In this document: positions 1-64,000 of the stretch, piece by piece
Layout of the letters: each line of letters starts with the position of its first letter
Position numbering within the stretch: the first letter of the stretch is position 1
Assembly: GCF_020531985.1 (NCBI RefSeq)
Contig: NZ_JAJAVQ010000006.1
Location: 124,001-188,000, forward strand
Length of the DNA: 64,000 bases
Reading direction: 5' to 3'
Source: Rheinheimera aquimaris
Lineage (GTDB): Bacteria; Pseudomonadota; Gammaproteobacteria; Enterobacterales; Alteromonadaceae
Position numbers and translations under genes: made by a program
Notes under the pieces: model-generated
The model's database searches: none
The model's input: the letters and a program-made list of their open reading frames with translations, nothing else
Told to the model about the DNA's origin: nothing

Positions 1-198
1 CAGCGTGGCGAGCCGGCAGAATTCCCGGTATCAGGCGTTATCGCTGGCTGGACGGAAGCGCTGCAGCTGATGGCACCTGGCAGCAAACTGCGTTTATACA
101 TTCCGCACAACCTGGCTTACGGCGAGCGTGGTGCAGGTAATGCTATCGCGCCTTTTAGCGCACTGATTTTCGATGTAGAACTGTTAGCTATTCTGTAA
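1..198 (+). CDS. FKBP-type peptidyl-prolyl cis-trans isomerase (C-terminal part)
   Basis: Only the last 65 residues are in the window; the gene starts off the left edge. The frame is open from base 1 to a TAA at 196-198. It holds the FKBP core end: [12 protein letters not shown], the [14 protein letters not shown] loop and a final strand [10 protein letters not shown]. FKBPs of the FklB/FkpA type catalyse proline isomerisation during folding. The final strand ends within a few residues of the stop, as in FklB/FkpA proteins. Whether it is cytoplasmic or periplasmic cannot be told without the N-terminus. A rho-independent terminator follows directly. Confidence 0.9.
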
Positions 199-216
199 TA
201 GCGCTCAGTATGCTAA

Positions 217-246
217 AAAGCCCTGCTAAGCAGGGCTTTGTTGTTT
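217..246 (+). terminator. Rho-independent terminator after the FKBP gene
   Basis: A perfect 10-bp stem, AAAGCCCTGC (217-226) with GCAGGGCTTT (230-239), has a 3-nt loop and is followed by a T-rich tract (TTGTTGTTTT). It lies 18 bases after the FKBP stop codon. Confidence 0.85.
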
Positions 247-279
247 TCAGGTGTAGCAAAATATAATCAGCAGGTAAGT

Positions 280-747
280 ATGTATCACATCCGCCCTTAT
301 CAGATTGGTGAAGAGCCGCTTTTACGCGAACTGTTTTATCACACTGTACATAACGTAAATCAGCGCGACTATACGCTTGAGCAGCGTAATGCCTGGGCGC
401 CGGATCGCTTCGATGCAAACACCTGGGCACTGCGTATTATGCAAAGTGAGCCCTTTGTTGCGCTGGATAATGACACTATTGTAGGGTTTGCCGATGTACA
501 ACATGATGGCTATATCGACTTCTTCTTTTGTCATCACGCTTATCAGGGTAAAGGTGTAGGTAAAGCGCTGATGCAGCACATCATAAAAACCGGTCGTCGC
601 TATGGTCTGAAACGCTTTTACGCCGACGTCAGTATAACGGCAAAGCCATTTTTTCAGCATTATGGCTTTGTTGTAGTGCGCCAACAGCAAAAAGAAGTGC
701 GGGGTGTAGTGCTAACCAATTTTTTAATGGAAAAGCGCCAGGCCTAA
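280..747 (+). CDS. GNAT-family N-acetyltransferase, YafP-like
   Basis: The 155-residue single-domain GNAT protein has the acetyl-CoA pyrophosphate loop QGKGVG at residues 89-94 and a late block DVSITAKPFFQHYGF. That block closely resembles E. coli YafP (DASITAKPFFERYGF). The early NQRDYTLEQRNAWAP segment also fits YafP. The family transfers acetyl groups from acetyl-CoA to small amines; YafP is linked to tolerance of nitroaromatic compounds, but the substrate here is unknown. The frame stays open upstream to about 238, but the family alignment starts at the ATG at 280, which has a modest AGGT ribosome-binding site. It stands alone between a terminator and an exported protein gene. Confidence 0.85.
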   Translation: MYHIRPYQIGEEPLLRELFYHTVHNVNQRDYTLEQRNAWAPDRFDANTWALRIMQSEPFVALDNDTIVGFADVQHDGYIDFFFCHHAYQGKGVGKALMQHIIKTGRRYGLKRFYADVSITAKPFFQHYGFVVVRQQQKEVRGVVLTNFLMEKRQA

Positions 748-845
748 ATGACTGCAAGTGGCGGCCACACTCGCAGCAATTTTCCCCTAATTTAAAACTC
801 CTTCTATAGTTAAACACGGACAAAACATGCTGAAGGAGGCGGGCT

Positions 846-1676
846 ATGCTGTTGATAAAAAGATTCTCTGCGGTTTTTGCTATCTGTGGTTTTGTCATTC
901 TGACAACAACCACCGCTATAGCGGCAGATAGCGGCAGTAAATATGATGTTGTCGGCATTACACTTGGTATGACTGTTGAAGATGCAAAGCAAAAACTGCG
1001 GGACTTCGGCATTGAAGAGCAGTCAATATACGAAACCCGTATGTCGTACAGTTATAGCGATGGCGTAAATCACAATTTCAAAACCGATGATTTTGTATAC
1101 CGGATTATTGGCGCGAATGAAGCTCGCTATAAAGATGGTAAGCAGTACAGTGACTCTATTACGCTGTATTTTTCGCCGCCTCCAGAGGGGGGACGGCTGG
1201 TTGGTTTGCAACGTCTGATGCTAAATGGCATTGATCCAGTTACGGGTGGCCAGTTTAAGCAAGCGGTTATTGATAAATATGGCGAGCCGACTGCCGCAAA
1301 CAGCAACACATTGAATTGGAAGTTTGGTAGCGGCAATAAAAACTGTCTGTCCGCCAGCCAGGATGGTACAGGGGTAGCGTTGCCTGACAGCAGTAAAAAT
1401 AAAAGCATCCTGGATATGGTTTTTCTGAAAAGATCAGGTCAGTACCGGCTGGATTTGTTCAGGGTAAGCCGGGTCAAAAATCTTGATGAGTGTGCCAATA
1501 TGCTGGAATTCAAGCTTACCGCTACAGATACCAAGCCAGCAAACAGTGTGACAACCACAATGATTGATATTCCATCTTGGGTGCAGGCTGAATTGGCCGC
1601 CGGAGCAGAAGTAGAAAGATTACGAAAAGTCGCTGTTGAAAAACGTGAAGGCAAGGGCAAAGTGCCGGCTCTTTGA
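846..1676 (+). CDS. Exported protein of unknown function
   Basis: The 276-residue protein has a Sec signal peptide (residues 1-27, hydrophobic core followed by TAIAAD). The start is well supported by AAGGAGG at 833-839, 7 bases upstream. The mature part opens with VVGITLGMTVEDAKQKL. This resembles the short beta-helix module of periplasmic SmpA/OmlA-like or similar outer-membrane-associated proteins, but I cannot assign a family. Two cysteines, in the NKNCLSAS and DECANML segments, could form a disulfide. The C-terminus is charged (VEKREGKGK). It is probably periplasmic; the function is unknown. Confidence 0.75.
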   Translation: MLLIKRFSAVFAICGFVILTTTTAIAADSGSKYDVVGITLGMTVEDAKQKLRDFGIEEQSIYETRMSYSYSDGVNHNFKTDDFVYRIIGANEARYKDGKQYSDSITLYFSPPPEGGRLVGLQRLMLNGIDPVTGGQFKQAVIDKYGEPTAANSNTLNWKFGSGNKNCLSASQDGTGVALPDSSKNKSILDMVFLKRSGQYRLDLFRVSRVKNLDECANMLEFKLTATDTKPANSVTTTMIDIPSWVQAELAAGAEVERLRKVAVEKREGKGKVPAL

Positions 1677-1696
1677 ATGTTTGCTGTACTTTTACT

Positions 1697-1712
1697 TGTA
1701 AGAATACTTACA
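1697..1712. promoter_or_regulatory. Perfect dyad upstream of the serine hydrolase gene
   Basis: TGTAAG-AATA-CTTACA is a perfect 6-4-6 palindrome 75 bases before the serine hydrolase start. More imperfect dyads follow, including GTGGC/GCCAC and CGCTGA/TCAGCG between 1714 and about 1762. No T-run follows, so it is not an obvious terminator. It could be a transcription factor site; which protein would bind is unknown. Confidence 0.3.
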
Positions 1713-1786
1713 GCGCTGATGGAGTATCAGACGCGGTGGCTATTTGCTGCCACACCACTCAGCGTTAACCAAAGGATATTATTTCC

Positions 1787-3001
1787 ATGTTCGCTTTACA
1801 GACAAAAAACGCTTTTCTACTTATCTGTCTGCTGTTTGCCTGTTCGGCCAGTGCCGCTGAAACTGCTTACCGTCATGCAAATGAGACCATTGGTACTGTG
1901 CGCGAAGTATATGATGGCAAATTGTACCCCGATATTCAGGTAAATACGTTCCGTAATATCGATCGCTTATTTCCAAGCCGCACGGTTAAGCGCGGCAGTA
2001 CAGTGCTTGAACTGCCTCTGAGTAAAACCCCATTGCAGCAGTTTTCTTACGAGGTTGATGGCAAGCAGTATGATTTGTACGACGTGCTGTCAATGAACCG
2101 TGTCAGCGGCATGCTGGTTTTGCATCATGGCGAGATTGTGTTTGAGAAATACCTGCTGGGCAATGACAAAGATACCCGCTGGATGTCGATGTCGGTAGCA
2201 AAATCAGTGACGGCGACACTAATTGGTGCGGCGATACAGGATGGCGCGATAAAGCATATTGATGACCCTATTGTAACTTACTTACCGCGCTTTAAAGGAA
2301 CTGCTTATGACGGTGTCACGGTGCGTCAGTTATTGCAGATGCGTTCTGGGGTGGCGTGGAATGAAACTTACACCGACCCGACATCAGACCGCAGGCGCAT
2401 GCTTGAGGCGCAAATAAGCCAGAAGAGCGGCGCTATCCTGGATCTGATGGCCTCTTTACCGCGCGCAGCAGAACCGGGCAGTGTGTGGAATTACAGTACC
2501 GGCGAGACTCAGGTGGCGGGCGCCCTGGTGCAGGCGGCAACAGGAAAGCCGGTAGCGGAGTATTTGTCAGAGAAAATCTGGGCGAAACTTGGTATGCAGG
2601 CTGATGCCAGCTGGTGGCTGGAATCGCCCGGCGGGCTGGAAATCGGTGGTAGCGGTTTGTCAGCAACAATGCGGGACTATGGCCGGTTTGGCTTGTTTCT
2701 ACTGCATGACGGTATTGTTAACCAGCAGCGGGTTTTGCCACAGGGCTGGCTTGATGCCGCCAGCAGTGCGCAGAGGATTAACGGTAAAAAGGTTGAGTAT
2801 GGTTACATGTTGTGGCCACTGCATGGCCGAAGTTACGCGGCCGAGGGTATTTTTGGTCAGTATGTATTTGTTGACCCGGATAAACAGTTGGTAGTGGTGA
2901 TGTTAAGTGCGCAGGCTAAACCTTTAAACCGTGCTCCTTTGGATGAACATAGGTTTTTACGCGCCTTGTCAGCGTATTTCCCTGATAGCAGTCATAAATA
3001 G
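1787..3001 (+). CDS. Exported serine hydrolase, beta-lactamase (class C)/NylB-like fold
   Basis: The 404-residue protein has a signal peptide (residues 1-24, ending ASAAE). The catalytic SxxK motif is S136-V-A-K139 within MSMSVAKSVTAT, and the second motif is Y236-S237 (VWNYSTGE). This is the layout of penicillin-binding-protein-like esterases and 6-aminohexanoate-dimer hydrolases (NylB type). These acylate the SxxK serine and hydrolyse esters or amides; few are true beta-lactamases. A cysteine at residue 19 (LLFAC) makes a lipoprotein conceivable, but phenylalanine at -2 argues against it. The start has AAAGGAT 11 bases upstream. The substrate cannot be inferred from context. Confidence 0.85.
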   Translation: MFALQTKNAFLLICLLFACSASAAETAYRHANETIGTVREVYDGKLYPDIQVNTFRNIDRLFPSRTVKRGSTVLELPLSKTPLQQFSYEVDGKQYDLYDVLSMNRVSGMLVLHHGEIVFEKYLLGNDKDTRWMSMSVAKSVTATLIGAAIQDGAIKHIDDPIVTYLPRFKGTAYDGVTVRQLLQMRSGVAWNETYTDPTSDRRRMLEAQISQKSGAILDLMASLPRAAEPGSVWNYSTGETQVAGALVQAATGKPVAEYLSEKIWAKLGMQADASWWLESPGGLEIGGSGLSATMRDYGRFGLFLLHDGIVNQQRVLPQGWLDAASSAQRINGKKVEYGYMLWPLHGRSYAAEGIFGQYVFVDPDKQLVVVMLSAQAKPLNRAPLDEHRFLRALSAYFPDSSHK

Positions 3002-3032
3002 CTGCACTCACAAAATATTTTTGCGCGGGCAG

Positions 3033-3078
3033 TTGAAATACATATTTTGCACCCGCATATATCGCTTTATCGCGATAT
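3033..3078 (+). promoter_or_regulatory. Promoter with ArsR-type operator dyad
   Basis: A possible -35 TTGAAA (3033-3038) and a weak -10 CATATA (3056-3061) lie 17 bases apart. The -10 overlaps a perfect 7-6-7 palindrome, ATATCGC-TTTATC-GCGATAT (3059-3078), 20 bases before the ArsR-family gene. ArsR repressors bind dyads at their own promoters, so autoregulation of the arsR-OYE operon is the natural reading. This is inference. Confidence 0.5.
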
Positions 3079-3098
3079 TTAAATGAATCGATTTTGTT

Positions 3099-3428
3099 AT
3101 GGCATTTTCAAATACTACACAATTAACGGCTAAACAGCTGGACGACATTATTAAGGCGCTGGCGCATCCGGTCAGGCGCAATATTTTGCATTGGCTAAAA
3201 ACGCCAGAGCAATATTTTGCTGATCAGGACCACCCGCTTAGCCTCGGCGTTTGTGCCGGCAAAATTGAGCGCCAAACCGGCTTGTCACAAAGCACGGTGT
3301 CGGCACATCTGGCAACGTTGCAGCGTGCCGGGGTTATCAACAGCCAGAAAGTCGGGCAATGGCATTTTTTTAAACGAGATGACGTGATGATCAGTCAGTT
3401 TCTGGCACAAATCAGTCATCAGTTATAG
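3099..3428 (+). CDS. ArsR-family winged-helix transcriptional regulator
   Basis: The 109-residue protein has the ArsR winged-helix layout: an N-terminal helix with DDIIKALAHPVRRNILHWL (residues 14-32), a recognition helix region TGLSQSTVSAHLATLQRAGV and a beta-wing ending in WHFFKRDD. Only one cysteine is present (LGVCAGK), so the classic metal-binding CxC of metalloregulators is absent. It more likely senses a small molecule or thiol stress. The Old Yellow Enzyme gene starts 31 bases downstream, as in many redox-responsive regulator/ene-reductase pairs. A perfect dyad upstream (3059-3078) is the likely operator. Confidence 0.88.
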   Translation: MAFSNTTQLTAKQLDDIIKALAHPVRRNILHWLKTPEQYFADQDHPLSLGVCAGKIERQTGLSQSTVSAHLATLQRAGVINSQKVGQWHFFKRDDVMISQFLAQISHQL

Positions 3429-3459
3429 ATAAGTACTTTCAACAGCACAGGATATAGAT

Positions 3460-4515
3460 ATGGCAACCTTATTTGACCCAATACAAATCGGCGATTTACA
3501 GTTACCCAACCGCATTATTATGGCGCCTTTAACACGCTGTCGCGCCAGCGAAGGCCGCGTACCCAACGAATTAATGGCCGAATATTACACTCAGCGCGCC
3601 ACTGCCGGGCTTATTTTGACTGAGGCAACCTCTGTTACTCCTATGGGCGTGGGCTATCCGGATACACCTGGGATCTGGTCAGATGAACAGGTTGCAGGCT
3701 GGCGCAAAATTACTGCGGCGGTACATGAAGCGGGTGGGCGCATTATGTTACAGCTATGGCATGTGGGCCGTATCTCTGACCCTATGTATTTAAACGGTGA
3801 ATTGCCGGTAGCGCCAAGCGCGATACAACCCGCCGGACATGTCAGTTTGGTGCGGCCGAAAAAAGATTTTGTTACCCCGCGTGCGCTTGAAACTTCGGAA
3901 ATAGCTGGTATTGTCGAGGCCTACCGCAAAGGGGCAGAAAATGCCAAGCTGGCTAGTTTTGACGGTGTTGAAATTCATGGCGCTAATGGCTATTTGTTAG
4001 ATCAGTTCCTGCAGGACAGCACCAATAAGCGCAGCGACAACTACGGTGGTAGTATTGAAAACCGTGCCCGTCTGATGCTGGAAGTCACTGATGCCGTGGT
4101 CGCTGTTTGGGGAGCCGGCCGTGTTGGTATGCACCTGGCACCGCGGGCAGATGCTCATGACATGGGCGATTCACAGCGTGCTGATACTTTCGGTTATGTC
4201 GCCAAAGAGCTGGGTAAGCGCGGTATTGCGTTTATCTGTGCCCGTGAAGCGCAAGCTGAAGATAGCCTTGGCCCAATGTTGAAGCAACAGTTTGGTGGCG
4301 TTTATATCAGCAATGAGAAGTTTGATAAAGCCTCAGCAAACAAGGCACTGGCAGAGGGCAGTGCCGACGCAGTTGCGTTTGGTGTGCCTTTTATTGCAAA
4401 CCCGGATCTAGTACAGCGTTTTGCTGTCGATGCAGCACTAAATACGGCTAAGCCAGAGCTATTTTACGCCAGCGGCAAAGAGGGCTATACCGACTATCCG
4501 TTTTTAGCACGTTAG
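3460..4515 (+). CDS. nemA: Old Yellow Enzyme-family alkene reductase (NemA-like)
   Basis: The 351-residue FMN-dependent TIM-barrel oxidoreductase starts MATLFDPIQIGDLQLPNRII and contains APLTRCRA. The active-site HGANGYLLDQFL (conserved His and Asn that bind the substrate carbonyl or nitro group) is followed by NKRSDNYGGSIENRAR. This is the N-ethylmaleimide/xenobiotic reductase class, which uses NADPH to reduce electrophilic alkenes, nitro-esters and quinones. Length matches E. coli NemA (365) closely. It forms an operon with the ArsR gene upstream and ends in a strong terminator, so induction by reactive electrophiles through the regulator is likely. Confidence 0.92.
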   Translation: MATLFDPIQIGDLQLPNRIIMAPLTRCRASEGRVPNELMAEYYTQRATAGLILTEATSVTPMGVGYPDTPGIWSDEQVAGWRKITAAVHEAGGRIMLQLWHVGRISDPMYLNGELPVAPSAIQPAGHVSLVRPKKDFVTPRALETSEIAGIVEAYRKGAENAKLASFDGVEIHGANGYLLDQFLQDSTNKRSDNYGGSIENRARLMLEVTDAVVAVWGAGRVGMHLAPRADAHDMGDSQRADTFGYVAKELGKRGIAFICAREAQAEDSLGPMLKQQFGGVYISNEKFDKASANKALAEGSADAVAFGVPFIANPDLVQRFAVDAALNTAKPELFYASGKEGYTDYPFLAR

Positions 4516-4530
4516 TCTGTATAAACAAGA

Positions 4531-4555
4531 AAACCGGCGTTTGCCGGTTTTTTTG
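4531..4555 (+). terminator. Rho-independent terminator after the alkene reductase gene
   Basis: AAACCGGC (4531-4538), a GTTT loop and GCCGGTTT (4543-4550) are followed by TTTTG. It also ends transcription between the convergent alkene reductase and dsbB genes. Confidence 0.85.
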
Positions 4556-4583
4556 TTTATTTATAATAGCTTATGTATTTTTG

Positions 4584-5120
4584 TTAGCCCCGGTATGGGT
4601 TGCTGCTTAGTCTGACAAGTTGTGACAACAACAGTACTGCAGCAATGGCGGCATAAATACATAGTGAAAACGCGCTCCAGAAGGCCATGCTCTGACCTAA
4701 AAACAGCCAACTGGTATCACCACAGCTACCGGTCGGTTCAAATACTGATGGTAGCCATTTGTCCAACGGCATCCACTTCGGAAAATCGGCAAACAGAGCG
4801 CAGCTGAAAAAGCCGCCTTCGGCCAGCAGCTTTTCAATTTCTAATAGCTCATTGGCCTGCATTACACCAAAGAGCGCGGCAGCCAGCATACCAAGCAGCG
4901 CAACAACACGTAGCAGCGTATTAGCGGGGGCAATTAAACCGATGATGCCGGCCAGCAATACGCCGGTGAAGGCGCTGCGTACATAAATGCATTTGATGCA
5001 TGGCTGCATATTCAGGCCATACTGGAAATACAACGCTGTGCCAAGCAACATCAGACATGACAAGACTACCAAAGCCCAGCCCCAGCGCTTAGTAGATAAA
5101 CGTTTGAAATAATGTAGCAT
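4584..5120 (-). CDS. dsbB: Disulfide bond formation protein B (DsbB)
   Basis: The 178-residue inner-membrane protein has four predicted transmembrane helices. It carries both periplasmic cysteine pairs of DsbB: C41-IK-C44 in the first loop and C107 with C133 in the second (FFSCALF and GSCGD). DsbB reoxidises DsbA and passes electrons to quinone. In E. coli and relatives dsbB, nhaB and fadR are neighbours. Here dsbB is directly divergent from fadR with no nhaB between them. Its partner DsbA is encoded at 42477-43106 in this window. Confidence 0.95.
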   Translation of the reverse strand: MLHYFKRLSTKRWGWALVVLSCLMLLGTALYFQYGLNMQPCIKCIYVRSAFTGVLLAGIIGLIAPANTLLRVVALLGMLAAALFGVMQANELLEIEKLLAEGGFFSCALFADFPKWMPLDKWLPSVFEPTGSCGDTSWLFLGQSMAFWSAFSLCIYAAIAAVLLLSQLVRLSSNPYRG

Positions 5121-5224
5121 TTTCTATCCTTCTGACGGGGATCTTTGTCAACTGCCGTTAATCTACGGTATTTATTGTCAATGTACAATCAGGCTGTTAC
5201 CAATGGCTATTTTCAGGCGGTGAC

Positions 5225-5257
5225 TTGTTAACTGTTGGCGCTCTGGTACAATCAGTG
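5225..5257 (+). promoter_or_regulatory. fadR promoter with FadR-like operator
   Basis: TTGTTA (5225-5230), a 16-base spacer and TACAAT (5247-5252) make a sigma70-type promoter 38 bases before fadR. The -10 lies inside CTCTGGTACAATCAGTG (5241-5257). This keeps the CTGGT and CAG half-site cores of FadR operators (the E. coli fadB site reads ATCTGGTACGACCAGAT). Autorepression of fadR is therefore plausible. The promoter match is seen directly; the operator is an inference from known sites. Confidence 0.55.
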
Positions 5258-5290
5258 CAAATTTCTGAACAAGAAGACGGATAGATCCGC

Positions 5291-6007
5291 ATGACTAATC
5301 TGATAAAAGCGCAAAGCCCGGCCGGGTTTGCTGAAGAGTATATTGTTGACTCGATTTGGAACGGTAAATTTGCGCCTGGTTCAATACTGCCTGCAGAGCG
5401 TGAATTATCAGAGCTTATCGGCGTAACCCGTACCACTTTGCGTGAAGTTTTACAGCGTTTAGCCCGTGATGGCTGGTTAACCATTCAACATGGTAAGCCA
5501 ACCAAAGTGAATAACTTTTGGGAAACGTCAGGTTTAAATATTCTCGAAACGCTGGCGCGGTTAGATGAAGAACGGATGCCGGAGCTGGTAGACGAGCTGC
5601 TGTCGGCGCGCACTAATATCAGTGCTATCTACATTCGCGGTGCTATTAAGAATCATGCCCAGCAGGTGGTGGATATTTTTGCCGGTGCTGAAGCACTGGA
5701 GGATACTGCTGAAGCTTTTGCCGAATTTGACTATAACCTGAACCATGAGTTAGCACTGCATTCTGCTAACCGGATTTACGTGCTGATTCTAAACGGCTTT
5801 CGTGGTTTGTATAACAAAATTGCCCGTTTTTACTTCTCTCACCCGCAAGCGCGTGAGCTGGCACGTAAGTATTATCACCAGATTAAACTGTACGCCGAAA
5901 ATGGTAAGTTTGATGAGGTGGTGTTTGCCGTGCGTAAATACGGTAAAGAAAGTGGCCTGGTCTGGTCAGAACTGCGGCCGCAGATCCCAAAAGATTTGGT
6001 TGAGTAA
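5291..6007 (+). CDS. fadR: Fatty acid metabolism transcriptional regulator FadR
   Basis: The 238-residue protein has an N-terminal GntR winged helix (residues about 10-75, with [33 protein letters not shown]). An all-helical acyl-CoA-binding FadR_C domain follows. Length equals that of E. coli FadR (239). FadR represses beta-oxidation genes and activates fabA/fabB; long-chain acyl-CoA releases it from DNA. The C-terminal domain keeps the typical [21 protein letters not shown] helix. It is monocistronic, ends in a strong terminator and is preceded by a FadR-like site. Confidence 0.96.
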
Positions 6008-6016
6008 CTCGTTAAT

Positions 6017-6045
6017 ACAAACCGCCTGAGGGCGGTTTGTTGTTT
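6017..6045 (+). terminator. Rho-independent terminator after fadR
   Basis: A perfect 10-bp stem, ACAAACCGCC (6017-6026) with GGCGGTTTGT (6031-6040), has a TGAG tetraloop and is followed by TGTTTC. Confidence 0.85.
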
Positions 6046-6135
6046 CTGGACTACGTTAAAAACTTGAGCAAGGCGGGGATGCCGGTTATTATTGTAGGGA
6101 ATAAGATATTCCTTATGGTTATAAAGGGGCCGGGC

Positions 6136-8373
6136 ATGAGCAGCCAGCAGCGCGAAATTTATCTCGATAACAATGCTACTACGCCAGTGTTGCCAGTGGC
6201 CGCGCAGGCTGCAATGCACACAATGCAGCGTGGTTTCGGTAATCCAAGCAGCAGTCACGCTACCGGTATTAAAGCCAAAGCCGAGTTGGAAAGTACGCGG
6301 GCCCTTGCCAGGCAGCTGATCGGTGCCAGTACCGGGGACATCGTGTTTACCTCAGGTGCCACTGAAGGCATTCAAACCTCTATTGTTTCAGCACTAATGG
6401 CCGCGCGCGAGCGGGGATTAACAGGCGCCAAAACGTTGCTGCTGTATGGGGCTACGGAACATAAAGCTGTGCCGGAAAGCCTGAAACACTGGAATAAGGT
6501 ATTGCAGCTTGATGCAACGGTAATGGCTATTCCCGTTAACCAGCATGGCGTACTCGATTATGACTTTATCCGCGCTAATCTGGCTTCCGCGGTAATGATT
6601 TGCACTATGGCGGCAAATAATGAGACAGGCGTAAAACAAGATCTGGCTGCGCTGGAGCAGTTGATCCGTAGTGTTAATCCAACAGTGTACTGGATGGTTG
6701 ATTGTGTGCAGGCACTGGGGAAGATGGCGCTTAACATTGCCCAAACCAGTATTGATTATGCGCCGTTCAGTGGACACAAGCTTTACGCACCCAAAGGTAT
6801 TGGTTTTTTATATGTACGCCGCGGCGCACCTTATCAGCCTTTTATTGCAGGCGGAGGCCAGGAAAGTGGTTTACGTTCCGGCACTGAAAACCTGCCGGGT
6901 ATCGCTGCATTACATGCAGTGTTCAGTGAGCTGGCTAAAAAGCAGGGGTCGGTATTTCAAGCCGAAGCAGTACTGTGGCGATACCGGCAGCAACTGATTT
7001 CAGCCTTAAAGCAGGTGTTCCCGGCGCTCGAGCTCAACAGCTCTGAGCCCTATGTCGTACCCACCACAATCAATTTCTCGGTACCTGGTTTTTACAGCAA
7101 AGATATTATGGACTTGTTTGACGCGGCCGGTATCCGTGTCAGCTCTGGTTCGGCCTGTAGCTCTAAAGTACCCAGCAGTTTTGTATTAGATGCGATGGGG
7201 CTTGAACCCTGGCGCTCACAAGGCGCGATACGGTTATCCTTCGGCCCGGCGATGACGCAGGCTGAATGTGTACAGGCTTGCAATGCGATAAGCGCATTAG
7301 CTGAAATCGTCTGTAAGCATTGTTTGGTGCTGACTGATGCTACGCCGACGCTGGAAATTCATGCCCGGGGTTTATTGCAGCTGAAGCATGAAGCCTTGTG
7401 CAGCTATGTACTGATTTGCCCTGACAGCCGCGATGCGGTAGTGATTGATCCGGTATTGCCGCTGGCTGGGCGCATCGCCAATATTATTCAGGGCCAGGGC
7501 TTGACATTAAAAGCTGTGCTTGATACGCATCTGCACCGTGATCATCTGTCAGCCAGGCGAGAAATTATTGCCTTGATTGGCGAGCATGAATCACATCAGG
7601 ACTGCGATGTGCTGGGCTGGCCAAAACAGCAACCAGAACTGCTTTGCGGGCCTTACCGGCTGACAAAATTGGCAACCCCCGGTCATACCGCAGAAGCTGT
7701 GACGATACTGCTACGTAAAGAACAACAAATATACGCCGCCTTTGCCGGTGATTTAATTTTACCCGGTGGTGTTGGCCGTACCGACCTACCGGGCGGCGAT
7801 ATGTCAGCACTGGCAGACAGTATCCGTTTGCTGGCAGCGACGCTGAAAGATAATACGCTGGTACTATCAAGCCATGATTATGCCCAGCGCTTTTTCACGA
7901 CACTGGCATTGGCAACACAAGAACAACCGCTATTGCATGCGCTGTTACAGAACGAGGCAGACAGCGACTGGCAGCAACAGTTGCAGCAGCAGGCAGTATT
8001 GCTGCAGCAGCAAAATCAGCATTTGTGTGGCTTGGTTGAAGTCAGCTTGTCTGATGCGACCGATGTTATCGCGCCGGAGCACCTAGCCGGATTTATGCAG
8101 CAGCATGGCACTTTGCAGGTGGTGGATGTGCGTGAGCCACATGAGCAAAGTGCCGGTGCCTTAGCGCAGCATTTGCCAGTGCCTTATCCGGTGACGGAGA
8201 TCCCATTGTCAAAGCTGGCAGATGCTCTTATCAGTGGTAAGTTAGAACAACAGCAACCCCTGCTGTTGGTATGCCGCTCCGGTAATCGCAGCCTGGTGGC
8301 TTGTAAAGTGCTCGGGCGCCTGGGGTTTACGCAGGTATACAACCTGAAAGGCGGCACGGCATTGCTTTGCTGA
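6136..8373 (+). CDS. Three-domain fusion: cysteine desulfurase + metallo-beta-lactamase fold + rhodanese
   Basis: The protein has 745 residues. Residues 1-385 are a class V PLP cysteine desulfurase (NifS/IscS-like): YLDNNATTP at the N-terminus, PLP lysine K215 in FSGHKLYAPKG, GLRSGTENL, and persulfide-forming C341 in SGSACSSK. Residues about 395-620 are an ETHE1/glyoxalase II-like metallo-beta-lactamase domain with THLHRDH (H465, H467, D469, H470), a later GHTAEA and SSHDY. Residues about 640-745 are a rhodanese domain with active-site loop C713-RSGNR. The chain could therefore make, oxidise or transfer persulfide sulfur in one polypeptide. The ATG at 6136 is chosen because it follows AAAGGGG; the open frame reaches back to 6037 without homology. 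No iscU or other Fe-S genes flank it. Confidence 0.9.
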   Translation: MSSQQREIYLDNNATTPVLPVAAQAAMHTMQRGFGNPSSSHATGIKAKAELESTRALARQLIGASTGDIVFTSGATEGIQTSIVSALMAARERGLTGAKTLLLYGATEHKAVPESLKHWNKVLQLDATVMAIPVNQHGVLDYDFIRANLASAVMICTMAANNETGVKQDLAALEQLIRSVNPTVYWMVDCVQALGKMALNIAQTSIDYAPFSGHKLYAPKGIGFLYVRRGAPYQPFIAGGGQESGLRSGTENLPGIAALHAVFSELAKKQGSVFQAEAVLWRYRQQLISALKQVFPALELNSSEPYVVPTTINFSVPGFYSKDIMDLFDAAGIRVSSGSACSSKVPSSFVLDAMGLEPWRSQGAIRLSFGPAMTQAECVQACNAISALAEIVCKHCLVLTDATPTLEIHARGLLQLKHEALCSYVLICPDSRDAVVIDPVLPLAGRIANIIQGQGLTLKAVLDTHLHRDHLSARREIIALIGEHESHQDCDVLGWPKQQPELLCGPYRLTKLATPGHTAEAVTILLRKEQQIYAAFAGDLILPGGVGRTDLPGGDMSALADSIRLLAATLKDNTLVLSSHDYAQRFFTTLALATQEQPLLHALLQNEADSDWQQQLQQQAVLLQQQNQHLCGLVEVSLSDATDVIAPEHLAGFMQQHGTLQVVDVREPHEQSAGALAQHLPVPYPVTEIPLSKLADALISGKLEQQQPLLLVCRSGNRSLVACKVLGRLGFTQVYNLKGGTALLC

Positions 8374-8374
8374 T

Positions 8375-8400
8375 AAAACTGCGCCGGTATTAACCGGCGC
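8375..8400 (-). terminator. Terminator hairpin of the sigma/anti-sigma operon
   Basis: GCGCCGGT (8381-8388), loop ATTA and ACCGGCGC (8393-8400) form an 8-bp stem. Read on the minus strand it is followed by AGTTTTATC, a weak U-tract. This fits termination of the chrR-like transcript; it lacks a T-run on the plus strand. Confidence 0.55.
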
Positions 8401-8430
8401 TAACGACTTCCTGCCAGGTTGTCGACAAAC

Positions 8431-9105
8431 TTAGTAAAAAAACTGCTGTAATGGGTTTAACAGCCGGGTAAGGCCTTTTTTAAACTGCAGCGGAGCACTC
8501 AGTACCGACAAACACAAACAGTCTTCATCGGGCAGAGTACGCGGAGTATGGGTGTCATCCGGTGAATTGATCAGTAAATCGCCGGCACAGTATTCACCAT
8601 TTTCATCAGCTATTTTACCTGCCAGCACCAGCGTCATTTCCAGGCCTAAATGAGTATGCTGCGGCACTTCAGTATCCTTGCTGATATACAGCAGTGAAAT
8701 ATGGTAATCGCTGCCAGCCGGAATTTTCGCCGTTGCTATGCCTCCCAGCTGCAGCCATTTACCGTGTTTCGACGCCAGACGTTGCAGCGCTCTAGGTAAC
8801 GTGAACTCGCGCCCGGCAACCTGCACCTGCTGCGCAGGCACCTCTATCACTTCTGTCCGCGCAGCCGGTTCTTGCTGCGACATAATATTGCTTAGCATGG
8901 CGTCCCAGTTTGTATTATCTGGTTTCAGCCGTTGTTGCATTAACCTGCCAGCCAGATCTGTGGTGATATCGCGTTGCAGTTGCTGACAGTGTGGGCATAA
9001 ATCGATATGTGCTGCCACTGCCAGCGCAACATCTGCATTAAGACACCCTTCAGCAAATTGCTCTAGTAATGCCATACCCGGATGATATTTAATTGCGTGC
9101 GCCAT
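8431..9105 (-). CDS. ChrR-type zinc anti-sigma factor with cupin domain
   Basis: The 224-residue protein has an N-terminal zinc anti-sigma domain with H8, H33, C37 and C40 (HIDLCPHC). This repeats the H6/H31/C35/C38 ligand spacing known for Rhodobacter ChrR with an offset of two. The C-terminal half is a ChrR-type cupin (QHTHLGLEMTLVLAGKI and later CAGDLLINSPDDTHTP). ChrR-like proteins hold their ECF sigma factor inactive and release it on singlet oxygen or organic peroxide stress. The gene overlaps the sigma factor gene by 17 bases, so the two are translationally coupled. Confidence 0.92.
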   Translation of the reverse strand: MAHAIKYHPGMALLEQFAEGCLNADVALAVAAHIDLCPHCQQLQRDITTDLAGRLMQQRLKPDNTNWDAMLSNIMSQQEPAARTEVIEVPAQQVQVAGREFTLPRALQRLASKHGKWLQLGGIATAKIPAGSDYHISLLYISKDTEVPQHTHLGLEMTLVLAGKIADENGEYCAGDLLINSPDDTHTPRTLPDEDCLCLSVLSAPLQFKKGLTRLLNPLQQFFY

Positions 9106-9670
9106 CTAATGCCTCTCTCAGTCTGTCCAGCGCCAGGCGGATGCGTGATTTTACAGTGCCCAGGGGAATAGCCAGTTCGTCTGATACTTCCTGATGGGTT
9201 TTCTCTTGCAGGTAAACTTTTTCAATAACTTCGCGTTGCGGTGGAGGCAACAATGAAAAATGCGGAGCGAGCTTTTCAGATAAAAGTTGAATATCCCAAT
9301 TGTCAGCCGCCTCTTCAGCGTAAGATTCCGGGTAGTCACCATTCCACAAATCATCAGCGCTAATGTCGTCTTTGCGGCTCTGCTTTTTACGCAGCATGTC
9401 AAAGCGTACGTTGCGGGCAATAGTAAAAATCCAGGTGGAGGCACAGCCTCTGGACGCATCAAACAATGCGGCCTTTTTCCACACGTTTAACATGGTATCC
9501 TGTACCATTTCCAACGCCTGCTGCTCGTTACCAAACATTTTCATGCCAAACGCTTTAAGCCTGGGAGCGAAATAATTGAACAGCTCGGCATAGGCTTGGC
9601 GGTCGCGTTTTAACGCCACGAAAGTAAGTGCATCTTCCCACTGCTGATGAGTGTGATCCTGCCCCGTCAT
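9089..9670 (-). CDS. ECF RNA polymerase sigma factor (RpoE/ECF11-like, ChrR-partnered)
   Basis: This 193-residue ECF sigma factor has region 2 (YAELFNYFAPRLKAFGMKMFG, then DTMLNVWKKAALFD and STWIFTIARNVRFD) and region 4 (PPPQREVIEKVYLQEKTHQEVSDEL followed by GTVKSRIRLALDRLRE). Pairing with a ChrR-type anti-sigma factor points to the photooxidative-stress group (ECF11). The start at 9670 (MTGQDH) gives the usual N-terminal length; the frame remains open to an ATG at 9739, which would add 23 residues, and neither start has a strong ribosome-binding site. A promoter resembling the group's own consensus lies upstream. Confidence 0.92.
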   Translation of the reverse strand: MTGQDHTHQQWEDALTFVALKRDRQAYAELFNYFAPRLKAFGMKMFGNEQQALEMVQDTMLNVWKKAALFDASRGCASTWIFTIARNVRFDMLRKKQSRKDDISADDLWNGDYPESYAEEAADNWDIQLLSEKLAPHFSLLPPPQREVIEKVYLQEKTHQEVSDELAIPLGTVKSRIRLALDRLREALDGARN

Positions 9671-9791
9671 AGGTGTGCCGATATCCGTTTTCGAATTAAG
9701 GCGCTCATCATGCCTTGGTGGCGAGGTTAACTTCAACATATTTCAGGTTCCGCAATAAGCAGTTAGCTATGCTGCATTGTTTGTGTGCAGT

Positions 9792-9821
9792 GTTATACGC
9801 GGTCTGAGAGAGTGTGGATCT
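9792..9821 (-). promoter_or_regulatory. Candidate ECF-type autoregulated promoter of the sigma/anti-sigma operon
   Basis: On the minus strand AGATCC (9821-9816) is followed after exactly 18 bases by TATAAC (9797-9792). Rhodobacter RpoE promoters are described as TGATCC, 18 bases, then TA-rich TAAGA-like. The GATCC core and spacing agree here; the first base and the -10 differ in part. It lies 52 bases before the 9739 ATG and 121 before 9670. Confidence 0.45.
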
Positions 9822-9923
9822 TGCTTTTTTATATCAAAAAATAGAATGTTTTGTGCGTATTATTCTAATTTTTTTACTAAAAAATTGCCTTATTATGGCT
9901 GTATCAAATAATCGGAGGCGAAT

Positions 9924-10532
9924 ATGAAAAAGATACTTTTTATCAGTAGTTCAATTAGTGGTGACAAAAGCCATTCGGTGCAACTGGCGCAGCAATTTAT
10001 TGCCCAATTGCCACAAGGCGGCTTCAACGTCGATACTCTGGATTTAAACGCAACGCCAGTGCCACATCTGGAAATGACAGAGATGGCGGCGTGGATGACA
10101 CCAGCAGAGCAGCGTACTGATGCACAGCAAAAGCTGGCAGCAATTTCTGATGACATTATCGCGCGTGTAAAAGCAGCTGACGTAATTGTGCTTGGCGTAC
10201 CTATGTATAACTTTGGTATTCCATCTCAGTTAAAAGCCTTGTTGGACCGAATTGCCCGTGCCGGCATTACGTTCAAATATACAGAGCAGGGGCCGGTAGG
10301 TTTACTGGAAGACAAACCTGTGGTGGTTTTTGCAACCCGCGGTGGCGTGTATCAGGGTACCCCTGCTGACAGCCAGACCCCATTTTTACAATCTTTCCTG
10401 AACTTTGTTGGCTTAAAAGATGTACATTTTGTCTACGCGGAAGGACTCAATATGGGAACTGACGCGCAGCAGGCGGCGTTAACCGCAGCCAAAGCGCGTT
10501 TAGTGCAAATCAGCGCTAAAATTGCAGCTTAA
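9924..10532 (+). CDS. azoR: FMN-dependent NADH:quinone oxidoreductase / azoreductase
   Basis: The 202-residue flavodoxin-fold protein starts MKKILFISSSISGDKSHSVQLAQQF. It carries VPMYNFGIPSQLKALLDRIARAGITFKYTEQGPVGLL and ATRGGVYQGTPADSQTPFLQSFLNFVGL, each recognised in shorter pieces as AzoR signatures. Length matches E. coli AzoR (201). AzoR reduces quinones and azo dyes with NADH and protects against thiol and electrophile stress. GGAGGCG precedes the ATG by 5 bases. It is divergent from the ECF sigma operon, so the 253-base gap holds promoters for both; regulation by that sigma factor is possible but unproven. Confidence 0.93.
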   Translation: MKKILFISSSISGDKSHSVQLAQQFIAQLPQGGFNVDTLDLNATPVPHLEMTEMAAWMTPAEQRTDAQQKLAAISDDIIARVKAADVIVLGVPMYNFGIPSQLKALLDRIARAGITFKYTEQGPVGLLEDKPVVVFATRGGVYQGTPADSQTPFLQSFLNFVGLKDVHFVYAEGLNMGTDAQQAALTAAKARLVQISAKIAA

Positions 10533-10573
10533 CTTCTCCACAGCTGTTTGAATCTCTGTTCTCACGCTGTTTT

Positions 10574-10600
10574 GCCGGCCTGTTCAGGCCGGCGTTTTTG
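10574..10600 (+). terminator. Rho-independent terminator after azoR
   Basis: A perfect 9-bp stem, GCCGGCCTG (10574-10582) with CAGGCCGGC (10585-10593), is followed by GTTTTTG. Confidence 0.85.
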
Positions 10601-10652
10601 TTACAGTTAATCTTATATGTCAGGTAGTCAGCCGCATCCCGTTTGCCGACGG

Positions 10653-10681
10653 TTGCGTTAGCTGCCGATGCTTTGTATAAC
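10653..10681 (+). promoter_or_regulatory. Sigma70-type promoter of the S9 peptidase gene
   Basis: TTGCGT (10653-10658) and TATAAC (10676-10681) are separated by 17 bases, 32 bases upstream of the ATG at 10713. Start-site mapping would be needed to confirm it. Confidence 0.5.
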
Positions 10682-10712
10682 AAGGTGTCATTTTTAATAT
10701 AAGAACTTAACT

Positions 10713-13184
10713 ATGCCTCAAATTCGTTACTCTGTGTTGGCGTTCGCTGTCTGCACTCTGTCGCTGGCGGGCCCATTGCAGGCCAAAAATACTGAATCAC
10801 TGAATTACCCGACTGAAGCGGTTAGTGTACCGGTGGTATATAACGCTGATCCTACTGTTGAGCTAAGTTTAGAGCAAATTATGGCAGATCCGGATTGGCT
10901 TGGACGTCAGCCGGAAGACGCGCATTGGTCGTTGGACAGCCAGCAGGTGTATTTTGAACGTAAAAGAGAAGGTAGTGAACTGCGTGACTGGTATTCCCGG
11001 CCACTGGCTGCGGCTGGCAATGGCAGTGTAGTACCGTTGTCGCAGCTGCATCAGATTGGCGCAGCTCAGATAAGCTATAACGCCGATCGCAGTATGCAAG
11101 CTTATGTATTCGAAGGCGATGTGTTTGTTCGTCGCGTAACTGATGGTGAGCTGATACAGCTAACGCGCGATAATGCAGCGCAAAGTGCGCCTGAGTTTTT
11201 ACTTGATGGCCGACTGGTATACCGCGAAGGTTGGAGTTGGTACGCGCATGATTTGGCAACAGGCCAGCGGATAGAGCTGGTGAGCCTGAAAACAGAAGAT
11301 AAACCCAAGGCTCCGGCAACACCGTCAGGTTATCTGGCGCAGGAGCAACATAAGCTGATTGAGTTTGTCGCCTTGCAGCAACAACACGCCGAGCAGCGCT
11401 TTGATGCTAAAAAGCAATTGCAGCAACAAAATGACAGTATTGCCGCACCAGCCATCTATCTGGGCAAAGGCCAGCAGATTGTCGGCGCGAGTTTATCGCC
11501 TAAAGCCGATTATCTTGTGGTATCAGTACGTAAAGCCGGTAAAGCCAATGAGAAAGACATCATGCCGAATTATATTACCGGCAACGGTGATATAGCCGCG
11601 CAGAAAGTTCGTGCCCGCGTAAATGATGTAAATCCCGAGCCGCAGCGCGTTTTGCTGGTTAGCCTGCAGGATGGTAGCAGTACTGAGTTGAGCTACAGCA
11701 GCTTGCCTGGTTACAACGAAGACGTGTTGGCTGAGGTAAAAGCAGAAAATGCCAAGGCCAGAGGCGAGAAGTACAAAAGTGAAAAGGTGATCCGTGCTAT
11801 CGGTCTGATGAACGACTGGTACTGGAGCCAGAGCGCTATACGCTGGCACCGCAATGGCGAGCAGGTGGCGCTGATGCTAAAAGCATTGGATAATAAGGAC
11901 CGCTGGATAGCAACCGTTGACCTTAAACAGAAAAAGCTGATACCACAGCACCGGCTACATGACGATGCCTGGGTGAACTACGCGTTTAATGACTTTGGTT
12001 GGCTGAATAACAGCGAGAGCCTGTATTATCTGTCTGAAGAGTCTGGCTATTCACATTTATATGTTAAGCCTTTAAAAGGGAAGGCCAAAAAACTAACCGA
12101 GGGCAGTTTTGAAGTCGCTGGTCCGGTATTAACTCATGACGATGCCTATATTTACTTTCAGGCCAATGTTAAGCACCCGGGTAATTATGAGGTTTACCGT
12201 ACAGTGCTGGAGACGGGCAAAACCGAGCAGTTGACCAAACTGGGCGGTAACACCAGTTTTACGCTGTCGCCGGATGAATCAAAGCTGTTGCTGAATTTCT
12301 CTACCAATCTTAAGCCGAATGAATTATATGTTGCTGATGCTGTTGTCGGTGCAGAGGTAAAACCGCTAACAGACACCATCTCGGCAGAGTTTAAGCAGCT
12401 ACCTCTGGTTGCACCGCAAATTGTGGCGGTACCTTCAAGCCACGGCAAACAGCCGGTTTTTGCCAAAGTGTACTACCCGAAAGATTATCAGCAAGGTGAG
12501 AAGCGCCGCGCTGTGATCTTTAACCACGGTGCCGGTTATCTGCAAAACAGTGATTTAGGCTGGTCTGGTTACTTCCGCGAGTTTCTGTTCCATAACTTAC
12601 TGACCCAGCAGGGCTATGTAGTAATGGATATGGATTACCGTGCATCAAAAGGTTATGGCCGTGACTGGCGCACCGCAATTTACCGCCGGATGGGCACGCC
12701 AGAGATTGAAGATTTAGCAGATGGCGTGAACTGGCTGGTAGACAATGCGAATGTTGATCGTAACCGCATTGGTACTTATGGTGGTTCTTACGGTGGCTTT
12801 ATGACCTTTATGGCGCTGTTTACCCAGCCGGATCTGTTTCAGGCCGGTGCAGCCCTGCGTCCGGTCAGTGACTGGGCTTATTATAACCATGCTTACACGT
12901 CTAATATTCTGAACTCACCAGCGATTGACCCTATAGCGTATCAGCGCAGTTCGCCCATTTACTTTACGCAGGGTCTGAAAAAGCCACTGCTTATCAACGC
13001 TCCTATGGTTGATGACAATGTATTTTTCCAGGACGTTGTGCGTCTGGTTCAACGCCTGATTGAGCAGGAAAACAACAACTTTGAAACCGCTATTTATCCG
13101 GTTGAACCGCATGGCTTCCGTCAGCCAAGCAGCTGGCTGGATGAGTACCGCCGGATTTATAAATTGTTTGAACAAAACCTATAA
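10713..13184 (+). CDS. Exported S9-family prolyl oligopeptidase (DPP4-like)
   Basis: The 823-residue protein has a signal peptide (residues 1-24, ending PLQAKN). A long beta-propeller region with TolB/DPP4-like repeats follows (to about residue 560). The C-terminal alpha/beta-hydrolase domain has the nucleophile Ser692 in YGGSYGGFM, and a catalytic histidine lies near the end in EPHGFRQPS. S9 enzymes cut short peptides after proline or alanine. It is probably periplasmic and contributes to peptide use together with the second S9 peptidase at 38637-40658. A structured intergenic repeat and then a terminator follow the stop codon. Confidence 0.92.
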   Translation: MPQIRYSVLAFAVCTLSLAGPLQAKNTESLNYPTEAVSVPVVYNADPTVELSLEQIMADPDWLGRQPEDAHWSLDSQQVYFERKREGSELRDWYSRPLAAAGNGSVVPLSQLHQIGAAQISYNADRSMQAYVFEGDVFVRRVTDGELIQLTRDNAAQSAPEFLLDGRLVYREGWSWYAHDLATGQRIELVSLKTEDKPKAPATPSGYLAQEQHKLIEFVALQQQHAEQRFDAKKQLQQQNDSIAAPAIYLGKGQQIVGASLSPKADYLVVSVRKAGKANEKDIMPNYITGNGDIAAQKVRARVNDVNPEPQRVLLVSLQDGSSTELSYSSLPGYNEDVLAEVKAENAKARGEKYKSEKVIRAIGLMNDWYWSQSAIRWHRNGEQVALMLKALDNKDRWIATVDLKQKKLIPQHRLHDDAWVNYAFNDFGWLNNSESLYYLSEESGYSHLYVKPLKGKAKKLTEGSFEVAGPVLTHDDAYIYFQANVKHPGNYEVYRTVLETGKTEQLTKLGGNTSFTLSPDESKLLLNFSTNLKPNELYVADAVVGAEVKPLTDTISAEFKQLPLVAPQIVAVPSSHGKQPVFAKVYYPKDYQQGEKRRAVIFNHGAGYLQNSDLGWSGYFREFLFHNLLTQQGYVVMDMDYRASKGYGRDWRTAIYRRMGTPEIEDLADGVNWLVDNANVDRNRIGTYGGSYGGFMTFMALFTQPDLFQAGAALRPVSDWAYYNHAYTSNILNSPAIDPIAYQRSSPIYFTQGLKKPLLINAPMVDDNVFFQDVVRLVQRLIEQENNNFETAIYPVEPHGFRQPSSWLDEYRRIYKLFEQNL

Positions 13185-13207
13185 TGGTGGTTTTACTTAT
13201 GAGAAGA

Positions 13208-13302
13208 GGCAGGAAACCCGATTTTGTCGGCGCAGAGTGTCTGAGCCCTGCCGCAGGCAGAAGGGCGAGTTGCTGCGACGAGCTAAATCGGGTATTGCTG
13301 CC
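13208..13302 (+). repeat. Dispersed structured intergenic element, copy A
   Basis: This 95-nt imperfect palindrome shares two near-invariant arms with the copies at 21204 and 46149: GTCGGCGCAGAGTGTCTGAG (13226-13245) and CGAGTTGCTGCGACGAGC (13266-13283). The flanks form helices: GGCAG (13208-13212) with CTGCC (13298-13302), and ACCCGATTT (13216-13224) with AAATCGGGT (13285-13293). The apical 20 nt contain TGCC-GCA-GGCA. It lies 23 bases after the S9 peptidase stop, on the same strand, and before the terminator at 13327, so it would be part of the 3' UTR. Confidence 0.85.
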
Positions 13303-13326
13303 GTAGTTTGTATAAGTTGATAAATA

Positions 13327-13356
13327 AAAAACGTCTCACCAGGAGACGTTTTTTTT
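13327..13356. terminator. Bidirectional terminator between the S9 peptidase gene and mscL
   Basis: ACGTCTC (13331-13337) pairs with GAGACGT (13343-13349), flanked by an A-run on the left and a T-run on the right. It can therefore serve the convergent genes on both strands. Confidence 0.85.
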
Positions 13357-13376
13357 ATCATCGCGTGGTAGCGCCG

Positions 13377-13778
13377 TTAGTCTTTTTTCAGTAAATCCCG
13401 AATTTCAGTCAGTAACTTCACATCTTCCGGTACAACAGCAACAGGCGCTGGCTTGGCTTCTTCTTTCTTTTTCATGGAGTTCATTGCCTTAACACCGACA
13501 AACACCGCAAAAGCAATAATAATAAAGTCGATAATGGTCTGGATAAAAGCACCGTACTTAATCACCACTTCGGCCTGAGTTTCTGTTGCCTGTTGAATAA
13601 CAACCGCCAGATCGCGAAAGTTAACGCCGCCTAACAACACGCCAATAGGCGGCATGATGACGTCATTTACAAAAGACGAAACAATTTTGCCAAAGGCCGC
13701 ACCGATAATGATACCGACGGCCATATCTACTACGTTGCCACGCATGGCAAAGGTTTTAAATTCCTGCAGCATACTCAT
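13377..13778 (-). CDS. mscL: Large-conductance mechanosensitive channel MscL
   Basis: The 133-residue protein starts [42 protein letters not shown] in register with E. coli MscL (136 residues). It has two transmembrane helices and the C-terminal bundle [13 protein letters not shown]-type helix (here [16 protein letters not shown]). MscL opens under membrane tension to release solutes during hypo-osmotic shock. It is monocistronic. A short ribosome-binding site (AGGAG on the minus strand) precedes the start. Confidence 0.97.
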
Positions 13779-13907
13779 AGCTAAACTCCTGTTTTATTAT
13801 CATTATCTGCCATTGAGTCTGCAGCTATATGCTGCAAATGGCTAACAACACTATAGCCAGCAAAGTGTATTTTGCCACTAGCATTTAACACAATTTAAAG
13901 CGTTAAC

Positions 13908-14594
13908 TCAGGGCTTTAACACACCATTGGCCGCAACAAAGTCGGTGTCAGCCTGAAAATGCAGCACGTTACCATGATAAGGCTGATGCAGCTGCAAGCT
14001 GGCAGCATGCAGCATTAACCTCGGTGCGGCTTGCTGTGCCTCAGTATGCGCATAAAAAGCATCGCCCAGTATTGGGTGGCCCAGCGACAACATGTGCACC
14101 CTTAACTGATGCGAGCGTCCGGTGATGGGTCTGAGTTCAACCAAAGCCCGGTCTGATAATTGGTGCACTAAGCTGTAGTGGGTTATCGCAGGTTTACCGG
14201 TTTGCTGACAGACTTTCTGTTTGGGCAACTGGTCTTTGTCCGCAATAAGCGGTAAATCGATCGTGCCTTCTGCCTGCAGCAGCTGGCCCCATACCATCGC
14301 CAGATAGCGCTTTTTAACCGTTCTGTCGGCAAATTGCTGCTTTAGCGCTGTTTCGGCTTTACGGCGTAGGGCTATAACAACAATACCGGAAGTCGCCATG
14401 TCGAGGCGGTGTACCAGTTGTGCCAGTGGATACTGCTGTTGTACGCGGCTTAGCAAACAATCAGACAAGTGTTCACCGCGCCCCGGGTTAGTCAACAGGC
14501 CACTTGGTTTGTTCAGTACTATCAGATCTTTGTCCTGATATAGAATATCAAGCCATGGCTCAGTAGGAGGGGTGTATATAAAGGGCGTAGTCAT
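13908..14594 (-). CDS. RluA-family RNA pseudouridine synthase (first of a divergent pair)
   Basis: The 228-residue protein has the RluA catalytic motif HRLDMATSG, with the essential aspartate, and the C-terminal RPITGRSHQLRVHMLSLGHPILGD block, quoted here as a shortened match. There is no S4 domain, so it is the short RluA type that modifies 23S rRNA and/or tRNA (E. coli RluA is 219 residues). The start at MTTPFIY (14594) is preferred; the frame is open to 14615. A second RluA-family gene starts 103 bases away on the other strand. Which of the two has RluA specificity cannot be told by eye. Confidence 0.88.
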   Translation of the reverse strand: MTTPFIYTPPTEPWLDILYQDKDLIVLNKPSGLLTNPGRGEHLSDCLLSRVQQQYPLAQLVHRLDMATSGIVVIALRRKAETALKQQFADRTVKKRYLAMVWGQLLQAEGTIDLPLIADKDQLPKQKVCQQTGKPAITHYSLVHQLSDRALVELRPITGRSHQLRVHMLSLGHPILGDAFYAHTEAQQAAPRLMLHAASLQLHQPYHGNVLHFQADTDFVAANGVLKP

Positions 14595-14697
14595 ACTAAC
14601 GCAGTCTGCAAACAAAGAGGGTAGCTTAGCGTAATTTCAGCGGCAGGCAAGCGGCTTTTACGGCATAATAGCCAGCGCTTTTACGATGGAGATAGAG

Positions 14698-15369
14698 ATG
14701 AGCAGTACTGAACAACTGGCAATACTGCCGGCGACAAAAGAGCCGTTCCAGATAGTCTATGCCGATGATGTATTGTTGGTTGTTAACAAACCAGCCCGGT
14801 TGCTGACAGTGCCGGGGCGCCATCCGCAGAACCAGGATTGTCTGATCCGCAGGGTGCAGCGTGAATTTCCTTTTGCAGAGGTTGTGCACCGGCTTGATTA
14901 TGATACGTCCGGTTTGGTTATTTTGCCCATGACGAAGAGAGTACTGTCTGATATCAGCAAACAGTTTCAGGCCAGAATGGTTCATAAGCACTATATTGCT
15001 GTGGTTGCCGGTAAAGTGGCTAAAACACAGGGTATTATTGAGTTGCCGATTGCTAGTGATAATGACAACCGGCCGCTTTACAAAGTATGTCAGCAAGACG
15101 GTAAGCCATCAGTTACCCGATATAAGCTGCTGAGTTACGACAGCACTACAGATCAAAGCAGGGTTCAGCTTGAACCGGTGACCGGGCGCTCACATCAGCT
15201 ACGTGTGCATATGTTGGCGCTTGGCAATCCGATGCTGGGTGACACCTTATATGCGTCATCAGATGTTACAGGTAAAAGTTCGCGTTTGATGTTGCACGCT
15301 GAGTACATACGTTTTCAGCATCCGCTGACAAAACAGCCAGTTGAGTTCAGTGCTGCTGCGCCTTTTTAG
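14698..15369 (+). CDS. RluA-family RNA pseudouridine synthase (second of a divergent pair)
   Basis: The 223-residue paralogue of the divergent neighbour has catalytic motif HRLDYDTSG and the block EPVTGRSHQLRVHMLALG. It keeps the RluA-typical early NKPARLLTVPGR. GGAG 6 bases before ATG 14698 favours this start over the ATG at 14686. HRLDYDTSG is closer to what I recall for E. coli RluA (HRLDMATSG in the neighbour matches equally well), so specificity stays open. Its 3' end overlaps the rhombosortase gene by 23 bases, tail to tail. Confidence 0.88.
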   Translation: MSSTEQLAILPATKEPFQIVYADDVLLVVNKPARLLTVPGRHPQNQDCLIRRVQREFPFAEVVHRLDYDTSGLVILPMTKRVLSDISKQFQARMVHKHYIAVVAGKVAKTQGIIELPIASDNDNRPLYKVCQQDGKPSVTRYKLLSYDSTTDQSRVQLEPVTGRSHQLRVHMLALGNPMLGDTLYASSDVTGKSSRLMLHAEYIRFQHPLTKQPVEFSAAAPF

Positions 15370-15946
15370 TATTCAGCCAGATAATGGCCGGTAAGCCTAA
15401 CACCAAAGCACTGATAACGCCGTATAAGTGAGCATCTGTAGCGACACTGGCGTTTATCAGCTTAGCTAAATCTTCATCCGGCCCATGCCATTGTTCAAAG
15501 CTCACTTTGGCAATAAGCCCTGCCAGCAGTAACCAGCCTGTATTAATTTTCTGCTGAATATCTTTTAGTGCGCCAAGTGTCAGCATGGCGTGCAGTAAAC
15601 CCGATAAGCCAACGTAAATTCGTATTTGTTCAGAACCAACATATAACAGCACGCTTATTGCCACAGCACACAGCAGCCAGTGCGCGGCCAGTTGGCGGTA
15701 GCTGAAACAACCTGCATGCAACAGCATGGCCAGCAGCAAACCGCCAAGGTTCATCAGTAAATGCCAGTTATTGCTATGTAGCAGGTGGCCAGTGACTAAA
15801 CGCCAGTATTGAGCATCAGCTATGCCGTCTCTACTGTAACTGAGTGCTGCTTGCATGTGTTCGGGTAGCGCAGCCAGCAGCAGAATAGCGGCGGCCACCA
15901 GCAGGTACGGCAACCAGGGCGCGAAATAGGACTTAAACTTGTGCAA
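15347..15946 (-). CDS. rrtA: Rhombosortase (rhomboid-family GlyGly-CTERM processing protease)
   Basis: This rhomboid-fold membrane protein of about 199 residues has five to six helices and the rhombosortase block YWRLVTGHLLHSNNWHLLMN, where histidine and asparagine line the oxyanion hole. The catalytic Ser is in YVGLSGLLHA, and a later His in DAHLYG completes the dyad. Rhombosortases cleave the C-terminal GlyGly-CTERM anchor of exported proteins. No ATG precedes the first helix: the frame opens at TTG 16006, with further TTG codons at 15970, 15952 and 15946. The start given is the one closest to the first helix and is uncertain. No clear GlyGly-CTERM substrate is encoded in this window. Confidence 0.85.
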   Translation of the reverse strand: MHKFKSYFAPWLPYLLVAAAILLLAALPEHMQAALSYSRDGIADAQYWRLVTGHLLHSNNWHLLMNLGGLLLAMLLHAGCFSYRQLAAHWLLCAVAISVLLYVGSEQIRIYVGLSGLLHAMLTLGALKDIQQKINTGWLLLAGLIAKVSFEQWHGPDEDLAKLINASVATDAHLYGVISALVLGLPAIIWLNTKKAQQH

Positions 15947-16151
15947 AGGCAACTCATCAAATGTTATCAATGCGCTTATGCAAAACGATAACCCAAGCCA
16001 GGTCAAGCAAAATTCTTGTCAAAGTGTAAAGGCAGGACAGTCCTGCGCTGAAGTTGCCACTGCAACCGGTCAACGGCGTTTATCAATATTGATATTACGC
16101 GGCGAACTGGTTAGGGTATTTGTACTTTATTTTCAGCAGACCAGCCGAATT

Positions 16152-17909
16152 ATGTTTAGCCAGTTGTCCCATTGCTACAAAACACTATTAGTTTTAGGTT
16201 TTACGTCAGTCATCACGTTACAGGTTAGTGCAGCGCAGCAGGAAACCCGCGAGCCGGAAGCGGCTACCGGTGTTTATCAGCAGCAGCTGGTAACGGCAAA
16301 ACATTATATGGTAGCTGCTGCGCATCCATTGGCAACTGAAGCGGGCAGAGCAATACTGGCTAAAGGCGGCAGTGCAGTGGATGCGGCTATCGCCACCCAA
16401 TTGATGCTGGGATTGGTTGAGCCGCAAAGCTCTGGTCTTGGCGGTGGTGCTTTTATGCTGCACTGGCAGGCCAGGCAACAGCAGTTGACCAGTTTTGACG
16501 GGCGTGAAACGGCACCACAGAGTGCCACACCATTATTGTTTAGTGAAAACGGCAAGGTTATGGATTGGCGTGATGCTTATGTCGGCGGTAAATCCGTCGG
16601 GGTGCCGGGTGTTGTTGCAATGCTGTATGCTGCCCATCAACAATATGGCAAGCTGCCTTGGGCGGATCTGTTTAGCGATGCTATACAGACCGCTGAGCAG
16701 GGGTTTTCGGTGTCCAGCCGCACGGCCTCTCAGCTGGCCAAAGGCTGGAACAAAGGCATTACTGAGTTTTATGATTCAAAGCAGTATTTTTTCCCGCATG
16801 GAAAACCGGTCGCAGAAGGCGAGATCCTGAAAAACCCGGCCTATGCTGCCACCCTTAAGCTGATTGCTAAAAACGGACCCGATGCGTTTTACCATGGCGA
16901 GCTGGCAAAAGCGATAAGCGACAGGGTACAGAGCGCTCCCGTTAATCCGGGTAAGTTGTCGGTATCAGATTTGGCCAGCTATAAAGCCGTACAACGTGAT
17001 GCTATCTGTATGCCTTACCGTGCTTACAAAGTATGTGGTATGGCGCCTCCCAGCTCCGGCGGAATAGCGGTATTGCAGATCCTGGGCATATTACAACATT
17101 ACGACATGTCGAAACTGGCACCGAATAGCCTTAAGGCTACCCATATGCTGGCCCAGGCTGCAAAGCTGGCTTTTGCCGACCGCGAGCGTTATCTGGCAGA
17201 TCCGGCATTTGTGACAGTGCCAGTCGAGGGCATGCTGGCAAAAGATTATCTGGCAAGCAGAGCTGCGCTTATCGATTTAACGAAAGCAGGCAAACCTGCC
17301 GTTGCCGGTGTGCCTGCAGGGGCGCCGGCGCTTATCAGTGCCAGCTCTCCAGAGTTACCTAATACCAGCCACTTTTCTATTGTAGACAGTGAAGGTAATG
17401 CAGTCAGCATGACCACCAGCATTGAAAACGTGTTTGGTTCTGGCCTGATGGTAGGCGGATTTTTACTGAACAACCAGCTGACTGACTTCAGTTTAAGCCC
17501 GCAGCAGAACGGTTATCTGGTGGCAAACCGCGTAGAGGGTGGCAAAAGACCGCGCTCGTCTATGGCCCCGATGATGGTATTTGATCAGCACAACAAACCT
17601 GTGCTGCTGATAGGCTCTCCGGGCGGAAGCCGTATTATCAATTATGTTGCCCAGAGTATCGTTGCGGTGCTGGACTGGAAACTGGATGTGCAACAGGCGC
17701 TGAGTTTACCGCGTATCACCCACCGCAATGATTATCTGGCGCTGGAAAAGCACACCGTGCTGGAGCAACAGCTGGGCGCATTAAAGGATATGGGCTACAA
17801 AGTACAAATTCAGGATCTGAATAGTGGTTTGCATGCTATTTCTATTAGCGAGGCCGGATTGCAGGGTGCTGCCGATCCACGTCGCGAAGGCCGGGTAGCG
17901 GGCGAATGA
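16152..17909 (+). CDS. ggt: Gamma-glutamyltransferase (exported)
   Basis: The 585-residue protein has a signal peptide (residues 1-22, ending VSAAQQ). It shows SSGLGGGAFMLHW, the substrate-binding PPSSGG, the autoprocessing and nucleophile threonine T405 in NTSHFSIVD, and SMTTSIENVFGSG downstream. The enzyme self-cleaves before this threonine into two subunits and transfers or hydrolyses the gamma-glutamyl group of glutathione in the periplasm. The start at 16152 is chosen because it begins the signal peptide; the open frame to 15939 is non-homologous. The downstream gene follows within 11 bases, so the two are probably co-transcribed. Confidence 0.95.
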   Translation: MFSQLSHCYKTLLVLGFTSVITLQVSAAQQETREPEAATGVYQQQLVTAKHYMVAAAHPLATEAGRAILAKGGSAVDAAIATQLMLGLVEPQSSGLGGGAFMLHWQARQQQLTSFDGRETAPQSATPLLFSENGKVMDWRDAYVGGKSVGVPGVVAMLYAAHQQYGKLPWADLFSDAIQTAEQGFSVSSRTASQLAKGWNKGITEFYDSKQYFFPHGKPVAEGEILKNPAYAATLKLIAKNGPDAFYHGELAKAISDRVQSAPVNPGKLSVSDLASYKAVQRDAICMPYRAYKVCGMAPPSSGGIAVLQILGILQHYDMSKLAPNSLKATHMLAQAAKLAFADRERYLADPAFVTVPVEGMLAKDYLASRAALIDLTKAGKPAVAGVPAGAPALISASSPELPNTSHFSIVDSEGNAVSMTTSIENVFGSGLMVGGFLLNNQLTDFSLSPQQNGYLVANRVEGGKRPRSSMAPMMVFDQHNKPVLLIGSPGGSRIINYVAQSIVAVLDWKLDVQQALSLPRITHRNDYLALEKHTVLEQQLGALKDMGYKVQIQDLNSGLHAISISEAGLQGAADPRREGRVAGE

Positions 17910-17920
17910 CGGAGTTAACC

Positions 17921-18658
17921 ATGACCGACGTTTTAATTGATCTTACAGACGGCGTATTGCAGATCCGGTTGAACCGCCCAGCCAGGAAAAATGCGTTAAG
18001 CCAGCAAATGTACCGGGATATGAACGCTGCCTTGCAGCGCGCTGCAGAAGACAGCAGCATCAAGGTCGTATTACTGCAGGGCGCTGACGATTGTTTTAGT
18101 GCCGGCAACGATTTGAAAGATTTTCTCGCCGCCGGTGTACTGGATGCTGAGCACCCTACAGTGCAGTTCTTATATCTGCTGGCACAGTGTCCAAAACCTT
18201 TGATTGCCGCTGTGTCTGGTCTGGCAATTGGTATCGGTACTACCGCACTGCTGCACTGCGACCTGGTATATGCAGCAGATAGTGCCCGTTTTCAGCTACC
18301 GTTTACCCAATTAGGCGTGTGTCCTGAAGCTGCGTCCAGTTTGCTGCTGCCGCGTTTGGTTGGCTATCAGCGTGCTGCTCAGTATTTGCTGCTGGGAGAG
18401 AGTTTTGATGCAGCACAAGGATACACCATGGGGCTGGTAAATCAGGTCGTCACTAATGCGGAGCTTGACGCACTGGCTTGGCAAAAAGCGCAGCAGCTGG
18501 CTGCATTACCTGCAGATGCAGTGCAAACCAGTAAAGCGCTGCTAAAAGCCGGTAGTCAAGACGTCACAGCGACTATCGCTGCTGAACTGGTGCAGTTTCA
18601 GCGCTTGCTGGACGGTGACGATTGTCAGCAGCGAATAGCGGGGTTTTTCAAGCGTTAA
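17921..18658 (+). CDS. Crotonase-superfamily protein, probably enoyl-CoA isomerase type
   Basis: The 245-residue protein has crotonase motifs: LNRPARKNALS, the CoA/oxyanion segment FSAGNDLKDF, and AVSGLAIGIGTTALLHCDLVYA. The hydratase glutamates of true enoyl-CoA hydratases (GCEL and QPE segments) are replaced by GTTAL and LPF. A glutamate in LGVCPEAASSLLLP sits where Delta3-Delta2-enoyl-CoA isomerases carry their base. Isomerisation of unsaturated acyl-CoA is therefore more likely than hydration. ATG 17921 has ACGGAG 7 bases upstream; ATG 17906, which overlaps the ggt stop, is the alternative. Confidence 0.82.
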   Translation: MTDVLIDLTDGVLQIRLNRPARKNALSQQMYRDMNAALQRAAEDSSIKVVLLQGADDCFSAGNDLKDFLAAGVLDAEHPTVQFLYLLAQCPKPLIAAVSGLAIGIGTTALLHCDLVYAADSARFQLPFTQLGVCPEAASSLLLPRLVGYQRAAQYLLLGESFDAAQGYTMGLVNQVVTNAELDALAWQKAQQLAALPADAVQTSKALLKAGSQDVTATIAAELVQFQRLLDGDDCQQRIAGFFKR

Positions 18659-18681
18659 TATCAGCGGAAACAAAGGCAGCA

Positions 18682-19128
18682 TCAGCGGGCGCTGGTGCTG
18701 AATTTATCTACTTTTACTGAACTGACAACCCAACTGCTGTTTCGTTTTGTCATCTCAACAACCCGTAATTCGTCTACCTGTTTACCGTCGTGCGGGCCTG
18801 TCAGCAGTAAGGTGATTTCAGCCACATCTTCGTATTGCTCACGCAGATTGCCTCCGCTGCGGTTGACACGAATTTCAACACTGTCAAAGGACATATTCAT
18901 CAGTGTGCGGCCAACCTGGCGCACTGTGCCGTAAGACTCCATTAAGTCAGCATATTCTTTGGTGCTGAGTTTTTTCGCTTTTTCCAGATCTTTGTCATTG
19001 TAAAGCGCCTGAAAAAACTCGGTAGCGATATACTCAGGTGTGCCCCACTGGGCATTAACTTTAGATGTATCGTCTTTGCAGGCGACTAACAGCAGTAAGA
19101 GTAGCGGGGAAAGCCAATACAGTTTCAT
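18682..19128 (-). CDS. Small lipoprotein with DUF4878-like domain
   Basis: The 148-residue protein has a lipoprotein signal (LLVAC, lipid-modified Cys17). The mature part starts with a helix pair (PEYIATEFFQALYNDKDLEKAKKL) and continues with alternating beta-strands (VEIRVNR, DVAEITLLLTG, VDELRVVEMTKRNSSWVVSSVKVD). This is the cystatin/NTF2-like layout of DUF4878 lipoproteins. The role is unknown; such proteins sit in the outer or inner membrane facing the periplasm. It is convergent with the enoyl-CoA isomerase gene and separated from cysK by a terminator. Confidence 0.75.
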   Translation of the reverse strand: MKLYWLSPLLLLLLVACKDDTSKVNAQWGTPEYIATEFFQALYNDKDLEKAKKLSTKEYADLMESYGTVRQVGRTLMNMSFDSVEIRVNRSGGNLREQYEDVAEITLLLTGPHDGKQVDELRVVEMTKRNSSWVVSSVKVDKFSTSAR

Positions 19129-19190
19129 GGTGTATTATCCGGTAAAATTTGGATATCCAGTGTGGCTTTTTTTTTCCGCGCTGTAAAGAA

Positions 19191-19212
19191 AAGGGCTGCA
19201 AAAGCAGCCCTT
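19191..19212 (-). terminator. Rho-independent terminator after cysK
   Basis: AAGGGCTGC (19191-19199), loop AAAA and GCAGCCCTT (19204-19212) form a 9-bp stem. On the minus strand it is followed by TTCTTTAC. It lies 20 bases after the cysK stop. Confidence 0.8.
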
Positions 19213-19232
19213 TATCATCATTGGAAACGTGT

Positions 19233-20207
19233 TTAGGCCTGCAGTTCCTGCTCGGTGAAGATGTCAGCAAACAGCGGGCTGGTTAAGTAACGCTCTGCTG
19301 CGCTTGCCAGAATAATGACAATGTTTTTACCAGTGTTTTCCGGCTTGGCGGCAAGGCGTTGTGCTGCTACCAAAGCAGCACCGGATGAAATACCGGCCAG
19401 AATGCCTTCTTCGCGCATTAAACGATGTGCCGCCGCTATGGCTTCGTCACTGGTGACTTGCTCAACACTGTCAACCAGCGCCAGGTCAAGATTGCCAGGA
19501 ATAAAGCCTGCGCCTATCCCCTGAATTTTATGCGGGCCAGGTTTTAATTCTTCGCCGGCTTTAGCCTGGCTGATTACCGGCGACTCTGCTGGCTCTACTG
19601 CGACACTTTGCAGTGGCAGCTTTTTCTCGTTCTTCAGATAACGGCTGACACCTGTGATAGTACCGCCAGTGCCGACGCCGGCAACGAAGATATCCACTTT
19701 GCCGTCTAAGTCGTTATAAATTTCCGGACCTGTGGTATCAAAGTGAATTTGCGGGTTAGCCGGGTTTTCGAACTGACCAAGAATTAAATATTTATCCGGG
19801 TTTGATGCCTGAATTTCTTTGGCTTTTTCGATGGCACCTTTCATGCCTTTCGGCCCTTCAGTCAGCACCAGATTAGCGCCCAGGGCTTTTAACAGCTTAC
19901 GCCGCTCTAAGCTCATCGTAGCTGGCATGGTAAGGGTTAACTTATAGCCGCGGCTTGCTGCTACAAACGCCAGTGCTATACCCGTGTTACCAGAGGTAGG
20001 TTCGACAATTTCTTTATCTGCAGTCAGCGTGCCTTTTTTCTCGGCATCCCAGATTAACGCAGCGCCTAAACGACATTTCACGCTGAAGCTTGGGTTACGC
20101 GCTTCAATTTTTGCATAAACATTGGCACCGCCTTCTATGGTCCGGTTTAATTTGACCAGAGGGGTTCTGCCGATAGACAATGAGTTGTCTGCATAGACGT
20201 TTGCCAT
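19233..20207 (-). CDS. cysK: Cysteine synthase A (O-acetylserine sulfhydrylase)
   Basis: The 324-residue PLP enzyme has the PLP lysine K44 in [11 protein letters not shown], the substrate loop [13 protein letters not shown], the phosphate-binding [15 protein letters not shown] and [13 protein letters not shown]. CysK combines O-acetylserine with sulfide to give cysteine. Length matches E. coli CysK (323). The last residues differ from the usual family end ([13 protein letters not shown]). It is monocistronic; no CysB site was recognised by eye. Confidence 0.95.
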
Positions 20208-20319
20208 AAAAAAACTCCGTTTACGATAAATTGGTTATAAGAATACGCCAGCGTGGCAAAAATGACAGTAGCTTTTGGCTATAAGATATTACATTTCACC
20301 ACAAGCATAGAGGGAAACC

Positions 20320-21165
20320 ATGGCCTTTGTAAGCACCGACAATTATATCGTTTCAGCTGAACTGGCATTGGCAGTAAATGCGGCTGTAACGCTGGAAAAA
20401 CCTTTGCTGATAAAAGGCGAGCCGGGCACCGGTAAAACCAGGCTGGCAGAAGAGTTAGCGGCCAGTTTAGGCGCAGAATTAATTCAGTGGCATATCAAAT
20501 CTACGACTAAAGCTCAGCATGGCTTGTACGAGTATGACGCGGTTTCACGTTTGCGCGATAGCCAGCTGGGTAGCGACAAAGTGCACGATATTAATAACTA
20601 TATTCGCCCGGGTAAGTTGTGGCAGGCATTTAGCGCAGCAAAACGGCCGGTGCTGCTGATTGATGAAATAGATAAAGCCGATATCGAGTTTCCAAATGAC
20701 CTGCTGCATGAGCTGGACAGGATGGCGTTTTATGTGCACGAAACCGGGGAACAGGTTACAGCCAGAGAGCGGCCAATTGTAATTATCACGTCTAATAACG
20801 AAAAGGAGCTGCCAGATGCCTTTTTACGCCGCTGCTTTTTTCACTATATCCGCTTTCCAGACGCCGAAACCTTGCGTGCTATTGTCGCGGTGCATTTTCC
20901 GCATATTCAGCAGCAGCTGTTAACTGTGGCGCTGGAAGTGTTTTTCGAACTGCGTGAATTACCGGGCTTAAAGAAAAAGCCCTCTACATCTGAGTTGCTG
21001 GACTGGTTAAAGTTATTGCTGGCCGAAGATATACCGGCAGAGGTACTTACCGACAAACAGCAAAAGGGTGGTTTAATGCCGATGTTTGGTGCACTGCTGA
21101 AAAATGAGCAGGATGTGGCTTTAGTTGAGAAACTGGCTTTTTTAGCGAAAAGACAAGGGCGTTAA
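20320..21165 (+). CDS. MoxR-family AAA+ ATPase
   Basis: The 281-residue ATPase has Walker A GEPGTGKT (residues 33-40), Walker B VLLIDEIDKAD, sensor-1 IITSNNEKELPDAFLRRC and an arginine finger region. MoxR ATPases work as chaperones on a VWA-domain partner, and the next gene encodes a CoxE-like VWA protein. The pair resembles the aerobic-type MoxR/CoxE modules found apart from CO dehydrogenase genes; the client is unknown. Between the two genes is copy B of the structured intergenic repeat, an unusual insertion in what should be one operon. Confidence 0.92.
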   Translation: MAFVSTDNYIVSAELALAVNAAVTLEKPLLIKGEPGTGKTRLAEELAASLGAELIQWHIKSTTKAQHGLYEYDAVSRLRDSQLGSDKVHDINNYIRPGKLWQAFSAAKRPVLLIDEIDKADIEFPNDLLHELDRMAFYVHETGEQVTARERPIVIITSNNEKELPDAFLRRCFFHYIRFPDAETLRAIVAVHFPHIQQQLLTVALEVFFELRELPGLKKKPSTSELLDWLKLLLAEDIPAEVLTDKQQKGGLMPMFGALLKNEQDVALVEKLAFLAKRQGR

Positions 21166-21203
21166 TTGATGGCTGTCAATATAAAGCATAGCTTGCTTGC
21201 GAA

Positions 21204-21298
21204 GGCCCAGAACCTTGTTAAGGTCGGCGCAGAGTGTCTGAGTGAGGGCGATAGCACGAGCGAGTTGCTGCGACGAGCCTTGGCAAGTGTTGTGGGCC
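21204..21298 (+). repeat. Dispersed structured intergenic element, copy B
   Basis: This 95-nt imperfect palindrome lies between the MoxR and CoxE-like genes. The constant arms are GTCGGCGCAGAGTGTCTGAG (21223-21242) and CGAGTTGCTGCGACGAGC (21261-21278). The outer helix is GGCCCA (21204-21209) with TGGGCC (21293-21298), then AAC/GTT and CTTG..AAG with CTT..CAAG. The apical region is GGGC-GATA-GC-like. The flank sequences differ from copies A and C, but pairing is kept. The element ends 27 bases before the downstream start codon. Confidence 0.85.
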
Positions 21299-21325
21299 GA
21301 AGTGTGCACAATACAGATGTGCCAC

Positions 21326-22498
21326 ATGCTAATTGATTTCTTTTTTACGCTGCGAAAATGCGGTTTAAAAACCAGCATTACTGAATTGCTGGACTTGCTT
21401 CACGCGTTGCAAAAGCAGGTTATCTTCGCCGATACCGAAGCCTTTTATCAGTTAGCACGGCTTTGTCTGGTAAAAGATGAAACCCAGTATGATAAATTTG
21501 ACCGGGCTTTTGCCGAGTACTTTGAAGGTGTTGCCGGGGTCGATATTGCTGCCAGCATTCCGCCTGAATGGCTGGTGCCGGAAGTGCTGCGTAAGCTCAG
21601 TGAGGAAGATAAAGCCAAGCTACAAGCGCTGGGCGGGCTGGATAAACTGCTTGAAACGCTGCGCGAGCGTTTAGCCGAGCAGCAAAAAAAACACAGCGGC
21701 GGCAATAAATGGATCGGGACTGGCGGCACGTCGCCTTTTGGTGCTTACGGTTATAACCCGGAAGGTGTGCGCATTGGTCAGCAGGGCAGTGGCGCTCGCC
21801 GTGCGGTAAAGGTGTGGGATAAACGCGAGTTCAAAGATTTAGATACCGAAAGCGAGCTTAACAACCGCAGTATTAAACTGGCCCTGAAGCAGTTGCGTAA
21901 GTTTGCCCGCAGCGGCGCCGAGAACGAGCTGGATTTACACGGCACTATTCAAGCGACGTCAGAACAGGCCGGCTGGTTGGATTTACGCTTTATGCGCGAG
22001 CGGCACAATGCCGTGAAGCTACTGGTGTTTTTCGATGTGGGTGGCTCGATGGATGACCACATTGAACAGTGTCAGAAGCTGTTTGCCGCAGTTAAAACCG
22101 AGTTTAAGCATCTGGAGTTTTTTTACTTCCACAACTGCGTGTATGAAGGTGTCTGGCGTGATAATAAACGCCGTTATACTGAGCAGATTAAAGTAGAAGA
22201 CATCATTCACACCTATAGCAGCGATTACAAACTGATTTTCGTTGGTGACGCGACGATGGGGCCTTACGAGATAGAATACCCCGGCGGCAGCGTAGAGCAT
22301 TTTAATGAGTTGCCGGGTAAAGTGTGGTTACAGCGGTTATTGGCGCAATACCCAAAAGCGGTCTGGCTAAACCCCCAGCCACTGCAGTGGTGGGGGCATT
22401 ACTATTCTATTGGTATCATTGAAAAAATCATGCAAGGCCGCATGTTTGCGTTGACATTGGACGGTCTTGGCAGCGCGATCAAAATGTTGTTGCCATAA
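21326..22498 (+). CDS. VWA-domain protein, CoxE-like
   Basis: The 390-residue protein has a helical N-terminal part and a C-terminal von Willebrand factor A-type domain. The MIDAS-like motif reads FFDVGGSMDDH (about residues 233-243), the DVGGSM form typical of CoxE-like proteins. A glycine-rich middle segment (GTGGTSPFGAYGYNPEG) is also characteristic. It presumably works with the upstream MoxR ATPase. The start at ATG 21326 is taken because the conserved N-terminus begins there. ATG 21317 is an alternative, and neither has a recognisable ribosome-binding site, which is odd given the structured repeat just upstream. Confidence 0.9.
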   Translation: MLIDFFFTLRKCGLKTSITELLDLLHALQKQVIFADTEAFYQLARLCLVKDETQYDKFDRAFAEYFEGVAGVDIAASIPPEWLVPEVLRKLSEEDKAKLQALGGLDKLLETLRERLAEQQKKHSGGNKWIGTGGTSPFGAYGYNPEGVRIGQQGSGARRAVKVWDKREFKDLDTESELNNRSIKLALKQLRKFARSGAENELDLHGTIQATSEQAGWLDLRFMRERHNAVKLLVFFDVGGSMDDHIEQCQKLFAAVKTEFKHLEFFYFHNCVYEGVWRDNKRRYTEQIKVEDIIHTYSSDYKLIFVGDATMGPYEIEYPGGSVEHFNELPGKVWLQRLLAQYPKAVWLNPQPLQWWGHYYSIGIIEKIMQGRMFALTLDGLGSAIKMLLP

Positions 22499-22530
22499 GT
22501 CGACACCGCGCAGCCATTTGCTTTTTCTGC

Positions 22531-23343
22531 TTAATGCAGAAACTCTTCAATGCCTTCATCCAGCTCCGGTGTTTTTTCCAGTCGGGCAAATAGTTCTGAT
22601 AATGTCAGGTGTAACGCATGTACCAGTTTTGCCGGGAAGCCATCAAAGTTGCCTTCGGCAATGCTGCGCTCGTTATCCAGCATGTACTGGGCAATATGGA
22701 TGCATACCGCATAAGCAGACAGTTCAGGCGCTGCAGCCGGGTTTTCCTGATAGCGAATGGCGGTGACAATTTCCTGCGGAAAGTACCAGTAATTAGCCAG
22801 TTCAGCGCCAGCTTCGGTGTAGTCAAAACCAAGTAACTGTTTTTCCAGCCGTGAGCGGCTTTCACCGGTGTTAACCCGTTTGTCGATGGCAACGGCCTCT
22901 GCCGGTTTGACCAAATGGATCAGATACTCACCTATGGCATGCAGCAAGCCACAGGTATAAGCTATATCAGCGTCAATGTTAAATGATTTTGCCAGCCATT
23001 TGCAGCGGTTCGCCACCTTAAAAGATTTTGTCCAGAATGCTTCCAGATCAAAAGCTTCCGGGCCCCTCAGTGTAGAGGCGAAACCGACAGACAACACTAA
23101 AGTTCGTAATGAATTAAAGCCCAGAATAAGTACGGCGTCTTTTACCGAACCCACTTTGCGGTGGCCGCCGTAGCGCACTGAGTTCGCCATGCGTAACACC
23201 TTGGCTGTTAGTGCCTGGTCATTGCTTAAGATAGCTGCGATATGGCCACTGGTAATATCGGGGTTATTAAAACTACTGATTAGTTCCTGCACTACTTTGG
23301 GAATGCTTGGTAAGTTTGTTGCTTTTTCAATCATTTGCTTCAT
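22531..23343 (-). CDS. HDOD-domain signalling protein
   Basis: The 270-residue protein consists almost entirely of one HDOD domain (residues about 8-205), with LPSIPKVVQELIS, LSNDQALTAKVLRMANS and VKDAVLILGFNSLRTLVL. HDOD domains lack the catalytic residues of HD phosphohydrolases and act in regulatory complexes, often with c-di-GMP or histidine-kinase partners. The C-terminus is a short helical extension with acidic residues. It is divergent from another HDOD protein at 23579, so the two may act in the same pathway. Confidence 0.9.
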   Translation of the reverse strand: MKQMIEKATNLPSIPKVVQELISSFNNPDITSGHIAAILSNDQALTAKVLRMANSVRYGGHRKVGSVKDAVLILGFNSLRTLVLSVGFASTLRGPEAFDLEAFWTKSFKVANRCKWLAKSFNIDADIAYTCGLLHAIGEYLIHLVKPAEAVAIDKRVNTGESRSRLEKQLLGFDYTEAGAELANYWYFPQEIVTAIRYQENPAAAPELSAYAVCIHIAQYMLDNERSIAEGNFDGFPAKLVHALHLTLSELFARLEKTPELDEGIEEFLH

Positions 23344-23578
23344 AGCGGCACTCGGGTCAAGAAGGTTAGCGTTAGAGATAAACTGTACCTGAGCAGTATA
23401 AACATAGTTCAGGCATCTTGTGTTGCTATTGTTTTATAACAAAATAATTCAGAATCAAACAGTTTTTGCTAATTAACGCATAAAGTAATTGCCATGAAGT
23501 GTGAACGCTGGACACGCTATAGGCTGGCCCGTATATTGTCGCCTGCATGTTAAAACTGTATTGCAGTAAGGACTGAAA

Positions 23579-24814
23579 GTGACCAGCCTGAATACTGAAA
23601 TAAACGCGCTTAATGATCTCGGCGCTATGCTTGTTGCCCAACCGGTATTTGACGCAGATAAGCAGCGTTATGCTGTAGAGTTGTTATTAAATAATTCAAT
23701 ATCTATCAAAGGCTTATTGCTTGACACTAGCCTTGGCAATGAGCAGCTCAGCATGTACTGCCAGGCTATCAGTGTACAAGCAGACCAATACCGTACCGCC
23801 GTGTTTGTTAACGTCAGTGCGCAGCTGCTGCTATCGGCGGCGAAATTAGCGCTGCAGCCTGGCCGCACAATACTGACATTAACCGGTGATATTGATGTTA
23901 CTCCCGCATTATTAGCTTGTGTGGCTGCGTATAAACAACAGGGCTTTCGTTTTGCACTGAATAACAGCTGCGTAAATGACAACATTTTACCTTTATTGGC
24001 ACTTGTCGGTATTATCCGGCTCGACATGTTAGGCAGTTCTTTGGCTCAGGTTGAGCACTATAAAAAGCGCTATGCCAGACCAGATCTACTGTGGTTAGCA
24101 GAAAAAGTAGAAACGGAGCAGCAGTTTGCTGCTTGTAAAGCGCTGGGTTGCAATTTGTTTCAGGGGTACTTCCTTAGCGATGCATTGGCGGTCGATGGTA
24201 AGAAAATTGAACCGGGAGCACTTAAACTCACCGAAATTATCCGCTGTCTGTTCAGTGCAGAGCCCGATATTAACGAGTTAGCGCGGCTGCTGAACGATGA
24301 GCCTGCCATTGTGATGGGGATACTTAAAATAGCGAACAGTCCACTGTATCGTAAAACCCGCGATGTCAGCTCAGTAAAAGAGATGGTTACCCGGCTCGGG
24401 CTGGAACTGGTAAGAAAGTGGGTACTGACCTATGCTGTGCTTGGCACAGCAACAGCTGCAGCGGCGATTACGGTACTTGCCCGTGCTTACAGTGCACAGA
24501 GTATTGCCCGGCACTGGCAGCGTACCGAGCAACAATGCCAGCAGTATTTTCTGGCAGCACTGATTTCAGGATCAGATATGTTGTTTGGTATTGCCTCTGA
24601 ACGGCTATTGCCTTATTTGAATATTAATCCAACGATTTTTGATGCCATCGTCAATAACAATGGCCCGATTGCTCAGGCCTTGACCACGGTACGCAGTATT
24701 GAGCGCAGTTATGCATTGAAACAACCGGTAAATGCGCAGGACATGCCATATCTTAACTTTTACGCCGCAGAATTAAGCCAGATCCAACAGCGGTTGGCTG
24801 AAGCCGGTTTCTAA
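23579..24814 (+). CDS. Degenerate EAL-HDOD signalling protein (YuxH/CdgS-like)
   Basis: The 411-residue protein starts at GTG, supported by TAAGGA 8 bases upstream. Residues about 15-200 form an EAL-like barrel in which the catalytic signature is lost: YAVELLL replaces the EALLR-type start, and ALNNS stands where EAL enzymes have the metal-binding DDFG. A C-terminal HDOD domain (about residues 205-400) follows, with LLNDEPAIVMGILKIANSPLY and SSVKEMVTRLGLELVRKWVL. EAL-HDOD proteins are usually c-di-GMP sensors or protein-interaction hubs rather than phosphodiesterases. It is divergent from the HDOD protein at 22531. Confidence 0.88.
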   Translation: MTSLNTEINALNDLGAMLVAQPVFDADKQRYAVELLLNNSISIKGLLLDTSLGNEQLSMYCQAISVQADQYRTAVFVNVSAQLLLSAAKLALQPGRTILTLTGDIDVTPALLACVAAYKQQGFRFALNNSCVNDNILPLLALVGIIRLDMLGSSLAQVEHYKKRYARPDLLWLAEKVETEQQFAACKALGCNLFQGYFLSDALAVDGKKIEPGALKLTEIIRCLFSAEPDINELARLLNDEPAIVMGILKIANSPLYRKTRDVSSVKEMVTRLGLELVRKWVLTYAVLGTATAAAAITVLARAYSAQSIARHWQRTEQQCQQYFLAALISGSDMLFGIASERLLPYLNINPTIFDAIVNNNGPIAQALTTVRSIERSYALKQPVNAQDMPYLNFYAAELSQIQQRLAEAGF

Positions 24815-24820
24815 TAGCAG

Positions 24821-25558
24821 TTAACGTGGTTTTTTTCTCATATGCCTGGCCAGGCTGCGGTCAATCAGACCATTGCGGTGCGCTTCGCGAATATATGCAT
24901 CAAGCCGCTTTTTCAGCACAGCCCATTTTGGATGTAACGCCAGGGTTAAATCGGCTTTATCTGTCTCTACGCTATTGCGGTAAAAATGCGTATCGGGGAA
25001 GTGGTTATTAATAAGCCAGTTGGCGACATGTTCGTTCATATACACCAGATCACAACGACCGTTTACCAGCATATTAAATTGATCAAATTCTGAATCAGAA
25101 TCCAGCCGGATTAGCTGGCCCTCAGATAACTGCTGACTAAAAGCAGTATATTTATAGTAGCGCCTTAAGCAAATGCTGTGGTTGCTGTTAACTGTTAGCT
25201 CTTCGTCTGTGACAGGGCGTAGCGAATAAAGATAGTCGTGGTGTTCAACAATAGGTTGCGTGAATAGCAACGCGTCTGGCTCTTCCGTCCATTTTTCAGC
25301 CAGTACAGTCGCGTCATATTTGCCACTGTAAACACCTAACTCTGCCCGCTGTCGGTTTTCAAACACGTATTCTAATTCGTAGGGCTGTTCGTCAAAGAAT
25401 GCGTTTAACAGCTCGGGTACTACACCCAGCGGCACATTGTCATTAGCGGCATACATATAAGGCGGCACCTGCGGATAATAAATTGCCACCTTAAATGTTT
25501 CTGCGCTTGCCTGCGGCAAGGTAAACAATAATGATATTAGCCAGATGTTGTTATGCAC
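24821..25558 (-). CDS. Periplasmic amino-acid-type solute-binding protein (SBP_bac_3)
   Basis: The 245-residue protein has a signal peptide (residues 1-19, ending ASAE). It has the family-3 solute-binding layout: VAIYYPQVPPYMY, LGVVPELLNAFF, a cleft strand KYDATVLAEKWT and a C-terminal KRLDAYIREAHRNGLIDRSLARH. No permease or ATPase is nearby. In Alteromonadales such orphan proteins often act as sensors or as polar amino acid scavengers. It is convergent with the EAL-HDOD gene, with 6 bases between stops. Confidence 0.82.
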   Translation of the reverse strand: MHNNIWLISLLFTLPQASAETFKVAIYYPQVPPYMYAANDNVPLGVVPELLNAFFDEQPYELEYVFENRQRAELGVYSGKYDATVLAEKWTEEPDALLFTQPIVEHHDYLYSLRPVTDEELTVNSNHSICLRRYYKYTAFSQQLSEGQLIRLDSDSEFDQFNMLVNGRCDLVYMNEHVANWLINNHFPDTHFYRNSVETDKADLTLALHPKWAVLKKRLDAYIREAHRNGLIDRSLARHMRKKPR

Positions 25559-25730
25559 CTATATTTCCTAAGGTTGCCGGCTATTATAATAACCGGGTCA
25601 ATACAATGCTGTTATATTCTGACAGGGTATTATGACAGGCAACCGGCTTAGGCTGACGCCAATTCAAAATAAAAACAGCAGCTCAATATGCCAGTTAATC
25701 ATTGTATTTTGCAAGCCTGCTTTTTCGCTG

Positions 25731-27782
25731 TTACCACTGATAGATCAGTGATAAGGATATATTTCTTGGCCTGCCGGGATAATAGCGGTCGCCATCAAAA
25801 CTGCTGTAATCAGCCCGCTCAGCATAGGCACGATCTGTCAGATTATTTACCCGGGCGAACAGGGTAAATTGCGGGCTGATATTCCAGCTGCTGCGCAGGT
25901 TAAACAGATTATGCCCGCCGTACTGATGCAGGTTTTCAGCGTCAGTGTAGTAACGGCTTATATAATGCCACTCCAGCGCTAACTGCAGGTTATTACCCGC
26001 CTGCCAATCAACTTGAATATTCGCTAAAGTACGGGGGGCTGTATCAATATCATTACCGTTTATATCAACGCCATTTAATATTTCACTGTAATGATAACGA
26101 TGCCTGGCGTGGGTAGCAGCAATTTTCATATTAATACTGTCACTCAGATCGTAATCCAGCTCAAACTCTATTCCCTGATGTCGTGATGCACCATCGTTAA
26201 CATTAAAGAAGTTACTGTCGCGGAAAATAAAGTTGTGTTTTGACATCTGATACAGTGCCAGCGTATAGCGTAGGTTATCTTGTACGTAGCGATAACCCAG
26301 CTCCAGGTTATTGGCAGTTTCGGGCTGTAAGTCAGCGACATTCTGCTCACGTTGTAGCTGATATAACTCAGCAGTCTGTGGGGCGCGGTAGCCTCGCGAC
26401 AAGTTAGCATACAGTTGGCCTGTACTATTTAGCTGATAACTGACGGCAAGCTTGGGGGATATATCGTCAAAGCTGGAAACGCTGCTTGGCGGCCGGTTGT
26501 AGCGACAGCCGCCCAATGCGCATGGCGTTCCATCATCCCTGGTACGTCCGGTCAGCATATTGTTGTGATAGTTATAGCGTATGTTCTCGTAGCGCACGCC
26601 AGCGTGTAGCTGCCAGTCTCCGAGCTGCATGCTCATTGCTGCAAAAGGTGCATACAGCCGGGCCGAAACATCATAGTCATAATGCTTCCCCACAGGCACC
26701 GTTTCTACGACAAACGGCGAGCCGCTGGCACTTTGCTGTTGGTACTCATACATATCGCCGCGGGTATATTCGCTGTCAAAACCCAATTGCAGCTGCAGGT
26801 TTGCGTTAAGTTCATGCTGCCACAGTGACAACATACCGACACCGGACTGACTGTTACGCTCCAGTGGCGCGCCGGGCAGATAGTGTTTAATAAACTCCAT
26901 CTGCTGATCGCGCAGGTAAGGTGTGACTGTAACACTGTTTTTGCCAGACAAATCCCAGCTCGCTTTAGTCCACAGCCGTAATGAACGGGCATCGCGGTAT
27001 GGATCGACGCCGTCTGGCAGCGCTGCGACTGCATCATGCGAGTAATCGCTGACATAGCCAGCAGTATCCTGCTGTAAATTGGTAAAGGTTACGCCGGTTT
27101 GCAGCGCAAATGCGCTGGCGCTATACCGATGGCGCAGATTCACTTTTTGCTGTGTCACACTTTCATTGGCACGGTAGCCGCTGTCAGAGGTGACACTGGC
27201 ATTAATGCCTATGCCACTGTTATTAAGGGCTTTACCGGCCCGCACTTTGTAGCGCTGGTAACCATAAGAGCCAAGATCAAGCCCTAGCAGCGCATTATCG
27301 TAGCTGGTGTCGGGGGTTATCACGTTAACGACGCCGTGTACTGCATTTGAGCCATAAAGCACCGAGCCTGGCCCTTTAAGCACTTCTATCCGCTGTGCCA
27401 TTTCGCTGTGTGCTTCAAATAGTTCATTCACGTTACAAAAACCTGCAGCACGTAGCGGTATACCATCTTCGGCAGTCAGAATACCACCGCAGGCGCCGGC
27501 ACCGGAAAACACCTGAGAGCGCAGCGCCGGTAAATATTCCTGGCCATTGCCCCGTTGCAGGTTAGCACCGGCCACCTGCTTTAATACTTCTTCAATATGA
27601 GTGGGAGCCAGCATCTGCAGGCTATGCTCATCTACTGTGCTGAGCATAAGTGGTAGTGTATCGGCCAGCACCGCGGTGCGGGAGGCCGTCGTTGTAATGC
27701 GCTCGATGCTTTCTTGCTGGGCCAGTGTCTGGCAGGTCATTACTGCGCAAAAAGCGCTCAGTATAGCGTGATGAGTCGTCAT
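25731..27782 (-). CDS. TonB-dependent outer-membrane receptor
   Basis: The 683-residue receptor has a signal peptide (residues 1-22, ending LAQQE), a TonB-box-like ERITTTAS, a plug domain (LAPTHIEEVLKQVAGANLQR, then VLKGPGSVLYGSNAVHGVVN) and a C-terminal barrel. The last strand ends in RNISLSLIYQW, with a terminal aromatic residue. The plug holds GACGGI and AAGFCN, two cysteines that may form a disulfide. The ligand (siderophore, vitamin or peptide) cannot be inferred. The start at 27782 (MTTHHAIL) begins the signal peptide; the open frame upstream to 27848 is non-homologous. Dyads lie upstream. Confidence 0.93.
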   Translation of the reverse strand: MTTHHAILSAFCAVMTCQTLAQQESIERITTTASRTAVLADTLPLMLSTVDEHSLQMLAPTHIEEVLKQVAGANLQRGNGQEYLPALRSQVFSGAGACGGILTAEDGIPLRAAGFCNVNELFEAHSEMAQRIEVLKGPGSVLYGSNAVHGVVNVITPDTSYDNALLGLDLGSYGYQRYKVRAGKALNNSGIGINASVTSDSGYRANESVTQQKVNLRHRYSASAFALQTGVTFTNLQQDTAGYVSDYSHDAVAALPDGVDPYRDARSLRLWTKASWDLSGKNSVTVTPYLRDQQMEFIKHYLPGAPLERNSQSGVGMLSLWQHELNANLQLQLGFDSEYTRGDMYEYQQQSASGSPFVVETVPVGKHYDYDVSARLYAPFAAMSMQLGDWQLHAGVRYENIRYNYHNNMLTGRTRDDGTPCALGGCRYNRPPSSVSSFDDISPKLAVSYQLNSTGQLYANLSRGYRAPQTAELYQLQREQNVADLQPETANNLELGYRYVQDNLRYTLALYQMSKHNFIFRDSNFFNVNDGASRHQGIEFELDYDLSDSINMKIAATHARHRYHYSEILNGVDINGNDIDTAPRTLANIQVDWQAGNNLQLALEWHYISRYYTDAENLHQYGGHNLFNLRSSWNISPQFTLFARVNNLTDRAYAERADYSSFDGDRYYPGRPRNISLSLIYQW

Positions 27783-27860
27783 AACATTCTGTGAATAAAG
27801 GCAAACTACGTAAATGCTAACACTGCTACAGGCCGTTGAGCCAGCCAAACTGCCGATAGC

Positions 27861-27919
27861 GGCATTTATAATGCGGAATGCCCATGGCAGGAAGAAACTT
27901 CAGTGGTTAATCTTAACCA
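27861..27919. promoter_or_regulatory. Operator-like dyads between TonB receptor and VOC genes
   Basis: Two palindromes lie in the divergent 194-base gap. GCATT-TAT-AATGC (27862-27874) is nested in GGCATT...AATGCC (27861-27882). TGGTTAA-TC-TTAACCA (27904-27919) is a perfect 7-2-7 dyad. Neither matches the Fur consensus by eye. They may bind the regulator of the receptor or of the VOC gene. Confidence 0.4.
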
Positions 27920-27976
27920 GCTATGCTTAGTTCGCTGCAGCCAAACCAGGCTGACAAAAGATAAAGGAGCAGCGCT

Positions 27977-28360
27977 ATGAGTGATCTGAATACCTTACAT
28001 AACAGGGCCGTATGGTTTGATATACCCGTGGCAGAGCTAAAACGTGCGGCAGATTTCTATTCCGCCATGCTGGCGGTGAAAGTTGATATCTTCTCAGAAG
28101 CAGGATTTAGCTTTGCTGTAATTGAGCACAGCGACGGTAACGGTGGTTGCCTGGTGCCGAACCCGGCAGATATCAGCGATAAAGGCGTGATGTTGTACCT
28201 CAATGTTGACGGCAGAATACAAGACGCTGTGGCGAAGGTGAACCTACACGGCGGTAAAGTGTTACAGGCGGTGCATGCAATAGGGCCACATGGATTTCGT
28301 GCTGTTGTTATTGATAGTGAAGGCAACAGGGTTGTGCTTCATTCAGAGACTGATGCCTGA
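27977..28360 (+). CDS. VOC-family (glyoxalase/bleomycin resistance-fold) protein
   Basis: The 127-residue protein has the paired beta-alpha-beta-beta-beta fold: WFDIPVAELKRAADFYSAML at the start and MLYLNVDGRIQDAVAKVNLHGGKV in the second half. It ends with the GFRAVVIDSEGNRVVLHS strand typical of VOC proteins. The enzyme reaction is not identifiable. AAAGGAG precedes the ATG by about 8 bases. It is divergent from the TonB-dependent receptor. A 9-bp inverted repeat, GATATCTGA/TCAGATATC (28359-28392), sits over the stop region without a T-run. Confidence 0.85.
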   Translation: MSDLNTLHNRAVWFDIPVAELKRAADFYSAMLAVKVDIFSEAGFSFAVIEHSDGNGGCLVPNPADISDKGVMLYLNVDGRIQDAVAKVNLHGGKVLQAVHAIGPHGFRAVVIDSEGNRVVLHSETDA

Positions 28361-28487
28361 TATCTGAATAATGCGTTTAATTTTCAGATATCTTAGTAGG
28401 GATAGCTATTTTATAAACACTACTACCACCGGTTTAACGCTATGTGCTATGCAGTCTGCACAGTGGTTTTTTTGCAGGCTTTGGTTT

Positions 28488-29021
28488 TTACCAACGTTTA
28501 CTAAATTGCAGGCCCAGGCCGTTTAAGCCTGCCGTTGGGGTTATCTGCACGCCATAAAAAGGCTCGGCAAAATAGTAGCTGGCAGCCATACCAATAAGCG
28601 CGCCGGCCAGCACATCACGGGTGTCGTGATGATCGTTTTTTACCCGACTGTAGCCAACATAGCTAGCCAGCGCATAAGCGGGCGCACCATATTGCCAGCC
28701 GTAACGGCGCTGCAAAAAGGCGGCACCCTGAAATGCCATTGAGGTATGCCCGGATGGAAACGCATCGTTATCTGAGCCATCGGGCCTGTTTTTATGTACT
28801 GCTGTTTTCAGCGCATAGGTCGCCGCGATGGTACTGGCGAAGCTGTAGTAAAACTGCGTGCTCCCTTTATCGTCTTCCAGATACTGCGTCATGCCCCAGG
28901 CCGCGGCAGGTAGTGCCACACGCAGCACATCTGCCGTGGTATCACTGTTAGCGCTGGCCTGTTGTAGCGGTGCGGCAACCAGTAACGCCGCCAAAACGAC
29001 GGGTAAAATACCTTTTAACAT
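28488..29021 (-). CDS. PAP2-superfamily phosphatase (exported)
   Basis: The 177-residue protein has a signal peptide (residues 1-24, ending QASANS). All three PAP2 signature motifs are present: KTAVHKNRP, PSGHTSMAF and SRVKNDHHDTRD. PAP2 enzymes dephosphorylate lipid phosphates such as undecaprenyl pyrophosphate or phosphatidic acid. The protein is short and lacks the six helices of UppP-type phosphatases, so it is periplasmic or outer-membrane facing. It is the last gene of the minus-strand block starting at the J-domain gene (38 bases after the 297-residue protein), though membership of the operon is uncertain. Confidence 0.88.
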   Translation of the reverse strand: MLKGILPVVLAALLVAAPLQQASANSDTTADVLRVALPAAAWGMTQYLEDDKGSTQFYYSFASTIAATYALKTAVHKNRPDGSDNDAFPSGHTSMAFQGAAFLQRRYGWQYGAPAYALASYVGYSRVKNDHHDTRDVLAGALIGMAASYYFAEPFYGVQITPTAGLNGLGLQFSKRW

Positions 29022-29059
29022 TACGACTCCATTATTGTTGGCAAATCAGCGTTGGCAGA

Positions 29060-29953
29060 TCACAGCTCCAGATATTGCGGCCAACCCAGCAGTGGGTTAG
29101 TCAACCCCTGCTTACCTTCCAGGGCATCAAGCTTTTCCGGGCTGGCATTAGTGTTAGCCAGCGTCTGATAATCCCTGGCAAAATGCAGTGTGCGCAACAG
29201 TGCCGGAATAAAGTGCTGCCCCAAATCTTCGCGGATAGCAACGCTATTGGCATCGGGTAACTGCGCCAGTGTGGCTTCGGTTTGCAGCTTAAAAAAGGTT
29301 TCGCTGAACCAGTGCGGCTGCAACTCAAGGCTGCGGATTTTTTGTTTTAAATCCTGCCGTACTTTGTCGGCACCGGTCAATGCCCGGTAAAACACCACTT
29401 CAGCCAGTACTTCTTCCAGACTGAAATGCTCAAACTCATCAAAATGGGTGCGGGCATAAAATTGCTGTTGCAACAGTTGCATCGACTGAGTACGTCGGTG
29501 CTCTTTTAATGCTTGCTGATACTGCGCCCAGCCATCCCATTCATCGGCATCGGGTGGCGTGGCAACGGCTTGCAACAGCTGTTCTTCAACATCACCGTAT
29601 AGCGAGGCCTTACCGGTTTTTTTGCTGACAGCAGCTAACATGCTCCAGCCTTTCTGAAAAGGTTTAACCAGACCTTCAGGTGCCAATAGCAAGTCCAGTG
29701 CCTGCTGATGGTCATTATCGCTTAGCTGTTGTAATCCCAGGCTGACCACACCTATGACATCATAGGCCGCCTGTTCCAACAGGTGCATTTTGTACTTGTT
29801 GTAAAATTTGTCGGCAAATTTCAGGCTCATCAGCACAGCTTTGGATTTAACTTGTGTTAGCTGTTCACTGCTTAAACCTTCCTCGGCCTGAGCTTTGTTA
29901 ATCACCTGAGTTAAAAACGGGCCGTTGTTACTATCGCGAAGTATTAACTGCAT
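29060..29953 (-). CDS. Conserved-looking helical protein of unknown function (297 aa)
   Basis: I do not recognise a family. The 297-residue protein has no signal peptide or membrane segment and is strongly helical, with many leucines and glutamines (LLEQAAYDVIGVVSLGLQQL, LKEHRRTQSMQLLQQQFYAR). Residues 180-215 hold a FEHFSLEEVLAEVVFYRALTG segment. It ends GLTNPLLGWPQYLEL. It starts 11 bases after the upstream 255-residue protein in the same operon, behind a J-domain gene and an acidic-tail protein. A joint cytoplasmic role, perhaps chaperone-assisted, is possible but only inferred from position. Confidence 0.8.
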   Translation of the reverse strand: MQLILRDSNNGPFLTQVINKAQAEEGLSSEQLTQVKSKAVLMSLKFADKFYNKYKMHLLEQAAYDVIGVVSLGLQQLSDNDHQQALDLLLAPEGLVKPFQKGWSMLAAVSKKTGKASLYGDVEEQLLQAVATPPDADEWDGWAQYQQALKEHRRTQSMQLLQQQFYARTHFDEFEHFSLEEVLAEVVFYRALTGADKVRQDLKQKIRSLELQPHWFSETFFKLQTEATLAQLPDANSVAIREDLGQHFIPALLRTLHFARDYQTLANTNASPEKLDALEGKQGLTNPLLGWPQYLEL

Positions 29954-29964
29954 GCACTACACCT

Positions 29965-30732
29965 TTAATCCAGAAAGCTGAACATATCGTCCACTTCACT
30001 GTATTCATCGTCTGTGGCCTGGTTTTTCTCTTTGGCTTGCAGTACCAGTTCGGAAGCAAATTTACTGATAATGCCTTCCCAGCCGGAATTCTCGTTGCGG
30101 ATAAGGGCTTTAATGGCACTTTCTACTTCGGGTGTCAGCTGTCGGATCAGCGCCAGCAGGCTGCGCGGATCGTCAATCCCCAGATTATGCGCATCCTCTG
30201 CTTGATGCCGTTCGGTATAGGCTTCAGCTTCTTCCAGATGTTCTTCATCTTCGTATAGCTTGTCTTCCCAGTAGTTTTCGTACTCGAGTACTTCACCACG
30301 ATACAGTTCAATAAAAGGAATGCTCAGATAAAACAGGCCTGCGGGATCTTCAGCAATGCATTCAAGCACGGCAGCTTGTTTGTCCTCTGTATCCTGGGTG
30401 CGAATAAGGTAGGTCAAAAAATCAAAGGTATGTTGCTTTAGCTCTTCCGCATTGTTTTTAATTTTCTCTTCCCAGTATAGCGGCTGCTGACAAACGATAT
30501 CGCGGATCCGTTCCGGGCTCATCAACTCAGACATAATAGACGGGAACGAAATATCATGTTCGCTGTTAATCTGAGTCAACGTAACGATATCGATATTCTC
30601 AATGACTTCTACCAGCTGATCGTCACTCATGGTATTGGCTATCAGCTCAAACTTTTTGCTGGCTTGCTTAGGTTCAATTACAGCCAGCTCTTTAATCTCT
30701 GCTACAGCAATTTCAATTAAACTGGTACTCAT
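29965..30732 (-). CDS. Acidic helical protein of unknown function (255 aa)
   Basis: I do not recognise a family. The 255-residue cytoplasmic protein has no signal peptide or membrane segment. It is very acidic, with a DKLYEDEEHLEEAEAYTER stretch and a C-terminal tail DDEYSEVDDMFSFLD. The N-terminal part contains IENIDIVTLTQINSEHDIS, and ELMSPERIRDIVCQQPLYWE suggests a helical repeat-like region. It starts 5 bases after the preceding 186-residue protein and is followed after 11 bases by the 297-residue protein, so the genes are tightly coupled. Confidence 0.8.
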   Translation of the reverse strand: MSTSLIEIAVAEIKELAVIEPKQASKKFELIANTMSDDQLVEVIENIDIVTLTQINSEHDISFPSIMSELMSPERIRDIVCQQPLYWEEKIKNNAEELKQHTFDFLTYLIRTQDTEDKQAAVLECIAEDPAGLFYLSIPFIELYRGEVLEYENYWEDKLYEDEEHLEEAEAYTERHQAEDAHNLGIDDPRSLLALIRQLTPEVESAIKALIRNENSGWEGIISKFASELVLQAKEKNQATDDEYSEVDDMFSFLD

Positions 30733-30737
30733 TAAGC

Positions 30738-31298
30738 TTATTCTCCCTTAAAGCGGATGTCGTCATACTGATCGTCATAGCCGTCTTCGTCGCTATCGTC
30801 ATCTGCGCCGTAGTCATCACTGTCGTAATCGTAGCCATCGTTATCGCTTTCATCATCAGCATCGTCCTGAGAGTTATTCGCGCTGCTGCGACTGACAGCC
30901 TGTACTTTACCGGCGTTGTCTAGCATAAATAGCACTGCGCAAGCTTCGATTAACGCAAACTCAGAATAAGAGCGTACAGCTTTAACCAGCTCCAGATCAG
31001 CATTATTGAAAGCTACAGAGGTTTTAAACTCGTCCCAGACAGGCGCTGTAGCGGTATTTAGCCACTGCTGCCATTTGGGTTTTGCTGCCGGTGGAAATTT
31101 TACCCGGCCATACAGCGCTACCGGTAAATACTCCGGTAATGATTCCAGCATTTGTGGATCAGCAAGCAAAATGGCTTTGATCTTGGCGGTAAATTGTTCC
31201 AGCGCCTTGGGTGTATCCGGATCCATGTAGGATTCGATATTTTCCAGCGCATCAGTTTGCAGAGCACGCAGCCGTGCAGTATTTAATTTCGTTGCCAT
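30738..31298 (-). CDS. Protein with aspartate-rich C-terminal tail, unknown function (186 aa)
   Basis: The 186-residue cytoplasmic protein has residues 1-135 forming a helical domain ([38 protein letters not shown]). The last ~50 residues are almost only Asp, Ser, Tyr, Gly and Asn, ending [14 protein letters not shown] recognise no family. ATG 31298 is preferred over the upstream start at 31343, which would overlap the J-domain gene by 22 bases. It is the second gene of the operon headed by the J-domain protein, and the disordered acidic tail suggests a binding partner role. Confidence 0.8.
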
Positions 31299-31321
31299 AA
31301 CACTCTTACACGCAAAGGGGC

Positions 31322-31606
31322 TTAAGAATAATACTGATCCCACAGCTCCTGCATGGCTGCGGCGGGGTCGGTGACAATAACATTGTTGAAATCTTTAATA
31401 TAGGCAGCTTTCTGCTTCGGATCTGACAGCAAATCGTAGGCCGCTTTTACTCGCTGCAGCTGAACGGCGGCCAGGTCTTTCTCTTCGTCACTGAGGCCTT
31501 GCAGTTTATCCGGGTGGTATTTATTGGCTAAGCGGCGGTAGGCTTTTTTAATGTCGTCATCGCTGGCATTGGTTTTTACACCAAGTACGCGAAAATGATT
31601 AATCAT
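31322..31606 (-). CDS. Small J-domain (DnaJ-like) protein
   Basis: The 94-residue protein is little more than a J domain. It has [21 protein letters not shown], the HPD tripeptide at H31-P32-D33 needed to stimulate Hsp70, and a helix IV region [16 protein letters not shown]. The C-terminus ends in [12 protein letters not shown]. It lacks the G/F, zinc and substrate domains of DnaJ, so it probably recruits DnaK to a dedicated client. The three unknown genes downstream on the same strand, with gaps of 23, 5 and 11 bases, are the obvious candidates. Confidence 0.92.
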
Positions 31607-31751
31607 AATGTGTCCCGAAAAATCTACTAAATGCCGAAAAAACTATGAGGAGTTGCATTGCCTGCGCCGCCGCAAGCATTTGCGACAGACAGCAGGCGAT
31701 AATAGCAGATTGTGCAGATTACTTCACCTGCCGTGGCTGACAGATTAAGTA

Positions 31752-32852
31752 TTAGCGTGGCACAAACCAGGCGGGGTTTACCGGCGAAGTGAACATCAGT
31801 GGCGCAAACTTCTTAAAATGCGCTGCGTTATCCGGGCACTGGATATTATCCGGGTAGTGTTTTTTCCAGGCATCGTTCACCAGATATAACGTATTCCCAT
31901 GCACGGTCACGCCTTCCACTGCAGTTTGCACCATTTTCTCATATGCCGGGCAACGGCTGTCGGCCGGGGTAGGGGCATAGTAGGCCATTTGCTGCACAAA
32001 AGGCGCTTGCTGTTGGCTAATATCAAGGATCCAAAGCTGATCATCATTACGAGCCACCGCCACCAGATAGCCGGGGTGGCCAGCTTTGGGACTTGGCAGG
32101 TAATCTAAATCATTAATCGGGTGGTCTTTGCTATCAGGCACCGGCAACGCCAAGCCGGTATCCTGCACTTTGACATAAGTATCCTGTTGCCAGAATGTGT
32201 CGTCGTAAGCGGTTTTGAAAATCATTGGGGCATTCTCAGCATTTTGTTCCAGGCCGAGATATAAATTCCCCACATTATCAAAAGCTAAACCTTCTATGCC
32301 GTCATTAGGGAAGTTGCCAACATTAGCTGTTTTTGGAAACTGTACCGGCCGCACAGCAGTAATCTCGGCACGACTAAGGGCTTTATCGGTTTCAATTTTA
32401 ACCAGCAAAGTCGGGTAATCGGTTGAGTTCGTTTCGCCATAGCGTGCTTTACATTCGGCGCTTAAGCTGACAAAAGATGAATCTTCAGTCACGCTGACAA
32501 ATACCGTATCATTCTGCCTGTCCCAGGTCAGCGCTTCAAAATCCGGATACTTGCTAAACAGCTCACCAAAACAACCTTTTAATATATCCTCGGCTACTGT
32601 TATTTGTAATGGTGGTGCGTTAAGCGCAGCTGTTTGTGGGTTTATACGGAGTAACTTATTCCGCATTTCTACCGCAGCACTATTGTCACCCAGATGAATA
32701 ATTTCATCATGGCGCCAGGTAAAGCCCGAGCTTTGCGGGTCATTCAGCGTCTGGCCTTGCAAATCGGTTATCCATTTGCCCGCAGTCGGATGTTCAGCAG
32801 CGGTAACGTTGGCAGCAAGCAAAACCACCGTTATACAGAGTATTGATTTCAT
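31752..32852 (-). CDS. Exported beta-propeller protein, esterase-like/SdiA-regulated type
   Basis: The 366-residue protein has a signal peptide (residues 1-18, ending NVTAAE). The body carries repeated strand motifs (NDGIEGLAFDNVGNLYLGLEQ, NDLDYLPSPKAGHPGYLVAVA, TAVEGVTVHGNTLYLVNDAW) typical of esterase-like, phytase-like or SdiA-regulated beta-propellers. Four or more cysteines (CFGELF, SAECKA, SRCPAYE, IQCPDN) suggest disulfides, which fits a periplasmic location. The substrate is unknown. It stands alone and is divergent from the HiPIP gene. Confidence 0.75.
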   Translation of the reverse strand: MKSILCITVVLLAANVTAAEHPTAGKWITDLQGQTLNDPQSSGFTWRHDEIIHLGDNSAAVEMRNKLLRINPQTAALNAPPLQITVAEDILKGCFGELFSKYPDFEALTWDRQNDTVFVSVTEDSSFVSLSAECKARYGETNSTDYPTLLVKIETDKALSRAEITAVRPVQFPKTANVGNFPNDGIEGLAFDNVGNLYLGLEQNAENAPMIFKTAYDDTFWQQDTYVKVQDTGLALPVPDSKDHPINDLDYLPSPKAGHPGYLVAVARNDDQLWILDISQQQAPFVQQMAYYAPTPADSRCPAYEKMVQTAVEGVTVHGNTLYLVNDAWKKHYPDNIQCPDNAAHFKKFAPLMFTSPVNPAWFVPR

Positions 32853-33156
32853 GAGTCTTCTACATATCTGGCAAGTAAACCTATTCTGCCAGTCAAAAAT
32901 GACAATTTAAACCGTTATCGGTTTAGCGCCGCAGGCGACAGGTTTAATGGTTGCCGGCTAATCCGCCGCAGGCTGGCGCGCGTATTATTTAAGCCTGAGC
33001 AGGCGCAATGTTGTTTCTTATCAAAGAATGCCGTTAATGCAGGCGCTATGATGCAGTTCGCTGTGCACACCAGGCAGCGGCGCTATATCAATAACTACGT
33101 GCACAACAGATGACACGCAGACGATGACAAGACAAATCAGATCAGAGGCACAACTT
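32853..33156. other. 304-base intergenic region between propeller and HiPIP genes
   Basis: No convincing coding region is seen. It contains a short hairpin, TAAACCG-TTAT-CGGTTTA (32908-32925), and two close copies of GCCGCAGGC (around 32928 and 32962). Promoters for the divergent genes must lie here, but I found no clear sigma70 pair. Confidence 0.5.
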
Positions 33157-33447
33157 ATGACAAACAGCAGAAGACGCTTTTTAAAATTGACCGCAGGCGG
33201 TGTGGTAGGGCTTAGTATAGGTGGTACAAGCCTGAAAGCTATGGCTGCAGAGCACGTTGACCCCGAGGATCCGCAGGCTAAGGCACTACAATATGTGCAT
33301 AAATCAACTAAAGACGGGCAGCAATGTGCTGGCTGCGCGCTGGCGCAGGGCAGTGCAGGTGATGCCTGGCGTCCTTGCGGTATTTTCCCGGGCAAACTGG
33401 TCAGTAGTGAGGGCTGGTGTGCAGCCTGGGCCAAAAAGCCGGGCTAA
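33157..33447 (+). CDS. High-potential iron-sulfur protein (HiPIP), TAT-exported
   Basis: The 96-residue protein has a twin-arginine signal (RRRFLKL, then a hydrophobic stretch ending SLKAMAAE). The mature part holds the HiPIP cluster ligands C57, C60, C74 and C88, in the spacing CX2C-X13-C-X13-C that binds one [4Fe-4S]. HiPIPs are periplasmic electron carriers at high potential, known in Chromatiaceae and in some aerobic gammaproteobacteria such as Rheinheimera relatives. The start at 33157 precedes the TAT signal; the open frame to 33124 is not needed. No redox partner gene is adjacent. Confidence 0.95.
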   Translation: MTNSRRRFLKLTAGGVVGLSIGGTSLKAMAAEHVDPEDPQAKALQYVHKSTKDGQQCAGCALAQGSAGDAWRPCGIFPGKLVSSEGWCAAWAKKPG

Positions 33448-33454
33448 ACTTTAC

Positions 33455-33481
33455 CGCCAGGCCCGCTTAACGGGCCTGGCG
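33455..33481. terminator. Strong hairpin between HiPIP and sdaA (terminator-like)
   Basis: CGCCAGGCCCG (33455-33465), loop CTTAA and CGGGCCTGGCG (33471-33481) form a perfect 11-bp GC-rich stem between convergent genes. It lacks a clear T-run on the plus strand and has only GTAAAGTTT on the minus strand. It may block transcription or protect mRNA ends. Confidence 0.55.
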
Positions 33482-33492
33482 TACAACGAGAT

Positions 33493-34875
33493 TTAACACT
33501 CGATAATGTTAACCGCTAACCCGCCGCGCGAGGTTTCCTTATACTTGGTTTGCATATCTTTACCGGTATCCCACATGGTTTTAATCACCTTATCCAGCGA
33601 TACTTTGTGATCACCGCTGCCACGCAGCGCCAGCCTGGATGCGTTAATCGCTTTAACTGAGCCCATGGCATTGCGTTCAATACAGGGCACCTGAACTAAA
33701 CCACCGACAGGGTCACAGGTCAAACCAAGGTTATGTTCCATACCAATTTCGGCCGCGTTTTCAACGTGAGACGGCGTGCCGCCAAGTATTTCAGTCAGTG
33801 CCGCAGCCGCCATAGAACAGGCGACACCTACCTCGCCCTGGCAGCCTACTTCAGCGCCGGAGATAGAGGCATTTTTCTTGTACAAGATGCCGATTGCGGC
33901 TGCAGTTAGCAGATATTGCACAGCAATATCCGGTGTAACGGGCTGAATAAACTTATCGTAATACATCAGCACTGCCGGAATAATGCCTGCTGCACCATTA
34001 GTGGGGGCCGTTACCACACGGCCTCCGGCGGCATTTTCTTCGTTTACTGCCAGCGCAAACAAATTTACCCAGTCCATTACCTGTAGTGGGTCGGCGCTTT
34101 TCTCCGCCATCAGCTTTTTATACAGTGCCGGTGCCCGGCGTTTAACTTTTAAACCGCCCGGCAATATGCCTTCGGTTTTAATGCCTCGCTCAATACAGGC
34201 GCGCATCGTCAGCCAGATATTGTTCAGCTCGTCAGTGATTTGCGCCGGGCTGCGTAATACTTTTTCGTTTTCCAGCATTAAGCCGGCAATCGACAGGCCA
34301 TTTTCTTTGCACAGCGCCAGAAGCTCTGCGCCCGACTCAAACGGGAACGGCGGTGGGTTATCTGCAGCAAACTGGCTGGCGGCTTCTTTTTCTTTGGCGA
34401 AATCTTCTGCTTTAACAATAAAGCCGCCACCTATTGAGAAATACACATCACTCAGCACAACGTTTTTGTCTTTATCCAGCGCAATCAGCTCCATGCCGTT
34501 GGAGTGTTCTTTTAATGTTTTGCGCCGGTGAAATACGATGGCGCCTTCGCGCGCAAAGCTGACCGGTTGGATTTTACCCAGGCGGATTTGCTGCTCGTCA
34601 TGTACCTGCTTTAATAAGCCTGGCACGGCGTCAGGGTCTACCGTTTCCGGCAGGTACCCGGCCAGGCCCAGAATAACGGCTTTTCCGGTACCATGGCCAA
34701 CGCCGGTTTGGCCTAACGAGCCGTATAACTCCACTTTAACGCTGGCGACTTTTTCCAACTGACCGCCATCGGCTAAATCGTCGGTAAATTTTTTCGCCGC
34801 CCGCATCGGGCCAACAGTATGCGAGCTCGACGGCCCGATACCGATACTGAACATGTCAAAAGCACTGATAATCAT
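33493..34875 (-). CDS. sdaA: L-serine ammonia-lyase (iron-sulfur type)
   Basis: The 460-residue single-chain serine deaminase starts [30 protein letters not shown]. It contains the alpha-domain blocks [38 protein letters not shown] and [17 protein letters not shown], each with cysteines of the [4Fe-4S] cluster. It converts serine to pyruvate and ammonia. Length agrees with E. coli SdaA (454). It is convergent with HiPIP and is preceded by a 120-base gap. Confidence 0.96.
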
Positions 34876-34995
34876 AATTTATTCTGGTTGGTCGCTATCA
34901 AAGTTGCACCATTGTAGCCCAAGCAGTGCAGTTCTGTAAGTCAGTTGGTAACTGGTCAGCGCTTATTACATATGAGAAAAACTAATGGGTGCTAA

Positions 34996-35556
34996 TTAGG
35001 CGAGTTGTAAACACAACCTATGCAGAATCGCCGCAGTTGCTCCCCAGATAAACTTATCCTGATAAGGCATCGCATGCAGTTGCTGCACTTTACCGCGTAG
35101 TGGCAGGCTAAACTGATGGCGGTTTTCCTGTTGCAAAAAGTGATTCAGCGGTACTTCAAAAATACCAGCGACTTCGTCTGCCTGTAGTATCCAGCTTTGC
35201 TGTGGCGACAGCAGACCTACCCAGGGTTCAATGGTAAAGCCAGTGCTGGTCGGTTGCAGCGGTAAGGTGCCAAGCAGCTCAACAGCAGCGGGAGACAGGC
35301 CAATTTCTTCTTCTGCTTCACGAAGTGCTGCGACGCTGCTGGTTTCCCCCGGCTCTATGCGACCGCCGGGAAAGCTGATTTGCCCCGGATGATGGCGCAG
35401 ATGCAATGCCCGCTGTGTAAACAACACATTAAGTTTGTCACCATAATCGACCACCGGCACGAGCACTGCGGCTTTAAACTTATCGCTTGCCGGTACGGCT
35501 TCGCTGTCGGCCTGTGGTTGTAGTAAAAAGCGCTGACGAAACTCTGCCGCTTGCAT
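34996..35556 (-). CDS. nudL: NUDIX hydrolase, CoA pyrophosphatase type (NudL)
   Basis: The 186-residue protein has the NUDIX box GGRIEPGETSSVAALREAEEEIGL (residues about 62-84, read here in parts GGRIEPGE and REAEEEIG). The CoA-type LLFTQRALHLRHHPGQISFPG precedes it. NudL-type enzymes hydrolyse CoA and its derivatives to 3',5'-ADP and phosphopantetheine. The gene follows pabB by only 3 bases (35560/35556), so it is co-transcribed with it, an arrangement also seen in E. coli (pabB-nudL). Confidence 0.94.
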   Translation of the reverse strand: MQAAEFRQRFLLQPQADSEAVPASDKFKAAVLVPVVDYGDKLNVLFTQRALHLRHHPGQISFPGGRIEPGETSSVAALREAEEEIGLSPAAVELLGTLPLQPTSTGFTIEPWVGLLSPQQSWILQADEVAGIFEVPLNHFLQQENRHQFSLPLRGKVQQLHAMPYQDKFIWGATAAILHRLCLQLA

Positions 35557-35559
35557 CGG

Positions 35560-36936
35560 TTACACAACCTTAGCCAGCACGGGCAGAATTTTATTCACTT
35601 TATCTAAGGTTTCCTGATACTCGCTGTCGGCATCTGAATCGGCCACTATGCCGCCACCAGCCTGGCAGTGGATCTGACTTTCGCTACAAATTAACGTACG
35701 TATCGCTATGTTGGTGTCCATATCGCCATTACTGTTAACGTAGCCGATAGCGCCGCAATATACTGAACGGCGCTGCGGCTCAAGCTGCTCGATAATTTGC
35801 ATAGCCCGCACTTTAGGAGCGCCGGTTATAGAGCCGCCGGGGAATGCACCACGCAACAAATCGCAGGCACTGAACTCTGGTGACAGTGTGCCGCAGACAG
35901 TGCTGACCAAATGGTGTACAGCCGGAAAGCTCTCGATAGCAAACAGGCTGGGTACTTCAACACTGCCGGGCAGGCATACTTTACCCAAATCATTACGCAG
36001 TAAATCGACAATCATCACGTTTTCCGCCCGATCTTTAGCCGAGGTACGCAGGTTTTCTGCTTCAACCTCGTCTGTCATCGGGCAGATCCCGCGTGGTCGT
36101 GTACCTTTTATCGGCTTGGTTTCTACCTTGTTATTATGCAGCTGCAAAAAGCGCTCGGGCGAAATGCTCAGCACTGCGCCTTGCGGCAGGCGGATAAAGG
36201 CAGAGAAAGGCGCGGCATTTTTATCGCGCAGCAGCTGATACGCCTGCCATTCGTCGCCGGTGTAACCGGCACTGAAGCGTTGGGTCAGGTTTATCTGATA
36301 ACAGTCACCGCTTAGCAGATACTGTTGTATCTGCTGAAACTTTGCCGAGTAGCCTGCCTTATCCATATTTGCCTGCCAGCTGCCGGTTAAGTTAAATGGC
36401 GTCGTCTGCGGGACTGGGCGTTGCAGCCTGGCATAGAGTTTTTCCCAACCAGCTGCAGCATTGCCATGATAGTCGGTAAACCACAACTTTTTTTGCTGTT
36501 TATCCAGGGTTAGCGCCCAGTTATATAAGCCTATCGCCATATCCGGCAAAGCAATATCTGCCTGAGCGGTGGCGGGCAGTTTTTCCACATAGCGGCCAAG
36601 GTCATAACCAAAGTAGCCCAGGGCACCGCCGGTAAAGGGTAGAACGTTATCGTTACTGTGCGGGAAATAGCGCTTTAACGCACAGTTAAGTACGGTAAAG
36701 GGGTCTTGCTGATAAGTATGGGCGCCTTGTTCGTCAGTTAAAATGCATTGACCGTTTATTGCCTCTAACGTGGCTACAGGCTCAGCCACCAGTATGTCGT
36801 AGCGGCTGTTTACATGGTCAGGCGAGGCTGAGTCGAGCAGCATGGCCCAGGGCTGATCGGCAAAATGGCTGAACAGTGCAAGTAAGTTAGCCGGCGTTTC
36901 GCCGTAAATTTCTGGCGGAATAAGGTACTGCTGCAT
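35560..36936 (-). CDS. pabB: Aminodeoxychorismate synthase component I
   Basis: The 458-residue chorismate-using enzyme of folate synthesis has ISPERFLQL, the anthranilate-synthase-type blocks KPIKGTRPRGICP and IVDLLRNDLGKVC, and GGSITGAPKVRAMQIIEQLEPQRRS in shortened form. E. coli PabB has 453 residues, so the start at 36936 (MQQYLIPPEIYGE) gives the right length. The next upstream ATG is at 37002, and the frame remains open much further without homology. Neither start has a clear ribosome-binding site. NudL follows it. It is divergent from the class I fumarase. Confidence 0.92.
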   Translation of the reverse strand: MQQYLIPPEIYGETPANLLALFSHFADQPWAMLLDSASPDHVNSRYDILVAEPVATLEAINGQCILTDEQGAHTYQQDPFTVLNCALKRYFPHSNDNVLPFTGGALGYFGYDLGRYVEKLPATAQADIALPDMAIGLYNWALTLDKQQKKLWFTDYHGNAAAGWEKLYARLQRPVPQTTPFNLTGSWQANMDKAGYSAKFQQIQQYLLSGDCYQINLTQRFSAGYTGDEWQAYQLLRDKNAAPFSAFIRLPQGAVLSISPERFLQLHNNKVETKPIKGTRPRGICPMTDEVEAENLRTSAKDRAENVMIVDLLRNDLGKVCLPGSVEVPSLFAIESFPAVHHLVSTVCGTLSPEFSACDLLRGAFPGGSITGAPKVRAMQIIEQLEPQRRSVYCGAIGYVNSNGDMDTNIAIRTLICSESQIHCQAGGGIVADSDADSEYQETLDKVNKILPVLAKVV

Positions 36937-37035
36937 GAATGGGGCTAGCCGCTGTTTCTGATGCGCGCTATCATACCAGCACCCGCTAAAATAGTTAAAC
37001 ATGGCGCTGCCAGAGGCGTCAGAGGACAAGTAAAG

Positions 37036-38556
37036 ATGACGGTTATTCGCCAGCAAGACTTTATCGACAGCATCGAAGATGCATTGCAGTACATCTCGTA
37101 TTATCACCCGCTGGATTTTATCAAAGCGCTGGAAGTGGCCTACCACAAAGAGCAGAACCAGGCAGCAAAAGATGCTATCGCACAAATTCTGATTAACTCG
37201 CGCATGTCTGCCGAAGGACACCGGCCAATTTGTCAGGATACGGGGATCGTCACCTGTTTCGTTAAAATTGGTATGGACGTAAAGTGGGATAAAACCGATA
37301 TGACAGTGCAGGAGATGGTAAACGAAGGAACACGCCGTGCCTACCTGAACCCGGACAACCCGCTGCGCGCCTCTATTGTTGCCGACCCTGCCGGTGGCCG
37401 TAAAAACACCAAAGACAATACACCTGCGGTGGTGCACATTGATTTGGTTGCCGGCCATCATGTTGAAGTGATGATTGCTGCCAAAGGTGGCGGTTCTGAA
37501 AACAAAACCAAAATGGCGATGCTGAACCCGTCAGATTCAATTGTCGATTGGGTGCTGGAAACCTTACCTAAGATGGGCGCGGGCTGGTGCCCACCAGGTA
37601 TGTTAGGTATAGGTATTGGTGGTACTGCTGAGAAAGCCGCGGTACTGGCCAAAGAAGCCCTGATGGACCCGGTCGATATTCAGGAACTTATCGCCAAAGG
37701 TGCTGAAACGGCAGATGAAAAACTGCGCTTAGAGCTGTATGAAAAAGTAAACAAACTGGGTATTGGCGCGCAGGGTCTGGGTGGTTTAACCACAGTTGTT
37801 GATGTAAAAATTAACAGCGTACCAACCCATGCCGCCAGCTTACCGGTAGTGATGATCCCAAACTGTGCGGCAACACGCCATGTACATTTTCATTTAGACG
37901 GCAGTGGCCCAGCAGATATCACGCCACCAAAACTGGAAGACTGGCCACAGGTAACCTGGGAGCTTGGCAGTAATGTACGCCGCGTTAACCTCGATACCGT
38001 CACACCAGAAGATGTACAAAGCTGGCAGGCCGGTGAAACCGTACTGTTAAGCGGCAAGATGTTGACCGGCCGTGATGCGGCGCATAAGCGTATTGCCGAC
38101 ATGCTAAACCGCGGCGAAGCGCTGCCTGATGGCGTGGACTTTAAAAACCGCTTTATTTATTACGTTGGCCCGGTAGATGCGGTAGGCGATGAAGTGGTTG
38201 GCCCGGCCGGCCCGACAACGGCGACGCGGATGGATAAGTTCACCGATATGATGCTGTCGCAAACCGGCTTGCTGGGTATGATAGGTAAATCAGAGCGTGG
38301 TGATAAAACCGTTGCCAGTATTAAGCAGCACAAAGCAGTTTACTTAATGGCAGTGGGCGGCGCGGCTTATCTGGTATCTAAAGCGATTAAAAAGTCACGC
38401 GTGGTCGCTTTTGCCGATTTAGGTATGGAAGCGATTTACGAGTTTGATGTACAGGATATGCCGGTAACGGTTGCGGTCGATTCAAACGGTAACAACGTGC
38501 ACCAACAGGGGCCGGCTATCTGGAAAGTGAATATCCAGCAAATGGAAAAAGCGTAA
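37036..38556 (+). CDS. Class I (iron-sulfur) fumarate hydratase
   Basis: The 506-residue fused class I fumarase interconverts fumarate and malate with a [4Fe-4S] cluster. Visible marks are GHRPICQDTGIVTCFVKIG, with a cluster cysteine, KGGGSENKTKMAMLNPSD, and the second cysteine in MIPNCAATRHVHFHLDGSG. The segment GWCPPGMLGIGIGGT gives the third. It is slightly shorter than E. coli FumA (548). The ATG at 37036 follows an AGGA-type site; the open frame begins at 36961 without homology. A terminator follows. Confidence 0.93.
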   Translation: MTVIRQQDFIDSIEDALQYISYYHPLDFIKALEVAYHKEQNQAAKDAIAQILINSRMSAEGHRPICQDTGIVTCFVKIGMDVKWDKTDMTVQEMVNEGTRRAYLNPDNPLRASIVADPAGGRKNTKDNTPAVVHIDLVAGHHVEVMIAAKGGGSENKTKMAMLNPSDSIVDWVLETLPKMGAGWCPPGMLGIGIGGTAEKAAVLAKEALMDPVDIQELIAKGAETADEKLRLELYEKVNKLGIGAQGLGGLTTVVDVKINSVPTHAASLPVVMIPNCAATRHVHFHLDGSGPADITPPKLEDWPQVTWELGSNVRRVNLDTVTPEDVQSWQAGETVLLSGKMLTGRDAAHKRIADMLNRGEALPDGVDFKNRFIYYVGPVDAVGDEVVGPAGPTTATRMDKFTDMMLSQTGLLGMIGKSERGDKTVASIKQHKAVYLMAVGGAAYLVSKAIKKSRVVAFADLGMEAIYEFDVQDMPVTVAVDSNGNNVHQQGPAIWKVNIQQMEKA

Positions 38557-38570
38557 TTGCATTAAACCCA

Positions 38571-38603
38571 AAGGCTGTAGCTGTGCTGCAGCCTTATTTT
38601 TTT
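38571..38603 (+). terminator. Rho-independent terminator after fumarase
   Basis: AAGGCTG (38571-38577) pairs with CAGCCTT (38589-38595). An inner AGC/GCT helix and a following ATTTTTTT complete it. Because S9 peptidase translation begins at 38637, this separates two transcription units. Confidence 0.8.
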
Positions 38604-38636
38604 CAGCTTATAACAACAAAAATCCAAGGGATACGC

Positions 38637-40658
38637 ATGAAAAAGACCTTACTGACACTCGCGCTGCTGGCCGCCGCCAGCGCTCAGGCCAAAGCGCCAC
38701 TTACAGTAGAGCATTTGAACCAGTTTAATAAGTTGCACGATGTGGCGTTATCGCCTGATGGCCGTTTTGTCGCTTATGGTCAGAGCAATGGTGGTTTTAG
38801 CCCAGCGGATACCAGCAGCGATCTGTACCTGATGGATTTATCAAACCTGAACAAGGTGACCCGGTTAACCCAAAGTGCAGGCCGTGAAAGCCAGTTGCAG
38901 TGGGCAGCAGATGGACGCAGTATTTATTTTATTGCCAGCCGCAGTGGCACTGCTCAGGTATGGAACCTGCCGCTGTATGGCGGTGAGGCGTTGCAGCTAA
39001 CAGACTTACCACTGCCGGTTGAAGGTTTTAAAGTGTCAGCAGATGGCAAGCAGTTAGCATTGGCGCTGGCGGTTAAACCCGGCTGCCAGACACTGCAATG
39101 TACAGTAGATGCTAAAGCGGCTGATGCAACTAAAAAAGATACGGCGATGGCGTTTGACCAGTTGATGGTGCGGCACTGGGATAGCTGGCAAACGGCGTAT
39201 CGCAGTCACCTGCATGTTGCGACACTTAGCAAAGGTGTAGTGAAAGATGCCACCAACCTGATGAGTGAGTGGAACACCGACATCGCCGGTATGAACGAGG
39301 TAGCTTTCACACCGGATAATCAGCGCCTGGTGTTTAGCGCGAAGATCCCGGCGGCCGATCAGGCCTGGCACACTAATTACGATATTTTTATGGTGCCGGT
39401 AACAGGTGGTGAAAAACAAAACCTGACAGCAGCTAACCCGGCCTGGGATGCACAGCCGTCATTTTCCAGCGATGGCCGTTTTATGGCATATAAAGCCATG
39501 AGTAAACCACAGGCCGAGGCGGATAAATTCAGCCTGATGTTGCTGGATATGGTGACCGGGCAGCGCAAAGAGCTGGCACCGGAATTTGACCGCTCGGTCA
39601 GTGATTATAAATTTGGCCCGGATAACCGCACTGTGTATGTCACCACGCACGATGTTGGCCAGTACAGCATTTATGCCATTAATACCGGCTTTGGTGATGT
39701 GCGCAAAGTGTTTGGCGACGGCACGGCTGGTGCGCTGAATGTTGCCAGCGATAAAATTGTATTTACCAACCATAAGCTGGATATGCCGCCAGAGGTGTTT
39801 CAGCTTAATCTTGATGGCAGTGGTTTAACGCAGCTAACCGACATCAATGCAAGCTGGCGTGAACAAGTGCAGTTTGGCGACTACGAGCAGTTTAGCTTTA
39901 AAGGCGCTAACGACGATACTGTGTATGGATATCTGGTAAAGCCGTGGGACTTTGACGCCAAGAAAAAATATCCGATGGCGTTTTTAGTACACGGTGGGCC
40001 GCAGGGTAGCTTTGGCAATATGTTTAACGAGCGCTGGAATGCGCAGATGTATGCCGCCAAGGGCTATGCGGTGGTGATGATCGATTTTCATGGTTCAACC
40101 GGCTATGGCCAGGAATTTACAGCCTCTATCAGCCGTGACTGGGGCGGTAAGCCGCTGGAGGACTTAAAGAAGGGTTTTGACTACATCGTGCAGGCGCAAC
40201 CGTGGATTGATGGCAGCCGGGCTTGTGCGCTTGGCGCGTCTTACGGCGGTTACATGATGAACTGGATTGCCGGTAACTGGCCAACCGGTTTTAAGTGCCT
40301 GGTTAACCACGCCGGCTTGTACGATATGCCAAGCTTTTATGGCAGCACTGAGGAATTATGGTTTCCGGAGTATGATTTAGGCGGGCCGGTATGGCAGGCT
40401 GAGTCTGACTATCAGAAATTTAACCCTGCAGCGCTGGCAGACAAATGGCAAACGCCGATGCTGGTGATCCATGGCTTAAAAGACTACCGCGTGCCGTATG
40501 CGCAGGGGCTGGGCGCCTTTACCAACCTGCAACGTAAAGGCATTGACTCGCGCTTAGTGATTTTTCCGGATGAAAATCACTGGATCTTAAACAAGGACAA
40601 CCGCGTACGCTGGTATAACGAAGTATTCCAGTGGCTGGATAAGTACACCAAAGGTTAA
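38637..40658 (+). CDS. Exported S9-family peptidase
   Basis: The 673-residue protein has a signal peptide (residues 1-20, ending AQAKAP). Beta-propeller repeats (LSPDGRFVAYGQSNGG, FTPDNQRLVFSAK, FSSDGRFMAYKAM) are followed by a C-terminal hydrolase domain with Ser535 in GASYGGYMMN. The catalytic Asp is in LKDYRVPYAQG and His in ENHWIL. This is the acylaminoacyl-peptidase/dipeptidyl-peptidase type. The start at ATG 38637 is preferred because it begins the signal peptide. It is the second exported S9 peptidase in this window. Confidence 0.93.
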   Translation: MKKTLLTLALLAAASAQAKAPLTVEHLNQFNKLHDVALSPDGRFVAYGQSNGGFSPADTSSDLYLMDLSNLNKVTRLTQSAGRESQLQWAADGRSIYFIASRSGTAQVWNLPLYGGEALQLTDLPLPVEGFKVSADGKQLALALAVKPGCQTLQCTVDAKAADATKKDTAMAFDQLMVRHWDSWQTAYRSHLHVATLSKGVVKDATNLMSEWNTDIAGMNEVAFTPDNQRLVFSAKIPAADQAWHTNYDIFMVPVTGGEKQNLTAANPAWDAQPSFSSDGRFMAYKAMSKPQAEADKFSLMLLDMVTGQRKELAPEFDRSVSDYKFGPDNRTVYVTTHDVGQYSIYAINTGFGDVRKVFGDGTAGALNVASDKIVFTNHKLDMPPEVFQLNLDGSGLTQLTDINASWREQVQFGDYEQFSFKGANDDTVYGYLVKPWDFDAKKKYPMAFLVHGGPQGSFGNMFNERWNAQMYAAKGYAVVMIDFHGSTGYGQEFTASISRDWGGKPLEDLKKGFDYIVQAQPWIDGSRACALGASYGGYMMNWIAGNWPTGFKCLVNHAGLYDMPSFYGSTEELWFPEYDLGGPVWQAESDYQKFNPAALADKWQTPMLVIHGLKDYRVPYAQGLGAFTNLQRKGIDSRLVIFPDENHWILNKDNRVRWYNEVFQWLDKYTKG

Positions 40659-40718
40659 GTTTGTTAAATTAAGCTGGCGTAATAATTACCAGCTGTATGC
40701 AAATATTACCTCTGCTAG

Positions 40719-40750
40719 GCTACCGGTTGCACGTTGACCGGTAGCTTTTA
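40719..40750 (+). terminator. Rho-independent terminator after the second S9 peptidase
   Basis: GCTACCGGT (40719-40727), a 9-base loop and ACCGGTAGC (40737-40745) are followed by TTTTATATT. The stem is perfect. Confidence 0.75.
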
Positions 40751-40911
40751 TATTAGATCCCGCCTTTAAAAACCGATTTTTTTCAGCGCCTTATTATTTT
40801 ATGTACTGGTGAAGTAACTGGTTGGAACAGCCATTGCGTTAGATCATGGTGTTGTAACATTAAGCTGTGTCTTTACAGCGTCGTTTCGTAATCAGTAAGA
40901 GGAGATATGAC

Positions 40912-41289
40912 ATGAAAACGCAACTGAATTCTGCGCTGATCCTTACTTTGGCTTTAGCAACTACTTCAGTGCTGGCAGGGGGAGTCGGCCACATGGATAT
41001 CGTAGATACAGATAAAAACGGTACTGTATCAAAAATAGAATTTGAGCAATATGTCGGCGAGCAGTATTTTGGCAAAGCTGACCGTAACAATGACGGTATG
41101 ATTGATGATACTGAATTTATGGCCAACCGCATGGGGGGTAATCTGGATGAGTTTGACCGTGACAGTGATGGCCGGTTAACCCGTACAGAGTGGCATACCA
41201 GTGTGTTTGATAAGTTCGATACCAACAGCGACAGGGTATTGGATAAAAGCGAATGGCAGCGGGTTAAAAGCAGCGGCATTGGTATGTAG
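40912..41289 (+). CDS. Exported EF-hand calcium-binding protein
   Basis: The 125-residue protein has a signal peptide (residues 1-22, ending VLAGGV) and four EF-hand loops: DTDKNGTVSKIEF, DRNNDGMIDDTEF, DRDSDGRLTRTEW and DTNSDRVLDKSEW. Position 6 glycine is missing in the fourth (R instead of G), so it may bind calcium poorly. AGAGGAG lies 8 bases before the ATG at 40912. It is probably a periplasmic calcium buffer or sensor; the partner is unknown. Confidence 0.9.
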   Translation: MKTQLNSALILTLALATTSVLAGGVGHMDIVDTDKNGTVSKIEFEQYVGEQYFGKADRNNDGMIDDTEFMANRMGGNLDEFDRDSDGRLTRTEWHTSVFDKFDTNSDRVLDKSEWQRVKSSGIGM

Positions 41290-41326
41290 CTGTATGTAAG
41301 CTGGCATCAGGCTTTTTGGTTTCGGC

Positions 41327-41358
41327 ATACCCGGGCAGTAAACTGCCCGGGTATTTTA
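41327..41358 (+). terminator. Rho-independent terminator after the EF-hand gene
   Basis: A perfect 12-bp stem, ATACCCGGGCAG (41327-41338) with CTGCCCGGGTAT (41343-41354), has loop TAAA and is followed by TTTATG. Confidence 0.85.
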
Positions 41359-41456
41359 TGTTGTTAACCCGCTCTGTATTCTTTAACCTGTCGTTGGCTT
41401 GACTGCATAAAATTACAGTCAGCCAATTACTCACCGGTTTTCTGCAAGGGTATGTG

Positions 41457-41810
41457 ATGAATTTTCAAGACTGCCGCGAGCATTGCCTGATGCAACTGCA
41501 AAGCACCGAAGACTTTCCGTTCGGCCCGGATATTTATGTATATAAAGTAGTGGGTAAGATTTTCGCGATTTTGTCGGAAACAGCCGGGATGGCAAGAGTG
41601 AATCTGAAATGTGATCCGCAGGAGGCACTAATGCTGAGAGATATATTCCCGGCAATAACGCCCGGCTATCATATGAATAAGCAGCATTGGAACACGCTGC
41701 AGCTTGATGGCAGCGTACCTGAGAATGAAATTAAACGTCAGATAGAAAATTCTTTTCAGCTGGTGGTGAAAAGCCTGCCTAAAGCCAGACGACCGCAGTT
41801 AGCAGGCTAA
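41457..41810 (+). CDS. MmcQ/YjbR-family protein
   Basis: The 117-residue cytoplasmic protein has the YjbR/MmcQ fold: an N-terminal helix (CREHCLMQLQ), then FPFGPDIYVYKVVGKIFAILSE, LKCDPQEALMLRD and HMNKQHWNTLQLDGSVP. The family binds DNA weakly in some reports, but its function is unsettled. ATG 41457 follows AAGGG with a 6-base gap; the in-frame GTG at 41454 is less likely. It has no obvious operon partner and is convergent with frnE. Confidence 0.85.
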   Translation: MNFQDCREHCLMQLQSTEDFPFGPDIYVYKVVGKIFAILSETAGMARVNLKCDPQEALMLRDIFPAITPGYHMNKQHWNTLQLDGSVPENEIKRQIENSFQLVVKSLPKARRPQLAG

Positions 41811-41842
41811 ACTGGGCACTGCGATCATCTGTATGCCGGCTC

Positions 41843-42490
41843 TCAGGCGCTAGCTTCACCGGCAATTTGTTGCAATGCCGCCGCAAGTTGTGATGGTTCC
41901 TGTGCACCTGAAATAAGATATTTGTTATTGATGACAAAAGCCGGTACCGATGAAATGCCAGCATGCTGGTACTTCGCAATATCGGCATCGACGATGTCGG
42001 CGTACTCATTTGTTGCCAGGACCTTTGCAGCGGCGTCTTTGTCCAGCCCGGTGCTTTGTGCGCACTGCATCAGCACTTCATGGTTTGAAACATCAGCAGC
42101 TTCCCCAAAATACGCATTAAACAATGCCTGTTTCATCGCTGTGGCTTTATGCTGGGTATCAGCCCATTTGACTAAGCGGTGGGCATCAAACGTATTACAG
42201 GTAAAACGCTGCTGCATCTTGCTGAAGTTAAGCCCAAGCTCTGTCGCAATGCGGATCATATTCTCCTGCGCTGCCCGCATTTCAGCTTCCGGCCGGCCAT
42301 ATTTGCGGCTCAGTGCCGGCAATATAGGCTCTTTGGACATATTTTTATCCGGGTTCAGCTCAAATGCATGCCACTCTATCGTTGCATTTATATCAGGTAA
42401 ACTTTTTAACGCCTTTTCCAGCCTGGCAAAACCAATGGCGCACCATGGGCAGGCGATATCAGATACCAAATCGATTTTAATTTGTTGCAT
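41843..42490 (-). CDS. DsbA-family oxidoreductase, FrnE-like
   Basis: The 215-residue thioredoxin-fold protein has the CXXC motif C14-PW-C17 (DIACPWCAIGF) and cis-proline loop SSVPAFVINNKY. There is no signal peptide, so it is cytoplasmic, unlike DsbA. FrnE-type proteins act as disulfide isomerases or reductases in oxidative stress tolerance. It overlaps dsbA by 14 bases and is translated right after it, forming a dithiol pair of genes. Confidence 0.92.
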   Translation of the reverse strand: MQQIKIDLVSDIACPWCAIGFARLEKALKSLPDINATIEWHAFELNPDKNMSKEPILPALSRKYGRPEAEMRAAQENMIRIATELGLNFSKMQQRFTCNTFDAHRLVKWADTQHKATAMKQALFNAYFGEAADVSNHEVLMQCAQSTGLDKDAAAKVLATNEYADIVDADIAKYQHAGISSVPAFVINNKYLISGAQEPSQLAAALQQIAGEASA

Positions 42491-43106
42491 TACCAGACTC
42501 CTGTGCGTCCAGGTTTAGCAAATAGCTGACCAGATCATTAAATTGCTGCTGTGATTTTAACGCCCCGATTTTAATCACATATTTACCATTGACGACAAAA
42601 GTCGGTACTGAAGTGATATTGAGCTTCTCGCGAATGCTGTCGTAACCGGCAACCTCTGCAAGTACCGGCATGCTGTCAATTCTACTGTTGAACATGTCCG
42701 GCGCAACGCCATGCTCGGCAAACAATGCTCTTACATCTGCACGGTTAGCGGGGGCTTTACGCTCTGTATGAATACGGGCAAACAGTGCTGGCGTGATGCT
42801 GTGTTCAACATTCAGCGCTACTGCCAATGCATAGGCGCGCTGTAACTCCGGCCCCATATCTCTTCCCAGAAAAGACACCGGAGCCCGTTTGAAACTGACA
42901 TCAGCCGGTAATGTTGTTTTAAGCTGCTGTGCGATCGGCTCGAAGTTGTAGCAGTGCGGACAGAAATATGAGAAAAACTCCATTACCTGTTTTGGTGTGC
43001 TAACGCCAGACGACACCACATCATAATGTTCACCGGCATTAAAATCCTGTGCCAGCAAGGAGGGGGTAAGTAACACGAACAACAGGGGTAGCAGCAGTTT
43101 TTTCAT
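42477..43106 (-). CDS. dsbA: Thiol:disulfide interchange protein DsbA
   Basis: The 209-residue exported protein has a signal peptide (residues 1-19, ending SLLAQD), active site C49-PH-C52 (YFCPHCYN) and cis-proline loop ITSVPTFVVNGKY. DsbA forms disulfides in exported proteins and is reoxidised by DsbB, which is encoded at 4584. Length and spacing match the E. coli protein (208). It is the upstream gene of a pair with the cytoplasmic FrnE-like protein. Confidence 0.95.
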   Translation of the reverse strand: MKKLLLPLLFVLLTPSLLAQDFNAGEHYDVVSSGVSTPKQVMEFFSYFCPHCYNFEPIAQQLKTTLPADVSFKRAPVSFLGRDMGPELQRAYALAVALNVEHSITPALFARIHTERKAPANRADVRALFAEHGVAPDMFNSRIDSMPVLAEVAGYDSIREKLNITSVPTFVVNGKYVIKIGALKSQQQFNDLVSYLLNLDAQESGNATN

Positions 43107-43185
43107 CAGTAGTTCCGATTTTTTCAGTTATTAACAGTAGCATGATAAAACAGCTGCGGGGTTAAGCCAAATGCTGGCAGTGTGA

Positions 43186-43941
43186 TTAGTGGAACTCGGC
43201 TACCGGTTGGCTAAGGAGGCTTTGTAGCTGATGTTTTGGTGAGGCAACCCCGAATTGCTGGCGCAGCCTGGCCGCTGTACCGTCTGCTTCCAGTTTAAAC
43301 AGTGTTTTAGCCAGTGCTTGCAGCAAAGGTTGATAACGTTTATGCAGCATGTGGTAATCCGGCACCGTTTTTAATGTTTGCATCATGCTGTCAAAGCCCT
43401 GTGGCTGTTCCGGTAAGCTATAAGCGACAAACAGCGCAGCGTCGACTTTTTGCTGTTCATACAACTGACGGGCAGCAGCGGTATCTGCTGCCTGGATTAA
43501 CTTGATATCTGACGGCAGTGCCTGCAGCATGTTTTCCAGAATTACGGCGCCGCGGATATAAACAACACTATTCACGGTAGATAAACTACAACCGGCACAT
43601 TTTGTCTGGTTAACATATAGATTAACGTCTGTATCAAATAGTACATAAGGCACAGCCCTTAAATTGGGATAGCTTTGGGTGGCTTCCAGTACTCTGGCCA
43701 GTTCACCGGACAGATTACCTCTATTAGATTCGATCAGACTTCTGCCAAGAGGCACGGTGATAAATTCAACCGGGATCCCCATGGCCTTGTAGGCTTCGCT
43801 AAGCAATGCCTGACTATACTGCGCTGCCGGCGTGTCCAAAGCGCTTCTGAATATCAACTTTTGCTCGGAGCTTGCAAGCGCAGTAGAGGCGGCTAAAAAC
43901 AAACAAATGATAAAGCCCAGTCTGGGCCAACGGCTATTCAT
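43186..43941 (-). CDS. Exported solute-binding-like protein (SBP_bac_3 type)
   Basis: The 251-residue protein has a signal peptide (residues 1-24, ending ALASSE). It shows the family-3 layout: LIFRSALDTPAAQYSQALLSEAYKAMGIPVEF at the N-terminus and a C-terminal LRQQFGVASPKHQLQSLL helix. Cysteines in TKCAGCS form a CXXC, unusual for this fold. No transporter genes are near; it may be an amino acid sensor. It is divergent neither from a clear partner nor part of an operon. Confidence 0.75.
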   Translation of the reverse strand: MNSRWPRLGFIICLFLAASTALASSEQKLIFRSALDTPAAQYSQALLSEAYKAMGIPVEFITVPLGRSLIESNRGNLSGELARVLEATQSYPNLRAVPYVLFDTDVNLYVNQTKCAGCSLSTVNSVVYIRGAVILENMLQALPSDIKLIQAADTAAARQLYEQQKVDAALFVAYSLPEQPQGFDSMMQTLKTVPDYHMLHKRYQPLLQALAKTLFKLEADGTAARLRQQFGVASPKHQLQSLLSQPVAEFH

Positions 43942-43996
43942 GAGGTTACCGGTGTCGTTACTGACAGATGCTGTAGCGTGAGAGCGTAATTATATA

Positions 43997-44869
43997 TCAC
44001 TTTGCTAACTTCTCAGCCAAAAAATCTACCAGCACCCGCACTTTCGCGGATAAATGCCGGTTTTGTGGATAAAGCGCCCAGATACCGTCATCGGGTTGAC
44101 GAATGTTATCCAGTACCGAATGCAGCTGTGCCTTACTGAGCTTGTCTTTAACGTAATAATCAGGCAGCTGTACCAGCCCAAGCCCCTTTAATGCGGCATC
44201 CAGTAATGCGACCCCACTGTTACAGACAACTCTGCCTTTAGGTTTAAACTGCTGCACACTGCCTTCAACATTGAAACGCCATACAGTGACCGTGCCCGTC
44301 AGGCACTGATGTTGCTGTAGCTGCTGTAGTGTCGTTGGCGTGCCGTTTTTGTGCAGATATTCAGGAGAAGCAACGATGTACTGGGTTCTGCTGGCCAGCT
44401 TACGCGCTATCAGGCTGGAGTCTTCCAGTGTACCCAGACGTATCGCCAGGTCAAAACCACCCTGAATAAGATCTAACTTGTTGTTGGTCAGCTGCATATC
44501 CAGCTCGGTATCAGGATATAGCTTAAGAAAATCATGCAATAGCGGGGCAATGTGGGTTTCGCCATAAAATACGGGTGCTGTGATCTTAATCAGCCCTTTG
44601 GGGCTGGCCTTCAGGTTGGCCAGCGTACGGTTTGCCTCTTCCAGACTGCTGACAAGGTGGCGGCAATGCTGCAGGTAGAGTTGGCCTTCTTCGGTCAGGC
44701 TGACATTACGCGTGCTGCGATACAATAATTTAATCGCCAGCGATGTTTCCAGCTCGGCAATATTACGGCTGACCTGCGCCACCGAAATCCCCAGTACTTT
44801 GGCTGCTTTGGTAAAACTTTGCTGCTCTGCTACGGCTACAAACTCACTGATCCCAATCCAGTGTTTCAT
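43997..44869 (-). CDS. LysR-family transcriptional regulator
   Basis: The 290-residue regulator has the N-terminal winged helix (FVAVAEQQSFTKAAKVLGISVAQVSRNIAELE, then LLYRSTRNVSLTEEGQLY) and a C-terminal effector domain with LRLGTLEDSSLIARKL-like strands. It is divergent from frmA with a 144-base gap. A textbook LysR box (T-N11-A with 7-bp arms) sits 22 bases upstream of its start, so autoregulation and control of the formaldehyde genes are likely. The ligand is unknown. Confidence 0.93.
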   Translation of the reverse strand: MKHWIGISEFVAVAEQQSFTKAAKVLGISVAQVSRNIAELETSLAIKLLYRSTRNVSLTEEGQLYLQHCRHLVSSLEEANRTLANLKASPKGLIKITAPVFYGETHIAPLLHDFLKLYPDTELDMQLTNNKLDLIQGGFDLAIRLGTLEDSSLIARKLASRTQYIVASPEYLHKNGTPTTLQQLQQHQCLTGTVTVWRFNVEGSVQQFKPKGRVVCNSGVALLDAALKGLGLVQLPDYYVKDKLSKAQLHSVLDNIRQPDDGIWALYPQNRHLSAKVRVLVDFLAEKLAK

Positions 44870-44890
44870 CTGGTTTTGCCTTAGTATTAT

Positions 44891-44915
44891 TGCAAATATG
44901 AAAAACTTATTTGCA
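44891..44915. promoter_or_regulatory. LysR-type T-N11-A operator
   Basis: TGCAAAT (44891-44897), 11 bases and ATTTGCA (44909-44915) form perfect 7-bp arms with the T-N11-A geometry of LysR regulator boxes. It lies between the divergent LysR gene and frmA. Confidence 0.7.
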
Positions 44916-44992
44916 TTGTAGTGGTATTTTCATTGATATGGAAAAAATACAATTCAGGTTACACTTGCCGTTATAAACTTTGCCTGTGTTAA

Positions 44993-46132
<1,140 letters not shown>

Positions 46133-46148
46133 TTTTGAAAGTGATTGA

Positions 46149-46253
46149 AGGACGGATTAGAACCCCGTTCTGGTCGGCACAGAGTGTCTGAGCGAGCGCG
46201 CAAGCGCGAACGAGTTGCTGTGACGAGCCAGGGCGGGCGTTGTAATCTGTCCT
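46149..46253 (+). repeat. Dispersed structured intergenic element, copy C
   Basis: This 105-nt copy lies in the 143 bases between frmA and fghA. The arms are GTCGGCACAGAGTGTCTGAG (46173-46192) and CGAGTTGCTGTGACGAGC (46211-46228). Relative to the other copies both arms changed (CGCAG to CACAG, and CTGCG to CTGTG), so the helix still pairs. Outer helix AGGACGGATTA (46149-46159) pairs with TAATCTGTCCT (46243-46253). The apical hairpin is GCGC-GCAA-GCGC-like with a GNRA tetraloop. Confidence 0.85.
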
Positions 46254-46275
46254 GACCGCGTTTGAAGGACATAGT

Positions 46276-47124
46276 ATGACTACATCAGCCATAACCAAAG
46301 TAAGTGAACAGTTATGCTTTGGCGGTAAGCAAATCCGCTATAAACATCAATCGGCAGTATTACACTGCGACATGCAGTTTTCTGTTTTTCTGCCACCGCA
46401 AGCCGAAACCGCGAGGGTACCCGCGCTATACTGGCTGTCGGGGTTAACCTGTACTGATGAAAATTTTTCCAGTAAGGCCGGCGCACAGCAATTTGCCGCC
46501 AAACTGGGTATAGCGCTGATTATACCGGATACCAGCCCGCGTGGTGACGATGTGCCGGATGATGAAAATGCAGCCTACGATTTTGGCCTCGGTGCTGGTT
46601 TTTATGTCAATGCGACACAGGCTCCTTTTAATAAGCACTACAAGATGTACGACTATATCGTTAGCGAATTGCCTGAACTGGTAGAAGCAGCATTGCCGTT
46701 AACAGACAAACGCGCGATCAGTGGTCATTCGATGGGGGGCCATGGCGCTTTGGTTATCGGCCTTCGCAACCCAGAGCGTTACTGCAGCATTTCCGCTTTC
46801 TCGCCGATTTGCAATCCGGCAAATAGCCCTTGGGGTATTAAGGCTTTTAATGGTTATTTGGGTGAAGATAGAAGCCAATGGCAGCAATATGATGCATCTT
46901 TGTTGTTGCGGGATGCAAAGAAGGTAGCGCCGATTTTGGTGGATCAAGGCAGCGCAGATAATTTCTACCCAGAGCAACTGCGTACAGCAAGCCTGGTGGA
47001 AGCGGCATCTTTAAACGATGTTAATGCCGAGATCCGGCTGCAGCCAGGTTATGATCATAGCTACTACTTTATCGCCAGTTTTATTGGTGAACACCTGCAT
47101 TTTCATGCGCAGTACTTGAAGTAA
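46276..47124 (+). CDS. fghA: S-formylglutathione hydrolase
   Basis: The 282-residue esterase has serine nucleophile motif SGHSMGGHGALV, the fold signature CTDENFSSKAGAQQFAA, and the late block VDQGSADNFYPEQL. It hydrolyses S-formylglutathione to formate and glutathione, completing formaldehyde detoxification begun by frmA upstream. GAAGGACAT lies just before the ATG. The HIT gene follows 48 bases after the stop, across a strong inverted repeat. Confidence 0.95.
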   Translation: MTTSAITKVSEQLCFGGKQIRYKHQSAVLHCDMQFSVFLPPQAETARVPALYWLSGLTCTDENFSSKAGAQQFAAKLGIALIIPDTSPRGDDVPDDENAAYDFGLGAGFYVNATQAPFNKHYKMYDYIVSELPELVEAALPLTDKRAISGHSMGGHGALVIGLRNPERYCSISAFSPICNPANSPWGIKAFNGYLGEDRSQWQQYDASLLLRDAKKVAPILVDQGSADNFYPEQLRTASLVEAASLNDVNAEIRLQPGYDHSYYFIASFIGEHLHFHAQYLK

Positions 47125-47134
47125 ACTGCTGTGC

Positions 47135-47173
47135 TGGCATACTCCGGTAAAAAGACGTTACCGGAGTATGCCA
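47135..47173 (+). promoter_or_regulatory. Perfect inverted repeat sequestering the HIT gene ribosome-binding site
   Basis: GGCATACTCCGGTAA (47136-47150), loop AAAGACG and TTACCGGAGTATGCC (47158-47172) pair perfectly over 15 bp; T47135 with A47173 makes a 16th pair, the A being the first base of the start codon. The only Shine-Dalgarno sequence, GGAG (47162-47165), is inside the right arm. No T-run follows, so it is not a classical terminator; a translational control hairpin or a protein-binding dyad is likely. Confidence 0.8.
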
Positions 47174-47586
47174 TGAGTTACGATGACAATAATATTTTTG
47201 CAAAAATTCTGCGCGGCGACATTCCCAGTTTCAAAGTGTACGAAGATGACTACACGCTGGCCTTTATGGACATCATGCCTCAGGCCGACGGTCACACCCT
47301 GGTTATCCCAAAGTTTAAAGCAGAAACGCTGTTGGACATTCCAGCCGATGAGCTGATCCATACCATGACCACAGTGCAAAAAGTGATGTCCGCGCTAAAA
47401 TCTACCCTTGGGGTTGAAGGCGTTGTGCTAATGCAGCTTAACGGCGAAGCGGCAGGCCAAACCGTACCGCATTTACATTTTCATTTAATTCCTGAGCATC
47501 TGCGAAAGTTAAAAGGCCACGGTGCCGAGCAGGGTGATATGGAAAAAATTAAGGCATTAGCCCAGAAGATCAGTTCAGCGCTATAA
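47173..47586 (+). CDS. HIT-family (histidine triad) protein
   Basis: The 137-residue protein starts NNIFAKILRGDIPSFKVYEDD and has the histidine triad PHLHFHLIP (HxHxH). This is the bacterial HinT-like or Ap4A-hydrolase-like branch, with the HTLVIPK helix upstream. It hydrolyses nucleoside phosphoramidates or dinucleotides. ATG 47173 follows the GGAG inside a perfect inverted repeat; an in-frame GTG at 47131 would add 14 residues and is less likely. It is 3' of fghA on the same strand. Confidence 0.92.
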   Translation: MSYDDNNIFAKILRGDIPSFKVYEDDYTLAFMDIMPQADGHTLVIPKFKAETLLDIPADELIHTMTTVQKVMSALKSTLGVEGVVLMQLNGEAAGQTVPHLHFHLIPEHLRKLKGHGAEQGDMEKIKALAQKISSAL

Positions 47587-47626
47587 GTAGCATTAACTTA
47601 GAAAAATAAAAAACATAAGTCAGCAG

Positions 47627-49072
47627 ATGAGCAACTATTACCCGCAAGTGTTTAGCATACTCAGGCAGTGCTCCCGTCATGCATTATGGCGCAATGCATT
47701 GCTATTGCTGCTTTGGCTTGTTGTTTGGATGTTAGGGCTGCTGGTTGAATACACCGAGCATGCCAGCATTTGGTTTCCCGCTGCTGGGCTTACCAGTGCA
47801 GCGGTTTTTATTGTTGGCGTCAGAGCCGTGCCGGCACTATTGCTGGGCTGTGTGATTGTTACATTCTGGACCGCTCAGCACTATCAATTGTCCCTGAGCT
47901 ATGCACAGTTGCTGCAGGCCGGCTTGCTGTTTGGTGTGGCGCATATAATGCCGTACTATGCCGGCGCCAGGTTACTCAGGCGTTTGGCTAATATTGGTCA
48001 GTTCTATTTGCCATTATTTGTTATCGGTTTTTTGCTGGTTGCGGCGCTAAGTTCATTAGTTGCCACCTTTTCAGTGCTGGGTGCGCTGGTAGTGTCATCT
48101 ATGATGCCGGTTGACGATATTGCCCACACCTGGTTACCGTTCTGGATTGGCGATATGGCTGGCGTGATTGTTATTGCACCAGTATTTTGTGGCCTTTTGG
48201 CTGTGCTTTACCCATCCCCCAAGTTTGTATTGGAAGACTACATCGGCCCACAGCAAACTGCGGCTAGCAGCGGCTATCAGTTTAAACTGATGGTGAATGT
48301 TATTCTGCTCAGCCTGGCAATGCTGCTTGCTCGCTACTCCGACTCGCCACAAAGTGCTTTTGCGGTATTTTTTCTGGTGATCCCGCATATGTGGATTGCC
48401 TGTACCGAGTCTGCGTTTTTTACTGCTCTTAGTGTTGCGCTGAGTAGTTTTGCAATAGCATTGCTGGTGCATTTTCTTGGCCTGATGCAGTACGCCATGG
48501 TGTATCAGTTTGCTATTAACGTTATTGCTGCTAATGCGCTGTTTGGCCTGGCGGTACCGGCGTTGATGACGGCGAATAAACAGCTGCGGCTGATTGTGTC
48601 AACCGACAGCCTGACTAAAGTGGCATCGAGGGTGCATTTGCAGCAAAGAGCTGAGTTGGAGATTGCCCGTTCGCTGGAACAACAGGAACCACTGTGCCTG
48701 ATGGTGTTTGATATTGATCATTTTAAGCAAATTAACGATCAACTGGGCCACAGTGTTGGCGATCAAGTGTTGCGTGATGCCTGTCATACTGCGCAGCAGC
48801 TGCTCAGACCTACGGATGTGATAGGTCGTTATGGCGGAGATGAGTTTGTCGTGTTGTTGCCGCATACTCAGCAAGATGTGGTTGTTGCTATCGGTCAACG
48901 TATTATTGGCCGCCTCAGAGACATTCAGCTGGCAAACGATCTGAGCGTGTCCGCCAGTTTTGGTGTCGCAGCGCTGAAAGCTGATGACAGCTTCAGAACA
49001 CTATTTGAAAGGGCCGATGCAGCCCTTTATCAGGCAAAGAAAAAAGGTCGTAGTCAGGTAGCCTGGCATTAG
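47627..49072 (+). CDS. MASE1-GGDEF diguanylate cyclase
   Basis: The 481-residue protein has residues about 18-310 forming an eight-helix MASE1 membrane sensor (ASIWFPAAGLTSAAVF, VRAVPALLLGCVI). The C-terminal GGDEF domain keeps the catalytic motif GRYGGDEFVVLLP, and RPTD five residues before it is the RxxD inhibitory site. The enzyme should therefore make c-di-GMP with product feedback inhibition. The MASE1 sensor ligand is unknown. A c-di-GMP riboswitch elsewhere in the window (63601-63695) shows that the pathway is used here. The start at 47627 has no strong ribosome-binding site. Confidence 0.92.
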   Translation: MSNYYPQVFSILRQCSRHALWRNALLLLLWLVVWMLGLLVEYTEHASIWFPAAGLTSAAVFIVGVRAVPALLLGCVIVTFWTAQHYQLSLSYAQLLQAGLLFGVAHIMPYYAGARLLRRLANIGQFYLPLFVIGFLLVAALSSLVATFSVLGALVVSSMMPVDDIAHTWLPFWIGDMAGVIVIAPVFCGLLAVLYPSPKFVLEDYIGPQQTAASSGYQFKLMVNVILLSLAMLLARYSDSPQSAFAVFFLVIPHMWIACTESAFFTALSVALSSFAIALLVHFLGLMQYAMVYQFAINVIAANALFGLAVPALMTANKQLRLIVSTDSLTKVASRVHLQQRAELEIARSLEQQEPLCLMVFDIDHFKQINDQLGHSVGDQVLRDACHTAQQLLRPTDVIGRYGGDEFVVLLPHTQQDVVVAIGQRIIGRLRDIQLANDLSVSASFGVAALKADDSFRTLFERADAALYQAKKKGRSQVAWH

Positions 49073-49461
49073 ATGTCAGTGCGTTGCAGTAAGTCCCACT
49101 GGTTACCATACAGATCGGTAAAAACAACCACAGTGCCATAAGCTTCTTCACGTGGTGCTTCAAGGAACGTGACGCCGGCTGCTTTCATCGCATTATAATC
49201 CCGCCAGAAATCGTCAGTTTGTATAAACAACCACACCCTGCCGCCAGCCTGCATGCCAACAGATTGCTTTTGCTGTTCAGTTGCTGCTTTGGCCAATAAC
49301 AACGCTGTACCATTGTGCTGCCTGGGGGCTACCTGTACCCAACGCTTGCCTTTACCTAAGTCGGTATCTTCCAGCAGCTCAAACCCAAGTTTGGTGGTAT
49401 AAAACGCGATAGCCTCGTCATAGTTGTCTACCAACAGCGCAACATTTGCAATATGTGCCAC
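49069..49461 (-). CDS. VOC-family (glyoxalase-fold) protein
   Basis: The 130-residue protein has ANVALLVDNYDEAIAFYTTKLGF at the start and a second half with VRVWLFIQTDDFWRDYNAMKAAGVTF-type strand order, ending VVFTDLYGNQWDLLQ. This is a VOC domain of the kind annotated as glyoxalase-like. The reaction is unknown. Its stop codon overlaps the 3' end of the diguanylate cyclase gene by 4 bases on the other strand. Confidence 0.87.
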   Translation of the reverse strand: MAHIANVALLVDNYDEAIAFYTTKLGFELLEDTDLGKGKRWVQVAPRQHNGTALLLAKAATEQQKQSVGMQAGGRVWLFIQTDDFWRDYNAMKAAGVTFLEAPREEAYGTVVVFTDLYGNQWDLLQRTDI

Positions 49462-49618
49462 AGCATACTCCTGTGTATTTTAAAGTGCGCGGATCCTGCC
49501 AGTGCTGTATCTGTTTAACAAGTCTTGTCACGTGATTTTCACTTGAGCTTGCGACAAATTGCACTTAAGGTAGCGGCTTTTGAAGCGCAGTTGTTATTGT
49601 CGTTAAGGAATCGCTGTT

Positions 49619-51589
49619 GTGCGTATACTGAGCCTTTTAAGTATTTCTGTTTTCTTTTCAGTGGGATGTGCAACACAGCCGCCGTCAGAGAACGCTCTGA
49701 CATTGAATATTATTCATATTAACGACACCCATTCCCATTTTGATGCCAGCCCGGCCAGCGTGATGCAGGATGGCGAGCCGGTTTACACTTTTATCGGCGG
49801 GCACCCGCGTATTTTGACGCAGGCACAGCAGCTTAAGCAGCGTTCTGTGCAGGATAAGATCCCGGCATTGTTTTTACACGGTGGGGATGCGTTTAAAGGC
49901 AGCGCTTATTTTGAGCTGTTTGAGCAGCGCATTAATATTGATGTGTTAAACCGTATGCATATTGACGCTATGGCACTTGGCAACCATGAGTTCGATATTG
50001 GCTTGGCGAAGCTGTCAGATTTTATCGGTAAGGTTAACTTTCCGTTACTGGCGGCCAACGTTGATACGGCAGAAGAGCCGGCTTTGGCTGGCAGTAAAAA
50101 CATAAAGCCTTATGCATTATTTGTTGTGGAACAACACCAACTGCATGCTATTGCTGACATAGCCGAGGCCAAGGGGCGCGAGCTGGTAGCTGTTTTTGGT
50201 TTAGCACTTGAAGATATGCGGGCAATTGCTCCGGAAACCGGTGCGCTGGTGTTTCATAATGAGATCCACTCTGCGCAGCGAGCTGTCGATATGTTAACTG
50301 CGCAAGGTGTTAAACACATCATTGCGCTGACGCACCTTGGCCATCAACGCGACTTAGCGGTTGCCTCGGCTGTGAACGGCATTGATGCTATCGTTGGCGG
50401 CCATTCGCATAGTTTGCTTGGCGATTTCCGTCACTGGGGCCTGGGGCAGCAGCGACCTTATGCCGAGCTGGTGATTAACCCTGACGGACAGGGCAGAACC
50501 TGTGTGGTGCAGGCCGGACAGTTTGCTCAGGCGATAGGACAGGCGCAGCTAAGTTTTAACAACGCCGGACAATTAATCCGTTGCAATGGTCAGAACACTT
50601 TACTTGCCAGCCGGGATTATTTTTCCTCAGCACAGCGCAACGAGCAAAGCCGCTTTACCGGCCGTAAACAGCACAACACAGAGCAGTATGTTGCGGCTTT
50701 GCCACGCACGGCGATAGTGGCAGAAGACGCCTCATTGCGTCAGCTGTTGGACACTAAGTACAAACCGGCGGTCAGCCGTGCTTATGGTGAGCAAATTGCC
50801 GTTGCCGAACGCAAAATTAATCATGTCAGGTTGCCTGGTAGTGGCGGTAGCTCGAACCATGGTTCCGAACTGGCAGGGCTTGTTGCCGATGCGATGGTAT
50901 ATTGGCTTAATCGTAGTGATGTCAGGGCAGTTTCGGGCCAAAACGTCGATTTTGCGCTGATCGGTGCGGGCAATATCCGCTCAGCTATTGAAGCTGGGAA
51001 TGTGTATGAGGGCCATGTGCGGCTTGATGTGTTGCCATTTAATACGCCGCTCAGCGTCATCAGTATCAGTGGCGCACAGCTTGAAAAGCTGCTGACAGAG
51101 ACGATCAGTGCCACGTTAGTACCCGGTGCGCACAGCGGTAAGTTCCCGTACACCGGCAAGCTGCGCTATATCGCATCAGAAGTGGCGGCAGGTAAAGCTG
51201 AGCTTAGTCAGCTGCAGTTTTGGCGTGATGGAAAGTGGCAGAATATTCAGCCGGAACATGTCTATACGATGGCAACAACGCAATACCTGGCTGATGGTAA
51301 CGATGGCTGGCAGGTGTTGCAGCAAATACAGCAACATAGCAGCGACCGGCGGGATATTATATTACAGCACGGTCAACCGGCGGTATTTAGCGTAAATAAA
51401 GTGACGGCCACAATGGACAGCAGCGGTGCAACGTCGTTTAGCGCAGTCTACAATGATATCGGCAAACTTCCTTGTGATGCACAGGGCGCCGATTGCAAGG
51501 TCGCCGCCCGGGCTGTTATTGATTACCTGAAAGCCACACCGTCGCTGCTTTCGCAACCACGCCAGCCAACGGTGACGTTACTGCGCTGA
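49619..51589 (+). CDS. 5'-nucleotidase/UshA-family lipoprotein
   Basis: The 656-residue protein starts at GTG (AAGGAA 8 bases upstream) and has a lipoprotein signal (SVGC). The N-terminal metallophosphatase domain carries IIHINDTHSHFD, GGDAFKGSA, ALGNHEFDIG, LTHLGH and GGHSHS. The C-terminal 5_nucleotid_C domain contains GAGNIRSAIEAG and LPFNTPLSVISISG. UshA-type enzymes hydrolyse nucleotides and UDP-sugars outside the cytoplasm. The lipid anchor suggests it faces the periplasm or outer surface. No clear operon partner. Confidence 0.93.
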   Translation: MRILSLLSISVFFSVGCATQPPSENALTLNIIHINDTHSHFDASPASVMQDGEPVYTFIGGHPRILTQAQQLKQRSVQDKIPALFLHGGDAFKGSAYFELFEQRINIDVLNRMHIDAMALGNHEFDIGLAKLSDFIGKVNFPLLAANVDTAEEPALAGSKNIKPYALFVVEQHQLHAIADIAEAKGRELVAVFGLALEDMRAIAPETGALVFHNEIHSAQRAVDMLTAQGVKHIIALTHLGHQRDLAVASAVNGIDAIVGGHSHSLLGDFRHWGLGQQRPYAELVINPDGQGRTCVVQAGQFAQAIGQAQLSFNNAGQLIRCNGQNTLLASRDYFSSAQRNEQSRFTGRKQHNTEQYVAALPRTAIVAEDASLRQLLDTKYKPAVSRAYGEQIAVAERKINHVRLPGSGGSSNHGSELAGLVADAMVYWLNRSDVRAVSGQNVDFALIGAGNIRSAIEAGNVYEGHVRLDVLPFNTPLSVISISGAQLEKLLTETISATLVPGAHSGKFPYTGKLRYIASEVAAGKAELSQLQFWRDGKWQNIQPEHVYTMATTQYLADGNDGWQVLQQIQQHSSDRRDIILQHGQPAVFSVNKVTATMDSSGATSFSAVYNDIGKLPCDAQGADCKVAARAVIDYLKATPSLLSQPRQPTVTLLR

Positions 51590-51590
51590 G

Positions 51591-52019
51591 TTAACGTTTA
51601 AATTTCGTTTCCAGTATCACTGAAGAGTTAGTGCGCTCAACGCCGTCAAGGTTACCAATGTCATCCAGTATGTGGCTCAGCTGCTCTGTGCTCTGAGCCT
51701 GCACTATCGCAATCAAATCATACTCACCACTGATCGCATACAGCGCCGACACTTGCGGGATTTGTTTTAGTTCGATATTGGTTTTAGCCGTCAGCTTTTG
51801 CCGAACCTTTATGCTGACATGGGCCGATACCAGTGATGCCAGATAGTCATCACCATAATCTACCGAATACCCTTTGATAATGCCACTGTGCTCAAGCTTG
51901 GCAATACGGGTTTGCACCGTAGAACGGGACAGATCCAGCATTCTGGCCAGGTCTGAAATACTGGCTCTGGCATTGTGCTTTAATACGGCTAATAGTTTTT
52001 CATCTTCCTTGCTTATCAT
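51591..52019 (-). CDS. Lrp/AsnC-family transcriptional regulator
   Basis: The 142-residue regulator has the AsnC-type helix-turn-helix (residues about 5-55, ISDLARMLDLSRSTVQTRIAKLEHSGII) and a RAM/AsnC ligand domain (VSALYAISGEYDLIAIVQA). It is divergent from astC, 165 bases away, so it probably controls the arginine-catabolism genes in response to an amino acid. The gap contains repeated ATTGC/GCAAT-rich stretches but no single clear dyad. Confidence 0.92.
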   Translation of the reverse strand: MISKEDEKLLAVLKHNARASISDLARMLDLSRSTVQTRIAKLEHSGIIKGYSVDYGDDYLASLVSAHVSIKVRQKLTAKTNIELKQIPQVSALYAISGEYDLIAIVQAQSTEQLSHILDDIGNLDGVERTNSSVILETKFKR

Positions 52020-52109
52020 TTTGCTAATTGATTCCGTTAAATTGCAATGTTGGCTTGTTATATTGCTGATAATGATACTGCAATGTGACGGCCGTCGGCA
52101 ATATAATAA

Positions 52110-53390
<1,281 letters not shown>

Positions 53391-53393
53391 ATT

Positions 53394-54422
53394 ATGTTAG
53401 TGATCCGGCCGATCACCGCAGCTGATTTTGCTGCGCTAAAACACATCGCAGTTGAGTCCGGTGCGGGTTTTACCTCGCTGCCGGTAAATGATGACCGGTT
53501 GAAGCAGAAAATTACCCATGCAGAGCATAGCTTTGCCGCTGATGTGACAGCGCCGGGAGATCAGGGCTATCTGTTTGTACTGGAAGACACTGCCAGTGGT
53601 GAGATAGTCGGTACTACCGGTATTGAAGCGGCAGTAGGTACCAGCACGCCGCTGTATCACTTTCAGCAAAATACGGTTATTCACCACAGTGCTGAACTGA
53701 ATGTGTTTAATCAGCTGAAAACACTGACGCTGTGTAACGATTACACCGGCGCGTCTGAAATTTGTACTTTATTTTTGCGGGAAAGTTACCGGCGTAACCA
53801 TGCCGGGCGCTTTTTATCAAAAGTACGGTTTTTGTTTATGGCGGAACACCCGCAGCGTTTTAGTGACCGTGTTATTGCTGAAATGCGCGGCGCTGCTGAT
53901 AGCAACGGCCAGCCACCTTTCTGGCACTGGCTGCAGCAACTGTTTCTGACGATTGGTTTTCCTACGGCTGATCATCTTATCGGTATTGGTAAGAAGGCCT
54001 TTATTGCCGAGCTGATGCCGCGTCATCCTATCTATGTTGGCTTACTGCCGCAGGGGGCGCAAGATGTGATAGGGCAGGTGCATCAGAATACAAAACCAGC
54101 GCTTAAAATGCTGGAGAGTGAAGGCTTTATTCACCGTGGCTATATTGACCTGTTTGACGCCGGGCCAACGGTAGAAGCCAGGTTAAGTCAGATTAAGTCG
54201 GTTGCGGCAAGTAAGAAGGTGCCGGTAAAAATTGCCGATGTTCAGGGAGAGCAAACATTGGCCGTTGCCAACACGGCATTGCAGCAGTTTAGGGCCAGCT
54301 TTGGAAAAGCGGCAAAGTTTGATGCAGATCAGGGCGTGTTATTGCTAAGTGCAGAGTTTGCCGATACCTTGCAGCTGCACGATGGCGACCTGGCAAGATT
54401 TATTATTCTGGATAAGGCCTGA
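53394..54422 (+). CDS. astA: Arginine N-succinyltransferase
   Basis: The 342-residue enzyme opens IRPITAADFAALKHIAVESGAGFTSLP, the characteristic AstA start. It also has EICTLFLRESYRRNHAGRFLSKVRF and GYIDLFDAGPTVEARL. AstA transfers a succinyl group from succinyl-CoA to arginine, the first step of the AST pathway. It sits 3 bases after astC. astD and astB, usually nearby in this order, are missing; a DUF1338 gene follows instead. Confidence 0.95.
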   Translation: MLVIRPITAADFAALKHIAVESGAGFTSLPVNDDRLKQKITHAEHSFAADVTAPGDQGYLFVLEDTASGEIVGTTGIEAAVGTSTPLYHFQQNTVIHHSAELNVFNQLKTLTLCNDYTGASEICTLFLRESYRRNHAGRFLSKVRFLFMAEHPQRFSDRVIAEMRGAADSNGQPPFWHWLQQLFLTIGFPTADHLIGIGKKAFIAELMPRHPIYVGLLPQGAQDVIGQVHQNTKPALKMLESEGFIHRGYIDLFDAGPTVEARLSQIKSVAASKKVPVKIADVQGEQTLAVANTALQQFRASFGKAAKFDADQGVLLLSAEFADTLQLHDGDLARFIILDKA

Positions 54423-54466
54423 GAAGGCCTGCAAGTTAATTTGGTAAACGTTAAGGCGGATTAATA

Positions 54467-55270
54467 ATGCATACTGATGTAAAAGAATTATTTGCCAATC
54501 TGTGGCAAAATTATGTAGCGGTCACTCCTTCTGCCAAGAACGTACACCGCTTACTGGGCAGTTCACAGCAGGATGATGTGATAAACGATCACATTGCGCT
54601 GCGTACCTTTAACCTGGAAAAAGTCGGGCTGGAGAAGCTGGCTGCGCACTTTATCGCGCTGGGTTATGAAGAGTGTGGCGAGTATCACTTTGAAGCGAAG
54701 AAGTTATACGCCAAACACTATGAACACCCTGATCGCAGCCTGCCAAAAGTATTTATCTCTGAGCTGTTGCTGGATAAATGTTCGGCTTATTTACGCGACA
54801 CCATTACCGCTTTAGTAGAGCAGATCCCGGCAGAAGCGGTAACGGCAGATAACTTTTTATACAGTGGCACACACTGGCAGGTCAGCCAGGCTACTTACGA
54901 AAAATTACTGGCAGAAAGTGAATATGCAGCCTGGGTTTCGGCCTGGGGCTATCGCGCGAACCACTTTACGGTAAGTGTGAACGACTTGCACAGTTTCGAC
55001 ACGTTAGAGCAAGTAAATACTGCACTGAAAGACGCTGGCTTCCTGCTAAATACGTCTGGCGGCGAAATTAAAGGCACGCCAGAGGTCTATCTGGAGCAGT
55101 CATCGACACTGGCCGATTTACACCCGGTGCAATTTAGCGATACTGTGGCGACAATTCCAAGTTGTTTCTATGAGTTTGCCCGGCGCTACCCGCTGGCAAA
55201 CGGCGTACTATACACTGGTTTTGTTGCGGCTTCTGCCGATAAGATTTTTGAAAGCACCAATGCACGCTAA
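54467..55270 (+). CDS. DUF1338-family protein (2-oxoadipate dioxygenase/HglS-like)
   Basis: The 267-residue protein has the DUF1338 layout: NDHIALRTFNLEKVGLEKL with a metal-binding histidine, FEAKKLYAKHYEHPD and NHFTVSVNDLHSF. Larger members of this family (HglS/YdcJ) are iron-dependent 2-oxoadipate decarboxylases; this is the shorter form often found behind astD in Shewanella-type ast operons. A role in arginine or lysine catabolism is inferred from the neighbours only. It is 44 bases after astA and followed by a terminator. Confidence 0.88.
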   Translation: MHTDVKELFANLWQNYVAVTPSAKNVHRLLGSSQQDDVINDHIALRTFNLEKVGLEKLAAHFIALGYEECGEYHFEAKKLYAKHYEHPDRSLPKVFISELLLDKCSAYLRDTITALVEQIPAEAVTADNFLYSGTHWQVSQATYEKLLAESEYAAWVSAWGYRANHFTVSVNDLHSFDTLEQVNTALKDAGFLLNTSGGEIKGTPEVYLEQSSTLADLHPVQFSDTVATIPSCFYEFARRYPLANGVLYTGFVAASADKIFESTNAR

Positions 55271-55287
55271 TTGAAATGTTAGTGTGT

Positions 55288-55316
55288 AAAAAGCCGGCTT
55301 AATGCCGGCTTTTTTG
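55288..55316 (+). terminator. Rho-independent terminator after the ast-DUF1338 operon
   Basis: AAAAAGCCGGC (55288-55298), loop TTAAT and GCCGGCTTTTT (55304-55314) form an 11-bp stem running into a T-run. Confidence 0.9.
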
Positions 55317-55445
55317 CATTTTAACTAACGGATTAATAGTTGCTTACAGATAATAATGCCTCAGGAACTTGATCCACAGCGCAACTTTCTGACTAAATAT
55401 TGCTCTGACCATAAAATATTGACAGATAACAGGAAGTATCTAACG

Positions 55446-56894
55446 GTGAACCGACTTAGCCGCTATTTTTTGCTTTTTACTGTAGCGTTAAATACCACAG
55501 CTGTAGCCGGTATGGAGCTAAAAACTGTGCCGTTAGCCCATCCTGCCAATGGCGATATTGTTCATCTGAAAGCAACACAACAGCTGGCAGTGTCTGGTTT
55601 TAGTCAGTTTGCCCGTTGGCTGAGTATGGTTGAGCTGAAAGATTTCACTGCCAGGCAACTGCCGATACCCGATGACGCCCAGTTTTTTAATCAGGCTACG
55701 CTAGCCGGGTTCGATAAACCGCAACTGGTGTTTATGGGTATAGGAGGCATCAGTCGGTTAAATGCAGATGCCTCTGAGGCACAGCGGCTGGTGACGGCAG
55801 AGTCGATATATCGTGTGCTGGATCAGAACCGGCTGCGCGAAGCAGAATTTGTGGTGGAACTGGGTTCAGGACTGAGTGATTTTATTGTGCCGGACTTTCA
55901 GTATACACATCTGTATCGTCAGCAGAATGACGGCAGCTTTGTGCATTATGCACTGCAAATTCCGGCACTGGTGCAAAGCTGGCGGGCAGAACCGGACTAT
56001 AAACCCAGAAAGCACTATTTGATAGACGCGAATCGGGATGGTAATACCGACTTGCTGTTTGTCTGGCAGGGGAAGTTTCATGTGTTTATGCAGCAACCTG
56101 ATGGCCGTTTTGCTACCACAGCAACCGTGATGGATTGGCCGGTAGCATTGTCTACAGAGCAAGAAGCTGACCAGCGTAATGACGCCGGCCGCAGTTACAA
56201 TGGCCAGTTTATCGATTCGCTGCGTGAGATAACGGATATTGATGGCGACGGCATAGTGGATTTAGTCGTCAACCGCGAGCAACTGGCAGATGCGCTGGAG
56301 CGCAATAACGCCTTTCGGGTGTATTTTGGCAAACATACTGCTAAAGGGCTGATGTTCGCTGCCGAACCAGATACTCAGTTAACAACGGAAACTTCCCCTA
56401 TTGAGGTCAATATCGATGATATTAACGGTGATGGCCGGCAGGACTTTTACATACCAAGCACTCATTTCGGGGTAGGTACGCTGATACGGGTATTGCTGCG
56501 CGGCAGCGCAAATCTGGATATCGATTTCTTTTTATTAAATGCTGAGCGGCAATACCCATCTAAAGCCGATTTTCGCCAGCAGGCCACCATAGATGTCAGT
56601 ATCGGTAACTTTCGCTTTGATATGCCGCTGTTTGAGTTGGCGGATATTGATGGTAGCGGTAAAAAAAGCTTATTGGTAGGAGATGGGCAAGACACCCTTA
56701 AACTTTACTCGCAGGAAGATAAACGCTTATTCAGCCGGCATGGTAAGTCGTTTGATTACGCACTGCCACGCGATGCCCGCCGGGTGAAAGTGGCCGACCT
56801 GACTGGCAATGGCAAAGACGATATTATTTTGCCATTTGACAATCAGGACGAACAGGATGTGCGTAATGCATTGCGTTTGTTATTAAATAACTGA
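55446..56894 (+). CDS. Exported FG-GAP/VCBS-repeat protein
   Basis: The 482-residue protein starts at GTG with AGGAAG 9 bases upstream. It has a signal peptide (residues 1-21, ending TTAVAG) and five calcium-loop repeats: DANRDGNTDLLFVW, DIDGDGIVDLVVNRE, DINGDGRQDFYIPS, DIDGSGKKSLLVGD and DLTGNGKDDIILPF. Such FG-GAP beta-propellers bind calcium and act in surface or periplasmic assembly; the ligand is unknown. An upstream ATG in the same frame (55356) lacks a ribosome-binding site. Confidence 0.85.
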   Translation: MNRLSRYFLLFTVALNTTAVAGMELKTVPLAHPANGDIVHLKATQQLAVSGFSQFARWLSMVELKDFTARQLPIPDDAQFFNQATLAGFDKPQLVFMGIGGISRLNADASEAQRLVTAESIYRVLDQNRLREAEFVVELGSGLSDFIVPDFQYTHLYRQQNDGSFVHYALQIPALVQSWRAEPDYKPRKHYLIDANRDGNTDLLFVWQGKFHVFMQQPDGRFATTATVMDWPVALSTEQEADQRNDAGRSYNGQFIDSLREITDIDGDGIVDLVVNREQLADALERNNAFRVYFGKHTAKGLMFAAEPDTQLTTETSPIEVNIDDINGDGRQDFYIPSTHFGVGTLIRVLLRGSANLDIDFFLLNAERQYPSKADFRQQATIDVSIGNFRFDMPLFELADIDGSGKKSLLVGDGQDTLKLYSQEDKRLFSRHGKSFDYALPRDARRVKVADLTGNGKDDIILPFDNQDEQDVRNALRLLLNN

Positions 56895-56905
56895 GTTGTC
56901 CGACG

Positions 56906-57124
56906 CTAGGTGCCTGATACCTTACGGCAGGTACGTACTCTTTTATTTGAGCCTATTTCCTTTTCCAGCCGACAAATAATTTGCTCGTCGGAGACATCAT
57001 CTGTATTACCTGATACCTGAGTTGATCCCGAAGTGGCTGAATTATTGTTTTTCTGTGGTGTACTACTTTTGCCTGCGCAGGCTGAAACTGTAAGTAATGC
57101 AAATATAATAATAATGTAACGCAA
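56906..57124 (-). CDS. Small lipoprotein, unknown function
   Basis: The 72-residue protein has a lipoprotein signal (VSACAGKS, Cys16). A low-complexity Ser/Asn/Thr-rich middle follows, then EQIICRLEKEIGSNKRVRTCRKVSGT, given here in two parts. The C-terminal ICRLEKEIGSNKRVRTC motif, with a CX14-15C pair, recurs in small exported proteins of Alteromonadales with unknown function. It is convergent with the FG-GAP gene. Confidence 0.7.
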   Translation of the reverse strand: MRYIIIIFALLTVSACAGKSSTPQKNNNSATSGSTQVSGNTDDVSDEQIICRLEKEIGSNKRVRTCRKVSGT

Positions 57125-57224
57125 AACAACCTCTTAGTTGGTTTTAAATAAGGCATGCCAAGATAAGTGATTTGTTTTGTCGGCTCAATAGGTAAAAAGG
57201 TTGATTTTTAATTGTGTATTGTTA

Positions 57225-57262
57225 AACAAAAAGCACTGTGCCCGTCGGCTGACGGGCACAGT
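57225..57262 (-). terminator. Rho-independent terminator after the PD40-amidohydrolase gene
   Basis: ACTGTGCCCGTC (57235-57246), loop GGCT and GACGGGCACAGT (57251-57262) form a perfect 12-bp stem. On the minus strand it is followed by GCTTTTTGTTT. Confidence 0.88.
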
Positions 57263-57268
57263 CTGGCA

Positions 57269-60200
57269 TTACAGACGGGGTTCGAACTCAAATTTTGCCC
57301 GTTTACGCTCACGCAAGCCTATTTCGTTCAGGGTGTTCGCGTCGTACAGGCGGCCATTGACCATAGTGAATTGTACTTTATCGCTGACGCGGATATCGTC
57401 CAGCGGATTGCCGTCAATCACGATAAGATCGGCCAGCTTGCCAGCTTCCAGGCTGCCGAGCTGATGGTCCATACCGAAGGTTTTTGCCGGGTTAATGGTG
57501 GCGGTTTTCAGCGCTTCTAACGGGCTCATCCCACCCTGAGCAAACATCCAGATCTCCCAATGAGCGCCTAAACCTTCACGTTGGCCGTGCGCACCGATGT
57601 TGGTTACTACACCGATATCACTCAGCTCTTTTGCTGTTTTGGCAACAGAAAAATGATTGTAGTGATGCTGAGGTGCTGTAGGCCGGCGCATGCTACGTGG
57701 TGCTAATTCATCCATTGGAACATAGGTGCGCATTTTGGGGTGTTTCCAGACTTCTGTTTTGTCGTACCAGTAATTTTCACCCCAGATCCCACCATAGGCG
57801 ACGACCAGCGTAGGAGTATAGGCTGTGTTGCTGGCCTGCCACAGTTGTTTAACATCGTCATACACTTTAGCCGCCGGTAACGCATGCTCAATGGTGGTAT
57901 GGCCATCCACGATCATCGTCAGGTTATGTTGCATCAACGAGCCACCTTCGGGTACCACCAGCATATTCAGCTCACGCGCCGCCTGTATCACTTGCTGGCG
58001 CTGATTACGCCGCGGCTGGTTATAGCTTTTTACGCTAAATGCTCCTGCTTTTTGTAAGCGTTGCAGATGAAATTTCGCGTCTTCCAGGCTGTCGATATGA
58101 GAAGTGTAACCGGCACCTTCCGCACCATATAAAATAGTACCGGTGGAGAAAATACGTGGCGCTGCAATCATGCCAGCCTGTTGCATTTCGCTGGCAGAGA
58201 ATACTTCACGGGTATCGTTAGAAGGGTCATGAATGGCTGTCACACCAAAAGCCAGCGAGGCATAATTTTGCCAGTTTTGCTGTGGCGTAATCTGGTTGCT
58301 GCCCTGGCTGCCATGAGCGTGGGCATCAAACAGGCCCGGCATAATGGTTTTACCTGTGATATCAAATACTTTTGCATTAACCGGTACGGCAACATCACTG
58401 CGTTTTCCTACCGCTTTAATTTTATTGTTTTCAACCAGTACCACACCGTCCTGAATGATTTCGTCACCTTTCATCGTAATAACTTGCCCGCCGACAAAGG
58501 CAACACTACCGCGTGGAAAGTCTGCCGGTACGCTAAAGCTTAAATCGACACCGTCTTTGGCGGCAAAATCAGTGTTGTCGCTAAAGTCAAACAAGCCATC
58601 AATGCTGGCATGATATAACTCGGGCCCCAGGCTCCAGTATAAATTACGGTTGTCGCCGCTCCAGCTGATATATTCGCCTGCACGCACAGACAGTTGTTTA
58701 ACCGGGAACTGCTTGTCAGTCCCACTGATATCAATGGCCTTGCCACGTTCAGTAAACGGCGTTACAAACACTTTAAATCTGTCGGCAAAGGCCAGGTATC
58801 TACCGTCAGGGGAGAGTTTAAACTCGGTGCCAAACTTTGCCGTGTACAAGGTTTGCTGAGTATGTTTGGTCAAATCTATACGCAGTAAGCTTGGGGCAGG
58901 GTTGTTATGCATGGCATAAACCGTTTCATTGCCGGCACCGAACATAGGGCTGCGGCCAGTCTGACTGATAAGCTCTGGTTTCCCGCCTTTACTGCTGATT
59001 TTGTATAAACCGGTATGTAAAGACCATTGCCGTGGCAGTAAACTGCCGGCGCCGGCTTTACGGTATACCACGGTTTTACCGTCCGGGCTGAATACCGGTT
59101 CGACATATTTACCCGGTTCATCAGTCAGTTTGGTTACCCTGCCGTTGCGTAAATTAAGCAGATTTACCGCGCCTTGCTCATTATCGTTCCAACTGACATA
59201 GACCAGCTGTTTGCCATCGCGGGAAAACTGCGGATAGAACTCAAAGTCTGTGCTTTGCTTTGTCAGACGCTTCGGGTTCGGCTCATCAACATCGGTAATG
59301 TATAAGTGCCCCAAAGCGGTGAATACCGCTTGTTTTCCATCAGGAGACACTTGCACAAAGCGCAGCATTTTTGTTTTAACCTGATCGTTATCGATATTCT
59401 GCTTAACCTGCACCGCAGTTTGTATCTGTTTGCTGTTTTCTACCACAAAGGGGATGGTTGCCAGTGTCTTATCCGCGACAGTGAGTTGTTTTATTTCTCC
59501 ACCGGCCCAAAATAACAGCGCTTTGTTGTCCGGTGTCCAGCTCAGCGTCGGGTATACACCGTGAATGGCCCAGGTTTCCTGCATATCACGGTCCAGACCG
59601 TCGTAAAGTTTAATATGCTCGCCACTGGTTAAATCATATAAAAACAGTGTGCTTTGAAAATCTACCCGGCGGATATAGGCCAGGTATTTACCATCGGGGG
59701 ATGGTGTTGGCCGGATAGCGCCACCTGCGCCATCAAGTATCGTTTCCCACTTACCGGTTTCACGTTCAAAGCGTTTTATTTTGTAGATACCGCTTTCTGA
59801 ATCTTTGCTGTAATGAAAGGTTTTACCTGGCGTGTCATCCTGAGAAAAATAAATGTACTTACCGTCGGGTGAGAATGCCGGTTCGCCTAAATCTTTCTGG
59901 TCATTTTCCCGGGCGGTCAGCATGATGCCATTGCCGCCGGTTTTATGGTATTGCCAGATTTCACCGGCACCTAATGATCTGCTGGCGGTAAAATGTTTGC
60001 GGGCGACGATAAACTCGCCGTCTGGGCTCCACGCCGGGCTGTTTAATAAACGAAAGGTTTCATTGGTAACTGCACGCGGTTCGCTGCCATCAGCGCGCAT
60101 AATCCAGATATTATCACCGCCGCCCTCATCGCTGGTGTAGGCGATATATTGACCATCCGGGCTAAATGCCGGTTGCATCTGCCAACCGATATCTTTTGTC

Positions 60201-60466
60201 AGCAGTGTCGCTGTCCCCCCCGTAACGGGCATGGTGTAAATGTCGCCCAGTAAATCAAACGCCAGGGTTTTGCCATCGGGACTCAATGCGATATTCATCC
60301 AGCTGCCTTTAGACACCTTAATATCAACTGTTTCAAACTGTCCCTGAGGGGCGTTTACATCCCAGGTCTGTTCTTTATCTGTTGCTGTTTCTGCCTGCAA
60401 AAAGAAACTGCTGATAGCCAGCGCCAGCACTGATGGCGTCCATAGTGTGGAGGAGAGTGATTTCAT
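57269..60466 (-). CDS. Exported PD40 beta-propeller + amidohydrolase protein
   Basis: The 1065-residue protein has a signal peptide (residues 1-25). Its long N-terminal TolB/PD40 propeller has many LSPDGK-type repeats (FSPDGQYIAYTSDEGG, PSPDGKYLAYIRR, VSPDGKQAVFTALGHLY). The C-terminal amidohydrolase domain has the metal-binding GLFDAHAHG and later a TTIEHALPA and THxG-type segments. Such fusions are secreted or periplasmic hydrolases of unknown substrate, common in Alteromonadales. Together with two S9 peptidases and Ggt it suggests extracellular peptide or imide breakdown. Confidence 0.92.
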   Translation of the reverse strand: MKSLSSTLWTPSVLALAISSFFLQAETATDKEQTWDVNAPQGQFETVDIKVSKGSWMNIALSPDGKTLAFDLLGDIYTMPVTGGTATLLTKDIGWQMQPAFSPDGQYIAYTSDEGGGDNIWIMRADGSEPRAVTNETFRLLNSPAWSPDGEFIVARKHFTASRSLGAGEIWQYHKTGGNGIMLTARENDQKDLGEPAFSPDGKYIYFSQDDTPGKTFHYSKDSESGIYKIKRFERETGKWETILDGAGGAIRPTPSPDGKYLAYIRRVDFQSTLFLYDLTSGEHIKLYDGLDRDMQETWAIHGVYPTLSWTPDNKALLFWAGGEIKQLTVADKTLATIPFVVENSKQIQTAVQVKQNIDNDQVKTKMLRFVQVSPDGKQAVFTALGHLYITDVDEPNPKRLTKQSTDFEFYPQFSRDGKQLVYVSWNDNEQGAVNLLNLRNGRVTKLTDEPGKYVEPVFSPDGKTVVYRKAGAGSLLPRQWSLHTGLYKISSKGGKPELISQTGRSPMFGAGNETVYAMHNNPAPSLLRIDLTKHTQQTLYTAKFGTEFKLSPDGRYLAFADRFKVFVTPFTERGKAIDISGTDKQFPVKQLSVRAGEYISWSGDNRNLYWSLGPELYHASIDGLFDFSDNTDFAAKDGVDLSFSVPADFPRGSVAFVGGQVITMKGDEIIQDGVVLVENNKIKAVGKRSDVAVPVNAKVFDITGKTIMPGLFDAHAHGSQGSNQITPQQNWQNYASLAFGVTAIHDPSNDTREVFSASEMQQAGMIAAPRIFSTGTILYGAEGAGYTSHIDSLEDAKFHLQRLQKAGAFSVKSYNQPRRNQRQQVIQAARELNMLVVPEGGSLMQHNLTMIVDGHTTIEHALPAAKVYDDVKQLWQASNTAYTPTLVVAYGGIWGENYWYDKTEVWKHPKMRTYVPMDELAPRSMRRPTAPQHHYNHFSVAKTAKELSDIGVVTNIGAHGQREGLGAHWEIWMFAQGGMSPLEALKTATINPAKTFGMDHQLGSLEAGKLADLIVIDGNPLDDIRVSDKVQFTMVNGRLYDANTLNEIGLRERKRAKFEFEPRL

Positions 60467-60616
60467 CTGAAGGTTCCCGTATTTTTATGCTGTTTTGTTA
60501 TGATTGTTAGTTTGCTACCGCCTCAGAGTGACATAAACTCGGGCCTGTGTTAAGCCGTTGGCTGTGAGCTTGCGTCAGAACTCTGGCAAAAGCCGATAAA
60601 TTCTGGAGGGGAGCAA

Positions 60617-60862
60617 GTGATAGAATCACCTTGTGTGGCATCTTGCCGGTTGAATAATGATAAATATTGTGTGGGTTGTTTGCGTCACATTGCAGAAATA
60701 GTTGACTGGAACAAACGCACAGATGAAGAAAATGCCGCTATATTACATAAGGTTGCTAAAAGAAAGCAGGTTGCTGCATTTCAAAGCATTGTTGAGGGCG
60801 AAACGTACCCGATAACCCAGGCTGAATGGCAGGCAGCTAAATCACAAAAGCCTGTGCGCTGA
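60617..60862 (+). CDS. DUF1289-family protein
   Basis: The 81-residue protein has the DUF1289 cysteine pattern C6-x3-C10-x7-C18-x2-C21 (ESPCVASCRL and KYCVGCLRH) followed by WNKRTDEE. It starts at GTG with the strong site GGAGGGGAG 4 bases upstream. Members often bind metal and sit near fadR-type or enzyme genes; the role is unknown. MgtC follows in the same direction after 12 bases, so the two may form an operon. Confidence 0.88.
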   Translation: MIESPCVASCRLNNDKYCVGCLRHIAEIVDWNKRTDEENAAILHKVAKRKQVAAFQSIVEGETYPITQAEWQAAKSQKPVR

Positions 60863-60874
60863 TAAGGAAAGCCT

Positions 60875-61426
60875 ATGCTGGATTGGCAAATGATACTGGA
60901 TGTAAAACCTTTCTCCTGGCATGAGCTGGGAACGGCGCTGGTTTGTGGCTTTATCATCGGGCTGGAGCGCCAGCTGCGGGGTAAGCCTGCCGGTATCCGT
61001 ACCTCTATTTTGATTGTTATGGGTACTTACGTATTTATCGCTGCATCTATGTCTGTTAACAGCAACATGACAGACCCTTCGCGCATTATTGGCCAGGTAA
61101 TTACCGGTGTAGGCTTTCTTGGCGCCGGCGTTATGCTGGCCCGCGATGGTATGGTGCTAGGGGTGACATCCGCTGCCACTATCTGGGTATTGGCTGCGGT
61201 TGGCGTTTGTATCGGTATTGGTCAGGATCTGGTGGCAATTAAATTATCGTTGTTGGTGGTAGCTGTGCTGGTTGGTATCGATATACTGGAGAACTCGTCG
61301 TCAGCGATGCGCCGTGGGGTACATCGTACCTATAACGAATGGTTACACCGCTCAAACGGCAGCTTGTTTGGCCGGCGTAAAGATGACATTCCCACGGCCA
61401 GAGCGGATATTGATGATCCACATTAA
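60875..61426 (+). CDS. MgtC/SapB-family membrane protein
   Basis: The 183-residue protein has about four transmembrane helices and the MgtC signature GLERQLRGKPAGIRTSILIVMGTYVF, read in overlapping parts. GFLGAGVMLARDGMVLGVTSAATIWV is also typical. MgtC proteins adjust membrane potential or magnesium homeostasis and help survival in low magnesium. It is probably co-transcribed with the DUF1289 gene; the Kef-type antiporter gene follows after 60 bases. Confidence 0.92.
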   Translation: MLDWQMILDVKPFSWHELGTALVCGFIIGLERQLRGKPAGIRTSILIVMGTYVFIAASMSVNSNMTDPSRIIGQVITGVGFLGAGVMLARDGMVLGVTSAATIWVLAAVGVCIGIGQDLVAIKLSLLVVAVLVGIDILENSSSAMRRGVHRTYNEWLHRSNGSLFGRRKDDIPTARADIDDPH

Positions 61427-61486
61427 TATCTGTGCCATTAAGTTAGGCTAGTATGCTGAATAATATAATAAATAAGAGGCTATTTG

Positions 61487-63040
61487 ATGCTTGAGGCAGT
61501 CTGGATAGGGTTTGCATTTTCTCTGGGGTTGGTGGTGCGAGCCATCGGTTTGCCGCCATTAGTTGGCTATCTGCTGGCAGGTTTTGTCATTTCAGCAACG
61601 GCATCCGACCTTAACCTGCCACCCGAAGGCCCGTCTATTATTCATCACGTTGCCCATCTTGGCGTCTTACTGCTGCTGTTTACCGTAGGCTTAAAGCTTA
61701 ATGTACGCAGCCTAGGCAAACCTGAAGTCCTGGGCGGCAGCACCTTGCATTTTGTGTTATCCATCGTACTGACATTACCGGCAGTGCTGTTTATTTTTGA
61801 TGTCAGTTGGTATCAGGCGCTGATGCTGGCCGTCGCTCTGGCATTTTCCAGTACAGTGCTGGCGGCAAAAGTGCTGGAAGGGAAGCGCGAAATACGGGCG
61901 TTTCATGGCCGTGTCGCTATCGGTATTCTGATTATGCAGGATTTACTGGCGCTGCTGGTGATGAGCCTTGCCAATGGTACTACGCCGTCACCGTGGGCCT
62001 TGCTGGTATTTGCGCTGCCACTGCTTCGGCCATTACTTTATAAACTGCTCGACGCCAGTGGCCACGAAGACTTGCTGATCCTGTTTGGCTTGATGTTGGC
62101 GCTGGTGATTGGCGGTCAGGGCTTTGAGCTGGTAGGGCTAAGTTCAGAGCTGGGGGCGCTGGTATTTGGTGCCATGCTGGCTAAGCATCCGCGGGCGGGT
62201 GAGTTGTCTAAGTCACTTTGGAGTATTAAAGAGTTTTTTCTGGTCGGGTTTTTCCTGCAGATTGGTATAGATGGCTTACCGGATGCCAATGCCTGGTTAT
62301 TTGCCGGTGTTATGTCTCTGTTGTTACCGTTAAAAGCGCTGCTGTTTTTTCTGCTGCTTATCCTGTTTAAATTGCGTGCCCGCAGCGCGTTTTTAACCAG
62401 TATCAGCCTGACAAACTACAGTGAGTTTGGCTTGATTGTCGCCAGTGTTGTGCTGCCAGAGTGGCTCATTCCGCTGGCACTGACAGTGGCAATCTCTTTT
62501 GTAATTTCTGCGCCGTTGAACCGGATGGCACACCCGCTGTACGACAGACTGTGTAACTGGCTGCTGAAATTTGAGCGTAATATCCACCATCCGGATGAAC
62601 AGCCGGTATCGCTTGGCGACGCGCAGGTGCTGATTATGGGCATGGGGCGCACCGGCAGTGCGGCTTATAATTACCTGAAGAACAACCGTAAAATCATTGC
62701 GATGGATTCAGATCCGGCAAAAGTGCGGGAGCATCAGCGCAAGGGGATCAATATTTTCTATGCTGATGCTGAAGATCAGGTGTTCTGGCAGGATCTGCAT
62801 TTTGGCGATGTTGAAGCCGTTATTCTCAGTATGAATGACGTCGAAGCCAAGATGATTGCAGCCAAAAAACTGCGAAATGCTGGCTTTAAAGGCTTTATTG
62901 TCTCGCACAGCATGCACGACGATGAAGCGCGTGACATCATTGCTGCCGGTGCTGACCAGACATACCTGACAATGTCAGAAGCTGGGGTTGGTATCGCTGA
63001 GCACGTTAAACAGCATTGCTTTGGCGTAGTGGGGAAATAA
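61487..63040 (+). CDS. Kef-type cation:proton antiporter with RCK (TrkA-N) domain
   Basis: The 517-residue CPA2 antiporter has an N-terminal membrane domain (residues about 1-380, with LPPLVGYLLAGFVIS and FSSTVLAAKVLEGKRE) and a C-terminal Rossmann RCK domain with MGMGRTGSAAYNYLK. This is the KefB/KefC/YbaL type, which exchanges potassium or sodium for protons and is gated by NAD(H) or glutathione adducts. ATG 61487 follows AAGAGGC; the TTG at 61484 is less likely. No KefF/KefG flavoprotein is adjacent, so YbaL-like use is more probable. Confidence 0.93.
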   Translation: MLEAVWIGFAFSLGLVVRAIGLPPLVGYLLAGFVISATASDLNLPPEGPSIIHHVAHLGVLLLLFTVGLKLNVRSLGKPEVLGGSTLHFVLSIVLTLPAVLFIFDVSWYQALMLAVALAFSSTVLAAKVLEGKREIRAFHGRVAIGILIMQDLLALLVMSLANGTTPSPWALLVFALPLLRPLLYKLLDASGHEDLLILFGLMLALVIGGQGFELVGLSSELGALVFGAMLAKHPRAGELSKSLWSIKEFFLVGFFLQIGIDGLPDANAWLFAGVMSLLLPLKALLFFLLLILFKLRARSAFLTSISLTNYSEFGLIVASVVLPEWLIPLALTVAISFVISAPLNRMAHPLYDRLCNWLLKFERNIHHPDEQPVSLGDAQVLIMGMGRTGSAAYNYLKNNRKIIAMDSDPAKVREHQRKGINIFYADAEDQVFWQDLHFGDVEAVILSMNDVEAKMIAAKKLRNAGFKGFIVSHSMHDDEARDIIAAGADQTYLTMSEAGVGIAEHVKQHCFGVVGK

Positions 63041-63048
63041 CCTGACAA

Positions 63049-63080
63049 AAAAATAAGGCGCCTGAAGGCGCCTTATTTTT
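63049..63080. terminator. Bidirectional terminator between antiporter and DUF3718 genes
   Basis: AAATAAGGCGCC (63051-63062), loop TGAA and GGCGCCTTATTT (63067-63078) form a perfect 12-bp stem with A-run and T-run flanks. It serves both convergent genes. Confidence 0.88.
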
Positions 63081-63098
63081 ATGAATTTAGTATTCCAA

Positions 63099-63470
63099 TT
63101 AGCTTGCGCTACGCTCTTTGATAGCAGCGATAATTGGTGATGAGCCGAAACCATTGCTGGTTGCCCACTCGATATCGCCTGAAGCGGCAATCTGGCTACC
63201 TGGTAACTGGCTGATGATAAAGCCTGCAGTGTCAGCGGCGTTATATTTAATTGCGTGGCGGATCAGTGGTAAACCATCACAAACTACACCGTCGTACACG
63301 TTGCGTAAGCGTAAGCGGTTATCAGACAGTGTTTTACGCAGGTTGTTTTTGCTGTCAGCAGCAACATAAGAACAGATTGATTGCGCCAGCTGATCGTCAG
63401 CTGCAACTGGAGTGCTGATAAATGAAGTGGCTGCGATAACAGTAGCTAAAGAGATTAGTTTGGCTTTCAT
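63099..63470 (-). CDS. DUF3718-family exported protein, behind a c-di-GMP riboswitch
   Basis: The 123-residue protein has a signal peptide (residues 1-24, ending PVAADD). It carries the DUF3718 core (QSICSYVAADSKNNLRKTL, then RNVYDGVVCDGLPLIRHAI). Two cysteines (SICSY and VVCDG) may form a disulfide. The family is restricted to gammaproteobacteria, and its function is unknown. GGAGCAAG precedes the ATG by about 9 bases. Its 5' leader contains a GEMM-I riboswitch and a promoter, so its expression should follow c-di-GMP and hence sessile versus motile state. Confidence 0.9.
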   Translation of the reverse strand: MKAKLISLATVIAATSFISTPVAADDQLAQSICSYVAADSKNNLRKTLSDNRLRLRNVYDGVVCDGLPLIRHAIKYNAADTAGFIISQLPGSQIAASGDIEWATSNGFGSSPIIAAIKERSAS

Positions 63471-63600
63471 AGTCTTGCTCCAAAATGAGTTAGTTCACAA
63501 TCATTAATTAAGCAGTTTCAGTCATCTGAAGTGCTTACTACGAAAGGACATGCAGCATGTCGAGTAACTCTGACAGAGCAGAATACACATCGCATTTGCG

Positions 63601-63695
63601 ACGGCAGCCCAGCTATCGTAGATACTGCTTAACGGCAGTAACCTTAGACCTGAAGCTTTGCGTGTACACCCTTTCGGATGACTTGCCTTTCGAGC
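63601..63695 (-). ncRNA. c-di-GMP-I (GEMM-I) riboswitch
   Basis: On the minus strand the leader carries the GEMM-I core. GGCAAG..CAUCC-GAAA-GGGUG is the GNRA-capped P1b-type hairpin. Then ACGCAAAGC (63662-63654) and UUCAGGUCUAA follow, as in the Vc2 riboswitch (GACGCAAAGCCUCCGGCCUAA). UACUGC/GCAGUA forms the P2-side hairpin, and AUAGCUGGGCUGCC gives the tetraloop receptor strand (Vc2 has GUAGCGGGGUUACC). The aptamer ends about 130 bases before the DUF3718 start. Whether it turns the gene on or off is not clear from sequence. Confidence 0.9.
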
Positions 63696-63701
63696 GTGCG
63701 C

Positions 63702-63730
63702 ATTCTAATTAACGGCTATTTTTTATGCAA
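63702..63730 (-). promoter_or_regulatory. Sigma70 promoter of the riboswitch-DUF3718 transcript
   Basis: On the minus strand TTGCAT (63730-63725) and TAGAAT (63707-63702) are separated by exactly 17 bases, and transcription should start about 5-7 bases before the aptamer. This independently supports the riboswitch call. Confidence 0.7.
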
Positions 63731-63782
63731 GCTTAATTTTGACTGAATTGAAATTATTTTTAAATTTAACTGGTTATACCTG

Positions 63783-64000
63783 TTAGCCGGTAGAGCGCAA
63801 CATACTGTCACTGTGGGCCAGGCTGATACTGATTGTCAGTTTTATGGCCTCCAGCACCAGGCTGGTGCTCATGCTGGCGGCTCCAGGGAATTTGCAGGCT
63901 TGCGCCGGTGTCAAAGGTACCTGTATCAGGCCGCCATGCAGGCTGGTATTTTGATGCTTTATATAATGCATTAAACCGTAAAACAGGTGGTTGGCGACAA
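63783..64000 (-). CDS. Pyroglutamyl-peptidase I-like protein (C-terminal part), catalytic residues replaced
   Basis: Only the last 72 residues are inside; the gene continues past the right edge. The C-terminus aligns with pyrrolidone-carboxyl peptidase (Pcp): ANHLFYGLMHY and GGLIQVPLTPAQA, then SMSTSLVLEAIKLTI. In active Pcp these read CNH(V/L)FYGLMH and GGFIHVP..PEQ, where Cys and His are catalytic. Here they are Ala and Gln, so this copy is probably inactive or has another function. The 312-base gap to DUF3718 holds the riboswitch and its promoter. Confidence 0.7.
   Translation of the reverse strand, partial: VANHLFYGLMHYIKHQNTSLHGGLIQVPLTPAQACKFPGAASMSTSLVLEAIKLTISISLAHSDSMLRSTG

Follow-up and report, generated by a model that had tools for sequence, protein, structure and literature searches.

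The three intergenic copies in the window, the 64,000-nt stretch of Rheinheimera aquimaris DNA analysed here, belong to a dispersed family of conserved hairpins of about 95-110 nt that are structured as a single strand, RNA or DNA. This core claim of the original prediction is supported by the copies, by their covariation, and by the absence of a convincing Rfam match and of a fit to the GTAG/CGTC REP sequences. The prediction had spoken of a three-copy element; the 4.23-Mb genome really contains 22 copies, of which 21 are full-length and one carries an apical insert, as found with a covariance model (R1) built from 69 copies. The family seems to be palindromic and REP/ERIC-like in kind and a member of neither. 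We estimate a probability of about one half that it is an old non-autonomous element, REP-like in its logic and recognised as single-stranded DNA, most copies of which no longer move and may serve the host.

From the outside inwards, the hairpin consists of a variable outer helix, a short helix P2, a conserved internal loop and a variable apical hairpin. The internal loop is nearly fixed, its 5' half reading AGTGTYTGAG and its 3' half CGAGTTG. The outer helix carries, as judged by eye, a frequent purine·G mismatch (148 of 178 copies have no pair at this place) and a stretch rich in wobble pairs. With a scoring neutral between the two, the stems contain 220 G·U against 47 A·C; 147 of the 220 G·U are located at three neighbouring positions, and elsewhere the numbers are 73 and 36.

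The three window copies, with the shared arms and helices that the prediction had named, were all found at the positions given in Table 1. Each shared arm has three matches in the window at up to three mismatches, against 0.00 and 0.07 expected from shuffles; therefore the three copies are not chance. The change on both sides of P2 in copy C, from CGCAG/CTGCG to CACAG/CTGTG, is genuine. The outer helix GGATTA/TAATCT described for the same copy is present, with one of its pairs being G·U, and extends further outward as AGGAC/GTCCT. Compared with dinucleotide shuffles, the plus strands of copies A, B and C gave z values of -4.0, -5.2 and -5.7 for the RNA fold and -6.4, -4.3 and -5.3 for the DNA fold. 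The minus strands were likewise better than their own shuffles (RNA z of -6.0, -4.1 and -4.6), because the copies are near-palindromes. The RNA energies of the plus strands were stronger (-47.5, -48.7 and -58.5 kcal/mol, against -43.6, -35.7 and -43.9 kcal/mol for the minus strands), and the same strand was preferred with RNA and DNA parameters. The neighbours of copy C are presumably frmA and frmB.

Table 1. Copies of the element in the window, their parts and neighbouring genes, and one further feature.
Feature	Positions	Strand	Description	Basis
Copy A	13208-13302	+	Convergent spacer between S9/DPP-IV-type peptidase gene and mscL	Genes by Pfam
Left neighbour of A	10713-13184	+	S9/DPP-IV-type peptidase gene	Pfam
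Right neighbour of A	13377-13778	-	mscL	Pfam
Core of A	13230-13278	+	P2 13230-13235/13273-13278	
Loop halves of A	13236-13245; 13266-13272		5' half AGTGTCTGAG; 3' half CGAGTTG	
Apical hairpin of A	13246-13265		CCCTGCC..AGGG type	
Copy B	21204-21298	+	Between AAA-ATPase gene and CoxE-like VWA gene	Pfam
Left neighbour of B	20320-21165	+	AAA-ATPase gene	Pfam
Right neighbour of B	21326-22498	+	CoxE-like VWA gene	Pfam
Core of B	21227-21273	+	P2 21227-21232/21268-21273	
Loop halves of B	21233-21242; 21261-21267			
Apical hairpin of B	21243-21260			
Copy C	46149-46253	+	Between zinc-type alcohol dehydrogenase gene and esterase gene	Pfam
Left neighbour of C	45014-46132	+	Zinc-type alcohol dehydrogenase gene	Pfam
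Right neighbour of C	46276-47124	+	Esterase gene	Pfam
Core of C	46177-46223	+	P2 46177-46182/46218-46223	
Loop halves of C	46183-46192; 46211-46217			
Apical hairpin of C	46193-46210			
c-di-GMP-I riboswitch	63600-63697	-	55.7 bits	Rfam search

In an alignment of 12 copies from this genome (12 of its 13 pattern matches; the copy with the long insert was left out), 94% of the cells are paired and 22 of the 32 pairs are changed on both sides. This covariation was approached by none of 500 shuffles and by no slid version of the alignment; it should be mentioned that these shuffle counts, and those below, are no probabilities and overstate independence, because the copies are related by descent and often orthologous. 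The covariation predicted to hold in a larger alignment was seen in 69 copies from several species, picked for diversity from 135 distinct ones: four of the five measures agree with the 12-copy result and were not attained by 500 shuffles or slid controls, whereas its 15 pairs with a change on each side were also reached by 11 of the 500 shuffles. This alignment was fed by stretches carrying the exact loop pattern, so that conservation of the loop in it is partly by construction. For 44 cores, picked from 95 and required to have at least five of the six P2 pairs, nine pairs changed on both sides were met in 24 of 500 shuffles and the other measures in none.

P2 was nearly invariant in the first sample, yet it is wholly replaced with compensation in three of the 21 full-length copies of this genome (CCATAG/CTATGG, CCGAAG/CTTCGG and CCGGGG/CCCCGG), and in another genus it reads CTGGGG/CCCCAG or AAAACG/CGTTTT. 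Since the 44 cores had been preselected for P2 pairing, the count was repeated with no pairing requirement. At least five of the six pairs are formed in 164 of 166 distinct cores, and in 18 of the 19 whose P2 is other than CRCAG; the latter have a mean of 5.7 pairs, compared with 4.0 after shuffling of the partners. The opening base of the 5' loop half and the final base of the 3' half are A·G in 159 cores and G·A in seven, one of which, with its P2 broken, might be a chance match; the crossed combinations, which the pattern permitted, occur in none. At the other end of the loop, where the 5' half finishes and the 3' half begins, the two bases are G-C in 156 of 174 cores selected for P2 pairing, A-U in six, C-G in one, G-U in five and unpaired in six. 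The G and A facing G and A beside this closing pair seem to resemble tandem sheared G·A pairs.

The further copies were checked by covariance-model searches. R1 found matches in 28 of the 31 genus genomes searched, from 1 to 33 per matched genome and some of them weak, and none in the other three (G059, G060 and G086). With a core-only model (R2), matches were obtained in 22 of 246 family genomes and in four of 52 genera, those in one genus (g42) being weak. The exact loop pattern yielded at least 118 stretches over the named genomes, and the titles among the matches listed were Rheinheimera, Arsukibacterium, Alishewanella and unclassified gammaproteobacterial MAGs, and nothing else. Of the 369 class genomes searched, the other 368 lacked the exact core pattern; few of these are members of the same family. 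A fuller exact pattern had no match in viral contigs, and copy C had none by blastn in plasmid and phage records. The most similar pair among the 21 full-length copies shows 83% identity and thus no sign of recent duplication; three close inverted pairs are present among the 22 copies. In genus g45 (loci L370-L377 and L379), a like loop is found in a different, longer hairpin, a form of about 150 nt frequently flanked by GAGCC...GGGCTTTC.

In 194 of 199 copies, the fold of the element strand surpasses that of its complement, with a mean advantage of 8.9 to 10.7 kcal/mol across four gene contexts. This also applies to 57 of the 58 copies that are antisense to both neighbours. No bias of replication strand was seen, 13 of the 22 own copies lying on the positive GC-skew side (mean 0.009, standard error 0.010). 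This means that the better fold is tied to one strand, which is chosen neither by the direction of the neighbouring genes nor, as judged by GC skew, by that of replication. Besides the 58 antisense copies, the 199 comprise 64 in convergent spacers, 59 between same-strand genes and 18 in divergent spacers; therefore gene 3' ends are preferred. These contexts were taken from a simple ORF caller; an overlap of more than 10 nt with a called ORF, probably mis-called, was seen for 16 of 129 copies. The predicted location after a plus-strand gene is correct for the three window copies and fails as a rule for the family.

Each of the three window slots was traced through 30 of the 31 genus genomes. 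The element is present in 25 of the 30 at the dehydrogenase-esterase slot (15 forward, 10 inverted), in 22 at the ATPase-VWA slot (13 forward, nine inverted, one of them partial at locus 236) and in 15 at the peptidase-mscL slot (six forward, nine inverted). The common orientation proposed from the window is accordingly not general, as other species hold the element inverted at the same slots. Within a slot and orientation, the mean identity of the element is 0.83-0.94, copies with long inserts having been left out and the values being lowered where different elements are mixed within a slot (loci 199, 206 and 219 in the first slot, 335 in the third). The twelve sets of 45-nt flanks show an identity of 0.52-0.70 in eleven cases and 0.85 in one, against 0.48 for shuffled flanks. 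The outer stems are specific to the locus and are kept with paired changes, such as GGTCGG/CGACC versus GGCCGG/CGGCC with one G·U intermediate (locus 341).

By eye, the start of an inverted copy is joined to the end of a forward copy at locus 349, a forward copy is followed by the retained end of an inverted one at locus 233, and pair remnants and short-repeat deletions are seen in several species. Loss of one or both members of ancestral inverted pairs therefore accounts, at least in part, for the differences in orientation. Compact spacers without the element exist in some species (loci 222-224 and 248-250), and some empty sites at the three slots look like deletions. Neither a target duplication nor a sharp insertion boundary was found by eye at these slots, where the empty and filled forms are much diverged.

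The apical hairpin types recur at different loci and vary at one locus. In addition, ten copies in other genomes carry a double-hairpin module of about 67 nt (ACAAATTCGTCNGGAACGAATTTG ... GGGCAGGA..GCCC) inside the 3' loop half (loci L339, L348, L229, L214, L204, L200, L207, L196, L198 and L209). In several species and slots the module sits after CGA and stops before AGTTG. The junction is exact in two comparisons, locus 331 with 339, which are otherwise identical save one end base, and locus 347 with 348, which are nearly so; in several other module-bearing copies the apical stem was changed too. The insert copy of the own genome (L153) is a variant of this module with a different right end. 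A second, larger dispersed family was observed at L023, L041 (weaker), L045, L109 and L112; it has the arms GCGCAGCCACA...TGTGGCGAGCA or near variants and a different interior with similar GGA hairpins. Repeats rich in GGA-loop hairpins (ATGGAT, ACGGAT, AAGGA) are also found in L026 near 1706 (+) and in L027 near 444 (-), and we presume that they are perhaps CsrA-type sites.

The strand specificity, independent of context, and the position of the loop between free but paired helices argue that the folded single strand is probably recognised by some protein or process. The ancestor was probably a non-autonomous mobile DNA, the folded strand of which would have been recognised through the internal loop by a structure-specific enzyme acting in trans. 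The element would now be mostly immobile, and might be kept because its folded form is still useful or still recognised. No enzyme could be linked to it in the own genome, which has neither a Y1_Tnp nor an RVT_1 match. A host function would account for the in-place conservation of loop and stems no less well than a transposon remnant. It is tenable, if less likely, that the element is a host RNA element, co-transcribed with its neighbours. Its loop would be bound by a protein or an RNase, and the processing or stability of mRNAs would be controlled in this way at the ends of genes and inside operons, a role that has been proposed for ERIC and REP in mRNA. Its location at gene ends, its strong conservation in place, its presence within apparent operons (copies B and C of the window and two prpF-aconitase-citrate synthase spacers) and the overall excess of G·U over A·C are in line with such a role, and read-through from a neighbouring gene would also give a strong mRNA hairpin. 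However, the strand bias is equally strong in the copies antisense to both neighbours, and most of the G·U excess is confined to three adjacent positions. The occurrence of both orientations at orthologous slots that are conserved speaks against explaining the conservation by a simple sense-strand mRNA function alone. On this strand and orientation evidence, an element recognised as single-stranded DNA is favoured over a host mRNA element.

Pairing might also be kept by hairpin-templated correction, that is, template switching between the arms, in place of structural selection, with inversion as a product of the same process. The inverted forms at one slot, the remnants and short-repeat deletions and the exchange of apical hairpins between loci would suit this unlikely mechanism, which leaves the near-unchanged loop halves, the A·G to G·A exchange and the excess of G·U over A·C unexplained. 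An RNA-like internal loop with an exchanged non-canonical pair, and a strand bias independent of context, would be expected of independently transcribed small RNAs as well. A family of such RNAs appears more improbable still, as the flanks diverge at every slot examined, T-tracts follow just 5 of 199 copies, and the 100 nt upstream show no clear enrichment of TATAAT-like boxes that would indicate an own sigma-70-like promoter (23/31.6, 32/39.2, 44/40.6 and 10/16.5 observed/shuffled in the four contexts). With a T-tract directly after the hairpin in so few copies, an intrinsic terminator was rejected too.

REP/RAYT is a frequent explanation of dispersed palindromes. In the present case, no Y1_Tnp exists in a genome that carries 22 copies, conservation lies in an internal loop and not in an end tag, and the copies, although conserved in place, occur in either orientation. 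With this family, one can therefore test cleanly whether bacterial repeats persist because of an RNA function, because of a single-stranded DNA function or through correction, and the conserved loop is a defined bait for its reader protein. As a speculation that we consider rather unlikely, AGTGTYTGAG/CGAGTTG could be a novel motif for three-dimensional recognition that structured elements carry in several genera of the family and that a protein reads on the folded single strand. It would at the same time be the exact entry site of the 67-nt module, which would make a two-tier hairpin-targeting system.

It is known that attC sites act as a folded strand whose stems are free in sequence but paired, and that they end in the boxes RYYYAAC/GTTRRRY. 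The element shares the folded-strand logic and the free, paired stems, and differs in having no matching end boxes. An integron integrase is above cut-off in 28 of the 31 genus genomes, and in the own genome it has three copies no more than about 4.3 kb away. Nevertheless, an attC-like site of a chromosomal integron is a highly improbable identity for the element: the native repeats beside the integrase (GCCTAAC...GTTAGGC) are by eye unlike its ends, and the nearby copies occupy spacers of a prp-type cluster on the opposite side of the integrase gene. The chromosomal integron with its attC-like repeats was observed at L259, 5650-8569 (G000:C1). It adjoins the prpF-aconitase-citrate synthase gene cluster, the two spacers of which hold these three copies.

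In the comparison with known families, Rfam gave no match at gathering score at the window copies, and the c-di-GMP-I riboswitch of Table 1 was its sole such match in the window. Searched to an E value of 10, 11 own-genome loci and 10 long-form or relative loci showed a few overlaps, all far below the gathering scores (for example, 27.3 bits to a microRNA family with a gathering score of 170). There is thus no convincing Rfam match, and the GTAG/CGTC REP sequences do not fit either. Of 21 own copies, two have a GTAG/CGTC tag in the 14 nt next to the 5' end and one in those next to the 3' end; reverse-strand tags at the 3' end occur in none of the 21. A REP/RAYT pair is disfavoured by the own genome, with no Y1_Tnp, and by the three copy-less genus genomes, which do contain Y1_Tnp. 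Within 1.5 kb of 10 of the 58 listed Y1_Tnp matches, the 5' core half was missing in all 10; a lone 10-mer resembling the 3' core half was near five of them. A reverse-transcriptase origin was rejected as well: RVT_1 is found in 15 of the 31 genus genomes, and neither in the own genome nor in G061, G062, G067, G075, G078 and G087, each with 20-30 copies. The ends of the 21 own copies, the exact limits of which are uncertain, have by eye no common TA as in the TA-ended inverted repeats of ERIC/MITE elements. Literature searches for the family and its hosts showed no description of it among the open-licence papers listed, and the words Rheinheimera and Alishewanella are absent from the main texts of RepRanger and the GTAG/CGTC survey.

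The element presumably differs in sequence from ERIC and YPAL/RU-2. According to one report, these are intergenic repeats of 127 and 168 bp that form long stem-loops; ERIC may be co-transcribed with its neighbours, and YPAL targets lie at or beside dyad symmetry (PMC2229807). The element is likewise an intergenic repeat forming a long stem-loop, and is distinguished by the lack of common TA ends and by a different clade. REP sequences are described as palindromes of 20-50 nt with a strand-specific fold and conserved mismatches (PMC8266576), and a GTAG/CGTC REP does not fit an element of about 95-110 nt by length. REP/BIME systems with RAYT share with it dispersal, extragenic location, palindromy, a strand-specific fold with conserved mismatches and inverted pairs. 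Unlike them, the element is about 100 nt long, bears no GTAG/CGTC tag, resides in a host without Y1_Tnp and has its conserved part in an internal loop and not at an end. REPINs also form long hairpins with compensatory changes (PMC3116915). The conserved inverted ends of REPINs were not found here: in REPINs the ends are conserved and the middle is variable, whereas this element is conserved in its interior and varies in its outer helix.
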